The notes beneath the pieces were generated by a model. The model was not told the DNA's origin, made no database searches, and saw only the letters and a program-made list of their open reading frames with translations. From Halioglobus sp. (GTDB taxonomy: Bacteria; Pseudomonadota; Gammaproteobacteria; Pseudomonadales; Halieaceae), in the NCBI GenBank assembly GCA_029246385.1, contig JAQWNG010000026.1:1-64000 (forward strand): 64,000 nt of DNA, given 5' to 3'. Of the stretch, positions 1-64,000 are shown one piece after another; position 1 is the first letter of the stretch, and every line of letters starts with the position of its first letter. The translations under genes and the position numbers were made by a program.

Positions 1-128
1 CGAAAGCCAAGCCTAAAGCGAAAGCCAAGCCTAAAGCGAAAGCCAAGCCTAAAGCGAAAGCCAAGCCTAAAGCGAAAGCCAAGCCTAAAGCGAAGGCCAA
101 GCCTAAAGCGAAAGCCAAGCCTAAAGCG
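1..128 (+). repeat. 18-bp tandem repeat, about seven copies
   Basis: Unit AAAGCCAAGCCTAAAGCG repeats without interruption from about base 3 to 128 and continues off the left edge. It lies in frame inside the coding sequence, so copy-number change would keep the frame and alter only the length of the basic tail. Confidence 0.95.
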
Positions 129-146
129 AAAGGCAAGAAGAGATAG
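1..146 (+). CDS. C-terminal tail of a KAKPKA-repeat basic protein (partial)
   Basis: Only the 3' end is in the window. Reading from base 3, the frame encodes about seven head-to-tail copies of a six-residue unit KAKPKA, then KGKKR and a TAG stop. Each copy is 18 bases and nearly identical at DNA level; one copy carries an AAG for AAA change. Lys/Ala/Pro-rich tails of this kind occur in bacterial histone H1-like and AlgP-type DNA-binding proteins, so nucleic acid binding is the likely role. That is inference from composition, since the N-terminal domain lies outside the window. The near-perfect DNA repeat suggests recent expansion and possible copy-number variation between strains. Confidence 0.75.
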   Translation, partial: KAKPKAKAKPKAKAKPKAKAKPKAKAKPKAKAKPKAKAKPKAKGKKR

Positions 147-166
147 AGGCCAAGAGCCTACAAAAC

Positions 167-198
167 AACCCGCCAAGAGAAATCTTCGCGGGTTTTTT
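167..198 (+). terminator. Rho-independent terminator
   Basis: AACCCGC (167-173) pairs with GCGGGTT (188-194) around a 14-base loop, followed by a run of T. It lies 20 bases after the stop of the repeat protein. Because mobA converges from the right, it separates the two genes. Confidence 0.85.
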
Positions 199-254
199 CG
201 TTATAGGCTATGAAAATCAGGCAGACATCTGCGGGGCCAGGCCGGCGCCTTCAC

Positions 255-827
255 TTACTCTAGCCGGTTATAGTTCCTAAAACTTGATTCGCAGTCTGAA
301 AAATCCACCGTAACGGCGTTTCGAGTTTTATACCAATCTCCCACGGCACGGTAACCTTGATTCAAATAGGGGGTAACAAACGTTAGGCAACTACTGCGCA
401 TTGCAGCGCACAAATATTGTGCTCGCACTCCATCGTGCACATAGCTGATTTCTGTAGAGTGAGTTCTATTCAGCGTAAGTGGAGCGATAAGACGATATAC
501 AAGATCATCTGGCAGATGCGGTGTGTCACAACTGACTACCACGACAAAGTCGGTCAGAATGTAAGGAGCTGCGGCTTCTAGTCCAGCAAGCGGACCTTGA
601 AAATTTCCACGATTGTCGCTGACGGCGTGTCTGGAAAATTTCTTATACCGTGAGACATTGCGATTGCAACTAATTAGCAGTTCTGCAACTTGAGGCTTGA
701 GGCAGTTGCGAACGTGGGCAACGAGTGGCTTTCCATGCCAAGGAATTAGACCTTTGTCTCGGTCTCCTACACGGCGTCCAGCTCCTCCTGCAAGAATCAG
801 GCCGGTGACATTGTTTTTCTGAATCAT
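255..827 (-). CDS. mobA: Molybdenum cofactor guanylyltransferase MobA
   Basis: A 190-residue protein, normal length for MobA. It would transfer GMP from GTP to molybdopterin-Mo to make the guanine dinucleotide cofactor in the cytoplasm. The nucleotide-binding signature LAGGAGRRVGDRDKG is at residues 12-26 and the metal-binding SCDTPHLP at about 99-106. It stands alone, divergent from tsaB, with no other molybdopterin genes nearby. The presence of MobA implies bis-MGD molybdoenzymes elsewhere in the genome. Confidence 0.9.
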   Translation of the reverse strand: MIQKNNVTGLILAGGAGRRVGDRDKGLIPWHGKPLVAHVRNCLKPQVAELLISCNRNVSRYKKFSRHAVSDNRGNFQGPLAGLEAAAPYILTDFVVVVSCDTPHLPDDLVYRLIAPLTLNRTHSTEISYVHDGVRAQYLCAAMRSSCLTFVTPYLNQGYRAVGDWYKTRNAVTVDFSDCESSFRNYNRLE

Positions 828-965
828 AGACTATAAGCGGCTACAGTGTTTCCGACCTAAGGGGTAGTTCTTACCCGAGAGTCAGTATGTGATAATGGGG
901 TCACGATACCGTAACCGCTCGGCTTTGCAATGAGTATAGGCCAGAAGGATTGTATGGGGGGGAGT

Positions 966-1673
966 ATGACCGGAATTTTGGCGATTGAAACCGCGACCGA
1001 CACTTGTTCTATTGCTGTTTCTATTGATGGACAGATTAGAGAGCGTCACGAAGTTGCTCCGCGGCAACACAACGAATTGCTTTTTTCCATGCTGAACGAA
1101 CTTTTGCCTAATGGTACTTTGAGGGAACAGGGTATAGATCTTATCGCTTATGGATGCGGACCGGGCTCGTTTACTGGCTTACGCATAGCAGCCAGCGCGG
1201 TTCAGGGGTTAGCCTACAGCTGTGGTTTGCCAGCGGTCGCTGTCCCCACACTAGCGATTTTGGCGCAAAATGCGTTAGGTCGGAATGAAGTGAGCGCCGC
1301 TGACACGATACTGTGCGCGCTCGATGCTCGGGTTAACGAGGTTTATAGTGCAGTCTATCAGTACGAGCATAAACTTCCTGTGTTGCGTGATGGTCCATGG
1401 GCGTGTTCGCCAGCAGATCTCGCACTCGAGATGCCTGGGTCCTTGACAGTGGTGGGTGACGGTGGTCGCTTTTTGGAACAATTCTCAGAGGCTCTGCGGG
1501 TAACCGTTGTTGCCACGCTTGTTGATATCGTGCCTATGGCAAGGGATATGATTCCTATTGCAGCGGTAAAATTTCAAAATGGTGAGATTCAGTCGCCCGG
1601 GCAGGTTCAGCCGGTCTACGTGCGCGACGAAATATCCTGGAAAAAACTTGCACAGCAAGGAAAGCCAGCATAA
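966..1673 (+). CDS. tsaB: tRNA threonylcarbamoyladenosine biosynthesis protein TsaB
   Basis: A 235-residue member of the ASKHA-fold TsaB family, the partner of TsaD/TsaE in t6A37 formation on ANN-decoding tRNAs. Family landmarks are the N-terminal ILAIETATDTCS and GPGSFTGLR at residues 65-73. I chose the ATG at 966 because a purine-rich GGGGGGAG element lies just upstream and TsaB proteins normally begin a few residues before ILAIDT; an in-frame ATG at 930 would add 12 residues that do not look conserved. Its stop overlaps the uppP start (TAATG). Confidence 0.93.
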   Translation: MTGILAIETATDTCSIAVSIDGQIRERHEVAPRQHNELLFSMLNELLPNGTLREQGIDLIAYGCGPGSFTGLRIAASAVQGLAYSCGLPAVAVPTLAILAQNALGRNEVSAADTILCALDARVNEVYSAVYQYEHKLPVLRDGPWACSPADLALEMPGSLTVVGDGGRFLEQFSEALRVTVVATLVDIVPMARDMIPIAAVKFQNGEIQSPGQVQPVYVRDEISWKKLAQQGKPA

Positions 1674-2473
1674 TGGACACATATCAAGCGTTATTTCTCG
1701 CTCTCGTGCAAGGTTTAACCGAATTTCTACCCGTTTCTAGTTCGGCCCATTTGGTGATTCCTTCTCTCCTATTGGACTGGACTGATCAAGGGTTGGCCTT
1801 TGATGTTGCCGTGCATGTAGGCACTCTTGTGGCGGTGTTACTGTATTACCGAGAGGATCTGCTGCGCATGACCGATCGTTGGCTGCGTTCGCTCGCGGGT
1901 GCCCCTGCTTGCGATGATAGTCGCTTGGTATGGTATCTGGGGCTGGCAACTATTCCAGCGGGGCTGGTTGGACTGCTTGCGGGTGGTTTTATAGAGGCAA
2001 ATCTTCGGACTCTGCCCGTTGTTGCGACGACGACGCTCCTTTTTGGTGTGCTATTGGGAGTAGCTGATCGCAGGGGCACTGCAGCCGCGCTTGGGCGCCC
2101 ACTCGGGTTGACAATGGCTATTCTCATCGGTTGTGCACAGATGTTGGCCTTAGTCCCCGGTGTTTCACGTTCGGGCGTAACAATGACAGCTGCGTTAATG
2201 CTGGGAATGGACCGGCAGTCTTCTGCCCGGTTTTCTTTCCTGCTATCGATACCCATTATTGCTAGTGCGGGTCTGCTAAAGGCCTGGGAGCTTGCTGAGG
2301 ATGACGCCGCAGTTGACTGGGTATCACTGGGGCTGGGAGCGACCGCTTCCGGCCTTGCGGCTTATTGCTGCATCGCCATTTTTTTGCGGTTACTGAACAA
2401 GGTCGGCTTTATGCCTTTTGTATATTACAGAATAGTATTGGCTGCAATATTGTATACATTTTGGTTAGTATAA
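1673..2473 (+). CDS. uppP: Undecaprenyl-diphosphatase UppP (BacA family)
   Basis: A 266-residue polytopic inner-membrane protein that dephosphorylates undecaprenyl pyrophosphate to recycle the lipid carrier for peptidoglycan and other envelope glycans. The two family signatures are present: EFLPVSSSAH (residues 17-26), with the catalytic Glu, and PGVSRSG (160-166), with the active-site Ser/Arg. The start codon overlaps the tsaB stop by one base, so the two are probably translated from one message. Confidence 0.95.
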   Translation: MDTYQALFLALVQGLTEFLPVSSSAHLVIPSLLLDWTDQGLAFDVAVHVGTLVAVLLYYREDLLRMTDRWLRSLAGAPACDDSRLVWYLGLATIPAGLVGLLAGGFIEANLRTLPVVATTTLLFGVLLGVADRRGTAAALGRPLGLTMAILIGCAQMLALVPGVSRSGVTMTAALMLGMDRQSSARFSFLLSIPIIASAGLLKAWELAEDDAAVDWVSLGLGATASGLAAYCCIAIFLRLLNKVGFMPFVYYRIVLAAILYTFWLV

Positions 2474-2514
2474 AGTTTTATTTTTATGGTCGTCACACAG
2501 AGTAGGCATCGACA

Positions 2515-3822
2515 ATGAATCAGCAGGAGTTCAACCGACAGCTATGCCGTTTTTTAGCGGCAGCTACCACGCCATTCCACGCTGTAGCGGAGATGGTGAA
2601 ATGGCTAACGGCAGCAGGATTTGTCCGTTTAGCAGACGATGCCCAATGGGATATTAAGCCGGGTGGTAAATATTTCTTAACGCGAAACGGCAGCTCAATT
2701 GTGGCGTTTTTCCACGGGAAGGAGAATCTGTCGAATGCAGGCATGCGCATGGTTGGTGCCCATACCGATAGTCCTTGTCTGATGGTCAAGCCAACGCCTG
2801 AAATTGTGTCCCAAGGTTTGTTTCAACTTGGCGTGCAGGTTTATGGTGGGGCACTGCTCAATCCTTGGTTTGATCGCGATTTATCACTTGCTGGCAGAGT
2901 CAGTTTCCAGTGTCCTGACGGTCAGTTGCGGGTTGCACTGATTGATTTTCGTGATGCCATCGCAACTGTTCCTAGTCTTGCCATTCATCTTGATCGTGGC
3001 GCCAACACGAAGCGTGACGTGAACCCACAGACGGCCATAGTGCCGGTGCTATCTCGCCTGGCTGAGGGAGAGGTGATCGATTTCCGAGAGCTCCTTTATG
3101 CACAACTGATTTTAGAGCACCCCCAGTGGGCGGGATGCCAAGTATTGGATTATGAATTATCATTTTACGATACCCAAGCCCCGAGACTGATTGGCCTGCG
3201 GCAGGACTTTATCGCTTCGGCGCGCCTAGATAACCTGCTTAGCTGCTTTACCGGCTTGCAGGCCCTGATTGAAAGCGATGGTGCAGAGAGTGCGCTACTG
3301 ATTTGCAATGACCATGAGGAAGTGGGTAGCCTTTCGGCCTCCGGTGCAGGAGGGCCTCTGCTAACATCCGTGCTCAATCGCCTCGCAGGAAACGATGCAA
3401 ATTATTCTGCGCTGACCGAGCGATCAATGATGATTTCTGTGGACAACGCTCATGCAATACATCCCAACTTTACCGACCGGCATGATAAAAATCATGGGCC
3501 ACTTTTGAATGGCGGGCCTGTCATCAAGATCAATGCGAGTCAACGTTATGCCACGAACAGCGAAACGAGTGGCCTATTCAGAATACTGGCGTCGCTTGAA
3601 GACGTTTCTGTGCAGTCTTTTGTCGTGCGCAATGACATGGCATGTGGCAGCACTATTGGGCCAATTACTGCTGGCGCCACTGGTATTCGAACGCTCGATA
3701 TCGGTGTGCCGACTTTGGGTATGCACTCTATTCGTGAATTGGCTGGTGCGGAGGATGGCTGGAGCCTCAGTCGTATCTTACGACGTTACTATACCCATCC
3801 TGGGCGGCTCTCTGCGATCTGA
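2515..3822 (+). CDS. apeB: M18 family aminopeptidase
   Basis: A 435-residue cytosolic metallo-aminopeptidase of the aspartyl aminopeptidase/ApeB family, cleaving N-terminal residues from peptides. Metal and catalytic residues are visible: His83 in GAHTDSP, Asp238 in ARLDN, Glu267/Glu268 in NDHEEVGS, Asp309 in SVDNAHA and His403 in GMHSIRE. Length is typical of the family. It is followed after 9 bases by the QTMAN-like gene on the same strand, so the two are probably cotranscribed. Confidence 0.93.
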   Translation: MNQQEFNRQLCRFLAAATTPFHAVAEMVKWLTAAGFVRLADDAQWDIKPGGKYFLTRNGSSIVAFFHGKENLSNAGMRMVGAHTDSPCLMVKPTPEIVSQGLFQLGVQVYGGALLNPWFDRDLSLAGRVSFQCPDGQLRVALIDFRDAIATVPSLAIHLDRGANTKRDVNPQTAIVPVLSRLAEGEVIDFRELLYAQLILEHPQWAGCQVLDYELSFYDTQAPRLIGLRQDFIASARLDNLLSCFTGLQALIESDGAESALLICNDHEEVGSLSASGAGGPLLTSVLNRLAGNDANYSALTERSMMISVDNAHAIHPNFTDRHDKNHGPLLNGGPVIKINASQRYATNSETSGLFRILASLEDVSVQSFVVRNDMACGSTIGPITAGATGIRTLDIGVPTLGMHSIRELAGAEDGWSLSRILRRYYTHPGRLSAI

Positions 3823-3831
3823 GCGGACGTA

Positions 3832-4965
3832 ATGAACGTGCTTGTTTTGTCTGCATATGCTGCGCAGAGTCATGTGCATTGGCAACAGAGTTTGCAGATA
3901 ATGTTTGCGCAGTGGGATTGGCGCGTGCTGAGTCTTCCTCCAAGACACTTTAGCTGGCGAGTGCGCGGTAATGCGCTATTTTGGTCAATTGCGGAACGAG
4001 GTACGCTGGAGCAGTCATATGACCTTATTATAGCCACGTCAATGGTTGATTTGGCGACGTTACGGGGTCTAGTGCCGAGGCTTACCCGGGTCCCAACTAT
4101 CCTGTATTTTCATGAGAATCAGTTTGAGTATCCGCAGGATCAACAAAAGCACAGTTTGCTAGAAGCCCGAATGACCAGTGTTTATTCGGCACTGGCGGCT
4201 GACCGTATTGTATTTAACTCAGACTATAACCGCGATACGTTTCTGTCAGGCTGCTCTGCTCTGATGAAAAAGCTGCCTGACCGCGTGCCATCGGGTATTG
4301 CGCGGATGCTTCGAGAACGAGCAACGGTACTCCCGGTGCCATTTGAGTCGTATGGTAATCAGCGGGTAGAGGCTTGGTGGCCAGGTGCATCAAGGCGCTT
4401 CATCAAACGGCCTCTGCGTCTGCTGTGGGTTGGACGATTTGAACATGATAAGGGCGGGGAAGGCTTGCTTCGCATCTTGCGTCGACTAGAGAGTGTATCA
4501 CTCGATTACGAACTGGCAATGACGGGGCAACAATTCCGGCGATCTCCGGCGGTATTTAGTAAGATAAGGGCGCTATTTGGCCATCGTCTGGTGCAGTTTG
4601 GTTATGTGGATGGCATCAAAGAGTATCGAGCACTACTTCAGTCTGCTGATGTGGTACTGTCGACGGCTATTCACGAGTTTCAGGGATTGGCCGTAATAGA
4701 AGCGGTTGCACAACAATGTCTCCCGATCGTTCCGGATCGCCTCGCATATCCCGAAATATATCCAGCGAGGTACCGTTACGAATCTTGCCCTGATGATCCT
4801 GAGCGTGAAGCTGACGCCGCGACAAGCCTGATCCGGACAATGGCAGGACAGCAGCTAGTGCGCGGCGCGCATTATCCTGACGTATCTGGCTTTGAACTGG
4901 GTGCAATGGCGCCGAGGTATGAGCAAGTCTTTCGACAAGTCGCCTTCGCTCAGGATAGCCAATAA
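3832..4965 (+). CDS. tRNA-queuosine alpha-mannosyltransferase-like glycosyltransferase (PF12038/DUF3524)
   Basis: A 377-residue GT-B fold protein. The N-terminal half matches the DUF3524/QTMAN_N type, with IIATSMVDLATLRGL and the highly characteristic YFHENQFEYP at residues 92-101. The C-terminal half has GT4-like elements: LLWVGRFEHDKG near 200 and HEFQGLAVIEA near 280, the latter occupying the nucleotide-sugar site. The animal homologue (GTDC1/QTMAN) adds mannose to queuosine in tRNA-Asp, and mannosyl-queuosine formation is the most likely role here by homology. The donor and the tRNA target in this bacterium are not shown by the sequence. Neighbouring tsaB and trpS fit a translation theme. 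Confidence 0.8.
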   Translation: MNVLVLSAYAAQSHVHWQQSLQIMFAQWDWRVLSLPPRHFSWRVRGNALFWSIAERGTLEQSYDLIIATSMVDLATLRGLVPRLTRVPTILYFHENQFEYPQDQQKHSLLEARMTSVYSALAADRIVFNSDYNRDTFLSGCSALMKKLPDRVPSGIARMLRERATVLPVPFESYGNQRVEAWWPGASRRFIKRPLRLLWVGRFEHDKGGEGLLRILRRLESVSLDYELAMTGQQFRRSPAVFSKIRALFGHRLVQFGYVDGIKEYRALLQSADVVLSTAIHEFQGLAVIEAVAQQCLPIVPDRLAYPEIYPARYRYESCPDDPEREADAATSLIRTMAGQQLVRGAHYPDVSGFELGAMAPRYEQVFRQVAFAQDSQ

Positions 4966-5013
4966 GGGTTAAACTCAGTATTATTTAGGCCGTTTTAGAG
5001 GGTATGAAAATTT

Positions 5014-6021
5014 ATGGCCATGCAACGCGTTCTAACAGGCATCACCACGACTGGCACGGTACATTTAGGCAATTATGTCGGCGCAATTCGTCCTGCGATT
5101 CTTGCGTCGCGTGACGATTTGTCCGAGCCATTCTTTTTCCTCGCCGATTATCATGCATTGATCAAATGCAGTGACCCCGCATTGATCCGCCAGTCAAGCA
5201 AGGAAATTGCGGCGACCTGGCTTGCCTTGGGCTTAGACACAGGAAAAGCCGTATTTTATCGTCAGTCGGATATTCCTGAAATAAGCGAGCTGAACTGGAT
5301 ACTCTGCTGCAGTGCGGCCAAGGGGTTGATGAATCGTGCACATGCGTACAAATCATCTATTCAAGCGAATGAAGACGCGGGCGAAGATGCGGACTTAGGC
5401 GTTACTATGGGGTTGTTCAGTTACCCTGTTTTGATGGCTGCTGATATTCTGATGTTTAATGCTGATAAAATTCCGGTGGGACGGGATCAAATTCAACACG
5501 TTGAAATGGCACGTGATATTGCGCAGCGATTCAATCACAATTTTACTGAGGTGTTTAGGCTGCCCGAGGCAGTCGTCAATGAGGATGGAGCTATTTTGCA
5601 AGGGACTGACGGCCGGAAGATGAGTAAGAGTTATAACAATACCATACCGCTGTTTTTGGCAGAGAAGCCGTTGCGAAAGGCGATCAATAAAATTAAAACT
5701 AATCTGTTGGAGCCTGGAGTTCCCAAGGATCCTGATTATTCTACCGTGTTCCAACTTTGGTCAGCATTCGCATCCGCTGAAGAAACGGCGAGAATGCGAG
5801 ACGAGTTTCACGCTGGTATCGCTTGGGGCGAAGCTAAGAAGCAGTTGTTCGAACTTATTAATAATGAGCTCGTGGACGTCAGAGATGAATATACTAGGCT
5901 AATGGATGATCCCGGCTATATAGAGAGTGTGCTGCTGCAGGGCGCAGAGCGTGCAAGGCAGCATAGTGGAGCGATGATTAGCAAAGTGCGTGACGCCGTC
6001 GGGATTGGGGCGATTCGTTAG
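5014..6021 (+). CDS. trpS: Tryptophanyl-tRNA synthetase
   Basis: A 335-residue class I synthetase that charges tRNA-Trp. The HIGH-like element is TGTVHLGN (residues 13-20) and the KMSKS loop is intact at about 202-206. The length is that of the compact bacterial enzyme without extra domains. It starts 48 bases after the QTMAN-like gene on the same strand. A 278-base AT-rich gap follows with no clear terminator. Confidence 0.95.
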   Translation: MAMQRVLTGITTTGTVHLGNYVGAIRPAILASRDDLSEPFFFLADYHALIKCSDPALIRQSSKEIAATWLALGLDTGKAVFYRQSDIPEISELNWILCCSAAKGLMNRAHAYKSSIQANEDAGEDADLGVTMGLFSYPVLMAADILMFNADKIPVGRDQIQHVEMARDIAQRFNHNFTEVFRLPEAVVNEDGAILQGTDGRKMSKSYNNTIPLFLAEKPLRKAINKIKTNLLEPGVPKDPDYSTVFQLWSAFASAEETARMRDEFHAGIAWGEAKKQLFELINNELVDVRDEYTRLMDDPGYIESVLLQGAERARQHSGAMISKVRDAVGIGAIR

Positions 6022-6299
6022 TAGATTGTTGGCGGTTGTGTGTTCATTCGTATTCCGATGCAAAGATGTCTATATTTATGCCCGTTTTTGTTCACATTAG
6101 CAGTCAGACTGTGCCCCAGCCCCTTTTTTTTTAGCGGCTATTATGCCATCGTTGTTTTCTATATGAGTGAGGCGCGTCATCATTGAATGCAACGTCAGTT
6201 TTCAGTGTCGCATAGACAAGAGACGCGGCGCTTTTTCTATCGTCAAAACCGTATTTTTATAATAAGCTATGGGCATGAATATTTGGAGGCATGTGAGCG

Positions 6300-6650
6300 A
6301 TGAGTCGTCCTGTTAAAGACCATGAAATCTTGTCGGCGGTATTCGCCAAAATGGATGCTGTAGCCATGACTGTTGCCTTAGGCGCTTTATGTTCGTTGTT
6401 GCTGTTTTTGGCGACTGCCGTGCTGTTAGTGCAGGCTTCTCCGGACAGTTATTTTGTAGGTGAACACCTGAGAGATTTGTCTGATTACCTTCCAGGTTAT
6501 AGCGTTAGCTGGATGGGGGCTGGAATCGGTGCAGGTTATGGTCTTTTGCTGGGTGGAATAGCGGGTTTTCTTGTTGCGGTATACTGGAATTTGACGCATT
6601 ACTTCGCGCTTGGTGTGATGTTAATTAGTTCCGCAGAATTGGCAGATTGA
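6300..6650 (+). CDS. Small membrane protein with one PGYSVS module
   Basis: A 116-residue protein I do not recognise. It has two hydrophobic segments (about residues 20-45 and 72-95). Just before the second sits YLPGYSVSWMGAGIGAGYG (PGYSVS at 65-70), a tight turn followed by Gly-spaced residues that would suit helix packing. The same arrangement occurs twice in the next gene, so this one is the single-module form. A GGAGG lies upstream of the ATG. It is first in a run of same-strand genes leading to a mutase-like flavoprotein and a glycosyltransferase; function unknown. Confidence 0.75.
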   Translation: MSRPVKDHEILSAVFAKMDAVAMTVALGALCSLLLFLATAVLLVQASPDSYFVGEHLRDLSDYLPGYSVSWMGAGIGAGYGLLLGGIAGFLVAVYWNLTHYFALGVMLISSAELAD

Positions 6651-6680
6651 CGCAGTAATTGAAGTGGGGAAGACTAAGAC

Positions 6681-7322
6681 ATGAAAGCCATGAATCGTGA
6701 CGCCGATCACGTAAACTTCAAACTACTCGAAGCAGCGATCCGGTTTAACGCGCGTATACTGGGTCTCACTGCGGGGACTTTGGCTGCAGCGGTTATTTAT
6801 ATTGCTACGCAAGCCTCTATTGTAAAGTGGGGTGGTGACTCCGGTGGTTACTTGGAGTTACTTGCAATTTTCTTCCCCGGATATTCTGTATCTAGCACGG
6901 GAGCTTGGGTGGGTGCGTTCTGGGCTTTTATATATTGCGGCACCGGTAGCTGGTTAAGTTACAGGGTCTACGGAAAAGTATTGGGTGCACGGATATCGGG
7001 ATTATTGCTGAGTCCTGGCTCGACTATGAATCCGGTGCTCAAACCGTCGACCCTGAGACTGCATGGTGTTAGCCTCGGGATCGCTATAGGCGCTATTGCC
7101 GGTCTAGGCTTGTTCGCTTCGACAGCATGGCTAGTGATACGTGGCACGGCAGGGGAGAGTGTTCACGCAGCGCTCTTTTCGAATTATATACCTGGTTACA
7201 GCGTAAGTATTTTCGGTGGATTGTGGGGCGCAATTGAATTATTCGGCCTAGTTTTCCTGTCATGCTTGTTGCTTGCTACGGTATACAACAGGTTAGTTGA
7301 AATGCGGCATAAGACGCCTTAA
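6681..7322 (+). CDS. Membrane protein with two PGYSVS modules
   Basis: A 213-residue protein with four predicted membrane segments in two repeats. Each repeat is a helix, an extramembrane loop, the motif PGYSVS (residues 66-71 and 171-176), then a Gly-rich helix (STGAWVGAFW and IFGGLWGAIE). It looks like an internal duplication of the unit in the preceding 116-residue protein, 30 bases upstream. It contains no enzyme motif that I recognise. It ends 4 bases before the flavoprotein ATG, which suggests coupled expression. Function unknown. Confidence 0.75.
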   Translation: MKAMNRDADHVNFKLLEAAIRFNARILGLTAGTLAAAVIYIATQASIVKWGGDSGGYLELLAIFFPGYSVSSTGAWVGAFWAFIYCGTGSWLSYRVYGKVLGARISGLLLSPGSTMNPVLKPSTLRLHGVSLGIAIGAIAGLGLFASTAWLVIRGTAGESVHAALFSNYIPGYSVSIFGGLWGAIELFGLVFLSCLLLATVYNRLVEMRHKTP

Positions 7323-7326
7323 CGGC

Positions 7327-8814
7327 ATGGTAGATATGAATACGAATGAACACGTTGTTATTCTCGGTGCTGGTCCTGCAGGGCTCGCCACTGGGCACGA
7401 GTTAAGCGATAGCGGCGTTAAGGTGTCGGTGTTAGATAGAAATGATTTTGTTGGCGGACTGTGCAATACGAACGAGTACAAAGGGTATAAATTCGATCTA
7501 GGAGGTCATCGGTGGTTTAGTAAGAACGAGGATTTGAATAATTGGTTTCGAAGATTGATGGGCGATGAGGTCGTCTGGGTGAACCGTATCAGCCGCATAT
7601 ACTATGACGGCGGCTATTATTTGTATCCTATTAGTATTCTAAACGTCATCAAAAACGCGGGTATTCTGACTATTATGCATGCAGGGATAACTTATCTATG
7701 GTCCGCATTGCAATACTCTATTTTCGACAAGTCGATTAATAACATGAGAGACGCCTATGTAGCGCAGTTTGGCGGAAAGTTATACGACATGTTTTTTCGT
7801 CGTTACAGTGAAAAGGTCTGGGGGCTCCCCTGTGAGAAACTGTCTTCAGATTGGGTATCTCAGCGCAGCGCCGGTTTGTCGATCTGGACTGTAATTCAAG
7901 AATCGTTGATGAAGACTAAGTCTGACAATGAGAGCTTGATAGAGGAATTCATGTACCCGCGTGATGGTTACGTTCGTATCCCTCAGCGAATGGCAGAAGA
8001 TATTGTCACCAAGGGCGGCCCTGATTCTGTTGTACTTGGGTCAACTGTAACGGGAATAAAGTATATTGGGCCAAATGATTTTGAGATAGTCTACCGTAAG
8101 CAAGACGGTGAGGAGTATTCGATAAAGGCCACTACGGTCGTGTCAACCATCCCTTTGGGTTTACTTCCAAGGATTATGGAACCGGCATGCGATCAAAAGG
8201 TGATTGATGCCGCTAAAGGGCTTAGTTTTCGTGCATTGATTACGGTCAATGTTATTCTCAAAAAGAAAAGAGTCTCTATTGATACTTGGCTCTATGTTCA
8301 AGATGAAGACATTCTTTTTGGGCGTCTGCATGAACCTAAGAACTGGAGTCCTGCAATGATTCCTGACCAATCGACGACCTCTTTAGTGTTGGAATGTTTT
8401 TGCACTAAGGATGATCATATCTGGAATATGACAGATGAAGAGGTTGGGCAACAGTGTATTGAGGATCTGGAGAAAAAGCTAAAATTTATTGATAGTTCAG
8501 AAGTGATCGACTTTTCCTGCGTCCGGACTCTTCAGGCCTACCCCGTCTATGACCTTGAATATGCTGGAAAAATTGCCCTTATTAATGATTTTCTGGGGCA
8601 ATTTGAAGGTTTGCACATCGTTGGACGAGGGGGAACGCATCGCTACAATAACGCCGATCATTCAATTGAGATGGGGCTGCTGCTAGGTCGCAAAATCTTG
8701 GGCTATGACGTTGATCACATGGATGTCAATACGGAGCCTGAATATCAGGAGATCAAACGTTCGAATGACTCTAAGCGCGATGCTTACAAGTTAGAGGGTG
8801 AACGTGAAAAGTAA
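7327..8814 (+). CDS. UDP-galactopyranose mutase-like FAD/NAD(P)-binding protein
   Basis: About 495 residues with an N-terminal dinucleotide-binding fold (VVILGAGPAGLATG), followed by VGGLCNT and GGHRWFS, the pattern seen in flavoproteins related to UDP-galactopyranose mutase and protoporphyrinogen oxidase. The C-terminal FAD contact is GRGGTHRYNNADHS. The actual reaction is uncertain: sugar-nucleotide ring contraction or a lipid/sugar oxidation are both possible. I start at the ATG at 7327, just after the upstream stop; 7336 is an alternative. Neighbouring a family 2 glycosyltransferase supports a glycan or glycolipid role. Confidence 0.75.
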   Translation: MVDMNTNEHVVILGAGPAGLATGHELSDSGVKVSVLDRNDFVGGLCNTNEYKGYKFDLGGHRWFSKNEDLNNWFRRLMGDEVVWVNRISRIYYDGGYYLYPISILNVIKNAGILTIMHAGITYLWSALQYSIFDKSINNMRDAYVAQFGGKLYDMFFRRYSEKVWGLPCEKLSSDWVSQRSAGLSIWTVIQESLMKTKSDNESLIEEFMYPRDGYVRIPQRMAEDIVTKGGPDSVVLGSTVTGIKYIGPNDFEIVYRKQDGEEYSIKATTVVSTIPLGLLPRIMEPACDQKVIDAAKGLSFRALITVNVILKKKRVSIDTWLYVQDEDILFGRLHEPKNWSPAMIPDQSTTSLVLECFCTKDDHIWNMTDEEVGQQCIEDLEKKLKFIDSSEVIDFSCVRTLQAYPVYDLEYAGKIALINDFLGQFEGLHIVGRGGTHRYNNADHSIEMGLLLGRKILGYDVDHMDVNTEPEYQEIKRSNDSKRDAYKLEGEREK

Positions 8815-8893
8815 TGGATTTCCTAGCGCTTATTCAGGGGCCGGGTCTACTGCAAATACAATAAAGATGTATGGGAAGACAGATTGGTGCTGA
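8798..8893 (+). pseudogene. Possible truncated glutaredoxin-like ORF
   Basis: A GTG-started frame of 31 codons overlaps the end of the flavoprotein gene in another frame, with an AGAGGG element just upstream. Its end, TIKMYGKTDWC, resembles the first strand and active-site start of glutaredoxin/mycoredoxin proteins, but a TGA follows the Cys at once and I could not follow the rest of the domain downstream. It is either a decayed remnant or a chance match. Confidence 0.3.
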
Positions 8894-9061
8894 AGCAGTC
8901 TCTGCTGATAAGGTAGTCACGGGTTTAGTACATACTTGGTTCCACTGCAGCATTTCCTACGAGTGAGACTCGATTATCTGAGGCTAGGATTAGTAAATGA
9001 GACGCGCAAGTATATCGACGAGAGCTAAGCAAACGATAAAATCCTGGCGTGCTGGGTCTTT

Positions 9062-10114
9062 ATGAGCGGTGAGGCAGCTGACCTGCTGCACTCTCAGGTC
9101 AATTATTTGGGCCAGCGTATCAGCGTTATTATGCCGCTCTACAATGGCTGTGAGTTTATACCACTAAGCTTGCCCCCGCTCATAGATATGATGCATCGAG
9201 GAGAAATTTTTGAAGTCATTGTAGTTGATGATGGCTCAACAGATGGTAGTAAACAGATGGCGGAGGCGATAGGGGCAAAGGTGCTGTCATCCGGTGGCCG
9301 CCTCGGGCCTGGAGGAGCGAGGAATCAGGCCGCAAACAGCGCGCTTGGCGATATACTCTGGTTTGTCGATGCAGATGTCGTGGTACACGCCGATGCGGCG
9401 AAATGTCTGGCCGCTGGTTTTGACGTAGAGCAGGTCGTTGCAGTATTTGGGTCCTACGATAGCAATCCGCCCGCTAGAAACTTTTTTTCACAGTACAAAA
9501 ATCTTGTGCATCACTATTATCACAATCGTGCGAAAGATGAAGCACAGACCTTTTGGTCTGGATGTGGTGCGGTTAGACGCAACGCTTTTTTGAGTCGTGG
9601 CGGTTTCGACGTAGAGCGCTATCAATACCCATCGATTGAGGATATCGAGCTCGGGCACCGTCTGATAAAAGCCGGTGGTCGGATACGTTTGTTGCGAGAA
9701 GTGCAATGTACGCATCTGAAAGTTTGGAGATTTTGGAATCTCGTTCACACCGAAATATTTAGACGTGCTATACCTTGGTCGCGCCTGATTGTGACGTCTG
9801 GCGATGGTATACCCAACGATCTCAATGTTGGCGTGGGGGAGCAGGCGCGGGCAGTTTTAGCGGGTATATTATTCCTTGCGATACTGGCCTCTCTTGCGGG
9901 TTATATTAGTCCGGCTATGGTCTTAGGGTTAGGGTTGGCAGTGCTTGTAGCCAATCGTGATATAGCCGTTTTTTTTAATAGAAGAAGAGGGCCAGTGTTC
10001 GCTATAGGCGCAGTATTTTTTCATCAAATATACTATCTATATAGTGCTTCGGCGTTTGCTTGGGTGTTTCTTGAGCAAGCTAGTTTAACTATTTTTCGTT
10101 CAAAATCTTCGTGA
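9062..10114 (+). CDS. Family 2 glycosyltransferase, membrane-anchored
   Basis: A 350-residue GT-A enzyme. SVIMPLYNG (about 22-30) begins the domain, VVDDGSTDG binds nucleotide, and VDADVVV near 104 carries the metal-binding DxD. FWSGCGAVRR and EDIELGHRL are later family elements. The last ~80 residues hold two or three hydrophobic segments, so it should work at the cytoplasmic face of the inner membrane, adding sugar to a lipid or polymer acceptor. The acceptor is not identifiable. A 247-base gap separates it from the flavoprotein gene. Confidence 0.85.
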   Translation: MSGEAADLLHSQVNYLGQRISVIMPLYNGCEFIPLSLPPLIDMMHRGEIFEVIVVDDGSTDGSKQMAEAIGAKVLSSGGRLGPGGARNQAANSALGDILWFVDADVVVHADAAKCLAAGFDVEQVVAVFGSYDSNPPARNFFSQYKNLVHHYYHNRAKDEAQTFWSGCGAVRRNAFLSRGGFDVERYQYPSIEDIELGHRLIKAGGRIRLLREVQCTHLKVWRFWNLVHTEIFRRAIPWSRLIVTSGDGIPNDLNVGVGEQARAVLAGILFLAILASLAGYISPAMVLGLGLAVLVANRDIAVFFNRRRGPVFAIGAVFFHQIYYLYSASAFAWVFLEQASLTIFRSKSS

Positions 10115-10251
10115 GGTCGTTGCCTGGTCCGTCGGTTAGACTCAGTTGAAAAGCGGCAGTTCTCTCTGACGACGCGGTTAGTCTTCAGCATCATCTCGCA
10201 ATATTGTCAGGCGCTTAGACGCTGCCCAGAAACACAGGTTTTTGCTTTCCA

Positions 10252-11619
10252 TTGAAGATACTTTCCTTAACGGCGCTACAAGAACTGCTCAAATTATCAT
10301 TGCCTATGATGGTGTCGCAGGGCGCGTTTGCAGTTATGGTCTTTACCGATCGCTTTTTTATGTCTTATATCGATGCGACACATATTGCTGCATCGTTGGG
10401 TGGAGGCGTAGCAGCTTTTTTTTGTTTTTCACTGTTTATGGGCCTAATAGCCTATGGAAACGCCATGGTGGCGCAGCACTTTGGCGCAGGACAGTTAGCC
10501 AAGTGCTCGCTGGTCACCACTCAGGGTATTCTGATCGCATTGGGGAGTGCCCCATTCTTGCTCTTGATGACATACTTTGGTGGACAGGCATTTGGCATGC
10601 TTGGACATGCATCGGCGCAAGTGCCGCTAGAACAGACGTATTTTTATATTCTAATGAGTGGAAGTATCTTTACGTTACTGAAGGCATGCTTAGCCTCCTA
10701 CTTTGCTGGTATCGGTCGCACGCGTGTCGTTATGGTTGCGGATTTATCAGGCGCTGCGCTCAATGTTCCGCTGTCATGGGCGCTGATATTCGGTAATCTT
10801 GGTATGCCCGAGATGGGCATCGCTGGCGCGGCTTTGGGGACCATCGCTGCTACAGTGTTCGCCATCAGTATCTTTCTATGTTTTTATCTGTCAGCGAGTC
10901 ACCAGCGTCAGTTTTCCGTGGCGCAGTCGTGGCGCTTCGACGGCGGCATCATGCGGCGCTACCTGCGTTTAGGCATGCCATCGGGATTGGAATCGTTCAT
11001 GAACACCTCCAGTTTCAACTTATTTTTGCTGCTTTTCCAATCCTATGGTGTAGTGCAGGGTGCTGCTATGGCGATCGTATTTAATTGGGATATGCTTTCG
11101 TTTATTCCAATGATCGGATTGAATATTGGTGTGATGAGCTTTATCGGTCGCCTAGTAGGCAGCGGGAGCATGGTAAGAGCAAATCAGGTGATTTCTTCAG
11201 GATTTATCGTCGGATTGGGTTACTCCGGCGTCTTGGCGGTCTTTTTTCTGCTATTTCGCGAAAACTTAATCAACGTATTCGAGAACTCTGGAGAAAATTT
11301 TGCTGCGATACGAGACCTCGCCAGTGACATGATGATCGGTCTAGTCACTTATATGCTCGCGGATGCTACGATTTTGGTCGCCGGTGGCGCGCTTCGTGGT
11401 GCGGGGGATACGCGTTGGATCATGGTAACGTCAATTACTATGCACTGGCTGATGCTGCTCGCTCAATATGGCGTGATTGTTGTTTATGGTTATGGACCAC
11501 GAGTTTCTTGGTGGGTATTCGTCGCAATGTTGATCGTTTTGGGTCTACTTTATTTAGGCCGACTCCTCGGTGGAACATGGCGTCATCCGGAGCGGCTTGC
11601 TCGGGTAATGCGTGAATAG
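10252..11619 (+). CDS. MATE family efflux transporter
   Basis: A 455-residue protein with about twelve hydrophobic segments in two similar halves, typical of MATE/NorM transporters that export cationic drugs or other organic compounds using Na+ or H+. LSLPMMVSQGAFAVMVFTDR at the N-terminus and AGAALGTIAATVF in the first half match the family. The frame opens with TTG at 10252; the first downstream ATG would remove part of helix 1, so I keep TTG. A lipid-linked intermediate as substrate is possible from its neighbours but unproven. Confidence 0.85.
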   Translation: MKILSLTALQELLKLSLPMMVSQGAFAVMVFTDRFFMSYIDATHIAASLGGGVAAFFCFSLFMGLIAYGNAMVAQHFGAGQLAKCSLVTTQGILIALGSAPFLLLMTYFGGQAFGMLGHASAQVPLEQTYFYILMSGSIFTLLKACLASYFAGIGRTRVVMVADLSGAALNVPLSWALIFGNLGMPEMGIAGAALGTIAATVFAISIFLCFYLSASHQRQFSVAQSWRFDGGIMRRYLRLGMPSGLESFMNTSSFNLFLLLFQSYGVVQGAAMAIVFNWDMLSFIPMIGLNIGVMSFIGRLVGSGSMVRANQVISSGFIVGLGYSGVLAVFFLLFRENLINVFENSGENFAAIRDLASDMMIGLVTYMLADATILVAGGALRGAGDTRWIMVTSITMHWLMLLAQYGVIVVYGYGPRVSWWVFVAMLIVLGLLYLGRLLGGTWRHPERLARVMRE

Positions 11620-11628
11620 ACAGATGGA

Positions 11629-12510
11629 TTAAAAGGTGAGAAGGCGCTTCAGTAAGCTGTCGTTTCCCTTATCTTTTTCCCGCTTTAACAGCAACTCTGC
11701 GAGTTGAATTTCTATTTGTTCTGCCACTTGCTCCCGAATAGATCGCACCTTTCCTTTCGCGAGTTTTTTGCTTTTGTATTGCGATAGGTTGATGGGTTGT
11801 CCAAAGCCGAGATAGCACCGCTGTGGTTTGGGAAGCGGCGTGCCAAGCGAGCCAATAGGAATGGGTGGGATGATATCGGAACGCGTATCCGCATTCAGTA
11901 GACCCACATGGGATAATAACTTTCCTAATGGAGAGTTGGGTAGGTCTTGCCCCTCCATAAGGTGTCCATAGAAATCATCGGGCCCTACAAGTCCAAATGG
12001 CATAATCGTGTAGCCGTGCATAGCTGCTAGTGTTACAAAGCCGTAACGCTCCTTCCACTGCAATTCATACAGTTTAGATTTAGGTTTGACCGACTCATAG
12101 GCGCCACCGGGGAAGAGCAAGAGGTCCTGCTGCGCATCCATTAAGGCTCGGCACACATCAGGGTGCCCCATGACAATGCCTTGGTCCACTAGGATGTTGG
12201 CTACACGCTGAATAGTGAACAGAAATTTATCCCCCATGGCGCGCGGAAAGCGCTGCAGTTCTTTGAGAAATATAGGCCTTATAATCGCCCCGTCTAGTGC
12301 AAATAGAGAATGATTTCCCACGAAAAGACAGGGTCCTTTTGGAATATTTTGAGCGCCGCTCACCATCGGATTGAATACGCGCTTAACTATTTGGTAAGCA
12401 ATCTCGATAGTCAGCCCGTTTGGAGCTTTTACAGCAAGCGCCAACTTTATGTGACGCTCCAGCATTTGCGGGTCGCTAAGGGGACTATTATTTTTTTCTA
12501 ACAGAAACAT
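11629..12510 (-). CDS. PlsC-like acyltransferase
   Basis: A 293-residue protein of the lysophospholipid acyltransferase superfamily. The catalytic HX4D is NHSLFALD, followed by the substrate-binding FPGGAYES. The first ~60 residues and the C-terminal ~40 charged residues flank the core. It probably esterifies a membrane-associated glycerophospholipid or related alcohol; the exact acceptor is unknown. It is convergent with the MATE gene (9 bases between stops) and divergent from the SDR gene. Confidence 0.8.
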   Translation of the reverse strand: MFLLEKNNSPLSDPQMLERHIKLALAVKAPNGLTIEIAYQIVKRVFNPMVSGAQNIPKGPCLFVGNHSLFALDGAIIRPIFLKELQRFPRAMGDKFLFTIQRVANILVDQGIVMGHPDVCRALMDAQQDLLLFPGGAYESVKPKSKLYELQWKERYGFVTLAAMHGYTIMPFGLVGPDDFYGHLMEGQDLPNSPLGKLLSHVGLLNADTRSDIIPPIPIGSLGTPLPKPQRCYLGFGQPINLSQYKSKKLAKGKVRSIREQVAEQIEIQLAELLLKREKDKGNDSLLKRLLTF

Positions 12511-12626
12511 GTTGTGGACGCCTTACTAAGTAGGGAGAGTATAACGATGCAGATGTGGATATAATAGTCGAGCAACACCCGTGAGCTTCCAGCACACACA
12601 ATTTTCGGCTACAGTGCATACGGATT

Positions 12627-13514
12627 ATGAGTTATGGACAGGAGGCACTTGTGCAAGGTAAACATATCGTTATCACTGGACCTACCGCCGGGATCGGACA
12701 TTCTGCCAGCTTAGAATTTGCTAGACGTGGCGCTCAACTCACTCTGCTGTGTCGCAATTTGGAGAAAGCTGAATCGCTGCAGAGAGATATCGTCGCTCAG
12801 GGAGGCCTTAGGCCAGATATTATCCTTATGGATATGGCTGAATTAGGCAGTGTTAGGCGAGCCGCGGAGGCATTGCTGGCGAAAGCAGAACCCTTAAATG
12901 TATTGCTAAATAACGCCGGTGTTGTGAATACAACCCGTAAGGAGACTGTAGACGGGTATGAAGAGATGTTGGCGGTAAATCACTTCGCCCCTTTTCTGCT
13001 TACGGGATTGCTTATGCCGCTGCTGCTGAAAACGCCGCAAGCTCGTGTCGTGAATGTGTCGTCTCATGCGCATACGTTTGTTAAGGGTATGGGTTATGAG
13101 GATATGCAGGCTGAGAAAAACTTCCGTACCTTTCGCGAGTATGGGCGTTCCAAGCTTGCGAATATACTTTTCACCAAACATCTTTCTGAGTGTTTAGAAG
13201 GGCAGGATATAACCGTAAATTGTTTGCACCCTGGCGCGGTGGCAACATCATTGGGTACTCAGAACGGTGGCTTTCTTAGTCGTAATTTGCCGCGATTATT
13301 AAAGCCATTTTTCCGCAGTCCAGATCAAGGCGCGCAGACGTCAATCTATCTATGCTGTAGTGATGAAGTTGCAGCAATCAGCGGCGAATATTTTGCTAAT
13401 TGTAAGCGCAAAATTCTAAAGCCTTGGGCCTGCGATGCAGCCGAGGCCAGCCGACTATGGACTTATACTGAGCGTTGCGTGGACTTCGAATATTCTTTTT
13501 CAACCTTCGGCTAA
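12627..13514 (+). CDS. Short-chain dehydrogenase/reductase
   Basis: A 295-residue classical SDR, closest in feel to retinol dehydrogenase/WW-domain oxidoreductase-like members. The nucleotide motif is TGPTAGIG, the structural motif NNAG, and the catalytic YGRSK (Tyr-x3-Lys) follows a VNVSSHA serine strand. NLEKAES after the second strand suggests NADP preference. The substrate, presumably a lipophilic alcohol or ketone, cannot be told. The gene stands alone between the divergent acyltransferase and a 331-base gap. Confidence 0.85.
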   Translation: MSYGQEALVQGKHIVITGPTAGIGHSASLEFARRGAQLTLLCRNLEKAESLQRDIVAQGGLRPDIILMDMAELGSVRRAAEALLAKAEPLNVLLNNAGVVNTTRKETVDGYEEMLAVNHFAPFLLTGLLMPLLLKTPQARVVNVSSHAHTFVKGMGYEDMQAEKNFRTFREYGRSKLANILFTKHLSECLEGQDITVNCLHPGAVATSLGTQNGGFLSRNLPRLLKPFFRSPDQGAQTSIYLCCSDEVAAISGEYFANCKRKILKPWACDAAEASRLWTYTERCVDFEYSFSTFG

Positions 13515-13845
13515 TGCCTTTTTTGGGCCATGGGAGCATGCAATAGCCGTTAGGAGCGCTCCGCCAGTTGTTTGATCAGAGGGTGCTTTCTTGCGACTGT
13601 TAGTGATCCGAACTTTTCTCTTGTTTCCGTTGACCGTCTTTGCGGCAGAGTTCACTCCTCTCGTGTTGTAATTAGGGATGTTGCATCTGCTGAGAGTGGT
13701 GATTGAGGCGGCATTTTCAGCGGGTAACCTTTAGCAGCCTGCTGCTAGGTTGCCCGCACGCGCTTTCTCGCTGTATTGCGGATTTGCCCCTGTCGGGTCA
13801 TGGTGTACCATAGTCTGCCTGTCCTCGCTTCGTTAATATCATCTT
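13515..13845 (+). other. Intergenic gap with a signal-peptide-like mini-ORF
   Basis: No full gene is seen. A TTG at 13591, preceded by GAGGGTG at good spacing, opens 26 codons ending at 13671 that read like a secretion signal (RTFLLFPLTVFAAEF). It then stops, as expected for a decayed exported protein or a chance ORF. A small inverted repeat TAGCAG/CTGCTA lies near 13732-13747. Confidence 0.4.
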
Positions 13846-16416
13846 ATGTACAGCGATCTTATCAGTCAACTTCCTATTGCCGAGGTTCTCGGGCAACTCA
13901 AACGTTGTCTAAGCGAAGGCAACGAAGTTGTACTCCAGGCCCCACCCGGTGCGGGTAAGACCACGATTGTACCGCTGGGATTACTCGATCAACCTTGGCT
14001 GCAGGGGCGTAAAATCTTGGTGTTGGAGCCGCGTCGCCTGGCTGCTAGGGCTGCCGCTTCGCGTATGGCGCAATTGTTCGGAGATGCGGTGGGACAGACC
14101 GTTGGATACCGTATCCGTATGGATACTTGCGTTAGCGATAATACTCGAATTGAAGTGATCACCGAGGGGATTCTTACTCAACAGCTGCAGCGCGATCCGG
14201 GACTGGAAAACGTTGGCTTAGTTATCTTCGATGAATTTCATGAGCGTAACCTAGATGCAGATCTGTGCCTGGCGCTTGCGCTACATGGCCGCGAAGTCTT
14301 CCGAGAGGCGCCGCCTTTAAAGCTAATGGTCATGTCTGCGACTTTGGCTGGTGAAGAAGTCTCGAAGCTGATGAACAATGCTCCGATAGTCACCTCCAGA
14401 GGTCGTCAGTTCCCGGTTGAAACCCGTTATTGCGATACGCGCCAATTACGTCAGTCCATCATTCAGCCGATAATTGATGTTGTGTTGCGTGTGTTGAAGG
14501 AGCGGGCCGGCAGTGTTTTGGTTTTTCTACCGGGTCAGCGCGAGATCGCTAGTGTGGCAAGACGCCTGGCTGAGGTGCTTGAGCATTCAGCTGAGGCGCT
14601 ACAAATATCTCCTCTTTACGGTGGGTTGTCGCCAGAGCGGCAGCAGCAGGCTCTTTTGCCGGCGCCCGATGGCTTCCGTAAAATCGTTTTGTCTACAAAT
14701 GTTGCTGAGACTAGTCTTACTATCGAAGGTATTACTGTCGTGGTGGACTCGGGCCTAGTGCGTGAAGCGGCATTTGACCCTGCTACAGGTATGACACGGT
14801 TATCTACGGCAAGAGTATCGCGGGCTTCTGCAGAGCAGCGCAAGGGTCGTGCGGGTCGGCAGGGCCCTGGATATTGTTATCGGTTGTGGAGTGAACAACA
14901 GCACGAGAGATTAGTAGCTCATGCTTTACCTGAAATACTTCAGGCAGACTTAACCCCGATGGCGCTTCAATTATTATCGTGGGGTGTAGATGACGGCAGT
15001 GAATTGCGTTGGCTGGATCCTCCGCCTGCGGCTTCTTTTGCTCAGGCTGTTTCGGTGCTGGAACAGTGCGAGGCGACATTTAGTAATGAAGCGGGCTGCC
15101 TGCAGCTGACGCCTCATGGTGTGCGTTTGGCACAAATGCCGATGCACCCGCGTCTGGCTCATATGCTATTGGTTGGTTGCGATATTCAGGCGAGAGAAAC
15201 CGGATGTTTGCTTGCGGCAATACTGTCTGAGCGCAATCCGTTCGGAGAACAGGGTGTTGATATAGCGGTCGCCGTTGCAGTGCTGATGGGGGAAAGCCGT
15301 TGTCCAGATTCATTGCAGGGCTGGTTCAAGCGGATATGGAAGCAGACACGTCGCTTCGCGAGTATGGCCGCTGAAATATACAAACCACAAACGTGCGCTG
15401 TTAGTGTCGATCAGGCACATATCATTAGCGTATTACTGGCGAGGGCTTATCCAGATCGTATAGCCCGGTTACGTGCCGATGGTGATGGCTATACGTATCA
15501 GTTGAGTAACGGACGCAGCGCTATACTGCCTATGAACGATAGTTTAGTTGGTACTAAATGGTTGTCGGTTGCGGAGCTGGGGGGGATGGTTGGAGAGACT
15601 TTTGATCGCATCTATAGTGCCAGTGAGTTAGACCCCGTCAACTTCGATGAAGCGCTGTCGACGCTTGTCTGTGAGCAAGAGACTGTTGAGTGGAATTATC
15701 GCAAGGACCGCTTCATGGCCGAACGACGCACTCATATTGGCAGTATTTTGTTGTCATCAGATATTTTAGAGCAGGTACCAGATGAGGCACGCTCGCTGGC
15801 ATTGTTGGCAGTAGTGCGTAAAAAAGGAATCGATATTTTGTCCTTTAACAAAAAGGTCCAGCAGTGGCGCGCCAGGGTTATGCTGTTGCATAAAGCAACT
15901 GCCGACGGCCAGGCCAGTCCATGGCCTGACCTGTCAGATCAGGCATTGCTTGACACGTTGGAATCCTGGTTATTACCTTATTTGGGTCCAGTTTACCGTT
16001 TAGAAGATTTCCGGAGTCTGGACGTAAAACACATCCTGCGGTCGGTTTTACCTTGGCCATTACCGCTAGAGTTAGAACGGCTCGCTCCGGAGCGTTGGGC
16101 AGCGCCCTCTGGATCTAGTATAGAGATTGACTATACTCAAACTCCACCAGTTCTGGCCGTCAAATTACAGGAAATGTTTGGCTGTGAGGAGACACCCACA
16201 GTCGCAGGAGGGTTAGTTGCGTTGCAGATACATCTGCTCTCTCCAGGGCAGCAACCTTTGCAGATAACACAAGACCTAGGGGGCTTTTGGCGCAGCAGCT
16301 ACCATGATGTTAAGCGAGAGATGAAAGGTCGTTACCCAAAGCACCCGTGGCCTGATGACCCGCTGGTAGCGGTGGCGACGCGCTATACCAAAAAGCATAT
16401 GGGCCCTAATGAATAG
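13846..16416 (+). CDS. hrpB: ATP-dependent RNA helicase HrpB
   Basis: An 856-residue DEAH/RHA-type helicase, the usual length of HrpB. Walker A APPGAGKT is at residues 32-39, the DEFH box at about 129-132, SAT at about 164-166, and motif VI QRKGRAGR at about 331-338. It is followed by the helicase-associated HA2 region and the HrpB-specific C-terminal domain. It should act on RNA in the cytoplasm; the precise role of HrpB is poorly defined in the family. No strong ribosome binding site precedes the ATG. Confidence 0.95.
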   Translation: MYSDLISQLPIAEVLGQLKRCLSEGNEVVLQAPPGAGKTTIVPLGLLDQPWLQGRKILVLEPRRLAARAAASRMAQLFGDAVGQTVGYRIRMDTCVSDNTRIEVITEGILTQQLQRDPGLENVGLVIFDEFHERNLDADLCLALALHGREVFREAPPLKLMVMSATLAGEEVSKLMNNAPIVTSRGRQFPVETRYCDTRQLRQSIIQPIIDVVLRVLKERAGSVLVFLPGQREIASVARRLAEVLEHSAEALQISPLYGGLSPERQQQALLPAPDGFRKIVLSTNVAETSLTIEGITVVVDSGLVREAAFDPATGMTRLSTARVSRASAEQRKGRAGRQGPGYCYRLWSEQQHERLVAHALPEILQADLTPMALQLLSWGVDDGSELRWLDPPPAASFAQAVSVLEQCEATFSNEAGCLQLTPHGVRLAQMPMHPRLAHMLLVGCDIQARETGCLLAAILSERNPFGEQGVDIAVAVAVLMGESRCPDSLQGWFKRIWKQTRRFASMAAEIYKPQTCAVSVDQAHIISVLLARAYPDRIARLRADGDGYTYQLSNGRSAILPMNDSLVGTKWLSVAELGGMVGETFDRIYSASELDPVNFDEALSTLVCEQETVEWNYRKDRFMAERRTHIGSILLSSDILEQVPDEARSLALLAVVRKKGIDILSFNKKVQQWRARVMLLHKATADGQASPWPDLSDQALLDTLESWLLPYLGPVYRLEDFRSLDVKHILRSVLPWPLPLELERLAPERWAAPSGSSIEIDYTQTPPVLAVKLQEMFGCEETPTVAGGLVALQIHLLSPGQQPLQITQDLGGFWRSSYHDVKREMKGRYPKHPWPDDPLVAVATRYTKKHMGPNE

Positions 16417-16624
16417 GAGAGCTTTACCGATTTTCAGCAGACACGCGTCCATTGAAAATCGTCACTAATGGCGCACTTGAGAGCTTTGTAAATCATTAAC
16501 CAGAGTGTCTCGAACTGTACGTGAAAGTACAAAATGACTGACCGAGTAAGTCGAGTGGTGTTTCTCCGCGCTTGCGCTACTTAAGCTTTTCACCCTCTGA
16601 GATTACTCTGTTGTAGGGGTGCTG

Positions 16625-19600
16625 TTAGTCTGTATTACGCATTCGTTTGATACAACCTAAAAAGTCTTCCAGCACAAGAAGCAGGCAAGGCACGAGAAAT
16701 AGAGTGATGACGGTGCAAAAGAGTATGCCAAAACCGAGAGAGACCGCCATGGGTTTAAATAATAGCGTGGAAATTGTCTTGTCAGTCATCATTGGTATAA
16801 GGCCTACAAATGTTGTGATACTCGTCAGTATAATCGGGCGGAAACGGACACTACCGGCACGGCTTACGACCTCTAAAAGCTCGGATTCACTTTGACGTTG
16901 CTTGTTGATGTGATGCACCAGCACTAGACTGGAATTCACTACGACGCCTGCTAAGGCGACAATACCCAGAAGAGAGAAAAAGACTAAGTCCATGCCAAGA
17001 AAATAGTGGCCAATGATCGCGCCGACTGCGCCAAAGGGGATGACGCTCATGATGATTAGCGGCTGCAGATAGGATTGAAGCGGTATTGCAAGTAGGGCAT
17101 AGATGACCAATAAAGCCAATAGAGCACTGCTGAGCAGAGCGTCCATAGATGCCAAGCGCTCCTCCGCTTCTCCGGCCAAGCCGTAGGTGACTCCAGAATA
17201 GCGACTTAGTATGTCTGGCAATACGTCATTTTGGACGCTGCTGATAACCGCCTCAGGTGTGGTCATTGTCCGATCGACGTCTGCGGTCACAGTAACAACA
17301 CGTTGCCCGCCGACTCTATGAATAGTGGTATAGCCTTTTCCCAGCGTTGTTTTTGCGACGCTGTTGAATGGGACTTCGACCCCGGCTGCGGTTCGAATGC
17401 GCATACTTTCTAAGTTGCCGAGAGCGCGACGTTCAGACTGGGGGTATCTTACCATCACACGAACATCGTCTTTACCCCTTTGGATGCGTTGCGCTTCATA
17501 GCCATAAAAAGCCTGCCGCACTTGAGTTCCAAGATCGCTTAGCGTGAGCCCTAGGTGACGCGCAGCAGGCAGCAGCGTAAGCTGAACCTCTTGCTTGCCG
17601 CCACGAAAGGAGTCGCTGACATCCATGACGCCGTTATAGGTTTGCAGTGCGAGCCGCAATTGGGCTGCTGCATCGCGCAGTTGGTCGAAGTCTTTGCCAT
17701 ATAGCTCGATAGAAATGGCTTTGCCGAAACCGAACGACTCTGAGGTAAAGCCAAGTTCGACAGCATCGGGGATACTTCCAGTCAGCTCGCGCCAACGATT
17801 GGCGTAGGTACTGGTCGATACACCTGAATAATTGCCTGGAAGGTTGAGTTCAATACCAATTTCAGCAAGGTTGCTTGCTGCAAGACCAGCGCCGCCAATG
17901 CTGCCCTTCGGTATCAAAGAGCCAATGCTAGTGATGACATGCGAAATGCTGCTTGCTTCACCCTTATCTAAGTCTCGGTCCAGTTCCTTGCGTAACCGTT
18001 CTCCTGCAGCCTCGATATGCCTAGCGGCCAAAGCGGTACTTTCAATGGGCGTTCCTTCGGGCATGACCAGAGTTGCGTACAAATGAGTGCCTTCCACGGC
18101 GGGAAAGAATTGAAATTGCATGCGTTCGCTGATGAATAGCGATAGCGTGAGAGCCAGCATCACAATGCCAGACGCGATCGTGAGGTAGCGCCATCGGAGG
18201 GCTAGATTTACGGCCGGCTGGTAATACCGTGTGGCTATAATTTGCAGTGAATCTGAGATGCGCTCTTGCAGGGCAAGCCATCGATTCATCACCCGGTTTG
18301 AACCTGCCCCCTTTTCTTTGGCGCGGTGTGCTAGGTGTGACGGCAGTATTAATTGTGATTCGATGACACTAAATGCTAGGGCGGCGATAACAGTATAGGC
18401 CAAAGGCTTATAAAACCCTCCTATCGGACCCGGAATATTGAGAATGGGGATAAAGGTAGCCATAGTCGTTAGAACGCCAAAGATGACAGGTAACGATATG
18501 TCCAATGTACCGTTCGTCGCGGCCTCTAATCGGGGAGTTCCGCTTTGCTCTAGCGCATAAATCCGCTCTCCTACAACAATAGCATCGTCTACTAAAATGC
18601 CGAGGACAAGTATAAAGCCCATCACCGACACGGTGCTGATTGACAGGCCGATTGCAGGGAATATCGCAATAGTGCCCAATAGTGCGATGGGTACTCCGGC
18701 GGCTACCCACAACGCTAGGCGAAGACGCAGAAATAGTGTCAGGACCAGTAGCACCAAAAGCAGGCCGCTGCGTGCGTTGCGCGATAGCGCGTCTAGGCGA
18801 TCCACAAGGTCTTGAGACTCGTCCTGCCAGATCGTAATGGCGATGCCTTCAGGAACTGTCTTGCGTGCTTGTTTTAGATAGGCCTTAACTCGGTCTGCGA
18901 TGTCTATAATATCCTCTTCACCAACTCGCGAAACCTTTAATGACACAGCGGGGGACCCATCAAATCTTGCCTGAAGATCGCTCTCCTCAAATCCGTCGAC
19001 CACGGTCGCTATTTCTCCTAGGGTGACAAGGGTGCCATCCGTACGACTCAATACCACGATATCCTCAAACTCCTCTCCTAGATAAACCTGACCTTTGGTT
19101 CTCAGTAAAACTTCACCCCCGTCGGTTTTGATTGACCCTCCGGGGATGTCGATGGAGGAACTCTCAATGGCCGCACCAATCGCCGCTAGAGTGAGTCCAT
19201 GACGCCGAAGCGTCTGCTCCGAGACCTCCACTGAAATTTCATAGGGCCTAGAAAATTGCAATGCCACTTGCGAGACGCCGGAGAGCGCGGCGATGTCGTC
19301 ACGCATTTTCTGGCCTATCAGTTTAAGAGTGCGTTCATCGGCGGGTCCTGAGACTACAATTTCAAATACGGTGGCAAGGATACTTACCTCGGACGTGATC
19401 GGCTGTTCAGCCTCCGCTGGAAAAGCATCGATAGCATCGACTTTGTTTTTGATGTCGTTAGCAATCTTCGTTTTGTCGATGCCGGCAACTAGTTCGACAG
19501 TGACAGAACATAGTCCTTCCGACGCTTTTGACGTTATCTTGTCGATGCCCTCACTGCCTTTTATCGCTTCTTCTATTCGGACACAGACAGCAGATTCTAC

Positions 19601-19777
19601 TTCTTCTGGTGCAGCCCCAAGGTAAGGCGTAAGAATTTGCACAGCATCAACTTCTAGAGTGGGAAATTCTTCCTGATGAATCTGTGGTAACGCTAACAGA
19701 CCGCCCACAACTAAAATAATCATCAGCAGATTCGCCGCAACCGCGTTATGGACAAACCAGGGGATGATTTTATGCAT
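16625..19777 (-). CDS. RND efflux pump inner-membrane subunit
   Basis: A 1050-residue RND transporter of the HAE1/AcrB-like type with two large periplasmic loops and twelve membrane segments. N-terminal FVHNAVAANLLMIILVVGG, the central LVDDAIVVGERIYAL and the C-terminal RFRPIILTSITTFVGLIPM are family landmarks. It uses proton motive force to export drugs or lipophilic compounds with the adaptor encoded 12 bases upstream and an outer-membrane channel that is not in this window. The divergent N-terminus resembles the subgroup related to acriflavin-resistance proteins rather than AcrB itself. Confidence 0.92.
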   Translation of the reverse strand: MHKIIPWFVHNAVAANLLMIILVVGGLLALPQIHQEEFPTLEVDAVQILTPYLGAAPEEVESAVCVRIEEAIKGSEGIDKITSKASEGLCSVTVELVAGIDKTKIANDIKNKVDAIDAFPAEAEQPITSEVSILATVFEIVVSGPADERTLKLIGQKMRDDIAALSGVSQVALQFSRPYEISVEVSEQTLRRHGLTLAAIGAAIESSSIDIPGGSIKTDGGEVLLRTKGQVYLGEEFEDIVVLSRTDGTLVTLGEIATVVDGFEESDLQARFDGSPAVSLKVSRVGEEDIIDIADRVKAYLKQARKTVPEGIAITIWQDESQDLVDRLDALSRNARSGLLLVLLVLTLFLRLRLALWVAAGVPIALLGTIAIFPAIGLSISTVSVMGFILVLGILVDDAIVVGERIYALEQSGTPRLEAATNGTLDISLPVIFGVLTTMATFIPILNIPGPIGGFYKPLAYTVIAALAFSVIESQLILPSHLAHRAKEKGAGSNRVMNRWLALQERISDSLQIIATRYYQPAVNLALRWRYLTIASGIVMLALTLSLFISERMQFQFFPAVEGTHLYATLVMPEGTPIESTALAARHIEAAGERLRKELDRDLDKGEASSISHVITSIGSLIPKGSIGGAGLAASNLAEIGIELNLPGNYSGVSTSTYANRWRELTGSIPDAVELGFTSESFGFGKAISIELYGKDFDQLRDAAAQLRLALQTYNGVMDVSDSFRGGKQEVQLTLLPAARHLGLTLSDLGTQVRQAFYGYEAQRIQRGKDDVRVMVRYPQSERRALGNLESMRIRTAAGVEVPFNSVAKTTLGKGYTTIHRVGGQRVVTVTADVDRTMTTPEAVISSVQNDVLPDILSRYSGVTYGLAGEAEERLASMDALLSSALLALLVIYALLAIPLQSYLQPLIIMSVIPFGAVGAIIGHYFLGMDLVFFSLLGIVALAGVVVNSSLVLVHHINKQRQSESELLEVVSRAGSVRFRPIILTSITTFVGLIPMMTDKTISTLLFKPMAVSLGFGILFCTVITLFLVPCLLLVLEDFLGCIKRMRNTD

Positions 19778-19789
19778 GCAAGGGTCTAC

Positions 19790-20932
19790 CTATTGAATAA
19801 CCGGTTTGACTAGCATCCCGTCGACCGCTGCTTGCATTGCTGAAATGCTGACTAACTCACCGCCCTCCAGTCCATCGCTGATCAGAATATCATCATGTTC
19901 CTGACGGACTAAGCTGACTTGTCTAAAGTGTATCCGATCGTCGGAACCGACGACTAATACCTGATTGTTGTCGCGCATGGCAGAGCGGGGAAGTCGTATC
20001 ACCTGATCCACTTGGCGTCCGCGAATTTCAGCCTGCACAAAAAGACCTACAGGTAGAAGAGGGCTGGCGCCGTCATCGTCCAGCTGCAAGCGGACTACAC
20101 CGTAGACCATGCGGGAGCTTTCATCGAACTCGGCCTCCAGCCTTACCAGATGGCCTTCCCACAGTGTGCGAGTGTCGCCAAAATCTGCAATCAGAGTAAC
20201 AGGCGGGCGCTGTTTTGGCGCTATTATGCCGCGGGTGGATACCGGTAACCCCAGAAAACCCAGTTGGTCGACTGATATGGGTAGGCGCACCTCCACATAG
20301 TCCGTTCCATAGATCGTTCCAATGCTTTCTCCACGAGTGATAAATTGCCCGACATTGACGCGTTCGCTGCGCACCAGTCCATCAAAAGGCGCACGAAGTT
20401 TGGTGCGCGAAAGATCACGATCTGCTTGTTCCAAGCTCGCTCGGGCTTCGATCAGCAAGGCCTCGTCTACCTGTTGCGCGCGCCGCGCGTCATCCAATTG
20501 CTGCTGACTAGCCAGTTGACGTTTGTGCAGGCTTAGGACCCGTTTAAATTCATTCTTTGATAGCTCGTGTTCGGCTTCAGATCGCATTACTGCGGCTTTA
20601 CTGCGCTGTAATAGCGTCAGATAGTCTGCTTCATCAATACGAACTAGGACTTCATCCTTTTCGAAGGCGCCACCGTTCACCATCGCCGCTGACATATAGG
20701 TAACACGGCCGGTCACCTCGGGAATTAGTTCGCTTTGGTTGCGAGGTTGAACGGTACCCTGCGAGTTAATAATCAGATACTCCTTGGCTGGCTGAACGCG
20801 TACGACGCGTATCGAAGGAATGAGCTGTTTGTAAGGCTGTGCAGTGACCTCTTGCTTATTTACGCTGATCAGTAGTGCGATAGAAAAGCCTCCCATTAGC
20901 ACCAGAATGGTGAAGAGGCTCTTTTTATTCAT
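19790..20932 (-). CDS. RND efflux periplasmic adaptor (membrane fusion protein)
   Basis: A 380-residue HlyD/AcrA-type adaptor. An N-terminal membrane anchor (LFTILVLMGGFSIALLI) is followed by the biotinyl/lipoyl-like half PEVTGRVTYMSA, a coiled-coil hairpin (about residues 100-170), the second lipoyl half TKLRAPFDGLVRSERVN and beta-barrel domains. It bridges the RND pump to an outer-membrane channel. It is the first gene of a two-gene operon with the pump and has AGGAC upstream of the ATG. Confidence 0.92.
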   Translation of the reverse strand: MNKKSLFTILVLMGGFSIALLISVNKQEVTAQPYKQLIPSIRVVRVQPAKEYLIINSQGTVQPRNQSELIPEVTGRVTYMSAAMVNGGAFEKDEVLVRIDEADYLTLLQRSKAAVMRSEAEHELSKNEFKRVLSLHKRQLASQQQLDDARRAQQVDEALLIEARASLEQADRDLSRTKLRAPFDGLVRSERVNVGQFITRGESIGTIYGTDYVEVRLPISVDQLGFLGLPVSTRGIIAPKQRPPVTLIADFGDTRTLWEGHLVRLEAEFDESSRMVYGVVRLQLDDDGASPLLPVGLFVQAEIRGRQVDQVIRLPRSAMRDNNQVLVVGSDDRIHFRQVSLVRQEHDDILISDGLEGGELVSISAMQAAVDGMLVKPVIQ

Positions 20933-20996
20933 AACAAGTCCTTGGCGTATTTTAGTATATGTCTTTTCGGTGTTGCGTCCGAGACATCGGCAGTGA

Positions 20997-21557
20997 TTAC
21001 TTGGTCATGGTGTTGCGCATTAATTGGATGGTCGACGCCATTTCTGCTTCACTCAATGCCTGTCGCGAAAAATACTTCACGATGCCTTTTTCATCCAGAA
21101 TAATCAGGCCGGTACCCGCATCACCTAAGTTCCAGTCGGTGACGCCGATTCCGTCCTCATCTACTATCATACTGGCTTCGGGAAGCATGCGTTTATTCTT
21201 TTCCAGTTCAGACATCACCATTCCTGTCGTGCCCCACATGGCTGCATCCAGGTTCAGGATGGTCGTGACACTAATGGTTCCGGGTTCAAAGCTGGTCTGA
21301 AGCAGATCAGTGAAGGGCTTGAATGTATCTTTATTTTTCAGATTAGCGCCAAAATACTGTATCACATGTACTTTGCCTAGGTCAGCGCCCTCTGAAGTCC
21401 ATGGAATAAAGCTGAACTCATCATCAGTCAGAGTCAGTTCCCCGCGCTCGCTAATGGCTAATACTGGCAACGGAGCATCAACCGTTGGGGCGTCGGCTAG
21501 TGCGTTAGCACAAAACAATATTGCTGCAAAGCTGGATATTAATCGCGGAAATGCCAT
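20997..21557 (-). CDS. YtfJ-like periplasmic thioredoxin-fold protein
   Basis: A 186-residue protein with a signal peptide (FPRLISSFAAILFCANALA) and a YtfJ-like body: GKVHVIQYFGA, MVMSELEKNKRMLPEASMIVDEDG and a C-terminal LIILDEKGIVKYF. It has the thioredoxin fold of the family but no CxxC pair that I can see, so a classical disulfide exchange role is unlikely. I chose the ATG at 21557 because AGGAG precedes it and the signal peptide begins there; the longer frame to 21659 adds an unrelated lead. Function of the family is unknown. Confidence 0.8.
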   Translation of the reverse strand: MAFPRLISSFAAILFCANALADAPTVDAPLPVLAISERGELTLTDDEFSFIPWTSEGADLGKVHVIQYFGANLKNKDTFKPFTDLLQTSFEPGTISVTTILNLDAAMWGTTGMVMSELEKNKRMLPEASMIVDEDGIGVTDWNLGDAGTGLIILDEKGIVKYFSRQALSEAEMASTIQLMRNTMTK

Positions 21558-21609
21558 CGTTATTCTCCTATTTATGTTAAAGAGGGCTCTATGTAATAGA
21601 CAGTCAAGT

Positions 21610-23730
21610 CTACACTCGAGAACTTCGTTTTGGCCGGCGCGGGACACGCACCACACCATTGTGTTGCGTAGCGAAAGGTTTGCCTCCCGGGCTTACAACA
21701 GCGTGATGTTTGGCGGGTTGGCGAGAAGGAACTAGCTGGTGTTTACCATTACCAATTAGGTCGGCTCTGCCCATCTTTTTAAGCGCCTGGCGCAATGTTG
21801 GCCAGTTATCCGGATCGTGGTAACGCAAAAATGCCTTGTGCAGCCGGCGCTGGGCCTGTCCTTTGACGGTGGGCATGCTATCGCTGTGATGTGTAACGCG
21901 CTTTAGCGGATTTTTGCCGCTATGGTACATGGCTGTTGCGGTCGCCATTGGTGAGGGGTAGAAGGTTTGCACCTGGTCTGCTCGATACTTGTTATCCTTG
22001 AGCCATAATGCGAGATTCATCATGTCTCTGTCTGAAGTGCCAGGGTGGGCTGCAATAAAGTAGGGTATCAGATACTGCTTCTTCCCTGCAGCAGTGGAGT
22101 ATTTTTCGAACATCGCTTTAAATTTTTCATAAGAGCCAATACCCGGCTTCATCATTTTTGACAGCGGAGCACCCTCGGTGTGTTCGGGCGCAATTTTGAG
22201 ATAACCGCCGACGTGGTGAGTGACCAATTCTTTAACATACTCTGGGTTTTGCACCGCGAGATCATAGCGTAACCCGGAGGCAATCAGGACTTTCTTGACT
22301 CCTTTGACGCCGCGGGCGCGCCGATACAGTTTTACTAGTGGCATTTGGTCCGTGTTTAGATTTTTACAGATGCCGGGGAATACGCAGCTCAGCTTGCGGC
22401 ATTTTGATTCCACTTCTTTACTGTTACACGCCAGTCTCCACATGTTTGCGGTGGGTCCACCTAGATCAGAAATGACTCCTGTGAAAGCCGGAGAGGTGTC
22501 GCGGATCTGTTCGATCTCACGAACAATAGAGTCTTCAGATCGATTCTGGATGATACGACCCTCATGCTCGGTAATAGAGCAGAATGTGCAGCCTCCAAAG
22601 CAGCCGCGCATAATATTGACAGAGTGTCGGATCATCTCATAGGCGACGATACGAGCATTTCCATAGACGCTGTGGGGAACGCGCGTGTAGGGCAATTCGA
22701 ATACTTGATCTAACTCATCCGTTTCCAGCGGAATGGGTGGCACATTAAGCCACAGTTCGCGGTCGCCATGAGATTGTACCAACGGCCTAGCGTTGTGCGG
22801 ATTGGTTTCCTTATGCAGCACTCTAGATGCATGGGCATACAAGGCCGGGTCATTCCTAACTTGTTCGAATGAAGGAATGCGGATGACGGCATTTGTTTCA
22901 TGGTCTTTGATGTTACCCATAAATCTCACCGGTTCCACCACCTCGTTAGCGTCTACCTGTGTAGCACAGCTAGCAGTAGCGGTATCCACATAGGGATCTA
23001 TGGGCTTGGAGACTGGGCCGACAACATCAATGCTAGTCGAGTTGATAACCTGCCAACCATCTGGAACGCGCTTGCGCACAAAGGCCGTGCCGCGTAAATC
23101 TCGAATCTTGTGGATGGCTTCGCCCGCCGCAAGCCGGTGCGCAAGATCAACGATTGCACGTTCCGCATTACCATAAAGTAGCAGATCAGCGCCGCTGTCT
23201 AGCAGGACAGAGCGGCGTATTTTATCGCTCCAATAATCGTAGTGAGCAATGCGGCGCAAACTCGCTTCAATGCTGCCAATCACCAGCGGCACATGCCGAT
23301 AGGCTTGACGCAGACGTTGACTGTAAACGATGACTGCACGGTCAGGGCGCTTGTCACCGGTATTGCCTGGCGTATAGGCATCGTCGTTGCGCCGTTTCTT
23401 GTCCGCCGTATAGCGGTTGATCATGGAGTCCATATTGCCTGCGGCTACGCCGAAGAACAGGTTGGGCTCTCCAAGTGCCTGAAAGTCTGTAGTAGTCGTC
23501 CAATCGGGTTGTGCAATGATGCCCACGCGAAACCCTTGGGCCTCCAGTAACCGTCCGACAACAGCCATACCAAAACTAGGGTGATCGACGTACGCGTCAC
23601 CGGTAACAATGATAATGTCACAGCTGTCCCAGCCGAGCGCATCCATCTCTGCGCGGGACATAGGCAGCTCAGGCGCGGGACCGAGGCATTCAGCCCAAAA
23701 TTTACGATGAGAAAATAGAGGTGTTGCCAT
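21610..23730 (-). CDS. YgiQ family radical SAM protein
   Basis: A 706-residue member of the YgiQ/UPF0313 family. An N-terminal B12-binding-like domain is followed by a radical SAM core whose cluster-binding cysteines are Cys377, Cys381 and Cys384 in [23 protein letters not shown] and [15 protein letters not shown] are conserved later blocks. The basic C-terminal tail ([10 protein letters not shown]) is typical. The chemical reaction is unknown for the family. It lies 52 bases upstream of the YtfJ-like gene on the same strand. Confidence 0.92.
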
Positions 23731-23964
23731 TCGCGTCGGGTCTCATTCAGTGCGCGCGCATTATAGCACTTTGGCGAACCCGTTTCACGGTCTTGGCGTT
23801 ATCGTCATAATTAATAAAAAGCGGATCAAAATCATTCGGTTAAATAAGCACTGGGTCTGTTTTCGTCTGCGTAACACTGCTCTGTTTAGTGAGTGCGGCG
23901 TATGCGGCCAGCGCGCCTGCGTGATATTGCCATGTGCAGGCAAGTTGGAAGGGTAGTGACAACT
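23731..23964. other. Intergenic, nothing recognised
   Basis: Between the ygiQ-type start and the TonB receptor terminator I see no gene or RNA. Short open frames here have no family resemblance. Confidence 0.5.
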
Positions 23965-23993
23965 AAAAAAAAGGCAGTCCTTGCGAAGCTGCC
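23965..23993 (-). terminator. Rho-independent terminator of the TonB receptor gene
   Basis: On the minus strand GGCAG (23993-23989) pairs with CTGCC (23977-23973) around an 11-base loop and is followed by eight T. It lies about 50 bases after the receptor stop codon. Confidence 0.88.
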
Positions 23994-24044
23994 TATATCT
24001 TGAATTAAGTGCGCCCTAGAGTGGATGCGCTGCTAGTTCGGTGC

Positions 24045-26429
24045 TTAGAAGTCCCAGCGCACTGAAGCGCCCCACGTTGCGGGCTCTTTATAATAGGCGA
24101 TAAACCGGCCTGTCTGCACCGGTGCGTCGGCAATGGTTGAGGTCGATTCCGAATCGAACACATTACGGCCCCACACGGTCAGGGTTGTTTGATAATTTTC
24201 AAACACTATTCCAGCACGGAGGTTTACCACTTCATAAGAACCATCCAGCTTTTCCGGGTCATTATTTACATCCGTCATACGCTCATCAGTCCAGATATAT
24301 TCGCCGTAGGCGAAGCCCTCTAGGTTATCTGATAAACGAAACCGTTGGTTGGCCGTGAGAGCCACAACGTTTTCTGGGTTGCCAGACACCGCACCACCGC
24401 TGATATCGCAGACACCCGAACCAGGTGCGCTTTCATTGGGGGGTACCGGAACTCCGGCCGCGTTTCTAGGGCCAACCTGCCAAGGTGTGCCCGTCCAGCA
24501 GGCGCCGTTGGGAAAGTCCGCATACTCCGCATGATTGTATGCGTACGCGAGGGTGAGAGTGGTGTTGTCTGCCGGTAGCCACAGTACATCGACTTCTCCG
24601 CCGTAGGTTTCAGCCGTGCCGGCGTTATCTAAGACAAAACCAGCTCCCTGAAACGAAATAGTTTGCAGGTCTTCAGTGTCTGTTTTGTGCAGAGCAACAT
24701 TAACACGCAGACCTTGATCTGGAAATTCAGTTTTGAGGCCCAGTTCGTATGATTCCGCAGTTTCGGGGTCAAACACGGTGTCAGCTGTTAGTGGTATACG
24801 GTCAGTGTTGATGCCACCTGACTTGTAACCTGTGCCGTAGGATGCGTAAAACATCGTGACATCGTTCATGAACCAGCTAATTTTACCGGTCCAAGTGACC
24901 TTATCTTCATCAAAATTCTCATCTACATCCGGCCTTGGAGAGAGTTCAGTGAGTCCAGCGAAACCCGGTGGAGTCGGAAGGGTCCCAGTAAACAGTTCGG
25001 TCATTTCTTTCTTTTCCTTGGTCCAGCGCAAGCCCGCGGTCAAGACCAGCTGATCCGTAATGTTGTAGTCCGCTTGACCAAACACTGCATAGCTAGTGTG
25101 CTTCTGGTCGGCATTGTTGCGGGAGTAGCTACCCGGGGGTAAAAATGACTGAGGTATCGCTGGAACAGGGGCAAGTGGCGCAATAAAAAAGCCGCCAAGA
25201 ACATACGAGTCCTCTCCAAGGATGGTGTTGGCCTCTGACTTGAGGGTCTGGTTCCAATAATATAATCCACCGACGTAGTTCAACTTATCGTCGAATGCGT
25301 CGCCGCTGATCTGAAACTCCTGTGAGTACTGCTCCTGTTTGAGGTCGTTAGTTCTGATTAGTGCATCGACATCGTAAAAATCAACATCTCCTTTGTCGTA
25401 GGCGTCGTGCTTGCGGTATCCGGAGATGCTTGTTAATAAAAAGTTTTCTGTTTGCCAATCTGCCTGCAGCGATATGCCCTCATCAGTATTTTGCGACTCA
25501 GGTTTAAAGCTCGCGCTGACTTTGTAATCATAAAAATCGTTACCGCTTAGTACAGTTCCGCCAAGATTATCACGGACTACCGTGTCACTGCCTATGATCG
25601 CATTGGGCGGCGCTGGATTTTGAGTCTCAAAATTGGTCTCCCAGTTGCCGACGGCACAACATGCCTCGTCAACTTCTGAGTGGTCGGCGATAAAGCGGAA
25701 CGTGAGGTCGTCGTTGGGCGTATAAAGCGCCTGAAAACGCAGTCCCCAGCGATCTCTGTCATTCAGTGAATCATTTTCCTGAATTTCTTGCCCGATTAAG
25801 TCGACGTAGCCATCTCGATCCATATTGAATCCAGTAACACGAACCGCTAGCACATCATCAATTAGCGTAAATGATTTGGCGCCGCTAATATCGAGCAAAT
25901 CATAATTGCCGGCACCTGCATTAATAAACCCTGAGCCTTCGAAGTCGGGCGCCACCGTCTCTAGCAAGACTGCACCAGCGGGAGTATTTCGACCGAACAG
26001 TGTGCCCTGAGGTCCGCGCAATACTTCGACCGAAGCGATATCTATCATATTATTGATCATTGAACCTTGCCGTGCTCTATAGATACCGTCTACGTAAAGT
26101 CCTACGGAGGATTCCAAGCCAAAGTTCTGGGTGCTAGTGAAAATTCCCCGGATGCCGAATGACGTATTGGATGAACTCTGAGACTGAGTAACCCTCAAGC
26201 TGGGTGCAATTGATGCCAGCTCGAACATGTCTCGAACACCCGCTTCTCGCAACTGCTCTCCAGTAAAAGCGGAGACTGCAACGGGGACATCCTGAAGGTT
26301 TTGTGAGCGCTTCTGTGCGGTCACTACCACCTCTTCTAACATTCCGTCAGCGAGTGTCATGGGTGAAAAAAGGGCGCATAGCGCCACAACAATACCGAGT
26401 TTTGACATGCTTTTAAGAAAATATATCAT
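24045..26429 (-). CDS. TonB-dependent outer-membrane receptor
   Basis: About 794 residues. After a signal peptide (LGIVVALCALFSPMTLA) comes LEEVVVTAQKRSQNLQDVPV, the TonB box region typical of Fe/glycan/lipid receptors of the CirA/FecA-like class, then the plug domain and a 22-strand barrel ending in WGASVRWDF with terminal Phe. It would bring a large or scarce substrate across the outer membrane with TonB-ExbBD energy. The substrate is unknown, and no siderophore genes are adjacent. I chose the ATG at 26429, preceded by AGGAC, over an upstream frame start at 26480. Confidence 0.92.
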   Translation of the reverse strand: MIYFLKSMSKLGIVVALCALFSPMTLADGMLEEVVVTAQKRSQNLQDVPVAVSAFTGEQLREAGVRDMFELASIAPSLRVTQSQSSSNTSFGIRGIFTSTQNFGLESSVGLYVDGIYRARQGSMINNMIDIASVEVLRGPQGTLFGRNTPAGAVLLETVAPDFEGSGFINAGAGNYDLLDISGAKSFTLIDDVLAVRVTGFNMDRDGYVDLIGQEIQENDSLNDRDRWGLRFQALYTPNDDLTFRFIADHSEVDEACCAVGNWETNFETQNPAPPNAIIGSDTVVRDNLGGTVLSGNDFYDYKVSASFKPESQNTDEGISLQADWQTENFLLTSISGYRKHDAYDKGDVDFYDVDALIRTNDLKQEQYSQEFQISGDAFDDKLNYVGGLYYWNQTLKSEANTILGEDSYVLGGFFIAPLAPVPAIPQSFLPPGSYSRNNADQKHTSYAVFGQADYNITDQLVLTAGLRWTKEKKEMTELFTGTLPTPPGFAGLTELSPRPDVDENFDEDKVTWTGKISWFMNDVTMFYASYGTGYKSGGINTDRIPLTADTVFDPETAESYELGLKTEFPDQGLRVNVALHKTDTEDLQTISFQGAGFVLDNAGTAETYGGEVDVLWLPADNTTLTLAYAYNHAEYADFPNGACWTGTPWQVGPRNAAGVPVPPNESAPGSGVCDISGGAVSGNPENVVALTANQRFRLSDNLEGFAYGEYIWTDERMTDVNNDPEKLDGSYEVVNLRAGIVFENYQTTLTVWGRNVFDSESTSTIADAPVQTGRFIAYYKEPATWGASVRWDF

Positions 26430-26458
26430 TATTGACGTCCTAATATTTTTATTAACTA

Positions 26459-26478
26459 GATAGCTAGCACGAGCTATC
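26459..26478. promoter_or_regulatory. Inverted repeat upstream of the TonB receptor
   Basis: GATAGCT (26459-26465) and AGCTATC (26472-26478) form a perfect 7-bp dyad with a 6-base spacer, 30 bases before the receptor start codon. It could be an operator or a leader hairpin. It does not match a Fur box that I can recognise. Confidence 0.35.
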
Positions 26479-26586
26479 ACCCCTCACCTACGCACAGCAT
26501 ATTCGACTTGCAGGGAATTGTCACAATATTAATGGTCATTTTATACCTGATATTACCGCCAATGCCGCAAAAAGGCATGAGAGCCT

Positions 26587-27441
26587 CTACGTTGACTCCT
26601 GATCCCACTCGGGCAGAAAGGTACCGCAGGCGCGGCAGTAATGAGCTTCTGGATCCTGTTCGACGACGGCGCAATTGCTGCAGTTGCGAGCCTGTCGTGC
26701 CTGCTTCTCGCTTTCAGCTCGCTGGCTTACCGTTAATTCGGCGGTGATGATGCCGGTAGGTACTGCGATTACGGCGTAACCGATGAGCATGCCGACAGCA
26801 GAAATTGCCCGTCCGATAGCGGAGTGCGGCACGACATCACCGTAGCCGACCGTGGTAATGGTAACGATGGCCCAGTAAATACTCACGGGAATGTTATCGA
26901 AGCCGTTCTGTCCGCCTTCCGCAACGTACACTAAGCAGCCAAAAATGGTGGTGATCATCATCATGAGCGCAAAAAAGACAAAGACTTTACGTGCGGAGCG
27001 CCGCAGGGCAGCCGCCAAAAAATTGGCTTCTTGCAACAAGGCTAGTAGCCGGAGTACGCGAAAAATTCGCAGAATACGTAATATACGAATAATAAGCAGC
27101 GGCGCCGCCTGCGGCACCAGTAATGATAGAAAAGTCGGCAGCAGGGACATCAAGTCAACGACGCCGTAAATACTAAAGATGTAACCTTTGCGGTTTGGCG
27201 TGCACCAGATTCTGATCAGATATTCCACCGTGAACAGCAGCGTGAACATCCACTCCAACTTTAAGTACAACAGTGCATGCTTCGCGCTGGGGGTTCCCAC
27301 TGATTCGAGCATGATGACCGCAACACTGGCGATGATGACGATGATAAGGGCAATATCAAACCATTTTCCGGCCGGAGATTCTGTCCCGAAAATAACGTCA
27401 AAGAATCGTTTCTGAAGTGCCGATTGCTCTCGCTGTGACAT
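26587..27441 (-). CDS. Voltage-gated-type potassium channel with C-terminal zinc ribbon
   Basis: A 284-residue six-helix ion channel. Arg residues at every third position in IRILRILRIFRVLRL (about 118-132) mark an S4 voltage sensor, and TVGYGD (197-202) is the K+ selectivity filter. After S6 the soluble tail ends with CSNC (254-257) and CRAC (269-272), a four-Cys zinc ribbon. The ribbon is unusual for short bacterial Kv channels and may gate or anchor the channel. I start at the ATG at 27441; the frame opens with GTG at 27483, which is less likely. It lies upstream of the TonB receptor with 157 bases between. Confidence 0.9.
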   Translation of the reverse strand: MSQREQSALQKRFFDVIFGTESPAGKWFDIALIIVIIASVAVIMLESVGTPSAKHALLYLKLEWMFTLLFTVEYLIRIWCTPNRKGYIFSIYGVVDLMSLLPTFLSLLVPQAAPLLIIRILRILRIFRVLRLLALLQEANFLAAALRRSARKVFVFFALMMMITTIFGCLVYVAEGGQNGFDNIPVSIYWAIVTITTVGYGDVVPHSAIGRAISAVGMLIGYAVIAVPTGIITAELTVSQRAESEKQARQARNCSNCAVVEQDPEAHYCRACGTFLPEWDQEST

Positions 27442-27658
27442 ATAACATCGCTTGTCGCGGTTTGGCCTGATTGCCCTATACACACTATATTAAACGCTAA
27501 GGTCTTTGTACAACAGGCTAGACTCGGCGTCCGCGGTGCCGATTAAAATGTCAGCGTCCCTGCGAATGCTATGCAGTGAATGATGAAACTCGGTGTTGTT
27601 TTGCTGCAATATTTGTTGTTCTGACACGATGGACTATGTTCTCAGTATAAGATCGAGA

Positions 27659-28333
27659 TTAACGCTGTGACGTTGTGGCTAGGCTATCCTTCATCGCTCG
27701 CAGCGCGTGGGCGCGAATTGATAGTTTGTTTTCGGCATATTGCCCCTGAGGTAAGTTGGCCAGTTTCTGAGCGACCTCCATCGCGCGCGAGTCCAGTAAT
27801 TCTGGCGCAACAGTTTCGTCGATAAATCCGGCGTCTACTGCCTGTTCTGGGTTGTATACTTCGGACTGCAATGCGACTCGAGTCATGTGCTGCGGCGATA
27901 TCCGGTCTGCACTCAGGGCCAATAGAAGCGGGGGCAGCGCCATGCCAATAGCCGTCTCAGGGAGACTTATCTTAAATTTCCCCTGGCTACCTATGCGGGT
28001 ATCACAAGCCATAATGATAAAGGCGCCCATGGCTATGCCGTGTCCAGTGCAGGCGGCCACCAACGGTAGTGGGAAGCTGTATAAGCGCAGTAGAAGTTCA
28101 AACCCGCGATTAACCATGTTGGAGCCGAGTTCGGCACTCTTTTTAAACTCTTCCAAATCAAAACCACCCGAAAATATACCCTCCCGACCTCGTAAAATAA
28201 TGGCGCCGACTTGCTCCGTTTCGGCGCGATCCAAACCGCTATTAATGTCATCGAGAAAACGAGGCCCCACAGCGTTTACCTTGCCATCATCAAATGAAAG
28301 GATGGCGATATTGTCGATCACTCTATATTCCAC
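27659..28333 (-). CDS. Enoyl-CoA hydratase/isomerase family protein
   Basis: A 224-residue crotonase-fold protein, slightly shorter than typical enoyl-CoA hydratases. The oxyanion-hole regions are visible as GREGIFSGGFDLEEF and CTGHGIAMGAFIIMACD, followed by LPETAIGMALPP. The usual catalytic Glu pair is only partly preserved, so hydratase versus isomerase or another CoA-ester reaction cannot be decided. The start is a GTG at 28333 with AAGGAA upstream. It is divergent from the M28 peptidase across 308 bases. Confidence 0.85.
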   Translation of the reverse strand: MEYRVIDNIAILSFDDGKVNAVGPRFLDDINSGLDRAETEQVGAIILRGREGIFSGGFDLEEFKKSAELGSNMVNRGFELLLRLYSFPLPLVAACTGHGIAMGAFIIMACDTRIGSQGKFKISLPETAIGMALPPLLLALSADRISPQHMTRVALQSEVYNPEQAVDAGFIDETVAPELLDSRAMEVAQKLANLPQGQYAENKLSIRAHALRAMKDSLATTSQR

Positions 28334-28641
28334 TGGCTTTCCTTAGTACGTTGTTCAAAATGCGTTCTGCATACTGTCACTATTGGTTTGGTGGGGCAAG
28401 TGGGTGTGCTAGTGTATGGCTCTTTTGGCAGCAATGAGGGTTTTGAGCAACCTTTCATGGGTGAGAAAATATCGGGCCGGCTGTCACCCTCTATGCAATC
28501 CAGGCTGAGCTTGAGGGTGGACTGGCATTGGAGCAGCGGTGAGTGAGCAAACTTGCGCTTAGTTTTTTTTGGCGGGGTTATGCGCAGCACTTAGCCCTGC
28601 GACATCTGTGCTTGGGTGCCATACTCGTGTGAGGTGAGTTA
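28334..28641. other. Divergent intergenic region
   Basis: This 308-base stretch lies between the enoyl-CoA hydratase-like gene (minus) and the M28 peptidase (plus). I see no conserved gene. It must hold both promoters, but I find no pair of -35/-10 boxes good enough to place. Confidence 0.4.
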
Positions 28642-30039
28642 ATGAAAGTGTTACTCGCGATTTTGGGACTTGGATTCAGTGCATGGTGTGCGGAGGCATT
28701 ATCACCTGTCTCCGGAGTGACCCCAGCGATGGCTGCAACCGCGAATCAGCTCATCGATTTAGCTAAGCAAGACAACCAAGGGTATGAACTGGTCCAATCC
28801 TTAACAACAGAAGTTGGCCCTAGACTGGCTGGAACTGAGGCCGAAGGCCGTGCTCGCCATTGGGCAGTAGATAAACTGCAAGCCTTAGGTCTGCAGAATG
28901 TGCACGTGGAGCCATTTAAGGTGCCCGTGTGGTTGCGTGGTATTGATTTTGCCGAGATTGTCTCACCTTTTCCGCAACCCTTAACCATTACGGCACTTGG
29001 GGGGAGCTCCAGTACTGGGGAGCAGGGTGTCGAGGCTGAGGTTGTCGCTTTCGATTCTCTCGCAGCTCTGCAGCAAGCGTCGCGCATACAGGTGCAAGGG
29101 AAAATTGTGTTTATTGATGAAGTCATGGTGCGCAGCCGAGATGGCTCCGGCTATGCCGTTGCAGTGCAAAAGCGTCGAGCGACGGCCTATGTGTCACAGC
29201 AGATGGGTGCAGTTGCAGCACTGATTCGTTCCGTCGGTACGAGTAGCCATAGATTCGCGCATGCGGGTCAAATGCGCCAAGCTGATGTCGGTGGCGAATC
29301 CGGTGTGCCCACGGCGGCGCTAGCGGCGCCAGATGCGGATCAACTAATGCGAGCGCTTGCATATGGTAAGTCGGTGACAGTGAGACTCGTCATTGCGCCA
29401 CAATTGCTTGGACCCGCGTCCTCCGGTAATGTAATCGGTGAAATTGTTGGTCGCGAGGTGCCACAAGAAATCGTACTGGTGGGAGCACATCTCGATTCGT
29501 GGGATCTAGGCACCGGCGCTGTTGATGATGGCGCAGGAATTGGCATCATATTGGGTGCGGCTCAACTCATCATGGAGCAGTTGCCACACGGCCCTCGTCG
29601 TACCATTCGGGTTGTTCTTTTTGGTGCTGAGGAGGTTGGCACCGTAGGTGCTAAGGCGTATACGCGACTGCATGCTGCGGAGCTCTCAGATCATATTATC
29701 GCGACAGAATCAGATTTTGGCGCAGGCGATATCTGGCGTTTCGATAGTCGCATCGCTGCAGACAAAATTTCGCAGATGGCGGCTATCGTGAAGGTGCTTG
29801 AACCTCTAGGAATAGCACCGGGTAATAATATCGCCGGGGGCGGCCCGGACCTTAAATACCTCCGTGAGGCAGGTGTGCCTATTGTCAGTCTGTTGCAGGA
29901 TGGTCAAGATTACTTTGACTTTCACCATACAGCTGATGACACACTCGATAAGATTGCGCCTCGCGACCTTGACCAAAATGTGGCGGCTTATGCCGCGTTC
30001 ATGTATCTAACGGCAGAAACGACTGCCGATTTTCGCTAG
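28642..30039 (+). CDS. M28 family zinc metallopeptidase (carboxypeptidase Q-like), exported
   Basis: A 465-residue protein with a signal peptide (LLAILGLGFSAWCAEA). A protease-associated insert lies at about 110-200 before the M28 catalytic core. Zinc ligands expected for the family are present: His283 in GAHLDSWD, Asp295 in AVDDGAG, the Glu pair in GAEEVG near 330, and His in FHHTADDT near 433. It should trim peptides in the periplasm or outside the cell. AGGTGAG precedes the ATG. A GH10-type glycosidase gene follows 124 bases later. Confidence 0.92.
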   Translation: MKVLLAILGLGFSAWCAEALSPVSGVTPAMAATANQLIDLAKQDNQGYELVQSLTTEVGPRLAGTEAEGRARHWAVDKLQALGLQNVHVEPFKVPVWLRGIDFAEIVSPFPQPLTITALGGSSSTGEQGVEAEVVAFDSLAALQQASRIQVQGKIVFIDEVMVRSRDGSGYAVAVQKRRATAYVSQQMGAVAALIRSVGTSSHRFAHAGQMRQADVGGESGVPTAALAAPDADQLMRALAYGKSVTVRLVIAPQLLGPASSGNVIGEIVGREVPQEIVLVGAHLDSWDLGTGAVDDGAGIGIILGAAQLIMEQLPHGPRRTIRVVLFGAEEVGTVGAKAYTRLHAAELSDHIIATESDFGAGDIWRFDSRIAADKISQMAAIVKVLEPLGIAPGNNIAGGGPDLKYLREAGVPIVSLLQDGQDYFDFHHTADDTLDKIAPRDLDQNVAAYAAFMYLTAETTADFR

Positions 30040-30163
30040 TAGTTTGAAGGGACAGTTGGTGCAAAATACGAGCCACAGGCATTCTCGAGTTTACCTGTTG
30101 GAAGAACTCGCGCTGACTGCACTGTGCTTTTAAATTTGACGGTAAGTAAGGGAGTTACAAGAA

Positions 30164-31537
30164 ATGTTGTATACGAATATCGCAAGTCGAATCGTGTTGG
30201 TTATTTTCTTGTGCACGGGCGGTTGCGCCGATAACGACGGAGAAGAGCAAAGTGGCGGCGCCGGTGCTCCTTCAACGCTTAAAAGTTTAGCATCTTTCCC
30301 GATTGGAAACGCAGTATTCTCGCGAGACGATGCAAGATTTGTCGACTACGACTCTAATTATTCGTTGGTGCTTGATACTATAAAAGCAGAGTCGGACTAC
30401 GTCGGGCACGACGAATTATTTCGTATACGTGAAACACATCCCTCCCCATACTCAACTGATTATTCGAGACTGGATGCTTTTGTGGAGTTTGCAGAGAGTG
30501 AAGACTACCGAATACATGGTCACAATCTTTTATTTTATTCTGACATCGGAATTGATAGTTGGATTTCTGAGTATAGAAGCAATGGCACTTGGTCGCGCGA
30601 TCAATGGCGAAACTGGTTGGAGCAATACATAAAAGGCAAAGTCGCTCGTTACAAGGGCAGAGTTGCATCATGGGACGTGTTGAATGAACCTTTACCCCGA
30701 GTGCTGGGAGATGAGGAGGGCGCACGCAATATTTTTATAGACCTAGCCGGCAACGATATTTATGCCAAGGCATTTCAATGGGCGAGAGAAGCGGATCCTC
30801 AAGCAATCTTGGTGTTAAATGAATTTTTCTTGGGGCCTAATGGAGCTGCAAAAACGGACGATTTGATAGCACTTGCTGACGAAATTGGGCGCTCAGGTGG
30901 CAAGGTCGATGTGATAGGGTTTGAAGGTATTTATTTTTTTTCGCCCATGATTTCTACCAGTTATTCATATAACTACGAGCGCTTTAAAAAGGCGGCTGAT
31001 GCTGGTTATATGGTCACTGTATCTGAGTTAAACATAGGTTTAAATACTTTTCCTGCGGCAGGTGTTTCTCAGCGTCAAACGAGATTGATGCACTCAATAC
31101 AACGGAAAGCCTTTAACAATATCGTGCGCGCATACATGGATGCGGTGCCGCCTGCGCAGCGTTGGGGAATGGTGACTTGGGGTGTTGCAGATTATAGTGG
31201 GTTTTTGCGATTTGGCGATATTTTTAAGACGATTCGGTTGCCGGGCGGCGGCTCGGAGTGGCCTTTATTATGGAATGATGATTTCGACAAAAAGCCAGCT
31301 TATTACGGCTTCATCAGTGCCTTGAAGGGGCTTGAGGAGCCGTTTAAGTACGCCTCTGTTTACGACGAAGGCGAACTGTCTGACGACTTGCCATTTGTGC
31401 GGGACTTCAAAGCAGACCTATTAAGTCAATTGGATATAGAAAAAAATGCCCTGATTGTTGTGCCTTCGCTAACGACGGCTGAAGACAGGTATTACGAAGA
31501 GGTTCAAAGAGAGATTTTAGCTAGCCCTAACCAATAA
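30164..31537 (+). CDS. GH10 family endo-1,4-beta-xylanase-like lipoprotein
   Basis: A 457-residue exported glycosidase. The N-terminus has a hydrophobic signal ending LCTGGC with Cys21 as a possible lipidation site, then a Gly/Ser linker. The GH10 barrel follows: HGHNLLFY, acid/base Glu175 in WDVLNEP, nucleophile Glu288 in VSELNIG, and the WGVADYSGF region near the end. These support a retaining beta-1,4-xylanase or related activity. The insert lengths differ from classical xylanases, so substrate preference is uncertain. GGGAG lies upstream of the ATG. No other hemicellulase genes are nearby. Confidence 0.85.
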   Translation: MLYTNIASRIVLVIFLCTGGCADNDGEEQSGGAGAPSTLKSLASFPIGNAVFSRDDARFVDYDSNYSLVLDTIKAESDYVGHDELFRIRETHPSPYSTDYSRLDAFVEFAESEDYRIHGHNLLFYSDIGIDSWISEYRSNGTWSRDQWRNWLEQYIKGKVARYKGRVASWDVLNEPLPRVLGDEEGARNIFIDLAGNDIYAKAFQWAREADPQAILVLNEFFLGPNGAAKTDDLIALADEIGRSGGKVDVIGFEGIYFFSPMISTSYSYNYERFKKAADAGYMVTVSELNIGLNTFPAAGVSQRQTRLMHSIQRKAFNNIVRAYMDAVPPAQRWGMVTWGVADYSGFLRFGDIFKTIRLPGGGSEWPLLWNDDFDKKPAYYGFISALKGLEEPFKYASVYDEGELSDDLPFVRDFKADLLSQLDIEKNALIVVPSLTTAEDRYYEEVQREILASPNQ

Positions 31538-31557
31538 GCATAGCAAGCTAAATCTGC

Positions 31558-31579
31558 CTATGGTCGGTTCGGTCCATAG
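31558..31579. terminator. Possible hairpin between convergent genes
   Basis: CTATGG (31558-31563) and CCATAG (31574-31579) can pair around a 10-base loop, between the convergent glycosidase and CoA-transferase stops. There is no T run, so factor-independent termination is doubtful. Confidence 0.3.
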
Positions 31580-31618
31580 TGCCAAGATACGTCAGAAACT
31601 AAGGCCACCGGCGGCTAC

Positions 31619-32914
31619 TCACATGCTTTCCGTTTGCTCAGCATGCTCGTGCAGAGGATCGCGGAATTGTGGGTGGGCTATCTCAGCTAGCGCATGGGCA
31701 CGTTCTTTTGTTGTCAGACCAGCGACTTCCGCTGCGCCAAACTCGGTGACCACAATATCCAGTTGGTGCCGCGGTGTGGTGATAATACTGCCTGCGGTTA
31801 ACTGCGCAGTGATGCGTGATGTGAGTTGTCCGTTCAGAGTGACAGTGGCGGGGAGGCAGATAATTGAGCGATCATCATCTCCCATACTGGCGCCGGACGT
31901 GAAGTCTTCATGGCCTCCGATCCCTGAGTACTGACGGCCGTCAATAGTGTCAGCGACGATTTGACCAGCAAGATCCAACATCAGTGCGCCGTTGATTGAT
32001 CGCATGTTGATATTTTCAGCTATGATTGCCGGCGAATTAATGCATTTGGGCGGCATAAATCGCACCTGTTCATTTTCATGGAGCCATTCATAGAGTTCTG
32101 CACTACCCATCGCGAAAGCGCAGACCGATATGCCTGTGAATATGCCCTTATACTCATTGCTGACCTTCCCTGTTTTGCACAGGTGCATTAACCCGTTGGT
32201 GAACATCTCACTATGGATGCCGTAGTTCCCATTCGCGCCTTGCGACAGCGCTTTTACCACGGCACCAGGTATGCTGCCGAAGCCCGTTTGTAGCGTAGCT
32301 CTATCGGGAATAAACGGTCGAATATTGTGCGCTAATGCTGTTTCTAAGGCGCCTAAAGGCACATCATCCACCATGGGAGGACTGAAGTCCTCGTTTATTA
32401 TGAAATCGACATCATCCAAGTGGATACGATGTGGATAATCCGGGAGATAACCCATCGTGCTGGGTAATTGGTTTGTGGTAATGAAAATGAGTAAGCGCTT
32501 TGGATCTTGGCTGCAGGCGACAATATTCTCATATTGTGTGGCATTGGCAGACAAGCTCACATAACCATCGTTATCGGGCGGAGAGACGGCGCATACAAAT
32601 ACCCGAGTTGGATTTTTTTTGGCAAACAAGGCCTGTCTGCGCAAATCTGCCGGTATATAGTGTATATCTGCGCCGATGGCTTGCATATGGCGTTCAACGG
32701 GCCCAAAGAAGAGCGAGCGTAATGTAATCTTGGGATGCGACAGCCCATCATAATAGGCCGGCAATATCGCTGCGTATATAGTCAGCTCTTGCCAATCGTC
32801 GCGATCACCTAATGCTTCCATGAATGGTATAGGGAAGGCTGGACCGAAACCCAAGGTAATAGTGTCGGTGGTATGCAGCAGTTGGATCGCTTTGGCAGCG
32901 CTTATAATTTGCAT
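31619..32914 (-). CDS. Acetyl-CoA hydrolase/4-hydroxybutyrate CoA-transferase family protein
   Basis: About 431 residues of the family I-type CoA-transferase/acetyl-CoA hydrolase fold. GIHSEMFTNG near residue 232 carries the expected catalytic Glu, and GIGGHEDFTSGASMGDDD is the C-terminal CoA-binding loop. It would move CoA between short acyl groups. Its place opposite the 33-39 kb acyl-CoA gene run suggests it activates or recycles a product of that pathway, which is inference. I chose the ATG at 32914 over a TTG five codons upstream. Confidence 0.85.
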   Translation of the reverse strand: MQIISAAKAIQLLHTTDTITLGFGPAFPIPFMEALGDRDDWQELTIYAAILPAYYDGLSHPKITLRSLFFGPVERHMQAIGADIHYIPADLRRQALFAKKNPTRVFVCAVSPPDNDGYVSLSANATQYENIVACSQDPKRLLIFITTNQLPSTMGYLPDYPHRIHLDDVDFIINEDFSPPMVDDVPLGALETALAHNIRPFIPDRATLQTGFGSIPGAVVKALSQGANGNYGIHSEMFTNGLMHLCKTGKVSNEYKGIFTGISVCAFAMGSAELYEWLHENEQVRFMPPKCINSPAIIAENINMRSINGALMLDLAGQIVADTIDGRQYSGIGGHEDFTSGASMGDDDRSIICLPATVTLNGQLTSRITAQLTAGSIITTPRHQLDIVVTEFGAAEVAGLTTKERAHALAEIAHPQFRDPLHEHAEQTESM

Positions 32915-33327
32915 GTTTTTCCATATCAAAAGAACACCGAGTATAGCTTTTGACAGATATTGCCGTCTACCTGTCGAGAGGCTGCTATTGCCTCGAGCCG
33001 GTGGCGCCTTAACGATTCGATGCTGTGTTAATCAGTCCAAGACTGATAGCGCGATCCAGAGACTTGTCTCGCCATGTCATCTGTGCTCTTTAACGACAGA
33101 GCTGACGATTGTGGTGTCAGCGCGCGACAGCGCATTGACCACAGCAGGGGCAGTCAATGCAGCGTAAAAATTATCAAGGATCAAAAAACCCGTTCACTGG
33201 TTTTATTCTTAGACGGTATTAGATTAGACTGCAGATATACTATTCGCCGGTTACAAACCTATGTTTTGGCCGTAACTTCGTTCTAGTCAGTCATGCGGCC
33301 CGGCTTAACAAGACGTGAGGACATACT
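32915..33327. other. Divergent intergenic region, 413 bases
   Basis: No gene or RNA is recognised. The stretch separates the CoA-transferase (minus) from the aldehyde dehydrogenase run (plus) and should carry both promoters and any pathway operator, but I could not place boxes with confidence. Confidence 0.45.
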
Positions 33328-34791
33328 ATGAATTCTCTGGAACGCACTAATACAGACACAGACGCCATTACTGAAAGCCTTATGGCGGTGCTAAACAAAC
33401 AGCGTGAAGACTACCTCAAAGAAGGCCACGTCAGTGCCGACGTCCGTATTGATCGACTACGTCGTGGCATGTCCTCTGTACACCGATTTCAGGACAAGTT
33501 GGTCGATGCACTCAATGCTGACTTCAGCTGCCGTCCGCGCGAGTTGTCCATGATGACTGACGTCGCCGGTAGCATTGGGCCTTTCAAAAGTGCTATCAAG
33601 CAAGTGCGCGGCTGGATGCGGCCGGAGAAACGGAAAACTATGTTTCCGCTAGGGCTATTTGGCGGTCGTTCCCGTATTGAGTATCAGCCCTTAGGTGTAG
33701 TGGGTGTCATCAGTCCGTGGAATTTCCCTGTTAACTTAACGTTTGGCCCGCTAGCGGACATTCTTGGTGCTGGAAATCGCTGCATGATTAAGCCCTCTGA
33801 ATTCACGCCGGCGGTATCTGAAGTGATGGCAGAGCTAGTGAGAGATGCTTGGGAAGAACAAGAAGTCGCCATCTTCACGGGCGGCCCAGAAGTTGGGGCA
33901 GCTTTTAGTGGCCTGCCTTTTGACCATCTGCTATTCACGGGTGCGACCTCTGTTGCTCGCCATATTATGGCTGCAGCCGCTAAGAATTTGGTGCCTGTTA
34001 CGCTTGAGCTGGGTGGCAAGTCGCCGGTGCTCATCAGCCGCAGTGCCGATATCAAGACATCGGTCAGTCGTATCATGTTGGGGAAGACTATGAACGCGGG
34101 GCAGATCTGTCTAGCACCAGATTACATGATGGTGCCTGAGGAAAAACTTGATGAAGTCATTAGTGAAATTAAGTTAGCTGTAGCTGCAATGTATCCAACG
34201 ATGCTAAAAAATCCCGAATATACGTCTGTTATTAACGACCGTCATTTTAAGCGGCTGCAGGAAAATTTAGCTGATGCCGCGGAAAAAGGTGGTGAAGTGA
34301 TTTCCTTGGCGCCAGCTGGTGAAGATTTCAGCAAGCAAGAAGATACTCGGAAAATTGCGCCCACCGTGGTTAAAAATGCCACCGACGATATGCGTATACT
34401 GCAAGAGGAAATCTTTGGCCCGCTATTAGCGATCAAAACCTACAAGGAATTCGGCGAAACTATCCGCTACGTTAATAGCCAGCCTCGGCCATTGGCGCTC
34501 TATTATTTTGGCACTGATGTCAACGAGGAGCGTGACGTGCTGGACCGCACAACGTCGGGCGGAGCCTGCCTGAATGACGTCATCATGCACATTATGCAAG
34601 AGGATCTTCCTTTCGGCGGTGTCGGCCCCGCCGGCATGGGGGCCTATCACGGTCACGATGGGTTCAAAACCTTTAGTCACGCCAAGGCTATCTATAAGCA
34701 GGCAAAAATAGATGTAGCCGGCATGGCTGGCATGCGGCCGCCGTACGGTCCAAAAACTCAAAACACGATCAAGTCACAAACCAAGATCTGA
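33328..34791 (+). CDS. calB: Coniferyl aldehyde dehydrogenase-like (CalB type)
   Basis: A 487-residue NAD(P)-dependent aldehyde dehydrogenase. VISPWNFPVNLTFGPLADIL, the catalytic Glu in LELGGKSP (near 228) and the nucleophile Cys in NAGQICLAPD (near 261) are all present. The N-terminal helix pair and the short C-terminus match the CalB-like group, which often oxidises long-chain or aromatic aldehydes rather than coniferyl aldehyde alone. AGGA precedes the ATG. It heads a same-strand run with an LLM oxidoreductase, thiolase-like protein and acyl-CoA ligase, so it probably supplies an acid to the ligase. Confidence 0.88.
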   Translation: MNSLERTNTDTDAITESLMAVLNKQREDYLKEGHVSADVRIDRLRRGMSSVHRFQDKLVDALNADFSCRPRELSMMTDVAGSIGPFKSAIKQVRGWMRPEKRKTMFPLGLFGGRSRIEYQPLGVVGVISPWNFPVNLTFGPLADILGAGNRCMIKPSEFTPAVSEVMAELVRDAWEEQEVAIFTGGPEVGAAFSGLPFDHLLFTGATSVARHIMAAAAKNLVPVTLELGGKSPVLISRSADIKTSVSRIMLGKTMNAGQICLAPDYMMVPEEKLDEVISEIKLAVAAMYPTMLKNPEYTSVINDRHFKRLQENLADAAEKGGEVISLAPAGEDFSKQEDTRKIAPTVVKNATDDMRILQEEIFGPLLAIKTYKEFGETIRYVNSQPRPLALYYFGTDVNEERDVLDRTTSGGACLNDVIMHIMQEDLPFGGVGPAGMGAYHGHDGFKTFSHAKAIYKQAKIDVAGMAGMRPPYGPKTQNTIKSQTKI

Positions 34792-34879
34792 TAGAAACAG
34801 AACATCGTCTCCGGCCGCGTTGTGGTGTGCGAGTGTCATCTTCAGTATCAATACGTTTTAAAAACACATCGGAGGTCGC

Positions 34880-35896
34880 ATGGGCGATTTGAAACTGGGT
34901 CTTGCTCAGGGTTACTGGGGAGCAGCACCGAACCCCAATTTTGTCGAAATGGCGCAGGAAGCGGAGCGTTTAGGTTATGATTCAGTGTGGTCAGCGGAGG
35001 CATGGGGCAATGATGCGTTTACGCCTTTATGCTGGATTGGTGCACAAACCAAGAAGATTAAACTAGGCACCGCAGTGGTTCAGCTGTCGGGACGCACGCC
35101 GACGTCCTGCGCAATGCATGCTCTGAGCCTAGATTTGCTATCGGAGGGACGCTTTTCGTTAGGCCTCGGTGTCTCTGGCCCGCAAGTAGTAGAGGGCTGG
35201 TATGGCCGGCCATTTCCTAAGCCTTTGGCGCGTACTCGCGAGTATATTGATATTATACGACAGGTCTTCGCAAGAGAGGGTCCTGTCACCAATGCCGGCC
35301 CTCATTACCCGCTTCCCTATCTCGAGGCAGATGCTACTGGCTTGGGAAAACCTCTAAAACCTATCACGCACCCGCTTCGCAATAAGATTCCGATTTTTAT
35401 GGGTGCCGAGGGCCCTAAGAATGTTGCACTGGCAGTGGAGATTGCCGATGGTTGGATTCCGTTGTTTTATAACCCTTACGATGAGAGCGTTTACGAAGCA
35501 TCGCTGACGAATATGCGCCCTGATTTTGAGATTAATCAAATGGTCAGCGTTAATATCACCGATGATATTCCCGCCGGCTTACTCGCAGTTAAGTACTACC
35601 TTAGTTTTTACGTCGGCGGTATGGGCGCTAAAACTGCCAATTTTCATAATGACTTGTTTTGCCGTATGGGTTATGAAGAGGAAGCCAGTAGAATTCAGCA
35701 ACTGTTCTTGGAGGGTAAGCGCGATGAAGCGGCACAGGTCATTCCCGATGAACTGGCCGATGCCTTGGCCCTGATTGGCCCTAAGGATCGTATTAAGGAG
35801 CGCCTGCAAATCTGGCGTGATTCAAAAGTAACCACGCTATTGGTGGCCACAACGGACAAGCAGCAGTTGCGGGATATGGCTGAGTTGATCCTGTGA
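34880..35896 (+). CDS. LLM class flavin-dependent oxidoreductase
   Basis: A 338-residue bacterial luciferase-like TIM-barrel protein. LGLAQGYWGAAPNP, LGYDSVWSAEAWGNDAFTP, KIKLGTAVVQLSGRTP and GRFSLGLGVSGPQVVEGWYG are close to the F420-type LLM group best known from actinobacteria. Whether it uses F420 or FMN in this gammaproteobacterium is open. GGAGG precedes the ATG. Its stop overlaps the GTG start of the thiolase-like gene by three bases, so the two are translationally coupled. Confidence 0.87.
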   Translation: MGDLKLGLAQGYWGAAPNPNFVEMAQEAERLGYDSVWSAEAWGNDAFTPLCWIGAQTKKIKLGTAVVQLSGRTPTSCAMHALSLDLLSEGRFSLGLGVSGPQVVEGWYGRPFPKPLARTREYIDIIRQVFAREGPVTNAGPHYPLPYLEADATGLGKPLKPITHPLRNKIPIFMGAEGPKNVALAVEIADGWIPLFYNPYDESVYEASLTNMRPDFEINQMVSVNITDDIPAGLLAVKYYLSFYVGGMGAKTANFHNDLFCRMGYEEEASRIQQLFLEGKRDEAAQVIPDELADALALIGPKDRIKERLQIWRDSKVTTLLVATTDKQQLRDMAELIL

Positions 35897-37422
35897 TCGT
35901 GCCGGAAGAGGTTCTGTCAGATTCCACCCCCATTTTGGTCGGTGCTGGTCAGGTAGTTGTAAGAGAGGCAAATGACTTGTCGCCTATGGCTATCGCTTCG
36001 CAGGCTGTGGCAAACGCTATTGAGGATTGTCAGGCCGGCGGCGGTGCGGCAGCGGTTGCGCAGGCGATCGATACCATCTGTGTTACGAAGCTATTCTCTG
36101 ATATGGGGCGCTTGTGGGCCGGTAAGTGGGGCCGCAGTGATAATCCTCCCGAGTCTATTGCGACCTCTATCGGTGCTAATCCTCAGCACCGCATCTATAC
36201 ACAAACCGGCGGCAATCAGCCGCAGTCGCTGTTGATTGAGTTCGCACGCGATATTGCTCGCGGCGAACGCTCGTTAGCTCTGATTGCGGGCGCCGAGGCG
36301 ATTAAGAATCAGCGTCATGCGGAACGTAATAAACGCGAACTCGACTGGAGTGAGCATTTTGATGAAGCGCTGGAGGATCGAGGCTTTGGTAAGGTCTCTG
36401 CAACCTCGCAGGAAATCAAAAATGGGCTTAATAATGTTCTATACTATTACTCTCTAATTGAGCAGGCCCAGTGTCATACAGCGGGGCGCAGCATACAAGA
36501 GCATCAACATGCGATGGCGCAACTGCTCGAATCGTTCAGCGCTGTAGCCGCAGGCAATCCCTACGCTCAGTTTCCTGGGAGTCAAACTGCCGCAGATATA
36601 CTGGCAGCGCCCTCGATGACTCATCTCTACACTAAGCGGATGATCGCTCAGGATGGTGTCAATCAGGGTGCAGCGTTGCTGCTCTGCAGCATTGGCAAGG
36701 CAAAGCAGCTCGGTATCCCAAAAGCACGCTGGATTTATCTGCACGGACTTGCTGAGGGCAGTGAGGTAGAAGTCACACGTCGGCCCGACCCCGGCGTCTC
36801 GGTGATGGCGGGCATGGTCGTCGACAAGGCTCTGGCAATCGCCAAGTTGACCATAGCGGATATCGACCTAATCGATATTTATAGCTGCTTTCCTTGCGCT
36901 GTCACCGCAGTAGCAACGCATCTCGGATTACCCGTTGACGGCAGTTGCCAGCTTACTCTAACCGGCGGCCTCCCTTACTTCGGTGGACCAGGCAACAACT
37001 ACAGTATGCATGCTCTTGCAGAGGCTGTTTGGCAGGCCCGAAACGCGCCTGATAGTTTTGCAATGGTGACCGCGAACGGTGGCATGTTGTCTAAGCACGC
37101 CAGCGGTATCTATTCACGCAGGCCCAGCAATATTGATTGGGCAAATATCGACACGCACATCAGTAGTAATGAACTGTCAGCTTGTCAGGTATGCGCAGAT
37201 CCCAAAAGTGGGTCTATTGTTTCTTATACTGCTTTTCATGATAAAGACGGCGGTGCGCATGCAATGATTATTGGAGAGACGATCGGCGGCGAGCGTTTTG
37301 TTTCCCGTACGGCTAAAGAGGATGAGGAAACAGCCCTCGCCATGTTGGCACAAGATCCAACGGGGAAAAAGGTAAAGGTTACGCGGCCCAACGACGAGCG
37401 CATATACTTCCAACTTGAATGA
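35893..37422 (+). CDS. Thiolase-like acetyl-CoA acetyltransferase family protein lacking the usual Cys
   Basis: A 509-residue thiolase-fold protein. SDSTPILVGAGQVV begins the N-terminal domain and GGLPYFGGPGNNYSMHALAE marks the C-terminal catalytic region. At the position where thiolases have the nucleophilic Cys (NxCxSG-type loop) it reads TQTGGNQPQS (about residues 101-110), with no Cys. The C-terminal ~90 residues form an extra domain. This type is known as an acetyl-CoA acetyltransferase annotation in actinobacteria and some proteobacteria, but its reaction is unclear. It starts with GTG at 35893, overlapping the previous stop. Confidence 0.82.
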   Translation: MIVPEEVLSDSTPILVGAGQVVVREANDLSPMAIASQAVANAIEDCQAGGGAAAVAQAIDTICVTKLFSDMGRLWAGKWGRSDNPPESIATSIGANPQHRIYTQTGGNQPQSLLIEFARDIARGERSLALIAGAEAIKNQRHAERNKRELDWSEHFDEALEDRGFGKVSATSQEIKNGLNNVLYYYSLIEQAQCHTAGRSIQEHQHAMAQLLESFSAVAAGNPYAQFPGSQTAADILAAPSMTHLYTKRMIAQDGVNQGAALLLCSIGKAKQLGIPKARWIYLHGLAEGSEVEVTRRPDPGVSVMAGMVVDKALAIAKLTIADIDLIDIYSCFPCAVTAVATHLGLPVDGSCQLTLTGGLPYFGGPGNNYSMHALAEAVWQARNAPDSFAMVTANGGMLSKHASGIYSRRPSNIDWANIDTHISSNELSACQVCADPKSGSIVSYTAFHDKDGGAHAMIIGETIGGERFVSRTAKEDEETALAMLAQDPTGKKVKVTRPNDERIYFQLE

Positions 37423-37434
37423 GTGGTTGACTAG

Positions 37435-39057
37435 ATGGTTTGGAATATAAGTGAAGCGATCTATCAGATCGCTATTAGCGATATCGGTCAGCGACCGGCA
37501 TTAATTTACGGCGATCAGAGAATTAGTTATAAAGAGCTAGTTCGGCGTGCCAGCGGCTTTGGAAGCTGGTTGCAATCACTCGAATTGCCAGCCGGCGCCC
37601 ATGTTGGTCACTACATGCGAAATTCAAATGCTTATATGGAGACTTTTACGGCTGCCGGTTTAGTCGGTATGACACACGTCAATGTTAATTACCGCTATCT
37701 CGATAAGGAGTTGATTGATCTGTGTAATGGGCTGGATATCCGCGTGCTGGTTTACGACGCTGAATTCGCCGATTGCGTTGCGGCGATTAAGGATCAGCTC
37801 GACGTTACAGTCGGGTTTGTCGAGACTGGGGCGGCGCCGGCAGTTAATAGTTTCGCGCGAACGCTGACAGATTTATATGACTGGGATGCAAGTCACTTTC
37901 AGCGCAGTACTTCCAGCGACGATCTCATTATACTTGCTACCGGAGGCACTACCGGCTTGCCTAAAGGGACTCAATGGCGTCACGAGGACCTTTGGCGCAA
38001 ACAGAAAATATCTAGGGGTAGCGCAATGCTCGCGCTTAGATTGGAGGAACATCCGGCAACGATTGAGGAACATATTGGCAATGTGCTTAAGTTGCCAGTC
38101 CCAACACCTTTTATGCCACTCAGTCCACTTATGCATGGGGCTGCTAGCCTCATGGCTATTCTGATGTTGGCTCAGGGCACGCCCGTGTTGACTGTACCTG
38201 GAATAAAGTTTAACGCCGACTTGGTGCTCGATCTGATCATGCAGTATCAGGTGGCGGGTGTTGCGCTAGTAGGTGACGCGTTTGCGATTCCTCTGTTGGA
38301 AGCACTCGATCGTCGCTATGGGGAAAGACCACTGGCGTCTTTGACAATGATGATTTCCACCGGTGCGTCGCTTAGTGAAGCCAATAGACGTAGTCTCTTG
38401 CGTCACCAACCTAACCTAGTTTTGTTCGACACCCTGGGGTCATCGGAGGCAGCCGCTTTTGCCGTATCCACGCCTGAAGCGGGTGTGTTTAAGCCCATGG
38501 CAAGCACGAGAGTTTTTGACGATGAGCTTAATATTGTAGAGCCGGGCAGTGGCGTCATTGGTATTGCCTATTCTGGCGGCTATAGCCCAGTTGGTTATTA
38601 TAAGCAGCCAAAGAAAAGTGCAGATACTTTTTTGGAGATAGCAGGAGTTCGCTACGTAAAGACCGGTGACCGATGTATTGTCCGTGAAGACGGCATGCTT
38701 ATTTTGCTGGGTCGTGATAGCACTGTGATCAATACTGGCGGCGAGAAGGTGTATACGGTGGAGATTGAGCGAGTGCTGATTGATCATCCGGATATCACTG
38801 ATGCACTTGTCGTGGGTTTAGCGGATGAGCGCTTTGGTAACATCGTTATCGCGGTTGTCGAAGGTCCGCATCTCACAGAGGAAAATTTAGACATAGCGGG
38901 CATTCAACATTATGTCAGTAAGCGATTGGCGGACTACAAGGTGCCCCGAAAGATTTTTGCTATCAAATCGCTGCAGCGCGGACCCAATGGCAAGCCTGAC
39001 TATCCTTTCATACAGGCGTATGCCGCCGCTCAAGCCAGCGGAGATGGCCTGCACTGA
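37435..39057 (+). CDS. Acyl-CoA synthetase (AMP-forming, FadD-like)
   Basis: A 540-residue ANL-superfamily ligase that activates a carboxylic acid with ATP and CoA. The P-loop-like LATGGTTGLPKGTQWRH (about 167-183) binds ATP, VKTGDRCIVREDGMLILLGR carries the hinge and acceptor Asp, and the C-terminal Lys is in RGPNGKPDY. The acid substrate is not deducible; context suggests a lipid, terpenoid or aromatic acid. It lies 12 bases after the thiolase-like gene in the same run. Confidence 0.9.
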   Translation: MVWNISEAIYQIAISDIGQRPALIYGDQRISYKELVRRASGFGSWLQSLELPAGAHVGHYMRNSNAYMETFTAAGLVGMTHVNVNYRYLDKELIDLCNGLDIRVLVYDAEFADCVAAIKDQLDVTVGFVETGAAPAVNSFARTLTDLYDWDASHFQRSTSSDDLIILATGGTTGLPKGTQWRHEDLWRKQKISRGSAMLALRLEEHPATIEEHIGNVLKLPVPTPFMPLSPLMHGAASLMAILMLAQGTPVLTVPGIKFNADLVLDLIMQYQVAGVALVGDAFAIPLLEALDRRYGERPLASLTMMISTGASLSEANRRSLLRHQPNLVLFDTLGSSEAAAFAVSTPEAGVFKPMASTRVFDDELNIVEPGSGVIGIAYSGGYSPVGYYKQPKKSADTFLEIAGVRYVKTGDRCIVREDGMLILLGRDSTVINTGGEKVYTVEIERVLIDHPDITDALVVGLADERFGNIVIAVVEGPHLTEENLDIAGIQHYVSKRLADYKVPRKIFAIKSLQRGPNGKPDYPFIQAYAAAQASGDGLH

Positions 39058-39382
39058 GTAGGCTGATAGGCAGACATCTGCTGAGCCGCAACAATTCGCG
39101 GACCATACTGTCAGGGCGGTATGCGACTGCTCTTTTCGATAGCGACAACATCATCAGCCTTTCGCAGATATTTGATTGTAATTTTTGCTGTAACGTTCAT
39201 ACTGCCCGCAGCATTTTTCAATGCAACCTCAAAACTCAGGGCTTTCAAGATGATCCAGTATTGAGGGCCGCGGCTATCCAGTAACTGCGGCGGACCAGAC
39301 CGAGAATAATGGGTCGTCATTGCGGCTTACCCGTCAAATAGTGACAGCATGTACGTTGTCTGCAGGATATAGATAAACCAAA
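39058..39382. other. Intergenic gap, 325 bases
   Basis: No recognisable gene. A minus-strand open frame at 39111-39320 (69 residues) has no family resemblance, so I do not call it. No clear terminator follows the acyl-CoA ligase. Confidence 0.45.
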
Positions 39383-40150
39383 ATGTCAAAATTACCCATC
39401 GAACATCGATTTTTGGATTTGTCTGATTATGGCAGGCCGATAGCGCGCCAGATCGCTAACGCACTTAAAAATACACGCGTGACGCCTGTACAAGTCACGT
39501 TACTTTTTATTGTTACTGGTTTGGCCGCGATACTTTGCATCATTGCGGCCCAATACTGGGCGGCACTTTTTTTTCTAGTCGTAAAATCAATTCTAGATGC
39601 TGCTGATGGTGAGTTAGCCAGAGTTAAAAATACACCATCTTATACTGGACGTTACCTAGACTCAGTTGCCGATATTATTCTGAATTTTTTCTTTCTGCTA
39701 AGCATTTGGTATATAACGGATGGGCCCCTGTTACTAATGTTGGTGGCTTTCTTTGGTCTGCAGCTTCAGGGAACGCTCTATAATTATTATTACGTTATTC
39801 TCCGAAACAAGGTTAATGGCGACAAAACCAGCCGTGTGTTCGAGCATGCTTCTCCGGTCGCTATGGCTGGAGAACAGCAGCGCCATGTCGATATTTTGTT
39901 TAGTGCCTACTATATTTTGTACGGCGGATTCGACAAGATTATTTTTTGGCTAGATAAAAAAGCCCCAGCTTGCGATCACATGCCGAAATTGTTGATGACT
40001 GCTGTCTCCTCGTTTGGACTAGGATTTCAGTTACTGCTTATGGGTGTGATGTTGTGCCTAGGCTGGGCAAGCTACATCATTCCTTTCTTCATTTTTTATA
40101 CTGTTTTCATACTCGTGTTCATAATGATACGCAGGATCGCCAATAGCTGA
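39383..40150 (+). CDS. CDP-alcohol phosphatidyltransferase family membrane protein
   Basis: A 255-residue integral membrane enzyme. The complete family signature D-x2-DG-x2-AR-x8-G-x3-D-x3-D is at residues 72-97, beginning DAADGELAR, and six hydrophobic segments surround it. It would transfer a phosphatidyl or similar group from a CDP-alcohol to an acceptor, forming a phospholipid or ether/inositol-like lipid. The acceptor is unknown. The next gene, 111 bases on, encodes an unassigned methyltransferase, and a joint role in lipid headgroup modification is possible. Confidence 0.88.
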   Translation: MSKLPIEHRFLDLSDYGRPIARQIANALKNTRVTPVQVTLLFIVTGLAAILCIIAAQYWAALFFLVVKSILDAADGELARVKNTPSYTGRYLDSVADIILNFFFLLSIWYITDGPLLLMLVAFFGLQLQGTLYNYYYVILRNKVNGDKTSRVFEHASPVAMAGEQQRHVDILFSAYYILYGGFDKIIFWLDKKAPACDHMPKLLMTAVSSFGLGFQLLLMGVMLCLGWASYIIPFFIFYTVFILVFIMIRRIANS

Positions 40151-40261
40151 ATGTTAAGGAATAGCCACGCCAAACCACTATAATCAACAATGTAGCGACG
40201 TTGCCTAAAGTGCTCGCTGTGCGCAAGGCGTAAGCACAGTATTAAATGCGGGAATCTATAC

Positions 40262-41323
40262 GTGGGAACCGTCCCTGTGAATCTCAATACTATCAGTCGT
40301 ACTATTCTGGATGAAAGCAGTTCGCCTCAAGCGCTACGAGATGCGCTGGACGCTTTTGTTTTGTTGTGTAGTGAGATTACTAATATTCGGCCCGACCGCA
40401 GCTTTGATGCCTGGGCGGAGGACTCATTACTGGAAAACGGCGTCGCCATAAACCCACAGGCAGCGGCCCAGTGCGCGCTGGATTATGAGCGCAGCGTAGT
40501 TTTTCTCCGTGGTATATATGCTGCGATAAACACACTAAAATTACGTTTTTCTGACACGCCACTTGAAATTTTGTATGCGGGTTGTGGCCCTTTTGCTACT
40601 TTGCTGTTGCCACTGCTTGGGTTATTTTCTCCCGGGGAAATCAAGCTTTATTTGATGGATTTTCATCAGCGCTCACTGGACAGTGTAGAGCTTCTCCTGG
40701 CTGATTTCGGGTTTTGTAAGTATGCCACTCGGACCATAAAGGCGGATGCCTGCAGCTATACGCACCCGGGAAAACTGCACCTGGTAATCGCCGAAGTAAT
40801 GCAAAAGTCACTAGAACAGGAGCCGCAGTTCGCGGTGACCGCCAATCTGGCGCCGCAGCTGTGTTCTGCCGGTGTATTCATTCCACAGTTTATTGATGTG
40901 TCCATGTATTTGAGTAATCTAGACCAAGAAAAAGAGTTGCTAGGTCAAGCACAGGACATAGACAGCGATGCATTGGAAAAGAACGCCAGGCGTTATCGAC
41001 TAAAGACGGTCTGTACGTTAATTCCTGATCAGGCTGCCGGCCAGATGCAGCGAGCCAAGTCTAGTTCGGACGAACTAACTTTTGAGCTGGAGCCAATAAC
41101 GGTGAGGTTGCCCAAAATATCCGACATTGGAAGATTCGACGCCGTGCTATTTACCCGCATCTGCGTATTTGGACGCTATTGGCTCAAAGACTACGAGTCG
41201 CAAATCACGCTGCCATTGAAATGCCACGAGCTCTCTCCGCTGGCCGGCGGAGAGCGCTACAGAGTGTGCTATCAACTAGGGACCTACCCTAGGTTTGTGT
41301 TTGAGCACCTGAACAGAAAATAG
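40262..41323 (+). CDS. SAM-dependent methyltransferase-like protein, unknown target
   Basis: A 353-residue protein I cannot assign to a named family. A Rossmann methyltransferase motif I is visible as ILYAGCGPFATLLLPLL (about 102-118), followed by a strand ending in an acidic residue (LYLMDFHQRSLDSVELL) and LVIAEVMQKSLEQEPQ, a layout like arginine/small-molecule methyltransferases. The start is a GTG at 40262 with GGGAAT upstream. It follows a CDP-alcohol phosphatidyltransferase, so a phospholipid headgroup could be the target; that is inference only. Confidence 0.65.
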   Translation: MGTVPVNLNTISRTILDESSSPQALRDALDAFVLLCSEITNIRPDRSFDAWAEDSLLENGVAINPQAAAQCALDYERSVVFLRGIYAAINTLKLRFSDTPLEILYAGCGPFATLLLPLLGLFSPGEIKLYLMDFHQRSLDSVELLLADFGFCKYATRTIKADACSYTHPGKLHLVIAEVMQKSLEQEPQFAVTANLAPQLCSAGVFIPQFIDVSMYLSNLDQEKELLGQAQDIDSDALEKNARRYRLKTVCTLIPDQAAGQMQRAKSSSDELTFELEPITVRLPKISDIGRFDAVLFTRICVFGRYWLKDYESQITLPLKCHELSPLAGGERYRVCYQLGTYPRFVFEHLNRK

Positions 41324-41473
41324 GCATATGTTTCAGATTAAAAGGCACTCGTTGGCAGCCTTAACCTGTTAATCGCAGTGCACGTTATCCCGTCTTTGCG
41401 ACGTACTGCCGCATCGATGTGTGGTTAAATGGGCGAGATGCAGTGTTAGTGGTCAATGGATACGTATCCATCC

Positions 41474-42664
41474 CTAATTTGTCTCAGCATCGACAGTTGC
41501 CTGGACAGACTCGTAGAATGCCTGTCGCTGCGCACCTACCGTCTCGTAGTCGGTAGCCTTAGTCCAATTACTGTTTGAAGCGATAACGAGTTTGCGTTTT
41601 GGGTCGATAAAAATCCCTTGCCCAAAGATGCCTTGAGCCGCGAAACTTCCGTCATCGTCGGTCCACCACTGGTATCCATAACCTTTACCTACAAGCCCAA
41701 TATCTGCTTGCCGTGTCGTAGCCGCCGCAATCCAGTCTTCGGGTAGCACCGGCTTGCCGTCAATTTGCGCACCTCCAAGAATGAACAGACCGAAGCGTGC
41801 AAAATCTCGAGTTGACGCCTGAATGCAGCAGCCGCTGATTTCATGTCCTGTAGCGCCCAACAGCCAACTTCCATTTTGCTCCATGCCAAACGGCGTCCAA
41901 ATCTTTTCTGAAAGATACTCTGACAGCGTCTTGCCCGTCGCCGAACTGACTAACACGCCAATTAGATTCGTTTCACCCGTTTTATAGGCCCACTTTTCAC
42001 CTGCAGGTGCCTCTCGTGGCAATGCACGCATATAGCTGACGGTCGCATCCAGCCCTGGCTCTGCTTTATGTTCATTAAAAAGTGCGACGTCGCTATTTTT
42101 GTCTTCATAATCTTCATTCCAACGAACACCCGATGTCATGGTGAGCAACTGTTGGATCGAAACATCGTCATAGGCTGATCCTTTTAAGCCTGGAATATAG
42201 TCCGAAACTTTATCTTCTATACTGGAGATAAAGCCGTCCTTGATTGCGGCGCCTACCAAGGTTGACGTGAAGGATTTAGCGACAGAGAAGCTGGTCCATT
42301 GACCCCGAGCATCGAAGCCGAGACCGTATTTTTCCATCCGAATTTTGCCGTCTTGAATAATGACTAGTGCCGCAGTCCGTTGCTCGCGCATGTACGTTGT
42401 GACATCCATGGGGACGATAATAGGTTCGCCCTTGGGTATCGGAAAAGCTGTGTCCCCGGCCTCAATGACATTTGCTTTAGCTAATACAGCTAGCGAGTCG
42501 ATAGCGCGAAACGCAGCATCTCTTTGTGGTATCGTCCAAAATAGCACGTTACGATCTGTTGGTAAGTTGGCAAGAAGATTACGCACGTTCTTATCCGCAC
42601 TGAAATAAGTAACCCCCAGTCCTGCGACGATGATGACCAGCAGTCCGACTACCCGTTTCCACAT
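41474..42664 (-). CDS. Serine hydrolase, beta-lactamase/penicillin-binding-like fold
   Basis: About 396 residues, exported or membrane-anchored by an N-terminal helix (VVGLLVIIVAGLGVTYF). The active-site SxxK is SVAK (Ser127, Lys130) in FSVAKSFTSTLVG. WAYKTGETNLIG carries the Tyr region and GIFGQGIFIDP the third motif region. This group includes class C-like esterases and 6-aminohexanoate-dimer hydrolase-like proteins; true beta-lactamase activity is not implied. The ATG at 42664 has a strong GGGAGG, so I prefer it to a start at 42706. Confidence 0.85.
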   Translation of the reverse strand: MWKRVVGLLVIIVAGLGVTYFSADKNVRNLLANLPTDRNVLFWTIPQRDAAFRAIDSLAVLAKANVIEAGDTAFPIPKGEPIIVPMDVTTYMREQRTAALVIIQDGKIRMEKYGLGFDARGQWTSFSVAKSFTSTLVGAAIKDGFISSIEDKVSDYIPGLKGSAYDDVSIQQLLTMTSGVRWNEDYEDKNSDVALFNEHKAEPGLDATVSYMRALPREAPAGEKWAYKTGETNLIGVLVSSATGKTLSEYLSEKIWTPFGMEQNGSWLLGATGHEISGCCIQASTRDFARFGLFILGGAQIDGKPVLPEDWIAAATTRQADIGLVGKGYGYQWWTDDDGSFAAQGIFGQGIFIDPKRKLVIASNSNWTKATDYETVGAQRQAFYESVQATVDAETN

Positions 42665-42979
42665 ATATCCTCCCAAATCATTATGACATTGTCCTGAGGG
42701 CAGCATGTATATTCATGCTATCGAACATTTTCACTGAGCGTTTAATGCGGTGCCGTCATTGGGTTTTTGGTGCTCCTTTCGGGACGGCGATGCAACCTTG
42801 TTAGGACCAGCATCATAGCTTCACAGCGGCAGCTCTGTATAGCACCTTTGATTAACTCATCACGATTACACGTATCTGTAGCTAGCTGATAGCTTTATGG
42901 GCGCTGCTATTGGCAGCGCTTGCTACTAGAGCTTAAACCCTGCTTTGTATCATGGTTGAAAGTTGTTTACTGTAGCGCT
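42665..42979. other. Divergent intergenic region, 315 bases
   Basis: No gene recognised. It separates the serine hydrolase (minus) from the GST (plus) and should hold both promoters. Confidence 0.45.
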
Positions 42980-44092
42980 ATGAAAAAATCCTATACCGTC
43001 TATAAATCTGACATCTCCTATTTCAGCGGCAAGCTAGAGGCGTATTTGCGTTATAAAGGCATCAGTTATGAAGCGATAGAGTGTGGCCGGCGCGAAATGG
43101 ATAAAATTGGACAGGCTACCGGGGTAAAAAAAATGCCTGCCATTGAAATGGATAATGGACAGTGGTTGTTCGATAGCACCCCTATGTTGGAGTGGCTTGA
43201 GCAACAGCACCCCGAGCCTTGCACGGTGCCGAACGACCCTGCGCTGGCGTTTTTGGCGTTGTTGATAGAGGACTATGGTGACGAATGGCTGTGGCGGTCA
43301 GCTATGTGGTGGCGTTGGATCCCTCAGAGGTCTCGTTGGGCTGTGGGCTACGTTATTGGAAAAGCCTTCGCGCCATCGTTGTTAGCCCGGCCGTTGGGCT
43401 GGCTCTTTGGCCACCGTCAGCGACGCGAATGGCTTTGGACAGACGGCGTCACCCGAGATAATGAGGCGTCTGTGCGTGATATGGTATTTAGGGAGTTTGA
43501 ATTTCTTGAGCCATTGCTAGTCAAGCAGCCGTTTCTCTTGGGTAGTCACCCCAGCGCGGCAGACTTTGGGTATTTCGCTTCGATGTTCCGCCACTTTGGC
43601 AATGACCCGGACTCGGCAGAGGTGATGCGGCGACAAGCTCCTAATACTTATGAGTGGTTGGCGCGATTATGGAATGCTTCAGCGGATAAGCTGCCTAAAG
43701 TGATCGAGTGGCAGTGGCCAGAGACATCGGAGTGGGAGCCATTTCTTACACGCATCGCCGCAGATTATTTGCCTTATCTGCATCAGAATGCGCTCGCCTT
43801 CCAGCAGGGTCAAAAATGTTTTGACTTCGTGGGCCACAGCCTGTCATTTAAACGTACCAAAACCACTGTATACCGTGTGTACTGTCGTGAGCGTTTGCAG
43901 CAGCAGTATCAGCAGTTGTCGGCATCGGATCAAGGTAGACTGGAGCAGTTATTTAAAGCCGTTGGCGGCTTGGGAAGCCTGCAGGCCGATGGCGTAATTT
44001 TTTCTGGGCTCGCAGAGAGCCTGATGCTGCCTTGCGAGGCCAAGGGTGAAACGGCCACATTCGTGCGGATTCGAAGTCAGCCACGAAATTAA
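42980..44092 (+). CDS. Glutathione S-transferase family protein with C-terminal extension
   Basis: About 370 residues, much longer than the 200-220 of an ordinary GST. Residues 1-80 form a thioredoxin-like GST N-domain (SDISYFSGKLEAYLRYKGI, then KKMPAIEMDNGQWLFDST), followed by an all-helical domain with HPSAADFGYFASMF. The last ~110 residues are an added region without recognised motifs. It may conjugate or reduce an organic substrate. I use the ATG at 42980, where the thioredoxin strand begins, not the frame start at 42920. Confidence 0.8.
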   Translation: MKKSYTVYKSDISYFSGKLEAYLRYKGISYEAIECGRREMDKIGQATGVKKMPAIEMDNGQWLFDSTPMLEWLEQQHPEPCTVPNDPALAFLALLIEDYGDEWLWRSAMWWRWIPQRSRWAVGYVIGKAFAPSLLARPLGWLFGHRQRREWLWTDGVTRDNEASVRDMVFREFEFLEPLLVKQPFLLGSHPSAADFGYFASMFRHFGNDPDSAEVMRRQAPNTYEWLARLWNASADKLPKVIEWQWPETSEWEPFLTRIAADYLPYLHQNALAFQQGQKCFDFVGHSLSFKRTKTTVYRVYCRERLQQQYQQLSASDQGRLEQLFKAVGGLGSLQADGVIFSGLAESLMLPCEAKGETATFVRIRSQPRN

Positions 44093-44410
44093 TCGGCAGG
44101 CTGCACTGGGCTCGATTGCGGTTATCCCTCGTTTCTATACTCCGCCCCTCGTGACTTTCTCGCGCAGACAGGCTCAGACGATTACCTAAGTATGATCAGA
44201 CACGCGTGATTTAGTGCAGCAGTGCGATATTTATCGCATTCAGAGTCCCATTAATCGGCTGCCATGGGGGAAGGGTAGTTAGCCTGTGGGGGGGGTATAC
44301 CTGTTGGTCTGCAATCTCTATAATCTCGGAGCAGTTCGTTGCTGATGCTCAGTGTCAAACAGAGTGGATGCAAAAAAAGCAAAGCTTCAGCATTGTTGCA
44401 GGTTTACTGC
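44093..44410. other. Gap upstream of tRNA-Arg
   Basis: No gene. It contains a 16-base inverted repeat TGCGATA/TATCGCA at 44223-44238 and a TATAAT at 44319-44324 that could be the -10 box of the tRNA promoter, although no good -35 lies at the right spacing. Confidence 0.4.
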
Positions 44411-44487
<77 letters not shown>

Positions 44488-44597
44488 TTTAACTACTGAT
44501 TTATATTGATTTTATTTTAGACTGCTTTTTTTGCCAACCAGCGAGCTGCACATGCACTTTCCCCCCGACGTACTAGATTACAAGCTCGGTTAGCCGC

Positions 44598-45806
44598 ATG
44601 AATTTTATAACATCAGCTACGCATACTTCCAGACCGGGTGCCCTAGCCGGTATATTCATTTGCTCTATCTTCCTCCTCACACAATTTAATGTCAGTGTGC
44701 TAAGTCCGGTTATTCCGGCTATTGGAGACAGCTTTTCCCTCAGCGGAAAATCGGCTCGTCTGATACTGTCATACGGTTTTGCAGGTTACATGGTGGGTCA
44801 GCTGTTTTGGGGGCCGGTATCTGACCGAATCAACCGCTCGAGTATTATTATCGTCAATCTTGCACTCTACATGCTGGTTTCTCTATCGGCGATGGTGATG
44901 ACAACGGAAGCAGCGCTCTTGGGTGCCTATATTTGTATGGGCTTTTTGTCATCAACATTTACCAGTGTCGGCAATGCCATGTTGAAAGACCGCTACGAGG
45001 GCGATGACTATATCCGCATAGTAGCAACTGTGGGGGTGGTGATGGCAGCCGGCCCGGCTATTGGCCCGGGACTCTCAGGTGCAATAGTGATGTATTCAAA
45101 GGGCGGCTGGCAGGTGGCATTCCTGTTGCTTGGGCTTGTTAGCCTTATCAGTTTGCTAGGGTTTTCGTTTTTTTGCCGTTATCCGTCTCACAAGGCCCCA
45201 GTTGCAACCCGGAGCGATCACTCCACCAGTTTATTGCGCAATGGACGTTACTTTGCCGCTCTTTTCTCTTTCAGTCTGCCTTTTGGAATTGTGATGTCCT
45301 ACCTTGCGGTGGGCCCTTATATTTTGCAGGAGTATTACGCGCTTCCGATAGACATGGCCCATATCGGGTTTGGCATGACTACGGTTGTCTACCTGCTCGG
45401 CGCGTTTTTTTTTCGCGCTCGTAGTGCATCGATGACGCCCATCACTGCGCTTTACGTGGGGACGATAATTGCACTGGGTGGCGCAGCTACGCTGCTTCTA
45501 TGTGCGACGATTTGGCCACATGAAGCCTGGCTCGGTGTTCTTGCATTGTGTCTGTTGTTGGGTGGGGCAGGTATCATAGTGCCCGCAGGTAAGGCGGCCA
45601 CGATGGGGCAGGTTGATAGTGCCTTTGGCACGGCAGCGTCGACGATGAAGTTTGTCCAAAGCGCCTGCGCGTTGATGGTCTCCGTTTGCGCCGCAGTGCT
45701 GTTTTCTACCCAGAGTATCTTACCCCTATTGGTATTGTACCTAGGTGTTGCACTGCTGGCATGTTTGAGTGCAGTCCTACTGAGACGAGCGTCGCTGGCG
45801 AATTGA
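44598..45806 (+). CDS. MFS transporter, Bcr/CflA-like drug efflux
   Basis: A 402-residue twelve-helix major facilitator. The N-terminal region LSPVIPAIGDSF, the loop 2-3 signature GQLFWGPVSDRINR and the motif C-like AAGPAIGPGLSG in helix 5 mark proton-driven drug/sugar efflux of the Bcr/CflA group. It would export a small toxic compound; the substrate is unknown. It stands alone just downstream of tRNA-Arg. Confidence 0.88.
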   Translation: MNFITSATHTSRPGALAGIFICSIFLLTQFNVSVLSPVIPAIGDSFSLSGKSARLILSYGFAGYMVGQLFWGPVSDRINRSSIIIVNLALYMLVSLSAMVMTTEAALLGAYICMGFLSSTFTSVGNAMLKDRYEGDDYIRIVATVGVVMAAGPAIGPGLSGAIVMYSKGGWQVAFLLLGLVSLISLLGFSFFCRYPSHKAPVATRSDHSTSLLRNGRYFAALFSFSLPFGIVMSYLAVGPYILQEYYALPIDMAHIGFGMTTVVYLLGAFFFRARSASMTPITALYVGTIIALGGAATLLLCATIWPHEAWLGVLALCLLLGGAGIIVPAGKAATMGQVDSAFGTAASTMKFVQSACALMVSVCAAVLFSTQSILPLLVLYLGVALLACLSAVLLRRASLAN

Positions 45807-46012
45807 GTTGAAGAGATGCAAGTACTGTTGTCGAATACCCTGATAGCGAATATGCAGTTACCCCCGGCGTCAGTGCCCACTTGAGTCATCGTAATAGGCA
45901 GAACCAGTCGATGAATACCAATAAACAACTGATGTCCTCGCGGCACCATGCCCGATAACGTCTCGCTCAATAGCAAAAAGCAGGGCTCTACTAAACACTA
46001 ATTGTGTCATGA

Positions 46013-46408
46013 TTTGAAAACCCACATGAGGCCTGCGGCGATCAGGCTACCATCGCCTTTACCCCGGGCGCTAACAATGGCTCGCCGATTACCAGATTCA
46101 AAGCCACCTGCGGCGGTGTCGGAATCTTTTTCGAAATAGGCACTACGTCACCTATTACCGTCACCTCGCTTTACAATGACGAGAGTTACCAGTGTGTCGT
46201 AGAAGCGACGAACGGTCTGGGAACTAGTCCGCAATCTGCGGCTAGTTAACCATTCGTTATCGGGGCCCCAGATTCCTTCGTGCCGCCGCCGTCTGCGGGC
46301 ACGCTGCCGTCTAGCGCCACGCCCGTCCCAACAAGCCCGCTGTGGCTATTGGGCATGATGGCAGGATTGATATCGTTAGTGGCTGTCAGGAAGCGTCACA
46401 GAGCCTGA
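46013..46408 (+). pseudogene. Remnant of an FN3-domain protein with C-terminal membrane anchor
   Basis: One continuous reading frame, broken by a single TAA at 46247-46249, encodes a fibronectin type III-like domain (GANNGSPITRF ... YQCVVEATNGLG). It then encodes a Pro/Ser linker and a C-terminal tail PTSPLWLLGMMAGLISLVA followed by RKRHR. That tail has the layout of IPTL/PEP-CTERM-type sorting signals. No start or N-terminal part is present: a TGA lies directly upstream at 46010-46012. It is the 3' end of a larger surface-protein gene that has decayed. Confidence 0.75.
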
Positions 46409-46417
46409 GCCTTCTCA

Positions 46418-46440
46418 AGCCCGCCTAGTGCGGGGTTTTT
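46418..46440 (+). terminator. Rho-independent terminator after the FN3 remnant
   Basis: CCCGC (46420-46424) pairs with GCGGG (46430-46434) around a five-base loop, followed by a T run. It lies 12 bases after the final stop, so the old gene's terminator is still intact. Confidence 0.8.
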
Positions 46441-46567
46441 GTTGGCGAGGGAGACCAGAAGACACAAGAGCTAGTAGGGTTAAGCTCCAAAAAATATTGC
46501 CGCGGTCAGTTCAAGCGAGCAACGGATTATCCCTCACATGCTTATTTTTTTAAATTTTAAGAAGCCC

Positions 46568-47140
46568 CTAATCTGGGATCGAGTCTTTAGATTTGCGCTT
46601 TTGCAACAATTGTTTAGGTACATCGACCATTAGAAAAATCAAAAGTGATCCAATAACCACAACGCCACTCCAGAGTGTATGTGCGACCCAAGCCAAGAAT
46701 AGAAGCAGATATGGTACTAGCGCCATCAGGGCCACGACCGCAGCGCTAATCAGGCTAATGACCATGCCCGCGAAGGCAATGATTGCCCCAGTACTGCCTC
46801 TTAACTGTATGCCAGCTACCGTGGCCGAAGAAGACTTAGGTCTTGTGAAGTTAAATGTTCCTAGAGCATTCTTGTTCGAAAGTGAAAGTCCTGATTTTGA
46901 GAGATTAATGTTGTTACTGCCTACACTCCATCTCCCTCTAACGACACTATTGAAGTTCTGAAAGCCAAGAGTAAGGCCTTTATAAGTCTTTGAGACCCTG
47001 GCTCCATGCGTAGTATTGAGAGTGATGCCTTTTGCCGGTGCAGTGGAAAGGTTGACTCCGCCTGTCCTCGATGCTCGAAGCCTAACGTTCGCGGCCTCCT
47101 CATTAAGTTCAATTCGTTTCTTACCCGGGATGCCAGACAT
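46568..47140 (-). CDS. DUF4236-like membrane protein
   Basis: A 190-residue protein. Its central segment GRWSVGSNNINLSKSGLSLS resembles the DUF4236 domain (usually containing NLSKSGxSxS). Two long hydrophobic segments (about 118-140 and 145-170) and a short basic C-tail follow. The first 60 residues are polar and unassigned. Function unknown. It lies between decayed genes and could be accessory DNA, but the frame is intact. Confidence 0.6.
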   Translation of the reverse strand: MSGIPGKKRIELNEEAANVRLRASRTGGVNLSTAPAKGITLNTTHGARVSKTYKGLTLGFQNFNSVVRGRWSVGSNNINLSKSGLSLSNKNALGTFNFTRPKSSSATVAGIQLRGSTGAIIAFAGMVISLISAAVVALMALVPYLLLFLAWVAHTLWSGVVVIGSLLIFLMVDVPKQLLQKRKSKDSIPD

Positions 47141-47279
47141 TTTTCACCGTTATGCATAGTTTGATGCATTTGAGCAGGCCGCATGGCACTGCTACACAAC
47201 TTGTTTATTCTTAAGCCCTAATGCTTTACTTTCCGCCTTAAATCTTAGCAGAAATTTGGGGGGTGGGTCAGATGAAGTC

Positions 47280-47432
47280 CTAGCCCGACAATTCAACCTC
47301 CTGACGCAGATGGTCATCGGACAGATGGGCATAGACCTGCGTCATTTCGGCGGTTGAATGCGTCATCAATTTCTGCAACGTGAACAGCGATTTGCCGTCC
47401 ATCATCAGCCAGCTTGCGAACGTGTGGCGCAG
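47280..47432 (-). pseudogene. Tyrosine recombinase (integrase) C-terminal fragment
   Basis: The minus strand encodes LRHTFASWLMMDGKSL at the start and HSTAEMTQVYAHLSDDHLR near the end, the final catalytic part of phage-type integrases with Arg, two His and the nucleophile Tyr in QVYAHL. Nothing upstream continues the domain, so the N-terminal two thirds are gone. It is evidence for a former mobile element near tRNA-Arg. Confidence 0.8.
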
Positions 47433-47552
47433 ACAGAGAGATAAATAAATATTACTGTTTCTAATTTGGATAACTGCTGCGTAAATAACCTAAGTGCTAG
47501 TGCAAGCTAGCATGGTGGCAATAGCTATTTTCACCGAGAGGTCAGGGGGGAC

Positions 47553-47681
47553 CTAATGCGGTAGAAACAGAACAAGTGTCGGCAATATTAATAAAGTGGT
47601 CCCCACGCGAGCCAAGCCGACTGTCAAGCCGGCCAATAATCCAAGGATAACGAAGGGGATGATAAACCCAATAAGCATCAT
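47553..47681 (-). CDS. Possible small membrane protein (uncertain)
   Basis: A 42-codon frame opening with ATG-ATG encodes almost entirely hydrophobic sequence (LIGFIIPFVILGLLAGLTVG, then a second segment), compatible with one or two helices. The same frame extends upstream to 47768 without a start and with a charged lead (VEKHLPKKIHTEEEKLL). I recognise no family. It may be a short real gene or the end of a decayed one. Confidence 0.3.
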   Translation of the reverse strand: MMLIGFIIPFVILGLLAGLTVGLARVGTTLLILPTLVLFLPH

Positions 47682-47916
47682 GCCAATGCGGAGCAATTTC
47701 TCCTCTTCAGTATGAATTTTTTTTGGCAGATGCTTTTCTACCGATGTGCGGCTGACTAGCTTCTGTTTTCAGCACACGGGTTGCGCACATGCAGTTGCAT
47801 AAATGTGAGTGGCTAGCTTTCAATGATCCCGGACTGCTAACTTACCGCTACCGTAAATTGATGGGCGAGGCCCACTTGCTCCTATAGACCCCGCGTGCGC
47901 TATTCATGTTGCTCGC

Positions 47917-48387
47917 TTAGTCCTGGAAGGCTCTGAGCATCCACGATGTTTTTTCATGGATTCTCATGCGGTCTGAAACTAACGCTGCCGTTGACTCATC
48001 ACCGGCTGATTGTGCAAGCTTTAAGACCACTCTGGCTGTTTTAACAACTTGCTCATGTCCCTTCGTCAATAAGTCGACCATCTCCTCAGAACTCGGCACA
48101 CCTTCAACTTCATGGATAGAACTCAGCCTTGAGAATTCCTTATAAGTTCCCGGAGCGGCAAAGTCCAACGTTCGTATACGCTCTGCTATTTCGTCAACAG
48201 CCAGTGCCAGCTCATTGTAATGCTCTTCAAACATGAGGTGGAGCTCTCTAAACCGCGGGCCGGTGACATTCCAGTGGAAATTGTGTGTTTGGAGATAAAG
48301 CGTGTATGAGTCTGCTACCAGGCGCTTCAGTCCTTCCGCCACCTTCTCCCTATCACCTGCATCTAGTCCTATATCAATATTACTCAT
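47917..48387 (-). CDS. dps: Dps-like DNA-binding ferritin family protein
   Basis: A 156-residue four-helix bundle. The ferroxidase region [19 protein letters not shown] (with its two His), [22 protein letters not shown] and the C-terminal [10 protein letters not shown] are classic Dps motifs. It stores iron and protects DNA under starvation or peroxide stress, forming dodecamers. I start at the ATG at 48387 with GAGG upstream. A TATAAT on the minus strand (48431-48426), 39 bases before the start, is a candidate -10 with no good -35, which would fit stress-sigma control. Confidence 0.93.
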
Positions 48388-48609
48388 TGCCAAATTCCTC
48401 TATTTATATGCCAGTTGGTCAACTCATTATACCAATTTTATCCAGTATACGGCATATAAACACATCAGTGTTACGAGTCCCTATCGCGAAGTCTGCGGTC
48501 AATAATTAGAAAACTTTCAAAAGTATAAGTTATCAAGCTCAAACATAACTCGCAGTAATGGGTCAGTCAACTCATGCGATTTTACTGCTCGACTTAGCGT
48601 TGGAGCGCT
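48388..48609. other. Upstream region of dps
   Basis: AT-rich stretch between dps and the RND remnant. It holds the candidate dps -10 box noted under dps. No gene is recognised. Confidence 0.4.
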
Positions 48610-48840
48610 GATCAAAGGCTTCGCGATTGTGCTTACATGGGATGAAAACGCCGGTATTAAAATAATGCCTAGCGTACTGGCTGCCAGAATGCATGAAATA
48701 ACGGCATACCCAATGATGTCGCGGCTGACTGCGCTGGCAGCATTTGCAAAGATCAGTGGCTACACCGCCAATATGAAGGAAGATCCAGTCATAAAAACTC
48801 TACGCAAAAGGACCATACCAGCGACTCCGCCGCTACGGTC
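48610..48840 (-). pseudogene. RND efflux pump C-terminal remnant
   Basis: On the minus strand one frame reads LLRRVFMTGSSFILAV, a TAG stop, PLIFANAASAVSRDIIG and ISCILAASTLGIILIPAF. This is the last two membrane helices of an AcrB/HAE1-type pump, where active family members have LRPILMTSLAFILGVLPL and an IFFVPxFF end. The rest of the gene is missing and the internal stop confirms decay. It is distinct from the intact pump at 16.6-19.8 kb. Confidence 0.8.
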
Positions 48841-48979
48841 GGATGCTGTGGACGTTTTAAAAGACCGGCGCGCGCAAAGCAGCGGGGCAGGGCCAGTGTG
48901 TCTGTCGCCGGTTACTGGCAAAAAAAGCTCGGTGCAAACGACCTAATGCAATTTAATGGCTGCGGCAGGTAGTCAGGAT

Positions 48980-49111
48980 CTACGATTTTATGATCTGCGT
49001 CGTGCGGTTGATTTGCCCGGCAAGGGCTTGACGCGCCCTAGTTTCCGCCCTCGCTCCTTGTTCAGATTCCAGCTTTACCTCATCAGAGCAATCGCTATTC
49101 CTTGATGACAT
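48980..49111 (-). CDS. Possible 43-residue hypothetical protein (uncertain)
   Basis: An ATG-started frame just downstream of the YfhO-like gene encodes a hydrophilic, Arg/Glu-rich peptide (EQGARAETRARQALAGQ). It has no clear ribosome binding site and no family resemblance. It is included only because it is intact and on the same strand. Confidence 0.2.
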   Translation of the reverse strand: MSSRNSDCSDEVKLESEQGARAETRARQALAGQINRTTQIIKS

Positions 49112-49143
49112 TTTAGCTTTGCGTCAATTTATCAGCGCCTGAA

Positions 49144-51387
49144 TCACCCCTTTTTCTTACTGCTTCTGATGAGCAAATGAAATAGAGCGATAAGCACGAT
49201 TGCGAAAAAACTGATCGCAGCACCCCAGTAAAAATACACAGGGTAATAGTAAAAAGTCACCTCTCGATCTCCCGGGAATATCTTGACGCCGCGAAAGAGA
49301 TAGTTAACTGGGACAACCTCAGATTCCTTTCCATCTACAGCTGCCCTCCAATTTTTATCATAGTTATCGGTCAACACAAGTAAACCTTCGCGCTCAATGC
49401 GCGGTAATTCAATAACGACATTTTCAGGTTCATAGCTTGTGATCGTTGCGCTTTGAATCGCTTCACTTTCAGCACTTCGGTGTCTGACAAAGCCATCATC
49501 TATTGTAACGTCCGAATAGGGATCAAAAGAATTTTTCGACAAATACTTCAACGCTTCGTCATCTGGAAGCCCAACAATATTGTATGAAACATAGCTTCTT
49601 GGTACAGTCTGAGGGAACTCGTAAATCTGATAGTGCTCATCAGCATAAACTTGTAAAAGATCTTTCGGAATTTTCCTCGCAGGATTTTTTTCCCGCCAAT
49701 TCTGACTGACCAATAGCCATTTTGTGCTAAAGAGCGCCATCATATCCATATTTTTCGGCAACGCCAGATGAAAGAGAACAGCACTACCCATTTCATCTGC
49801 AAAATTGAGTTTTCTAGCAGACGTTAATGGTTCGTAGTCTTCTATGGAGTATTGCTTTTCACGCATTCCCCATTTCACGGGCAAATCTGACGTTGTTTCG
49901 GGGTTAATAACCAGCAAAGAAAAAACTCGATGATTCTCATTCTGGTCACGTAAAAAATTCAGTGCCTCTTGAGCTTCAAGATGAGGTTCCTCTGCGTACA
50001 TCTGAAATTTTGCGGGGTTATCAAGTAAATGTTTGACGCTCCTCAATAGCCTCGATACTTGATAGGGTGGAAAGTCTCGCCCAAAAGCCTGCCAACGCAT
50101 ATCCTGAATTTGGATTTGAACCGCTGCAACGGAGTAGCGTGAAAGAAATGCGATGGAAATAATGGAAAAGCAATAAAACCAAAAGGCGTAATGAGCCGGA
50201 CGATTTTTAGACTGTGATAGAAATTGATGGCACTGATGAAGTCCAAGTGCAACCAGAATGCTGACGGTTAAATTTGATATCAGTAAGAATTTCTCCGGCC
50301 ATCGGAACCAGTTGCCGGTGGGGAAATGGTGATAATAAAGTTGATAAAGCCATGTGTCGGGTCCGCAAGCTAAATTCAAGAAAAAAAACGATGTGGCGGA
50401 ATAAAAGATAACCAGGGAGCGTTTCTTTTTATAAAAAAGCAAGCCGCCAGCGACTAGACACCAGAAGAAAATATTGCCAGGAACCTGAGAAATTGGAACA
50501 ACAGAATCTGTAAGGTTATCGAAAAAAGAAGGCGTTACTAAAGTTGAGGTATTTTTCAGTTGTAATGCATCCATTCCACTTTGCAAATTGTGCGTGCCTG
50601 ATTGGATGGACATCTCAAGTGTTGGCAGAAGCTGAACTGATGAAAGCATTAGAGTTATCAGAGCCATACACCCAAACCGCATCAGCACGGGCACTAATGC
50701 ATAATAACGCTGGCCGTCAAAATAGCGCTGTCCCATCCGAAAAGGAATATAGAGACAAAGAAAATAACCTGTAAATACGACCGCCTGAATGTAGCCGGAA
50801 AAAACTTGCAACGTCATAACAAGCACAAAAACGAGAGACCATCGATTCGCCACCTCATCCGTAGGTCGTGATGTGGTTCGCAATATCTTTTCAATTGCAC
50901 CCAGTAATATCCCGACAGTGGCTAGAGGATATGCGCCGATGCCAAATACAGTAAAGGCCAGGTAAAAATTTCCTGTCATATAGAATAAGCCACCGCAAAT
51001 TGCTGCGAGTGGATGCAGGTTTATTACTCTTAAGTAGAAATAGATCGAGAAACCACTCAGCACCAAATGGAGATACTTGGTGAACATATAAGTCGTTTCG
51101 GCGGAAAACACTGCCGCTAGCCATGTTGGGGGATAAAGCACCATTGCTTGCAAGGCGGCGAAGAAAGGCACGCCCCCTCCTTGGTATGGATTCCAGTGGG
51201 GGAAATCGCCTTCAGCTAGACGGTTGATACCATATTCTATCATTTCCAAAAAATAGTTTTGATTGTCGACAACCAGCCAGAGACGAGATTGGGTCCAAGG
51301 TTCCAATATGCTCCAGATAATATAAGCAACCCCCATATATATGAGAGCCACTAGTGCGAATTCTTTAGGGGAGCTGAGATTGCGCAT
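49144..51387 (-). CDS. YfhO-like large membrane protein
   Basis: A 747-residue protein. About 400 N-terminal residues form ten or more hydrophobic segments in a GT-C-like layout. They are followed by a ~280-residue extracytoplasmic domain and a last helix near 720-740. The segment YDKNWRAAVDGKESEVVPVN then LFRGVKIFPGDREV is the characteristic C-terminal block of the YfhO family, which in some bacteria helps glycosylate lipoteichoic acid or other envelope polymers. The polyprenyl-sugar donor role is known for relatives and inferred here. It stands alone. Confidence 0.8.
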   Translation of the reverse strand: MRNLSSPKEFALVALIYMGVAYIIWSILEPWTQSRLWLVVDNQNYFLEMIEYGINRLAEGDFPHWNPYQGGGVPFFAALQAMVLYPPTWLAAVFSAETTYMFTKYLHLVLSGFSIYFYLRVINLHPLAAICGGLFYMTGNFYLAFTVFGIGAYPLATVGILLGAIEKILRTTSRPTDEVANRWSLVFVLVMTLQVFSGYIQAVVFTGYFLCLYIPFRMGQRYFDGQRYYALVPVLMRFGCMALITLMLSSVQLLPTLEMSIQSGTHNLQSGMDALQLKNTSTLVTPSFFDNLTDSVVPISQVPGNIFFWCLVAGGLLFYKKKRSLVIFYSATSFFFLNLACGPDTWLYQLYYHHFPTGNWFRWPEKFLLISNLTVSILVALGLHQCHQFLSQSKNRPAHYAFWFYCFSIISIAFLSRYSVAAVQIQIQDMRWQAFGRDFPPYQVSRLLRSVKHLLDNPAKFQMYAEEPHLEAQEALNFLRDQNENHRVFSLLVINPETTSDLPVKWGMREKQYSIEDYEPLTSARKLNFADEMGSAVLFHLALPKNMDMMALFSTKWLLVSQNWREKNPARKIPKDLLQVYADEHYQIYEFPQTVPRSYVSYNIVGLPDDEALKYLSKNSFDPYSDVTIDDGFVRHRSAESEAIQSATITSYEPENVVIELPRIEREGLLVLTDNYDKNWRAAVDGKESEVVPVNYLFRGVKIFPGDREVTFYYYPVYFYWGAAISFFAIVLIALFHLLIRSSKKKG

Positions 51388-52039
51388 ATTTATTTAGGCA
51401 TTAAACCTTGAGTTGGGAAGTTAACGCGGTAACTCTCTGTATCGATTGTATCGGAAAATACCTGCGATGATATCCTTCCACTTGGAAAGTGAAAATATAA
51501 TTGCTGAATTAAGAAGCTAACAGTGCCTAGGAAACGCCATCGAACTAGCTACAAACACGTTTAATACTATTGCGGTTTCCGTCAGAATGACCACTATAAC
51601 GGCATGAACACCCTATGCTGCCAATCCGGCAATTGCAAAACGAGATATTTGACCAATTAATGGGGCAGCTCAGACCCGCATTTTACATTCAGAAGATAAA
51701 AACGTTTAGTTCAACATTTGCTGGCACAAATCACTTCCATGATTGATGCTGCCGATTTGTGTTTAAGCTCTGGTAATCGTAATGATAATCTGGAAAATAT
51801 TTAAAGTATAGAGCAAATAAGGGGCCCGCCGTGAGTAGATTTCCTTACTGATACTTTCGGTTAAACTATAGAACTTTTCAAATATAGATAACGATTGCCC
51901 AGAAAAGTTGTTCTCTGAGGTGATCGTGTAATTCACATCCGTTTCTTGTTAAACGAGAGTATGCAAAAATCTGTGCCACATCTGAGATTTTCGCACTGTT
52001 AGCGGCGCCTGCATCACCGGTTAACCCTAGGCGCCACTT
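51388..52039. other. AT-rich intergenic gap
   Basis: About 650 bases with no open frame of note, no RNA fold I could recognise and stops in all frames. A GGCGCC repeat pair near 52004-52035 could form a weak hairpin beyond the pseudoazurin gene. Confidence 0.5.
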
Positions 52040-52058
52040 AACTGCAGCTACTGCAGTT
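52040..52058. repeat. Perfect 8-bp inverted repeat centred on the pseudoazurin stop codon
   Basis: AACTGCAG (52040-52047) and CTGCAGTT (52051-52058) flank the stop triplet at 52048-52050 exactly. On the transcript this would form a hairpin with the stop codon as its 3-base loop. No T run follows, so it may protect the 3' end or affect termination rather than be a classical terminator. Confidence 0.7.
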
Positions 52059-52500
52059 GGGCGAGATAATTATCCAGACGATCTTGATTCGTAATGAAGC
52101 TCGACTTTTTCTCTTCTGCAGCAGCTTTGACCGCGGCTAAATTTTCCGCGCTCTGGCCGACGTTGATAACGCCTACCATTGCCATCATTGCATGTGGAGT
52201 GCATTGGTACGCATATACACCGGGTGTATTGAAGGTCACCGTGATATTTTGATTAAGCTCGCCATTCCATGCAGTCGCACCGTCTGGAATCATTCCAGGC
52301 ATAGACGCCGAATTATGCGCCATGTCTGTGGCTACAAAAGTAACGGCGTCGCCGACCTCGACGGATAAAACCGCCGGTTCAAATACCATAAAGCCTTCGG
52401 CACCGCTGTTCAGCATTTTCACTTCATAGTTGGCTGTCCAAGCGAGTCCAGGGAACAATGAAATGCCGATTATTAATAATGTGCTGATTGTTTTTTTCAT
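52048..52500 (-). CDS. Pseudoazurin-type blue copper protein
   Basis: A 150-residue periplasmic cupredoxin. The signal peptide is LLIIGISLFPGLAWT. Copper ligands follow the family pattern: His62 in DMAHNS, then Cys100, His103 and Met108 in YQCTPHAMMAM. The C-terminal two helices (AAVKAAAEEKKSSF onward) are typical of pseudoazurin. It would carry electrons, classically to nitrite or nitrous oxide reductase, but no denitrification genes are nearby. AGAGGTG precedes the ATG. Confidence 0.92.
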   Translation of the reverse strand: MKKTISTLLIIGISLFPGLAWTANYEVKMLNSGAEGFMVFEPAVLSVEVGDAVTFVATDMAHNSASMPGMIPDGATAWNGELNQNITVTFNTPGVYAYQCTPHAMMAMVGVINVGQSAENLAAVKAAAEEKKSSFITNQDRLDNYLAQLQ

Positions 52501-52969
52501 GATGCTACACCTCTATGATGAAATACGTAAACATCATACGCCGAGACGACTAAACCGGATTAATCAGTGGTCCTAGACTGGTCAGACATTACAGATATCA
52601 AACTACGTGAGTTTGCCACCGCCGTACAAAGTCAGTCACAAGGCAGTCAAGATTTTGTCGTGCGGACTGATGCATGCTTAACTTGGGGCCAAAACGGATA
52701 TCAATTGTGAAATCACCGCCAAAGGCTGATTTTCAGCTATGCGATTAATACGTCGCGCAGCTTCCCAAAGGCCATTCGTTACTGGCTTGGTAGGGGTGAG
52801 GGGATTCATACCCTGATCGACAAAAAAATCCAGCTGCGAGGCACGCTTTGAAATCAGGCGTACGAACTGCTGTCGATTGCTAGTCAATCCTGAGTGCGCC
52901 AATCTTGTTTGTCCCCAACCACGAAGTATTTGCCAGTACCCGCTGCAATGCCGCTTGCCGATCCATCAC
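52501..52969. other. Intergenic gap with one doubtful ORF
   Basis: A minus-strand open frame at 52678-52902 (74 residues, TTG start) has no family resemblance or ribosome binding site. A second short frame just above it starts with a good ATG at about 52967 but stops after 28 codons. Together they may be remnants of one gene; I cannot name it. Confidence 0.35.
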
Positions 52970-53494
52970 TTAGTCTACGGGATGACAGCGACTGGCATCC
53001 AGTGCCGCCTGCTGCGCTGCGCGATTGCCAATAGCTGAGGCTCGCAACAAAGCAATACCACGGTCGGTAGGTGACTGAATAACTGTGCCACCGTAGGTGG
53101 TAGGATCATCATCGCGACTAATGAGCGTCATTTTCATGGTACTACCCACCCTATGTTTTTCTGCACGCTGGTTAGTGACCCCCGCGTAGTTATCCGTATT
53201 CATTTGATAGAACTGTAATGACCAGTAGCGCTCAGCAATAGGCGTTTCAATGGCCAGCGGACCATCTTTCAGATCGTAGAGACAAACGGCATACAGAAGG
53301 TCTGGACTAGGGCGGACTATACTGCGCGATGCTTCATCTGGAATCCGGTTTACCACGAATTGGTTATAACCGATCGATTTTCCGCCCAAGGCATAGACGG
53401 TTTCCATTACTAGGTTAGGGAGCACCAGCGCCAGTGCATACTGTCCTGCCCATGCGCAGACCCCAATTACTATTAGCCATCGCACCAATTTCAT
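52970..53494 (-). CDS. DUF1254 domain protein
   Basis: About 174 residues with an N-terminal membrane or signal helix (LVRWLIVIGVCAWAGQYALA). VVNRIPDEASRSIVRPSPDLLYAVCLYDL and RYWSLQFYQMNTDNYAGV are the DUF1254 hallmark, usually found together with DUF1214. The ATG at 53494 overlaps the upstream stop as ATGA, so the two are coupled; the frame also opens with TTG at 53500, which I reject. Function unknown. Confidence 0.85.
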   Translation of the reverse strand: MKLVRWLIVIGVCAWAGQYALALVLPNLVMETVYALGGKSIGYNQFVVNRIPDEASRSIVRPSPDLLYAVCLYDLKDGPLAIETPIAERYWSLQFYQMNTDNYAGVTNQRAEKHRVGSTMKMTLISRDDDPTTYGGTVIQSPTDRGIALLRASAIGNRAAQQAALDASRCHPVD

Positions 53495-54096
53495 TGGCAA
53501 GATTCCTGCGTAACAATGGGTAGCGGCGCAGACTGCGGTCTTTGGATATAGGCAACACCGGGCGTATACAGGCGTAACAGCAAATCAAAATCCTGGTGAC
53601 TGAATTGACGCCAGCGCGAGGCGCCTGACGAGCCTACCGGTAGCCAGTTACCCGGCTGTTCAGTAGCAGCGACGGTAATAATCCAACTGCCATCAGCATT
53701 GCGAATGAGGTTTTCATTATTGAAGGAATACCGCTTCTGAGCGTTCGGAATTAGGTAGTTGTCCCAGCCATACGCGGTAATGCTCCACCAGTCGGCGTTG
53801 TAATCTTTGCCCTCAATTTTGTAGCGGCAGTTGAGACGCAGAGGCTCTCCAGCAACAGTACTAAGGCGATAATACATTGAGTTTTCCTGTGTTGAAGCTA
53901 ACAGGCCTCCAAGCGCTACTGCTGCCTTTAACATAACACCCGCATCCTGCGAACCGGTGCTAATGTTAGTCTCCCAGTCTCCGTTTCTCTCGGCCATGGT
54001 GCCAAAACCACTAGTGATATTACGCGCCAGAAAAAGCCCCGATAACAAGATAATAGCTATCGCTGCGGCCGTTAACTTAATAAACGCTTTAAGCAT
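53491..54096 (-). CDS. DUF1214 domain protein
   Basis: A 201-residue exported protein. After an N-terminal helix (LTAAAIAIILLSGLFLA), the C-terminal half WWSITAYGWDNYLIPNAQKR through GVAYIQRPQ is the DUF1214 domain. In many bacteria DUF1254 and DUF1214 are one polypeptide; here they are split into two overlapping genes. The start ATG is at 54096. Role unknown. Confidence 0.85.
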   Translation of the reverse strand: MLKAFIKLTAAAIAIILLSGLFLARNITSGFGTMAERNGDWETNISTGSQDAGVMLKAAVALGGLLASTQENSMYYRLSTVAGEPLRLNCRYKIEGKDYNADWWSITAYGWDNYLIPNAQKRYSFNNENLIRNADGSWIITVAATEQPGNWLPVGSSGASRWRQFSHQDFDLLLRLYTPGVAYIQRPQSAPLPIVTQESCQ

Positions 54097-54150
54097 AAAT
54101 AGCCCAGGCTGCTATGACAGTTTGCTTGTTTGATGAGATGCTGGTGAGTC

Positions 54151-54774
54151 TCAACGCTCTGCCAATCGTTTTAAGCGGCTGAGGTCTTCTATTGCGCCGT
54201 CGGTAAGTCCAGCATTAACACGACTGGCTGGCAAACTGCCGCCTAATTCAGTGTGCATAACGTAAGTAAACTCTATCTGCTGGTCGCTAACTGCGTGAAT
54301 CACCATTCGTCCAATGGTTTGTGCGCGCACATAGCCCGAGGAATCTTCATAGCTTGAATATCGCATAGAATCAGACTGCAGGTAAACCGTCGCTGTTTTG
54401 GTTCCAGTATCAATCTCTGCTTTGGTATGTAATACCATGTCGCGGTCACTCGCGGGCCAAGGCAAGTCAAGCACCGTGTAAACATAACGCTCATGCGCCG
54501 ATGCATTTTCGATAACTTCGGAGAATTCACACATAGCACGCCATTCGGGGCAGCCGTCACCATCGCCAATAAGCTTTGACAGACGCTCGGGGGAGGCCTC
54601 TATTAGCATAGTCGCTTTGACCGCGTTATAGGATGAACCCTCGACGGAGCGAGCGTATACGAATATTTCATCGGACTCCTTTTGCAATTGCCATGGCGCC
54701 TCTTCTGCGATAGAGAATGCCGGAGATAGCAGCAATGCGGTGGCGACTAGAATTGAGATTTGCGCTAAAAACAT
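54151..54774 (-). CDS. START-domain lipid-binding protein, exported
   Basis: A 207-residue protein with a signal peptide (SILVATALLLSPAFSIA) and a START/Bet v1-like cavity domain: APWQLQKESDEIFVYARSV, DLPWPASDRDMVLHTK and the C-terminal TELGGSLPASRVNAGLTDG. Periplasmic START proteins bind a lipid or sterol-like ligand. It lies upstream of the DUF1214/1254 pair on the same strand, 54 bases away, so a common unit is likely. Confidence 0.88.
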   Translation of the reverse strand: MFLAQISILVATALLLSPAFSIAEEAPWQLQKESDEIFVYARSVEGSSYNAVKATMLIEASPERLSKLIGDGDGCPEWRAMCEFSEVIENASAHERYVYTVLDLPWPASDRDMVLHTKAEIDTGTKTATVYLQSDSMRYSSYEDSSGYVRAQTIGRMVIHAVSDQQIEFTYVMHTELGGSLPASRVNAGLTDGAIEDLSRLKRLAER

Positions 54775-54887
54775 AGATGTTGTGTTGCAATCATTTTGCT
54801 TGCCCTGAGTATTAATTTGTTATTAAAGTCCACGCAGTGAGTAAAGTTCAGAGACAATTATCGTGGTACCCACAATGATTGCTTGGC

Positions 54888-56387
54888 TTATTGGCCTAGC
54901 TGGCTCAGTTCCCGATAAGCATTCTCGCCAAAATTTGACGCAGGATCCAGCTGCAGTGCTCCCTCCAGATACTCTATTGCCGCTTCGGAGCGACCTGCCA
55001 TCCTGCTGAGAACACCAAGATAGTAAAGGGTATATAGTCGATACACTGTTGTAAGAACTTTTTGTAGGTCCTCGATGTTTGGCACATTCGGATATAGTTC
55101 TTCATTGTCTATTTGAGCGAGCAAATCTTCTAACGCATTGATGGCATAGAAATTGCTGTTAGCAAAGTCAGGGAATGCAATGTTGGCTCTGGCTAACAGT
55201 AAGATTGTCTCCGGATGCGCGCCTGTTAAATCCGATGATGATTCCAGAAACAGCTCAGCGGCGCTTTTCATCAGCTCGTTGGAATCTGCTACGCCGCCCT
55301 GCTGTGCTGCTTTGAGTAGCAAAGCTGCCAAGCGAGCTTGCAGAACGATGGGATGACGAGACTCGCTAGCTTCCAGCGGTCGGGCTGCCCTGAAAGCTTT
55401 ATTGGCGTTGCCTTGCATTCCTTCGGCAAGCGCGATGCACGCTTGGGCAACGCTATCATTTTTGTCTACCTTTAAAGCTGAGCCTGCTAATTGCATTATC
55501 AGGTCATAGTCTCTCAGCAGCAGGCTAATTAAACGTACCTCATCACAAGCGCACAGCGATCCGGGATCCTTTTGCGCTAATTGAGCCAGTTGAGTCAATA
55601 AGTGCGCCGTTTTATGACGCTTTTGAAATGCAGAACTTGGCTTGTAAACGGTGTCAAGCAAGGTGGACAGTGCCCGCTCGGAATTATCGATGACGCGTTG
55701 AAATTGGGTACGCATACGGCGACTTTTTTCTGCCACCATCCAGCGGTTGATAATACGGTCAACCTCCGTGATATTTTGGACAAATTCGTTAAAGTTCAGC
55801 TGAGGCCTTTTTATTGCGATCAGGGTTTTGACTTCTTGGTCGGCTAATTCAGCAACTTTTTCTCTCACGTTCTGCAGGAAGTCTAAGGGCACGCCCACAC
55901 TGTGTGCGGCCCACAAAAGCCCTTTAATCATCTGCTCGTCTTCATCAGGGTGCGCGGCATTATCGAGCAGATCAAATCGAGCCAACTGGCCCTCAAACTC
56001 GGCAGGGATGTCAAGATCCCCAATGTCGTGTTGATACCCGTATAACGGGATTATGTTATCTCTCGCCTCATTATCAACTCTGTATTTGTCTGACAGTAGT
56101 TCGAGTTCAATTGTACCCGTCTCATAGTTTGCAGCCTGGAAAATTTTGGCGATGTCAGGTAGAGATAGTCTCGTTTGTTCTTGGCATTTGCGAACTAGCG
56201 CAATCAGTTGCAGATGTGTGTCGGAGTAGAGCGAGAGATTAGCTCTAGGCTTAACAGCGGGCGGCAACAAACCCGCCCGCAGGTAGTATTTTACCATATC
56301 CCGAGATACGCCTGCGGCCTCAACCAGTGCCGACATGCGGTAAGTGTTACCCGCTTCACTGTTAGTCGTTGCGTCGGTCACTGCCAT
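54888..56387 (-). CDS. MerR family regulator with TPR-rich C-terminus
   Basis: A 499-residue protein. The MerR helix-turn-helix is YRMSALVEAAGVSRDMVKYY (about 16-35), followed by AGLLPP and the wing. The remaining ~400 residues are helical with tetratricopeptide-like repeats, clearest at the end in LGVLSRMAGRSEAAIEYLEG. Such a long sensor part is unusual for MerR proteins, which normally have 120-300 residues. It is 30 bases behind the PF10118 gene in one operon, and its likely target is the dyad upstream of that gene. Confidence 0.8.
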   Translation of the reverse strand: MAVTDATTNSEAGNTYRMSALVEAAGVSRDMVKYYLRAGLLPPAVKPRANLSLYSDTHLQLIALVRKCQEQTRLSLPDIAKIFQAANYETGTIELELLSDKYRVDNEARDNIIPLYGYQHDIGDLDIPAEFEGQLARFDLLDNAAHPDEDEQMIKGLLWAAHSVGVPLDFLQNVREKVAELADQEVKTLIAIKRPQLNFNEFVQNITEVDRIINRWMVAEKSRRMRTQFQRVIDNSERALSTLLDTVYKPSSAFQKRHKTAHLLTQLAQLAQKDPGSLCACDEVRLISLLLRDYDLIMQLAGSALKVDKNDSVAQACIALAEGMQGNANKAFRAARPLEASESRHPIVLQARLAALLLKAAQQGGVADSNELMKSAAELFLESSSDLTGAHPETILLLARANIAFPDFANSNFYAINALEDLLAQIDNEELYPNVPNIEDLQKVLTTVYRLYTLYYLGVLSRMAGRSEAAIEYLEGALQLDPASNFGENAYRELSQLGQ

Positions 56388-56417
56388 CTTCCTTTAACAT
56401 TCTGCTTTTCGTTGCTC

Positions 56418-57284
56418 TTAAGCGATTTGCAATGCAGCGATTTCTGGATGGTTTTCGTGCCAGCTTTCTAGCAGGTGGTTCTGGTCAATGTCGCTAGGAT
56501 GGAAACCGTTGTGTAAATACTTGTCGAGTTCTGGCCTGGCCCAACGCCTCATGCCATTTTGTCCCCACATAAATTGCCAGGCTTCACGAACATGCTGAAG
56601 CGACGGTAGACTGCGATCCCTCCACAACAATACGCATTGCGCTCTGGCCATCTGAATCCAAAACATGCGAAAAACAATTTTTGCCCATCTTATCCGCAGC
56701 GCTTCATCATTTACCGTTTGGCGGAAGACGTCAAAAGCAACAGCCTTATGTTCAATTTCTTCCATAGCATGCCAAAGGAGCATTTCTCTCAATGGCGAAC
56801 TGTCGCCGCGAGTGAGTTCGGACTCTGAATTTTCCAGCGTCCATTGGGCTACGGTTGCGGTAATGTGTTCGATTGCCGAGGTGATTGCCAATTGATCTGC
56901 GGGACTTAGCCTTTTCTGTACCATCGTTATCCTCTTTTTAAAAATCCCCTGAATCTCAGTCATCGCCATGCCCAATATTTCGGCGCGCTCATTAAAGTGA
57001 TCATGAATATGCGCATGATGCGCCTCTTGCCCAATAAAACCGCGGACCTGAGAGATTAGCAGGGGGTCCTTCAAGTCTTTTTGATAGTAACGCACCGCGT
57101 CAATAAAAAAGCGTTCACCATCGGGGAAGGACGCTGACAGTGCATAGAGAAACGTGCTCAGAATGGGGTTTTCACGAAAAAAATATTTTTCTTTGAGTTC
57201 TGACATGTCAAACGCCATTCTTCTCGGCTTGATAGATGGTGGCTCATCTGAGTGACTTTGCGGTCTAAGTAAAGCGCTGTTCAT
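56418..57284 (-). CDS. Metal-dependent hydrolase family protein (PF10118)
   Basis: A 288-residue protein of the PF10118 'predicted metal-dependent hydrolase' family. The His/Glu pattern HHAHIHDHFNERAE and EEIEHKAVAFDVFRQ suggests a di-metal site, possibly ferritin-like helical. It should be cytoplasmic; reaction unknown. AGGAG lies before the ATG. A strong promoter and a 43-base dyad lie 26-97 bases upstream of its start codon. Confidence 0.85.
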   Translation of the reverse strand: MNSALLRPQSHSDEPPSIKPRRMAFDMSELKEKYFFRENPILSTFLYALSASFPDGERFFIDAVRYYQKDLKDPLLISQVRGFIGQEAHHAHIHDHFNERAEILGMAMTEIQGIFKKRITMVQKRLSPADQLAITSAIEHITATVAQWTLENSESELTRGDSSPLREMLLWHAMEEIEHKAVAFDVFRQTVNDEALRIRWAKIVFRMFWIQMARAQCVLLWRDRSLPSLQHVREAWQFMWGQNGMRRWARPELDKYLHNGFHPSDIDQNHLLESWHENHPEIAALQIA

Positions 57285-57309
57285 CTTTAAAAACTCCTGT
57301 CAGTAATGA

Positions 57310-57352
57310 TTACCTACTAAGCAGATAATGATATTATCTGCTTAGTAGGTAA
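57310..57352. promoter_or_regulatory. Perfect 20+3+20 bp hyphenated palindrome, probable operator
   Basis: The left arm 57310-57329 (starts TTACCTACTAAG) is the exact reverse complement of the right arm 57333-57352, with spacer GAT. Each arm is itself an imperfect dyad (TA-CT-CT-AG-AG-TA spacing), so two dimers could bind side by side. The right end touches the -10 box of the minus-strand promoter and covers the expected transcription start, which suits repression. Confidence 0.88.
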
Positions 57353-57381
57353 AATATAACTCCGCATTTTGACCCTGTCAA
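57353..57381 (-). promoter_or_regulatory. Near-consensus sigma-70 promoter of the PF10118-MerR operon
   Basis: On the minus strand TTGACA (57381-57376) and TATATT (57358-57353) are separated by exactly 17 bases. Transcription should begin near 57346, about 60 bases before the PF10118 start codon, inside the palindrome. Confidence 0.85.
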
Positions 57382-57621
57382 GCCGTCACTTCGATACTGA
57401 AGCGTGCGATTACTGCCGTCACGTTTACGGCCCGTCACTGAGGTATGGCCAATTTAACTTGCCACAAAGGATAAAATCGAGCCATGACTTCGAATAAGTG
57501 CTACCGGTGCGTGCTAATGATCACAGGATGAGGGGGTTTGGTCAGTGGGCAGAGGTAGTCGCGTGAGCTCCCGTCTAGATGCCTCTGATCTCAAAAAGCT
57601 AAATTGCCGCGGAAATAGCGC
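57382..57621. other. Remainder of the gap upstream of the operon
   Basis: No gene, repeat or clear terminator is seen between the G8 lipoprotein stop at 57622 and the promoter. Confidence 0.45.
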
Positions 57622-60555
57622 TCACTCCCAGCGTATAGTCGTATACGCGAGTGACGCTCCGGCGTTTGCAGAGATCAACTTAACAAGCACTTCACCCGTC
57701 GTCGCCACATAGTAGCTGGGGACGGTCGCTTGCCGCACTGCATTGCTTGATGCGAGTGCCTGTAAGCTAAAGGGTGTGGCCACATTGTTTTCTACATTCG
57801 TTCCTGTCAGTGCTAATCCGGCGTAAGCACCGATGTCGTCGATAGCGATCAAGGCTTCCTGTCCAGCGGCTAAACAATCGCTAAGCTCTAGATTAATTTT
57901 TTTAATTGCAAATGCAGCGTCGTAGCTAAGTTGGTATACAAATTCTGTGCCATCCGCAGCATTGGTCATAATGACCGGTTGTTGGTGGCCGTCTCCGACT
58001 TTGTAATGGTTTTCGAAAAAAATATCCACGGAGTTACCCGAGACATCGATGCGCGTAACATCGAGATCAGGTTGATTACCCTGACCGGAACCATACAAGA
58101 CTCTAAGATGTCCGTACTGGCGATCTGTATAGTAGGTATACGCAGAATCTGCATACGCATACTCAATCTGATCGGCCCCGACCATCATCATCGGGTGATT
58201 GGTAATAACCGTTTTACCGATACCAACCATAGAGCCGTCTCGGTCGTAGATCGTGGTTCCCCAGCGTCGAGGATTACCTTCAAATTGTGCAAACAGTAAA
58301 TCAGCACCTGTCGGTGGCGGTACGCTGGCATAGTCTTTAAATATCTGCCTAGGTAGATCACCCGATAGACCTTCTAGTTCCCAGTTCACATTTTTTCTAG
58401 CGCCCCCGATAGGATTGCTCAGGCTAGTCCGTGGATTCGCCATTGAGCTATAGCCAATTAAGTTGCTTCGCTGAATTTTTGCAGCACCATCATACAAAAC
58501 GAGTGCGGAACGCGGCACATTAAGATTCGTCATTTCCTTAAATGTTTCGGCGATAAACACGGAGTCTCTTATGAGTTCGTGGGAGGCGAGCATAGTGGCG
58601 TCTCGGTTGTCAGCAAAAATACTATCGATCACTTCGAGCGTATTATTCTGGCTGATAACACCGTTGACAGAATTTGTGCCTGTGTAAAGGCCGGTATTGT
58701 TACCATAAGCGGTATAGCGACGAATGACGTTCGACTGCCCATTGACCTTAGACCAACCGCGGTTCTTCTGGAGATCATCGAAGCAGCCTTCGCACTTGAT
58801 TGCATCGAACGCGTCAATGCCGTTCATCAGATGATGAGCGACGTTATCTTCAAACAGTGTTAATTTTTTCTCATTCCCATAGATCCCAGTGCCTCTAAAT
58901 TCATGTGCGTTGGCTCGTAATGCAAACCAATAACCTGTACCCGGGGAGCCTGTTGCTACGTTACCCACAAAAACGTTCGCTGGGTTGGTTATCCAGAAGG
59001 CGGCAGGTGATCGATTCTGTGGTTCATCAAACAGGAAATCGGAGGCGAGTAAGGCATCAGCAGGCGCGGGGCGATAAATGTTAATGGCTAAATTGCGGAT
59101 GAATTGGTTGCGCTCTTCATTGCCGTTTTCAAGAAAGTAAGCGTGTCCGGGAATGTCATAAGCGACGGTACCCTCGATGCGCACGTCACTCGTACCATGG
59201 ACGGTAACAGCGCGATTAAAGCTCTTGTGGATACTGGAATTTTCGATGTATTGGCCGCTGGTCTCACCATTTAAATGCCAGTGAATCGGGTAGCGTGCCA
59301 CAATTCCACGTTGGCCCAGTTGATAGAGTTCCACATTGCTAAGATGTGCATTGGCGCCAGGCATCACCATAATATGCCCACCGAAGCCGTTGGTATTCGA
59401 ACTCGCATCGCCCATTACTTTAACGTTACGGCTAAGCAAGCCAATTTCAGCGCGTTGGTCCAAGTTAAGCGTAGGACCGCCCGCATAGGCTTCATACTCT
59501 ACAGAATCCCCACCGTAGTGCGCATGGGCAAGGCCTTGGGCTAAGATAATTGTCGATGCTGACACTTGCGTGATTTTCACTTCTTCATAAGCATCAGGCG
59601 AGATAGAAGGAGCAATGATGGCTTTGTCGCCCACCTGCCAATCTACGTTTTCTGCCAGTGTCAGCGTTGTGTCGCCTTGGTTGTACATTTTGTTGCCGGC
59701 GAGCTTGGTCCAACTGATACGCTCCTCGCCATGCATGGCGATGGTGCCCCCCATCATTGCCATCAGGAATTTGCGGTTCTGGGAACCTGCAGACCTCATC
59801 ATCGGTTCGTTAGCTGCGCCGTTGCCGATGAGTTCCAAAGTAAACTTCTTGGTAAATGGTGCATGCTCGCTGCCCACACTGAGGCGGGCGCCACTTCCCA
59901 TTACATGTACGTAGTGAGTTGTGAGTGAGTAGGACGATTTGGTCTCTTGTATAAATAGCTCTCCGAAAACGTCAACGGTCCGCGCAGCCATGTTGCCATT
60001 AATGCAGACGCTAGCATTCACCGGTATCTCTACCGTATCCCTAGGGCCGGGGAAGTATCCATTAGATTCACCGGTTGCCTTATCGATCCAGGTGCTTCTA
60101 TCGCTCCAAAGATTCGAGCCCGCTTCGACTTTCGCTTGATACTCCACCGGTGTTGGTGCGTATGCCGGCTTACTTGTGTTGTTAAGTGGATCTAAAAAGC
60201 AAGTTTCCTCTGGGGCAAATGTTGGCTCCAGATAAAATACTTTGTCAGGGTTTGCGAGTAATGCCATCAACGCGTTGTTGTTCTCAAAGCCTGTCGTTGC
60301 CAATTTGCAGGGCTCTGTACTGCCAGCACAAAGCCCTCGCTTCCAGCCAATAAATACATATCCGTCTTGAGGAGCAGCGACAAAGGTTTCATTAAAGTTT
60401 GTATTGGAGACATCAATAGTACAGCTTGCGCCAGCATGGCAACTGATCGCTCCTGACTTGGTGAAAACGCCGCCTTGGATTGGGGAGGTAACATGTATTT
60501 TACAGGCGGCCAGGGATGAAACTGCAATCACGAGCAACAACTTAATGACATTCAT
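57622..60555 (-). CDS. CEMIP/TMEM2-like G8-domain beta-helix lipoprotein
   Basis: About 977 residues. The signal ends LAAC (VIKLLLVIAVSSLAACK), a lipidation site. An N-terminal Cys-paired bacterial repeat (FIGWKRGLC) is followed by a G8 domain (NLWSDRSTWIDKATG ... VDVFGELFIQETK) and a long right-handed beta-helix. ARYPIHWHLNGETSGQYIEN and VTVHGTSDVRIEGTVAYDIP closely resemble the catalytic region of animal CEMIP/TMEM2 hyaluronidase. A glycan-degrading or binding role at the surface is likely; substrate unknown. I use the ATG at 60555; an ATG at 60585 would add 10 residues. Confidence 0.8.
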   Translation of the reverse strand: MNVIKLLLVIAVSSLAACKIHVTSPIQGGVFTKSGAISCHAGASCTIDVSNTNFNETFVAAPQDGYVFIGWKRGLCAGSTEPCKLATTGFENNNALMALLANPDKVFYLEPTFAPEETCFLDPLNNTSKPAYAPTPVEYQAKVEAGSNLWSDRSTWIDKATGESNGYFPGPRDTVEIPVNASVCINGNMAARTVDVFGELFIQETKSSYSLTTHYVHVMGSGARLSVGSEHAPFTKKFTLELIGNGAANEPMMRSAGSQNRKFLMAMMGGTIAMHGEERISWTKLAGNKMYNQGDTTLTLAENVDWQVGDKAIIAPSISPDAYEEVKITQVSASTIILAQGLAHAHYGGDSVEYEAYAGGPTLNLDQRAEIGLLSRNVKVMGDASSNTNGFGGHIMVMPGANAHLSNVELYQLGQRGIVARYPIHWHLNGETSGQYIENSSIHKSFNRAVTVHGTSDVRIEGTVAYDIPGHAYFLENGNEERNQFIRNLAINIYRPAPADALLASDFLFDEPQNRSPAAFWITNPANVFVGNVATGSPGTGYWFALRANAHEFRGTGIYGNEKKLTLFEDNVAHHLMNGIDAFDAIKCEGCFDDLQKNRGWSKVNGQSNVIRRYTAYGNNTGLYTGTNSVNGVISQNNTLEVIDSIFADNRDATMLASHELIRDSVFIAETFKEMTNLNVPRSALVLYDGAAKIQRSNLIGYSSMANPRTSLSNPIGGARKNVNWELEGLSGDLPRQIFKDYASVPPPTGADLLFAQFEGNPRRWGTTIYDRDGSMVGIGKTVITNHPMMMVGADQIEYAYADSAYTYYTDRQYGHLRVLYGSGQGNQPDLDVTRIDVSGNSVDIFFENHYKVGDGHQQPVIMTNAADGTEFVYQLSYDAAFAIKKINLELSDCLAAGQEALIAIDDIGAYAGLALTGTNVENNVATPFSLQALASSNAVRQATVPSYYVATTGEVLVKLISANAGASLAYTTIRWE

Positions 60556-61047
60556 AGCTCTGCACACTACCGTATTTTTATCCATAACTAGGCTTTGTCT
60601 TTGGTGTCTTATACCTCGTCCCTGTGTGGCACTCGCGCAAGACAACTGCACATTAACCATGTGAGGTAAAAACACCTGAACAAAACACAAACAGTCACAA
60701 AAGTTGCGATGGTGTTGGAGAAGTAAATGTGCAGGCTTGCTCCAAAATAACGAGATTACTCTCAGTCAAAAGTAATCTAATTCAGCGCCACATTTTTAGT
60801 ATATTCAACGCTGTCGATTTCTCAAGAAATTAAAAAATGATATTTTTTAATAATATGAAATAATCTAAAGTTATGTCAGGTGCTGCAGGGTGCAGGTTTG
60901 AGGTATCGATGCTTTAAATGGCATATTACGAAGGCATCTGCTCGTCCACGCCAGACCTTTGATCCGATGATGGCGCTCAATCATGCTTAATCTTCGCAAA
61001 AAAGTGTGGCGTTATCGATTCCGTTAGTGCCGCTCAATAGGGTTACT
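60556..61047. other. AT-rich region upstream of the G8 lipoprotein gene
   Basis: No gene apart from the possible longer start of the G8 protein to 60690. It holds the AT-rich inverted repeat listed separately. It probably carries the promoter for the lipoprotein gene; no confident boxes. Confidence 0.45.
60829..60851. repeat. AT-rich perfect inverted repeat
   Basis: ATTAAAAAAT (60829-60838) and ATTTTTTAAT (60842-60851) flank a GAT spacer. It lies between the G8 lipoprotein gene and the dioxygenase gene, both on the minus strand. Stem GC is zero, so a protein-binding or curvature role is as likely as an RNA hairpin. Confidence 0.6.
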
Positions 61048-61875
61048 TTAGAACTCGTCTGCGCTCGAGACGATCATTCGCGCCATCTCTCGACGCTGCG
61101 GATAGTGATCGGCAGCCGCGAAATGCCAAGTGGCCCGTTCGTCCCAAAGTCCAACGTCGCCCTCTGTCCAGCGATGGCGAAGCTGTAAGTTCGGATTCTC
61201 AATGTGACGATAGAGAGTCTCTAGAAGGTCATTACTGTCAGTGGGGTCGAGCCCCACGATACGCCGCGTGAACTGGCGATTTACGTAGAGATGCCGTCGC
61301 CCCGTTACGGGATGACGCTGGACGATTTCGTGTTCCGTTCCAGGATAGGCTTCCCGGAGTTGTTCCGTTAACTCACGGCCGATCTTCTCTATAAACGCCT
61401 CGCCGGCGCCGGAATCATGGATGGCACGCATCCCGTTGATTCGTTCACGAAGTGCGCTGGGTAGCGCATCATAGGCGTCTCGGGTACTCGCCCAAAGCGT
61501 ATCGCCCCCAACAGCTGGAATCTCTATCGCGCGCAGTGTGCCTATTGCCGGCGGCGAGGTGTCGAAACTCACGTCCGTATGCCACCTGTCTTGGAATGGC
61601 CGACTCTCGCTCGAATCTACTATTCGTTCTACGCGAGCCTCGGTCATACCCATCAACCGGGCGAGCGGGTGAATATAAGGGTCGCCAAAAAGACTCACGA
61701 ATCGATACTGGTCCGCATCCTCGATCTTCTGATCAGAAAAAAACAGCACAAGATGCTCAAAGAACTCCCGCTTCAGCGCTTCGACAAGCGACGGTGCGAG
61801 TTGCTGCGAAAGATCGACACCCGTAACGACGGCACCGAGGGTGCCCGTGAGGCGCTTGATGTGATACTCAGACAT
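61048..61875 (-). CDS. TauD/TfdA family Fe(II)/2-oxoglutarate dioxygenase
   Basis: About 275 residues. The metal triad is His99 and Asp101 in WHTDVSF plus His251 in ATWHFAAADHYPQRR, and the 2-oxoglutarate Arg lies just after in RREMAR. LGAVVTGVDLSQ at the N-terminus is typical of the taurine/2,4-D/alkylsulfate group. It hydroxylates a small organic compound to release, for example, sulfite; the substrate is unknown. The ATG at 61875 starts the conserved core; an in-frame ATG at 61923 is possible. Confidence 0.9.
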   Translation of the reverse strand: MSEYHIKRLTGTLGAVVTGVDLSQQLAPSLVEALKREFFEHLVLFFSDQKIEDADQYRFVSLFGDPYIHPLARLMGMTEARVERIVDSSESRPFQDRWHTDVSFDTSPPAIGTLRAIEIPAVGGDTLWASTRDAYDALPSALRERINGMRAIHDSGAGEAFIEKIGRELTEQLREAYPGTEHEIVQRHPVTGRRHLYVNRQFTRRIVGLDPTDSNDLLETLYRHIENPNLQLRHRWTEGDVGLWDERATWHFAAADHYPQRREMARMIVSSADEF

Positions 61876-62237
61876 TACAAGACCGTAACGTGCTTTTAAA
61901 TAGATCACAAACACACTTGCCATCGCAAGCTGCGTTTCTCATGGATACGACTCCCAAGCAGCGAGTGTATTAATGTTGACACTTTTGCAACGGAGCTTCT
62001 ACTCCAACGACTTTGGAGCCAAAAATGTCTCCTATCTGGATCGCGTTGCAAAAATAGGGACCCTATTCCTAGGTTTTAGTACAGTTGAGTCAAAACCACT
62101 ATCCACTATAGCTCAATTACACTGCTATTAATTGTGGGAGTGAATTCTGCGAGCTAATAAGTGAGGCAAAACAGCATCATAGACCCATTATCATGCGAAC
62201 AACCTGCACCGGGAGGGTTCAAAACTAAGCAACAGAC
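61876..62237. other. Intergenic gap, 362 bases
   Basis: No gene, terminator or clear promoter recognised between the LRR protein gene end and the dioxygenase gene start. Confidence 0.45.
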
Positions 62238-63425
62238 TTATTGGATTTCAATAATCTCAAAGCCCTGTTCAGGAGTTCGCCACTTCATCTTTAAGTTGTA
62301 AGCCCGCTGACCAATTGTAGCATCGTTGATTATGATCTCATCGCCTAAAGTGCTAACAGTTGAGTCCGTCAGGTTAATCACCTCATTGCTAAAAATGAAG
62401 GGCTGGTCAAAGACAACAACATTAAATGTGGATGAACGCTCTATTGAGTTGCCGAGCAAATCGTAAGCCACGGCTCGAACAGTATGCTGCCCTGACCCTA
62501 AATCAGCGTATCCGACCGCTAGAGAATAGCCTGATAATAAAGAGCCGCCAACATCCGGAAACGCTGCCTCAACATCGTCCCTTCTGCCACCGTAAGGCGC
62601 GTTATACTCGTAGGCCCCATTGATAAAGATTTCCACTCTATCGATCCCATTTGCAGCAGTTGCGAATCCACGAAGATTTCCGACACCGCTGTAAATTGAG
62701 CCATTCACAGGCTCTTCTAGCGATAGACTGATAAGCGTAACTTCGGTAGCGGTTACACGTATGTCTGGAGAACTGGAAGTCTGAAAGGTTTGCGTCCATC
62801 CGGCAGTTCCCTGCAAGTAGGTGATGCTCGACAGGTTCGGATTGCTATCAAACATGTCGAGTTCAAACGCCCCAAAATCTCCCAAAAAGGCGGCGCTGGT
62901 GAGGGCAGTACCCATACGGGCAAAAACATTGTTCCCAATGGCCACAACGCTGGCTGGAATCGTCACGCTAGTGAGGTCGTTGTTTCTAAAAGCCTCCTCC
63001 TCAATGGTCGTAACGCTATCTGGAATAACCACGCTAGTTAGGCTATTAAAGGCAAAAGCCTGATTCCCGATAGCCGTAACATTGTTTCCGATGGTCACAC
63101 TGTCGACGGAGTTGCCGACGAAAGCAAAATCCCTAATAGCCGTAACCCTGTATGAAATAAGCTCCCCGGTAGCAGGATTCCGCCCGCCAGGGGTGACAGT
63201 ATCAGGAATCCTGACGTCAGCGGGACAGATGCCGCCACACGAAAATACTGCAACTTCAGTTGCATTGACAACTTCATATCTCAGGCCCTCGAACTGAAAG
63301 GCTGCAGCATGAGCCGACAAAACCATCGAACTAAGCAAGAGTGCAAAAGAAGTGAATACGTTGCGCTGTGCTGTTGTCGAGATCAAAATGTCTCGTGCCG
63401 TCTTCCTTATAATCGTATGTTGCAT
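62238..63425 (-). CDS. BspA-type leucine-rich-repeat surface protein
   Basis: A 395-residue exported protein. The signal peptide ends VLSAHAAA, later than usual, after a ~25-residue lead. Residues about 60-190 are BspA/LRR_5 repeats of the form FAFNSLTSVVIPDSVTTIEE and FRNNDLTSVTIPASVVAIGN. About 230-340 form an Ig-like domain (EEPVNGSIYSGVGNLRGFA). Such proteins bind host or matrix components or other cells. GGAGAG precedes the ATG. Confidence 0.85.
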   Translation of the reverse strand: MQHTIIRKTARDILISTTAQRNVFTSFALLLSSMVLSAHAAAFQFEGLRYEVVNATEVAVFSCGGICPADVRIPDTVTPGGRNPATGELISYRVTAIRDFAFVGNSVDSVTIGNNVTAIGNQAFAFNSLTSVVIPDSVTTIEEEAFRNNDLTSVTIPASVVAIGNNVFARMGTALTSAAFLGDFGAFELDMFDSNPNLSSITYLQGTAGWTQTFQTSSSPDIRVTATEVTLISLSLEEPVNGSIYSGVGNLRGFATAANGIDRVEIFINGAYEYNAPYGGRRDDVEAAFPDVGGSLLSGYSLAVGYADLGSGQHTVRAVAYDLLGNSIERSSTFNVVVFDQPFIFSNEVINLTDSTVSTLGDEIIINDATIGQRAYNLKMKWRTPEQGFEIIEIQ

Positions 63426-63521
63426 TTATCTCTCCAAGCGCTGACCAAATATTGTATGCTAATCTCCATTCATTTTAGCTGTAATATTAGATGAAGAGCA
63501 ATCACACGGCACGAAGTAAAT

Positions 63522-64000
63522 ATGAAGTTTAATTTCCCACCCCCCATAATCTATCTTAGTATCGCGATGCTTGTCGGTTGTTCGGGAGGCTCAGACAAAA
63601 TAGCGGCACCAGCGCTGCCGCAAACATTGACTATACTTGTCACAAATGATGATGGCATCGGTGCGCCAGGTATAGACGCATTAGTGACAGGACTCCTGCA
63701 ACTTGACGATGTAAACGTGGAGCTTGTAGCGCCGGCAGAAAATCAAAGTGGCTCCTCGGACAAAACAACGATAGGACACTTGATATCAGAAGATTCAACT
63801 ACCGTCAGCGGTTACAAAGGTATCGCTGTTTATGGCTATCCTGCTGATGCAGTAAATGTCGCTCTTGAGGATGTCGGTATCATTCCCCACCTCGTCGTTT
63901 CGGGGGTTAACGCGGGGCAGAATGTAGGACCTTTTGCCGCATTATCGGGCACGGTCGGGGCGGCTCGCACTGCCGCGATAGCGGGGTATCCTGCTGTTGC
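63522..64000 (+). CDS. SurE-like 5'-nucleotidase lipoprotein (partial, runs off the right edge)
   Basis: The first 159 codons are present. MLVGC near residue 20 is a textbook lipobox, followed by a short linker. The SurE fold follows: LVTNDDGIGAPGIDAL (metal-binding Asp pair) and SGVNAGQNVGP with the conserved Asn. SurE is normally a cytoplasmic phosphatase in an operon with pcm or nlpD, so an exported lipoprotein form is unusual and suggests a scavenging role. The 3' end is missing. Confidence 0.88.
   Translation, partial: MKFNFPPPIIYLSIAMLVGCSGGSDKIAAPALPQTLTILVTNDDGIGAPGIDALVTGLLQLDDVNVELVAPAENQSGSSDKTTIGHLISEDSTTVSGYKGIAVYGYPADAVNVALEDVGIIPHLVVSGVNAGQNVGPFAALSGTVGAARTAAIAGYPAV

Follow-up and report, generated by a model that had tools for sequence, protein, structure and literature searches.

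Genes at the locus

The window, that is, the whole stretch of 64,000 nucleotides that was analysed, carries an intact open reading frame of 377 codons, which runs from an ATG to a TAA and encodes a GT4-type glycosyltransferase of the QTMAN family (Table 1). The opposite strand of the same interval, in the one frame that was read, contained many stops. The genes lie in the order mobA (minus strand), tsaB, uppP, M18 aminopeptidase, QTMAN and trpS, and the aminopeptidase gene is presumably apeB-like. The sequence-only reading had placed trpS beside the QTMAN gene and tsaB near it, and profile matches confirmed both positions. The QTMAN start lies 9 bases past the stop of the aminopeptidase gene, and the two genes are possibly read as one transcript.

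Table 1. Features of the QTMAN locus, in positions of the window.
Feature	Position	Strand	Evidence or remark
mobA	upstream of tsaB	-	profile match
tsaB, t6A synthesis subunit	930..1673	+	TIGR03725, above cut-off
uppP, undecaprenyl-diphosphate phosphatase	1673..2473	+	profile match
M18 family aminopeptidase	2515..3822	+	profile match
QTMAN-family GT4-type glycosyltransferase gene, 377 aa	3832..4965	+	ORF, Pfam, AlphaFold model, fold matches
QTMAN_N domain, residues 2-170	3835..4341	+	Pfam profile
Motif YFHENQFEYP, residues 92-101	4105..4134	+	H94, E95, N96, F98 and P101 in 60/60
WVGRFEHDK, residues 199-207	4426..4452	+	W199, R202, E204, D206 and K207 in 60/60
HEFQGLAVIE, residues 281-290	4672..4701	+	putative GT4 E-x7-E
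trpS, tryptophanyl-tRNA synthetase	5014..6021	+	TIGR00233, above cut-off

Several other features were seen in the window. Two small open reading frames at 6300-7322 encode hydrophobic stretches and a repeated PGYSVS (YLPGYSVSWMGAGIGAGYG, FFPGYSVSSTGAWVGAFW, YIPGYSVSIFGGLWGA). Farther downstream of trpS, the interval 7297-11619 encodes an FAD-dependent oxidase/desaturase-like protein with a weak PADLOC match (E 5e-9), and also, as judged by eye, a family 2 glycosyltransferase-like protein and a MATE-like transporter. A tRNA-Arg (TCT) gene at 44411-44487 was the sole tRNA gene found in the window.

Family membership, fold and conserved residues

The N-terminal half of the protein matched QTMAN_N (PF12038), which we take to be the former DUF3524, over profile positions 1-167 of 168, scoring 190.4 bits (cut-off 25; E 2.9e-56), and the C-terminal half matched the generic Pfam models Glyco_trans_1_4 (residues 196-334) and Glycos_transf_1 (residues 192-309), both above cut-off. 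Together with the motif YFHENQFEYP, these matches bear out the DUF3524 signature and the GT4-like half that had been recognised from the letters alone. None of the NCBIfam models reached its cut-off with the 377-residue protein. All 60 aligned relatives matched QTMAN_N, and in a tree of 60 proteins the window protein grouped with those of Halieaceae. The best named relative among the matches listed came from a Haliea sp. MAG (L033) and was 77% identical over the full length, and comparison of the two genes gave a pN of 0.12 and a pS of 0.57 (corrected, 0.13 and 1.06). This difference between pS and pN indicated that the QTMAN gene is under purifying selection and, taken with the full-length identity, that the open reading frame did not arise by chance.

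The AlphaFold2 model, made with 60 sequences, had a pLDDT of 90.6 and a pTM of 0.90, and its VIA-align matches covered residues 1-375. Sucrose-phosphate synthase (6kih) was matched with Z 31.4 and an rmsd of 2.5 over 334 aligned residues, and MshA, BshA and PglA were also among the fold matches. Enzymes that act with mannose were matched as follows: methylmannose mannosyltransferase (7qsg) with Z 27.6, rmsd 3.5 and 322 aligned residues; PimB' with GDP-Man (3oka) with Z 25.2, rmsd 3.7 and 329 residues; and PimA with GDP-Man (2gej) with Z 24.4, rmsd 3.9 and 320 residues. Because UDP-sugar enzymes ranked above GDP-mannose enzymes, the fold does not tell which donor is used. In the fold searches nothing stood out besides glycosyltransferases of the GT-B/GT4 type. 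Among sequences of solved structures, a single-protein query returned 5i45 as the sole match up to E 1 (E 0.16), and a profile query returned only eight matches, all GT4-type, of which 5i45 was again the best (1.2e-6).

The residues listed in Table 1 include likely parts of a GT4 active site. R202 and K207 are presumably the donor-phosphate-binding pair, in the role that such residues have in GT4 enzymes, and E282-x7-E290 is taken here to be the GT4 E-x7-E motif, assigned to donor binding. At position 282, 34 of the 60 proteins have E and the other 26 have D; E290 was kept in 59, and H281, F283, Q284 and G285 were invariant in all 60, which are bacterial. The window protein is thus a retaining glycosyltransferase of the QTMAN family with a GT-B fold of the GT4 type, and its family membership, by sequence and fold together, is solid. 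Annotation based on Pfam would already call the protein QTMAN, the domain being named after the animal enzyme.

A GT4 enzyme could instead serve the synthesis of a surface polysaccharide, a lipid or a small molecule, and the Pfam name would then have been carried over from the animal branch. Many enzymes of that kind match the GT-B fold, and the isoelectric point of the family agrees with such a role: the window protein has a pI of 9.06, but the median of its relatives is 5.95 and only 7 of 60 exceed 8, so that the mostly acidic family gives no sign of general RNA binding. Nevertheless, the N-terminal half scored far above the QTMAN_N cut-off, and the NCBIfam polysaccharide models EPS_EpsE and HpsP gave 26.4 bits against a cut-off of 400 and 18.9 bits against 550, respectively. 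We regard this alternative as improbable, and further evidence on both of its sides is given below.

Distribution of the family

In a sample of 398 genomes of the phylum, QTMAN_N was found above cut-off in 28 and at E <= 0.001 in 29. Of the 28 positives, 16 belong to the host's own order and 1 more to its class; the other 11 are from family f40 of a different class, a number that rises to 12 if the weak match is counted. The twenty-ninth genome (G192) had a broken QTMAN_N match of 19 bits, and queA was not found in it. None of 14 control genomes, E. coli among them, had a match. Within the host's own family the gene was present in 55 of 81 genomes, and it was not found in any genome of the genera g217, g224, g225 and g236 (3, 8, 4 and 5 genomes, respectively) or in the single genomes of g232 and g240. 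Each of the 55 family positives and of the 29 phylum genomes had one match. Moreover, the named scan confirmed at least 573 relatives, and the best 80 of these belonged, by title, to Gammaproteobacteria and one Mariprofundus. The earlier description of a copy in a gammaproteobacterium was therefore correct but understated, and the QTMAN family is not rare. The named loci L047 and L048, on two contigs of one Cellvibrionaceae MAG (SAT230), were the same QTMAN locus with equal match values and perhaps reflect a duplicated assembly.

An origin from mobile elements was considered and rejected, since no relatives were confirmed in viral contigs, none were found on plasmids, and three phage records gave only partial matches of 15-23%. 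The same observations bear on the proposal that the protein is the glycosyltransferase of a biological-conflict (defence) system. That proposal starts from a weak match to the GT4-conflict model, with 27.5 bits against a cut-off of 26, which 23 of the 60 relatives shared at E <= 0.001. The match falls, however, in the generic GT4 half. The protein had no PADLOC match at E <= 0.01, and with one copy per positive genome and no relatives in the viral contigs and plasmids searched, a role in defence is hardly to be expected.

Gene neighbourhood

The neighbourhood was compared across 80 named loci, in 77 of which the QTMAN reading frame fell into one cluster. The fetched flank contained trpS in at least 27 of the 77 loci and any of trpS, apeB, tsaB and uppP in at least 32; these counts are lower bounds because some contigs stop early. 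At other loci QTMAN sat amid unrelated genes. QTMAN is thus a stand-alone gene that forms part, in several related families, of a conserved block with trpS, apeB, tsaB and uppP. Since it lies elsewhere among unrelated genes, its location is weak evidence for function, and with the block in only 32 of 77 loci (a lower bound) the neighbourhood was dropped as a proof of function.

A further scan took in 20 neighbouring genes, chosen by hand at 18 of the 45 loci where the block was not seen. None of the 20 matched a polysaccharide family, and one was without any match. These data suggest that a housekeeping acceptor fits better than a surface polymer, and the case against a polysaccharide or lipid enzyme is strengthened by the neighbours in the window itself (the M18 aminopeptidase gene and trpS), by trpS alongside QTMAN in the loci counted above and by the single copy per positive genome.

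A link through queA near QTMAN was likewise not claimed, as it was seen in only 4 of 80 loci, all of one lineage (Spongiibacter/Zhongshania). In these loci (L078, L081, L090 and L107), a gene identified by eye as queA follows QTMAN at a distance of 4.2-4.6 kb, past trpS, and the space between QTMAN and queA holds a receptor-like gene of opposite orientation.

Queuosine and GDP-mannose genes

The host genome is 3.3 Mb in size, is assembled in 45 contigs and has a completeness of 99.99%. It contained tgt (534 bits) and queA (461 bits), which overlap by one base, and a match of 505 bits to TIGR00276, which we take to be the queG family. All three were above cut-off, and the queuosine genes that the sequence-only reading had left to be checked are therefore present. 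GluQRS, which the sequence-only reading had not noticed, was also found (339 bits against a cut-off of 276.7), in a gene located, by eye, downstream of a dksA-like gene. The 38 tRNA matches included G34 genes for Asp (1), Asn (2), His (1) and Tyr (1). Furthermore, GMP_PMI, for the synthesis of GDP-mannose, was matched with 715 bits, and GDP-mannose is presumably the donor of QTMAN.

In the phylum sample queA was matched in all 28 QTMAN-positives (27 above cut-off), but also in 376 of the 398 genomes overall; because queA is near universal, its presence together with QTMAN carries little information. Within the host's family, queA was matched in 50 of the 55 positives and in 23 of the 26 negatives, which is no association. 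Being nearly saturated, co-occurrence with queA was consequently rejected as evidence for or against function. GMP_PMI was rejected as equally uninformative in the own family, where 54 of the 55 positives and 25 of the 26 negatives had it above cut-off; in the phylum subset it was above cut-off in 26 of the 27 positives that were searched and in 17 of the 20 negatives.

Five own-family positives gave no queA match, namely G406, G426, G437, G453 and G461, whose completeness is 66, 97, 87, 90 and 81%, respectively. They can be counted in favour of a polysaccharide or lipid enzyme, as can the finding that no part of the analysis tied the bacterial protein directly to Q. All five nevertheless carried GluQRS above cut-off, which suggests, but does not prove, assembly gaps. 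Three of them (G426, G453 and G461) belong to one genus, g214, and have QTMAN and GluQRS but no queA match; in these genomes the missing queA may be either an assembly gap or a real loss.

Coexistence of QTMAN with GluQRS

The new point here is that QTMAN coexists with GluQRS. GluQRS was above cut-off in all 17 gammaproteobacterial QTMAN-positives of the phylum sample and in at least 4 of the 11 positives of family f40. In the own family it was above cut-off in 53 of the 55 genomes with QTMAN and in 23 of the 26 without. Mutual exclusion of the two genes was thus rejected. Their coexistence shows that the two decorations are not alternatives at the level of the genome, and that a single genome codes for both enzymes, either of which could modify the same queuosine. 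One complete genome of the own family (G434, 100%) that is positive for QTMAN had a best GluQRS score of 187.7 bits, below cut-off, and possibly represents QTMAN without GluQRS.

Among the QTMAN-negative genera g217, g224, g225 and g236, GluQRS was above cut-off in 18 of 20 genomes and queA was matched in 19 of 20. The mean GluQRS scores of these genera were 280-312 bits against 316-359 bits (rounded) in the tested positive genera; in the negative genera g232 and g240, of one genome each, the scores were 345 and 352 bits and were not lowered. A rank test at the genus level gave p of about 0.06, uncorrected for kinship, and a lower GluQRS score in QTMAN-negatives is not claimed. The test left out the mixed genera g214, g226 and g228 and also, for want of GluQRS above cut-off, the genus g234 and the genomes G401 and G455; it kept G459 (269.6 bits).

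Since GluQRS already uses Q34 of tRNA-Asp, the protein might be a queuosine glycosyltransferase whose sugar or target tRNA is unlike that of the animal enzyme, for example tRNA-Asn, tRNA-His or tRNA-Tyr. The host, all 17 gammaproteobacterial phylum positives and nearly all family positives have GluQRS, all four Q-type tRNAs are encoded, and the invariance of Q284 within the E-x7-E motif was seen in proteins that are all bacterial. GluQRS and QTMAN could, however, act on different hydroxyls, in different growth states or on different fractions of one tRNA, and we consider such a departure from the animal enzyme rather unlikely.

On a wider scale, we suggest tentatively, and with slightly less than even confidence, that many gammaproteobacteria, largely of marine genera, together with Mariprofundus, may make glycosylated Q besides glutamyl-Q. 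QTMAN and GluQRS would then either compete for Q34 of tRNA-Asp or split the four Q-tRNAs between them, and the sugar branch would be absent from whole genera that keep the Q genes and GluQRS.

Proposed function

Of the readings weighed above, the one that we prefer, as probable, is that QTMAN adds a hexose to a cyclopentene hydroxyl of Q34 in tRNA, with tRNA-Asp as the first candidate; the sugar is most probably alpha-mannose, taken from GDP-mannose. In the proposed pathway, tgt, queA and queG would first build Q34; QTMAN would bind the Q-containing anticodon loop together with GDP-mannose; and mannose would then be transferred, with retention, to a cyclopentene hydroxyl of Q34. The acceptor Q-tRNA, the donor GDP-mannose, the hydroxyl and the tRNA are all inferred from the animal enzyme. 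A bacterial glycosylation of queuosine, as the sequence-only reading had suggested, is plausible on this analysis: the family membership and the presence of the Q genes hold, while mannosylation would follow by homology to the animal enzyme, and the location lends weak evidence.

The openly licensed papers searched yielded, as far as they were surveyed, nothing on a bacterial QTMAN, on bacterial manQ or on DUF3524; subscription papers and preprints lie mostly outside this literature. If bacteria make mannosyl-Q too, the modification would not be an animal feature, and clean deletions in bacteria that can be cultured would allow its part in decoding to be examined. Genomes that have both QTMAN and GluQRS would then lend themselves naturally to the question why two decorations are placed on one base. 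The coexistence opens the choice of tRNA and of hydroxyl to direct test.

Comparison with known systems

Animal QTMAN is reported to mannosylate Q of tRNA-Asp, with alpha-mannose at the allylic hydroxyl, and animal QTGAL to place galactose on the other hydroxyl of Q in tRNA-Tyr (PMC12518689; PMC8654956); in a further report the QTGAL gene is B3GNTL1 (PMC11705514). The window protein resembles animal QTMAN (human GTDC1) in its N-terminal domain, which bears the Pfam name of that enzyme, and in its GT4-type C-terminal half, and the bacterial host has the Q genes and a GDP-mannose gene. The likeness is drawn through the Pfam domain, and the bacterial gene differs in lying beside trpS, in a host that has its own Q-synthesis genes and GluQRS. 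QTGAL also glycosylates Q but is the product of a separate gene (B3GNTL1).

GluQRS (YadB, the glutamyl-queuosine tRNA-Asp synthetase) likewise modifies the cyclopentene of Q34 and has its gene in the same genome as QTMAN, but it is a synthetase paralogue that attaches glutamate and is thus another kind of enzyme. PimA and PimB' share with the window protein the GT-B GT4 fold, with full-length structural matches (Z 24.4 and 25.2), and have similar R/K and E-x7-E motifs. They differ in their lipid acceptor (phosphatidylinositol, according to the title of the PimA entry), and their identity to the window protein in the alignments is 16% and 13%, respectively.
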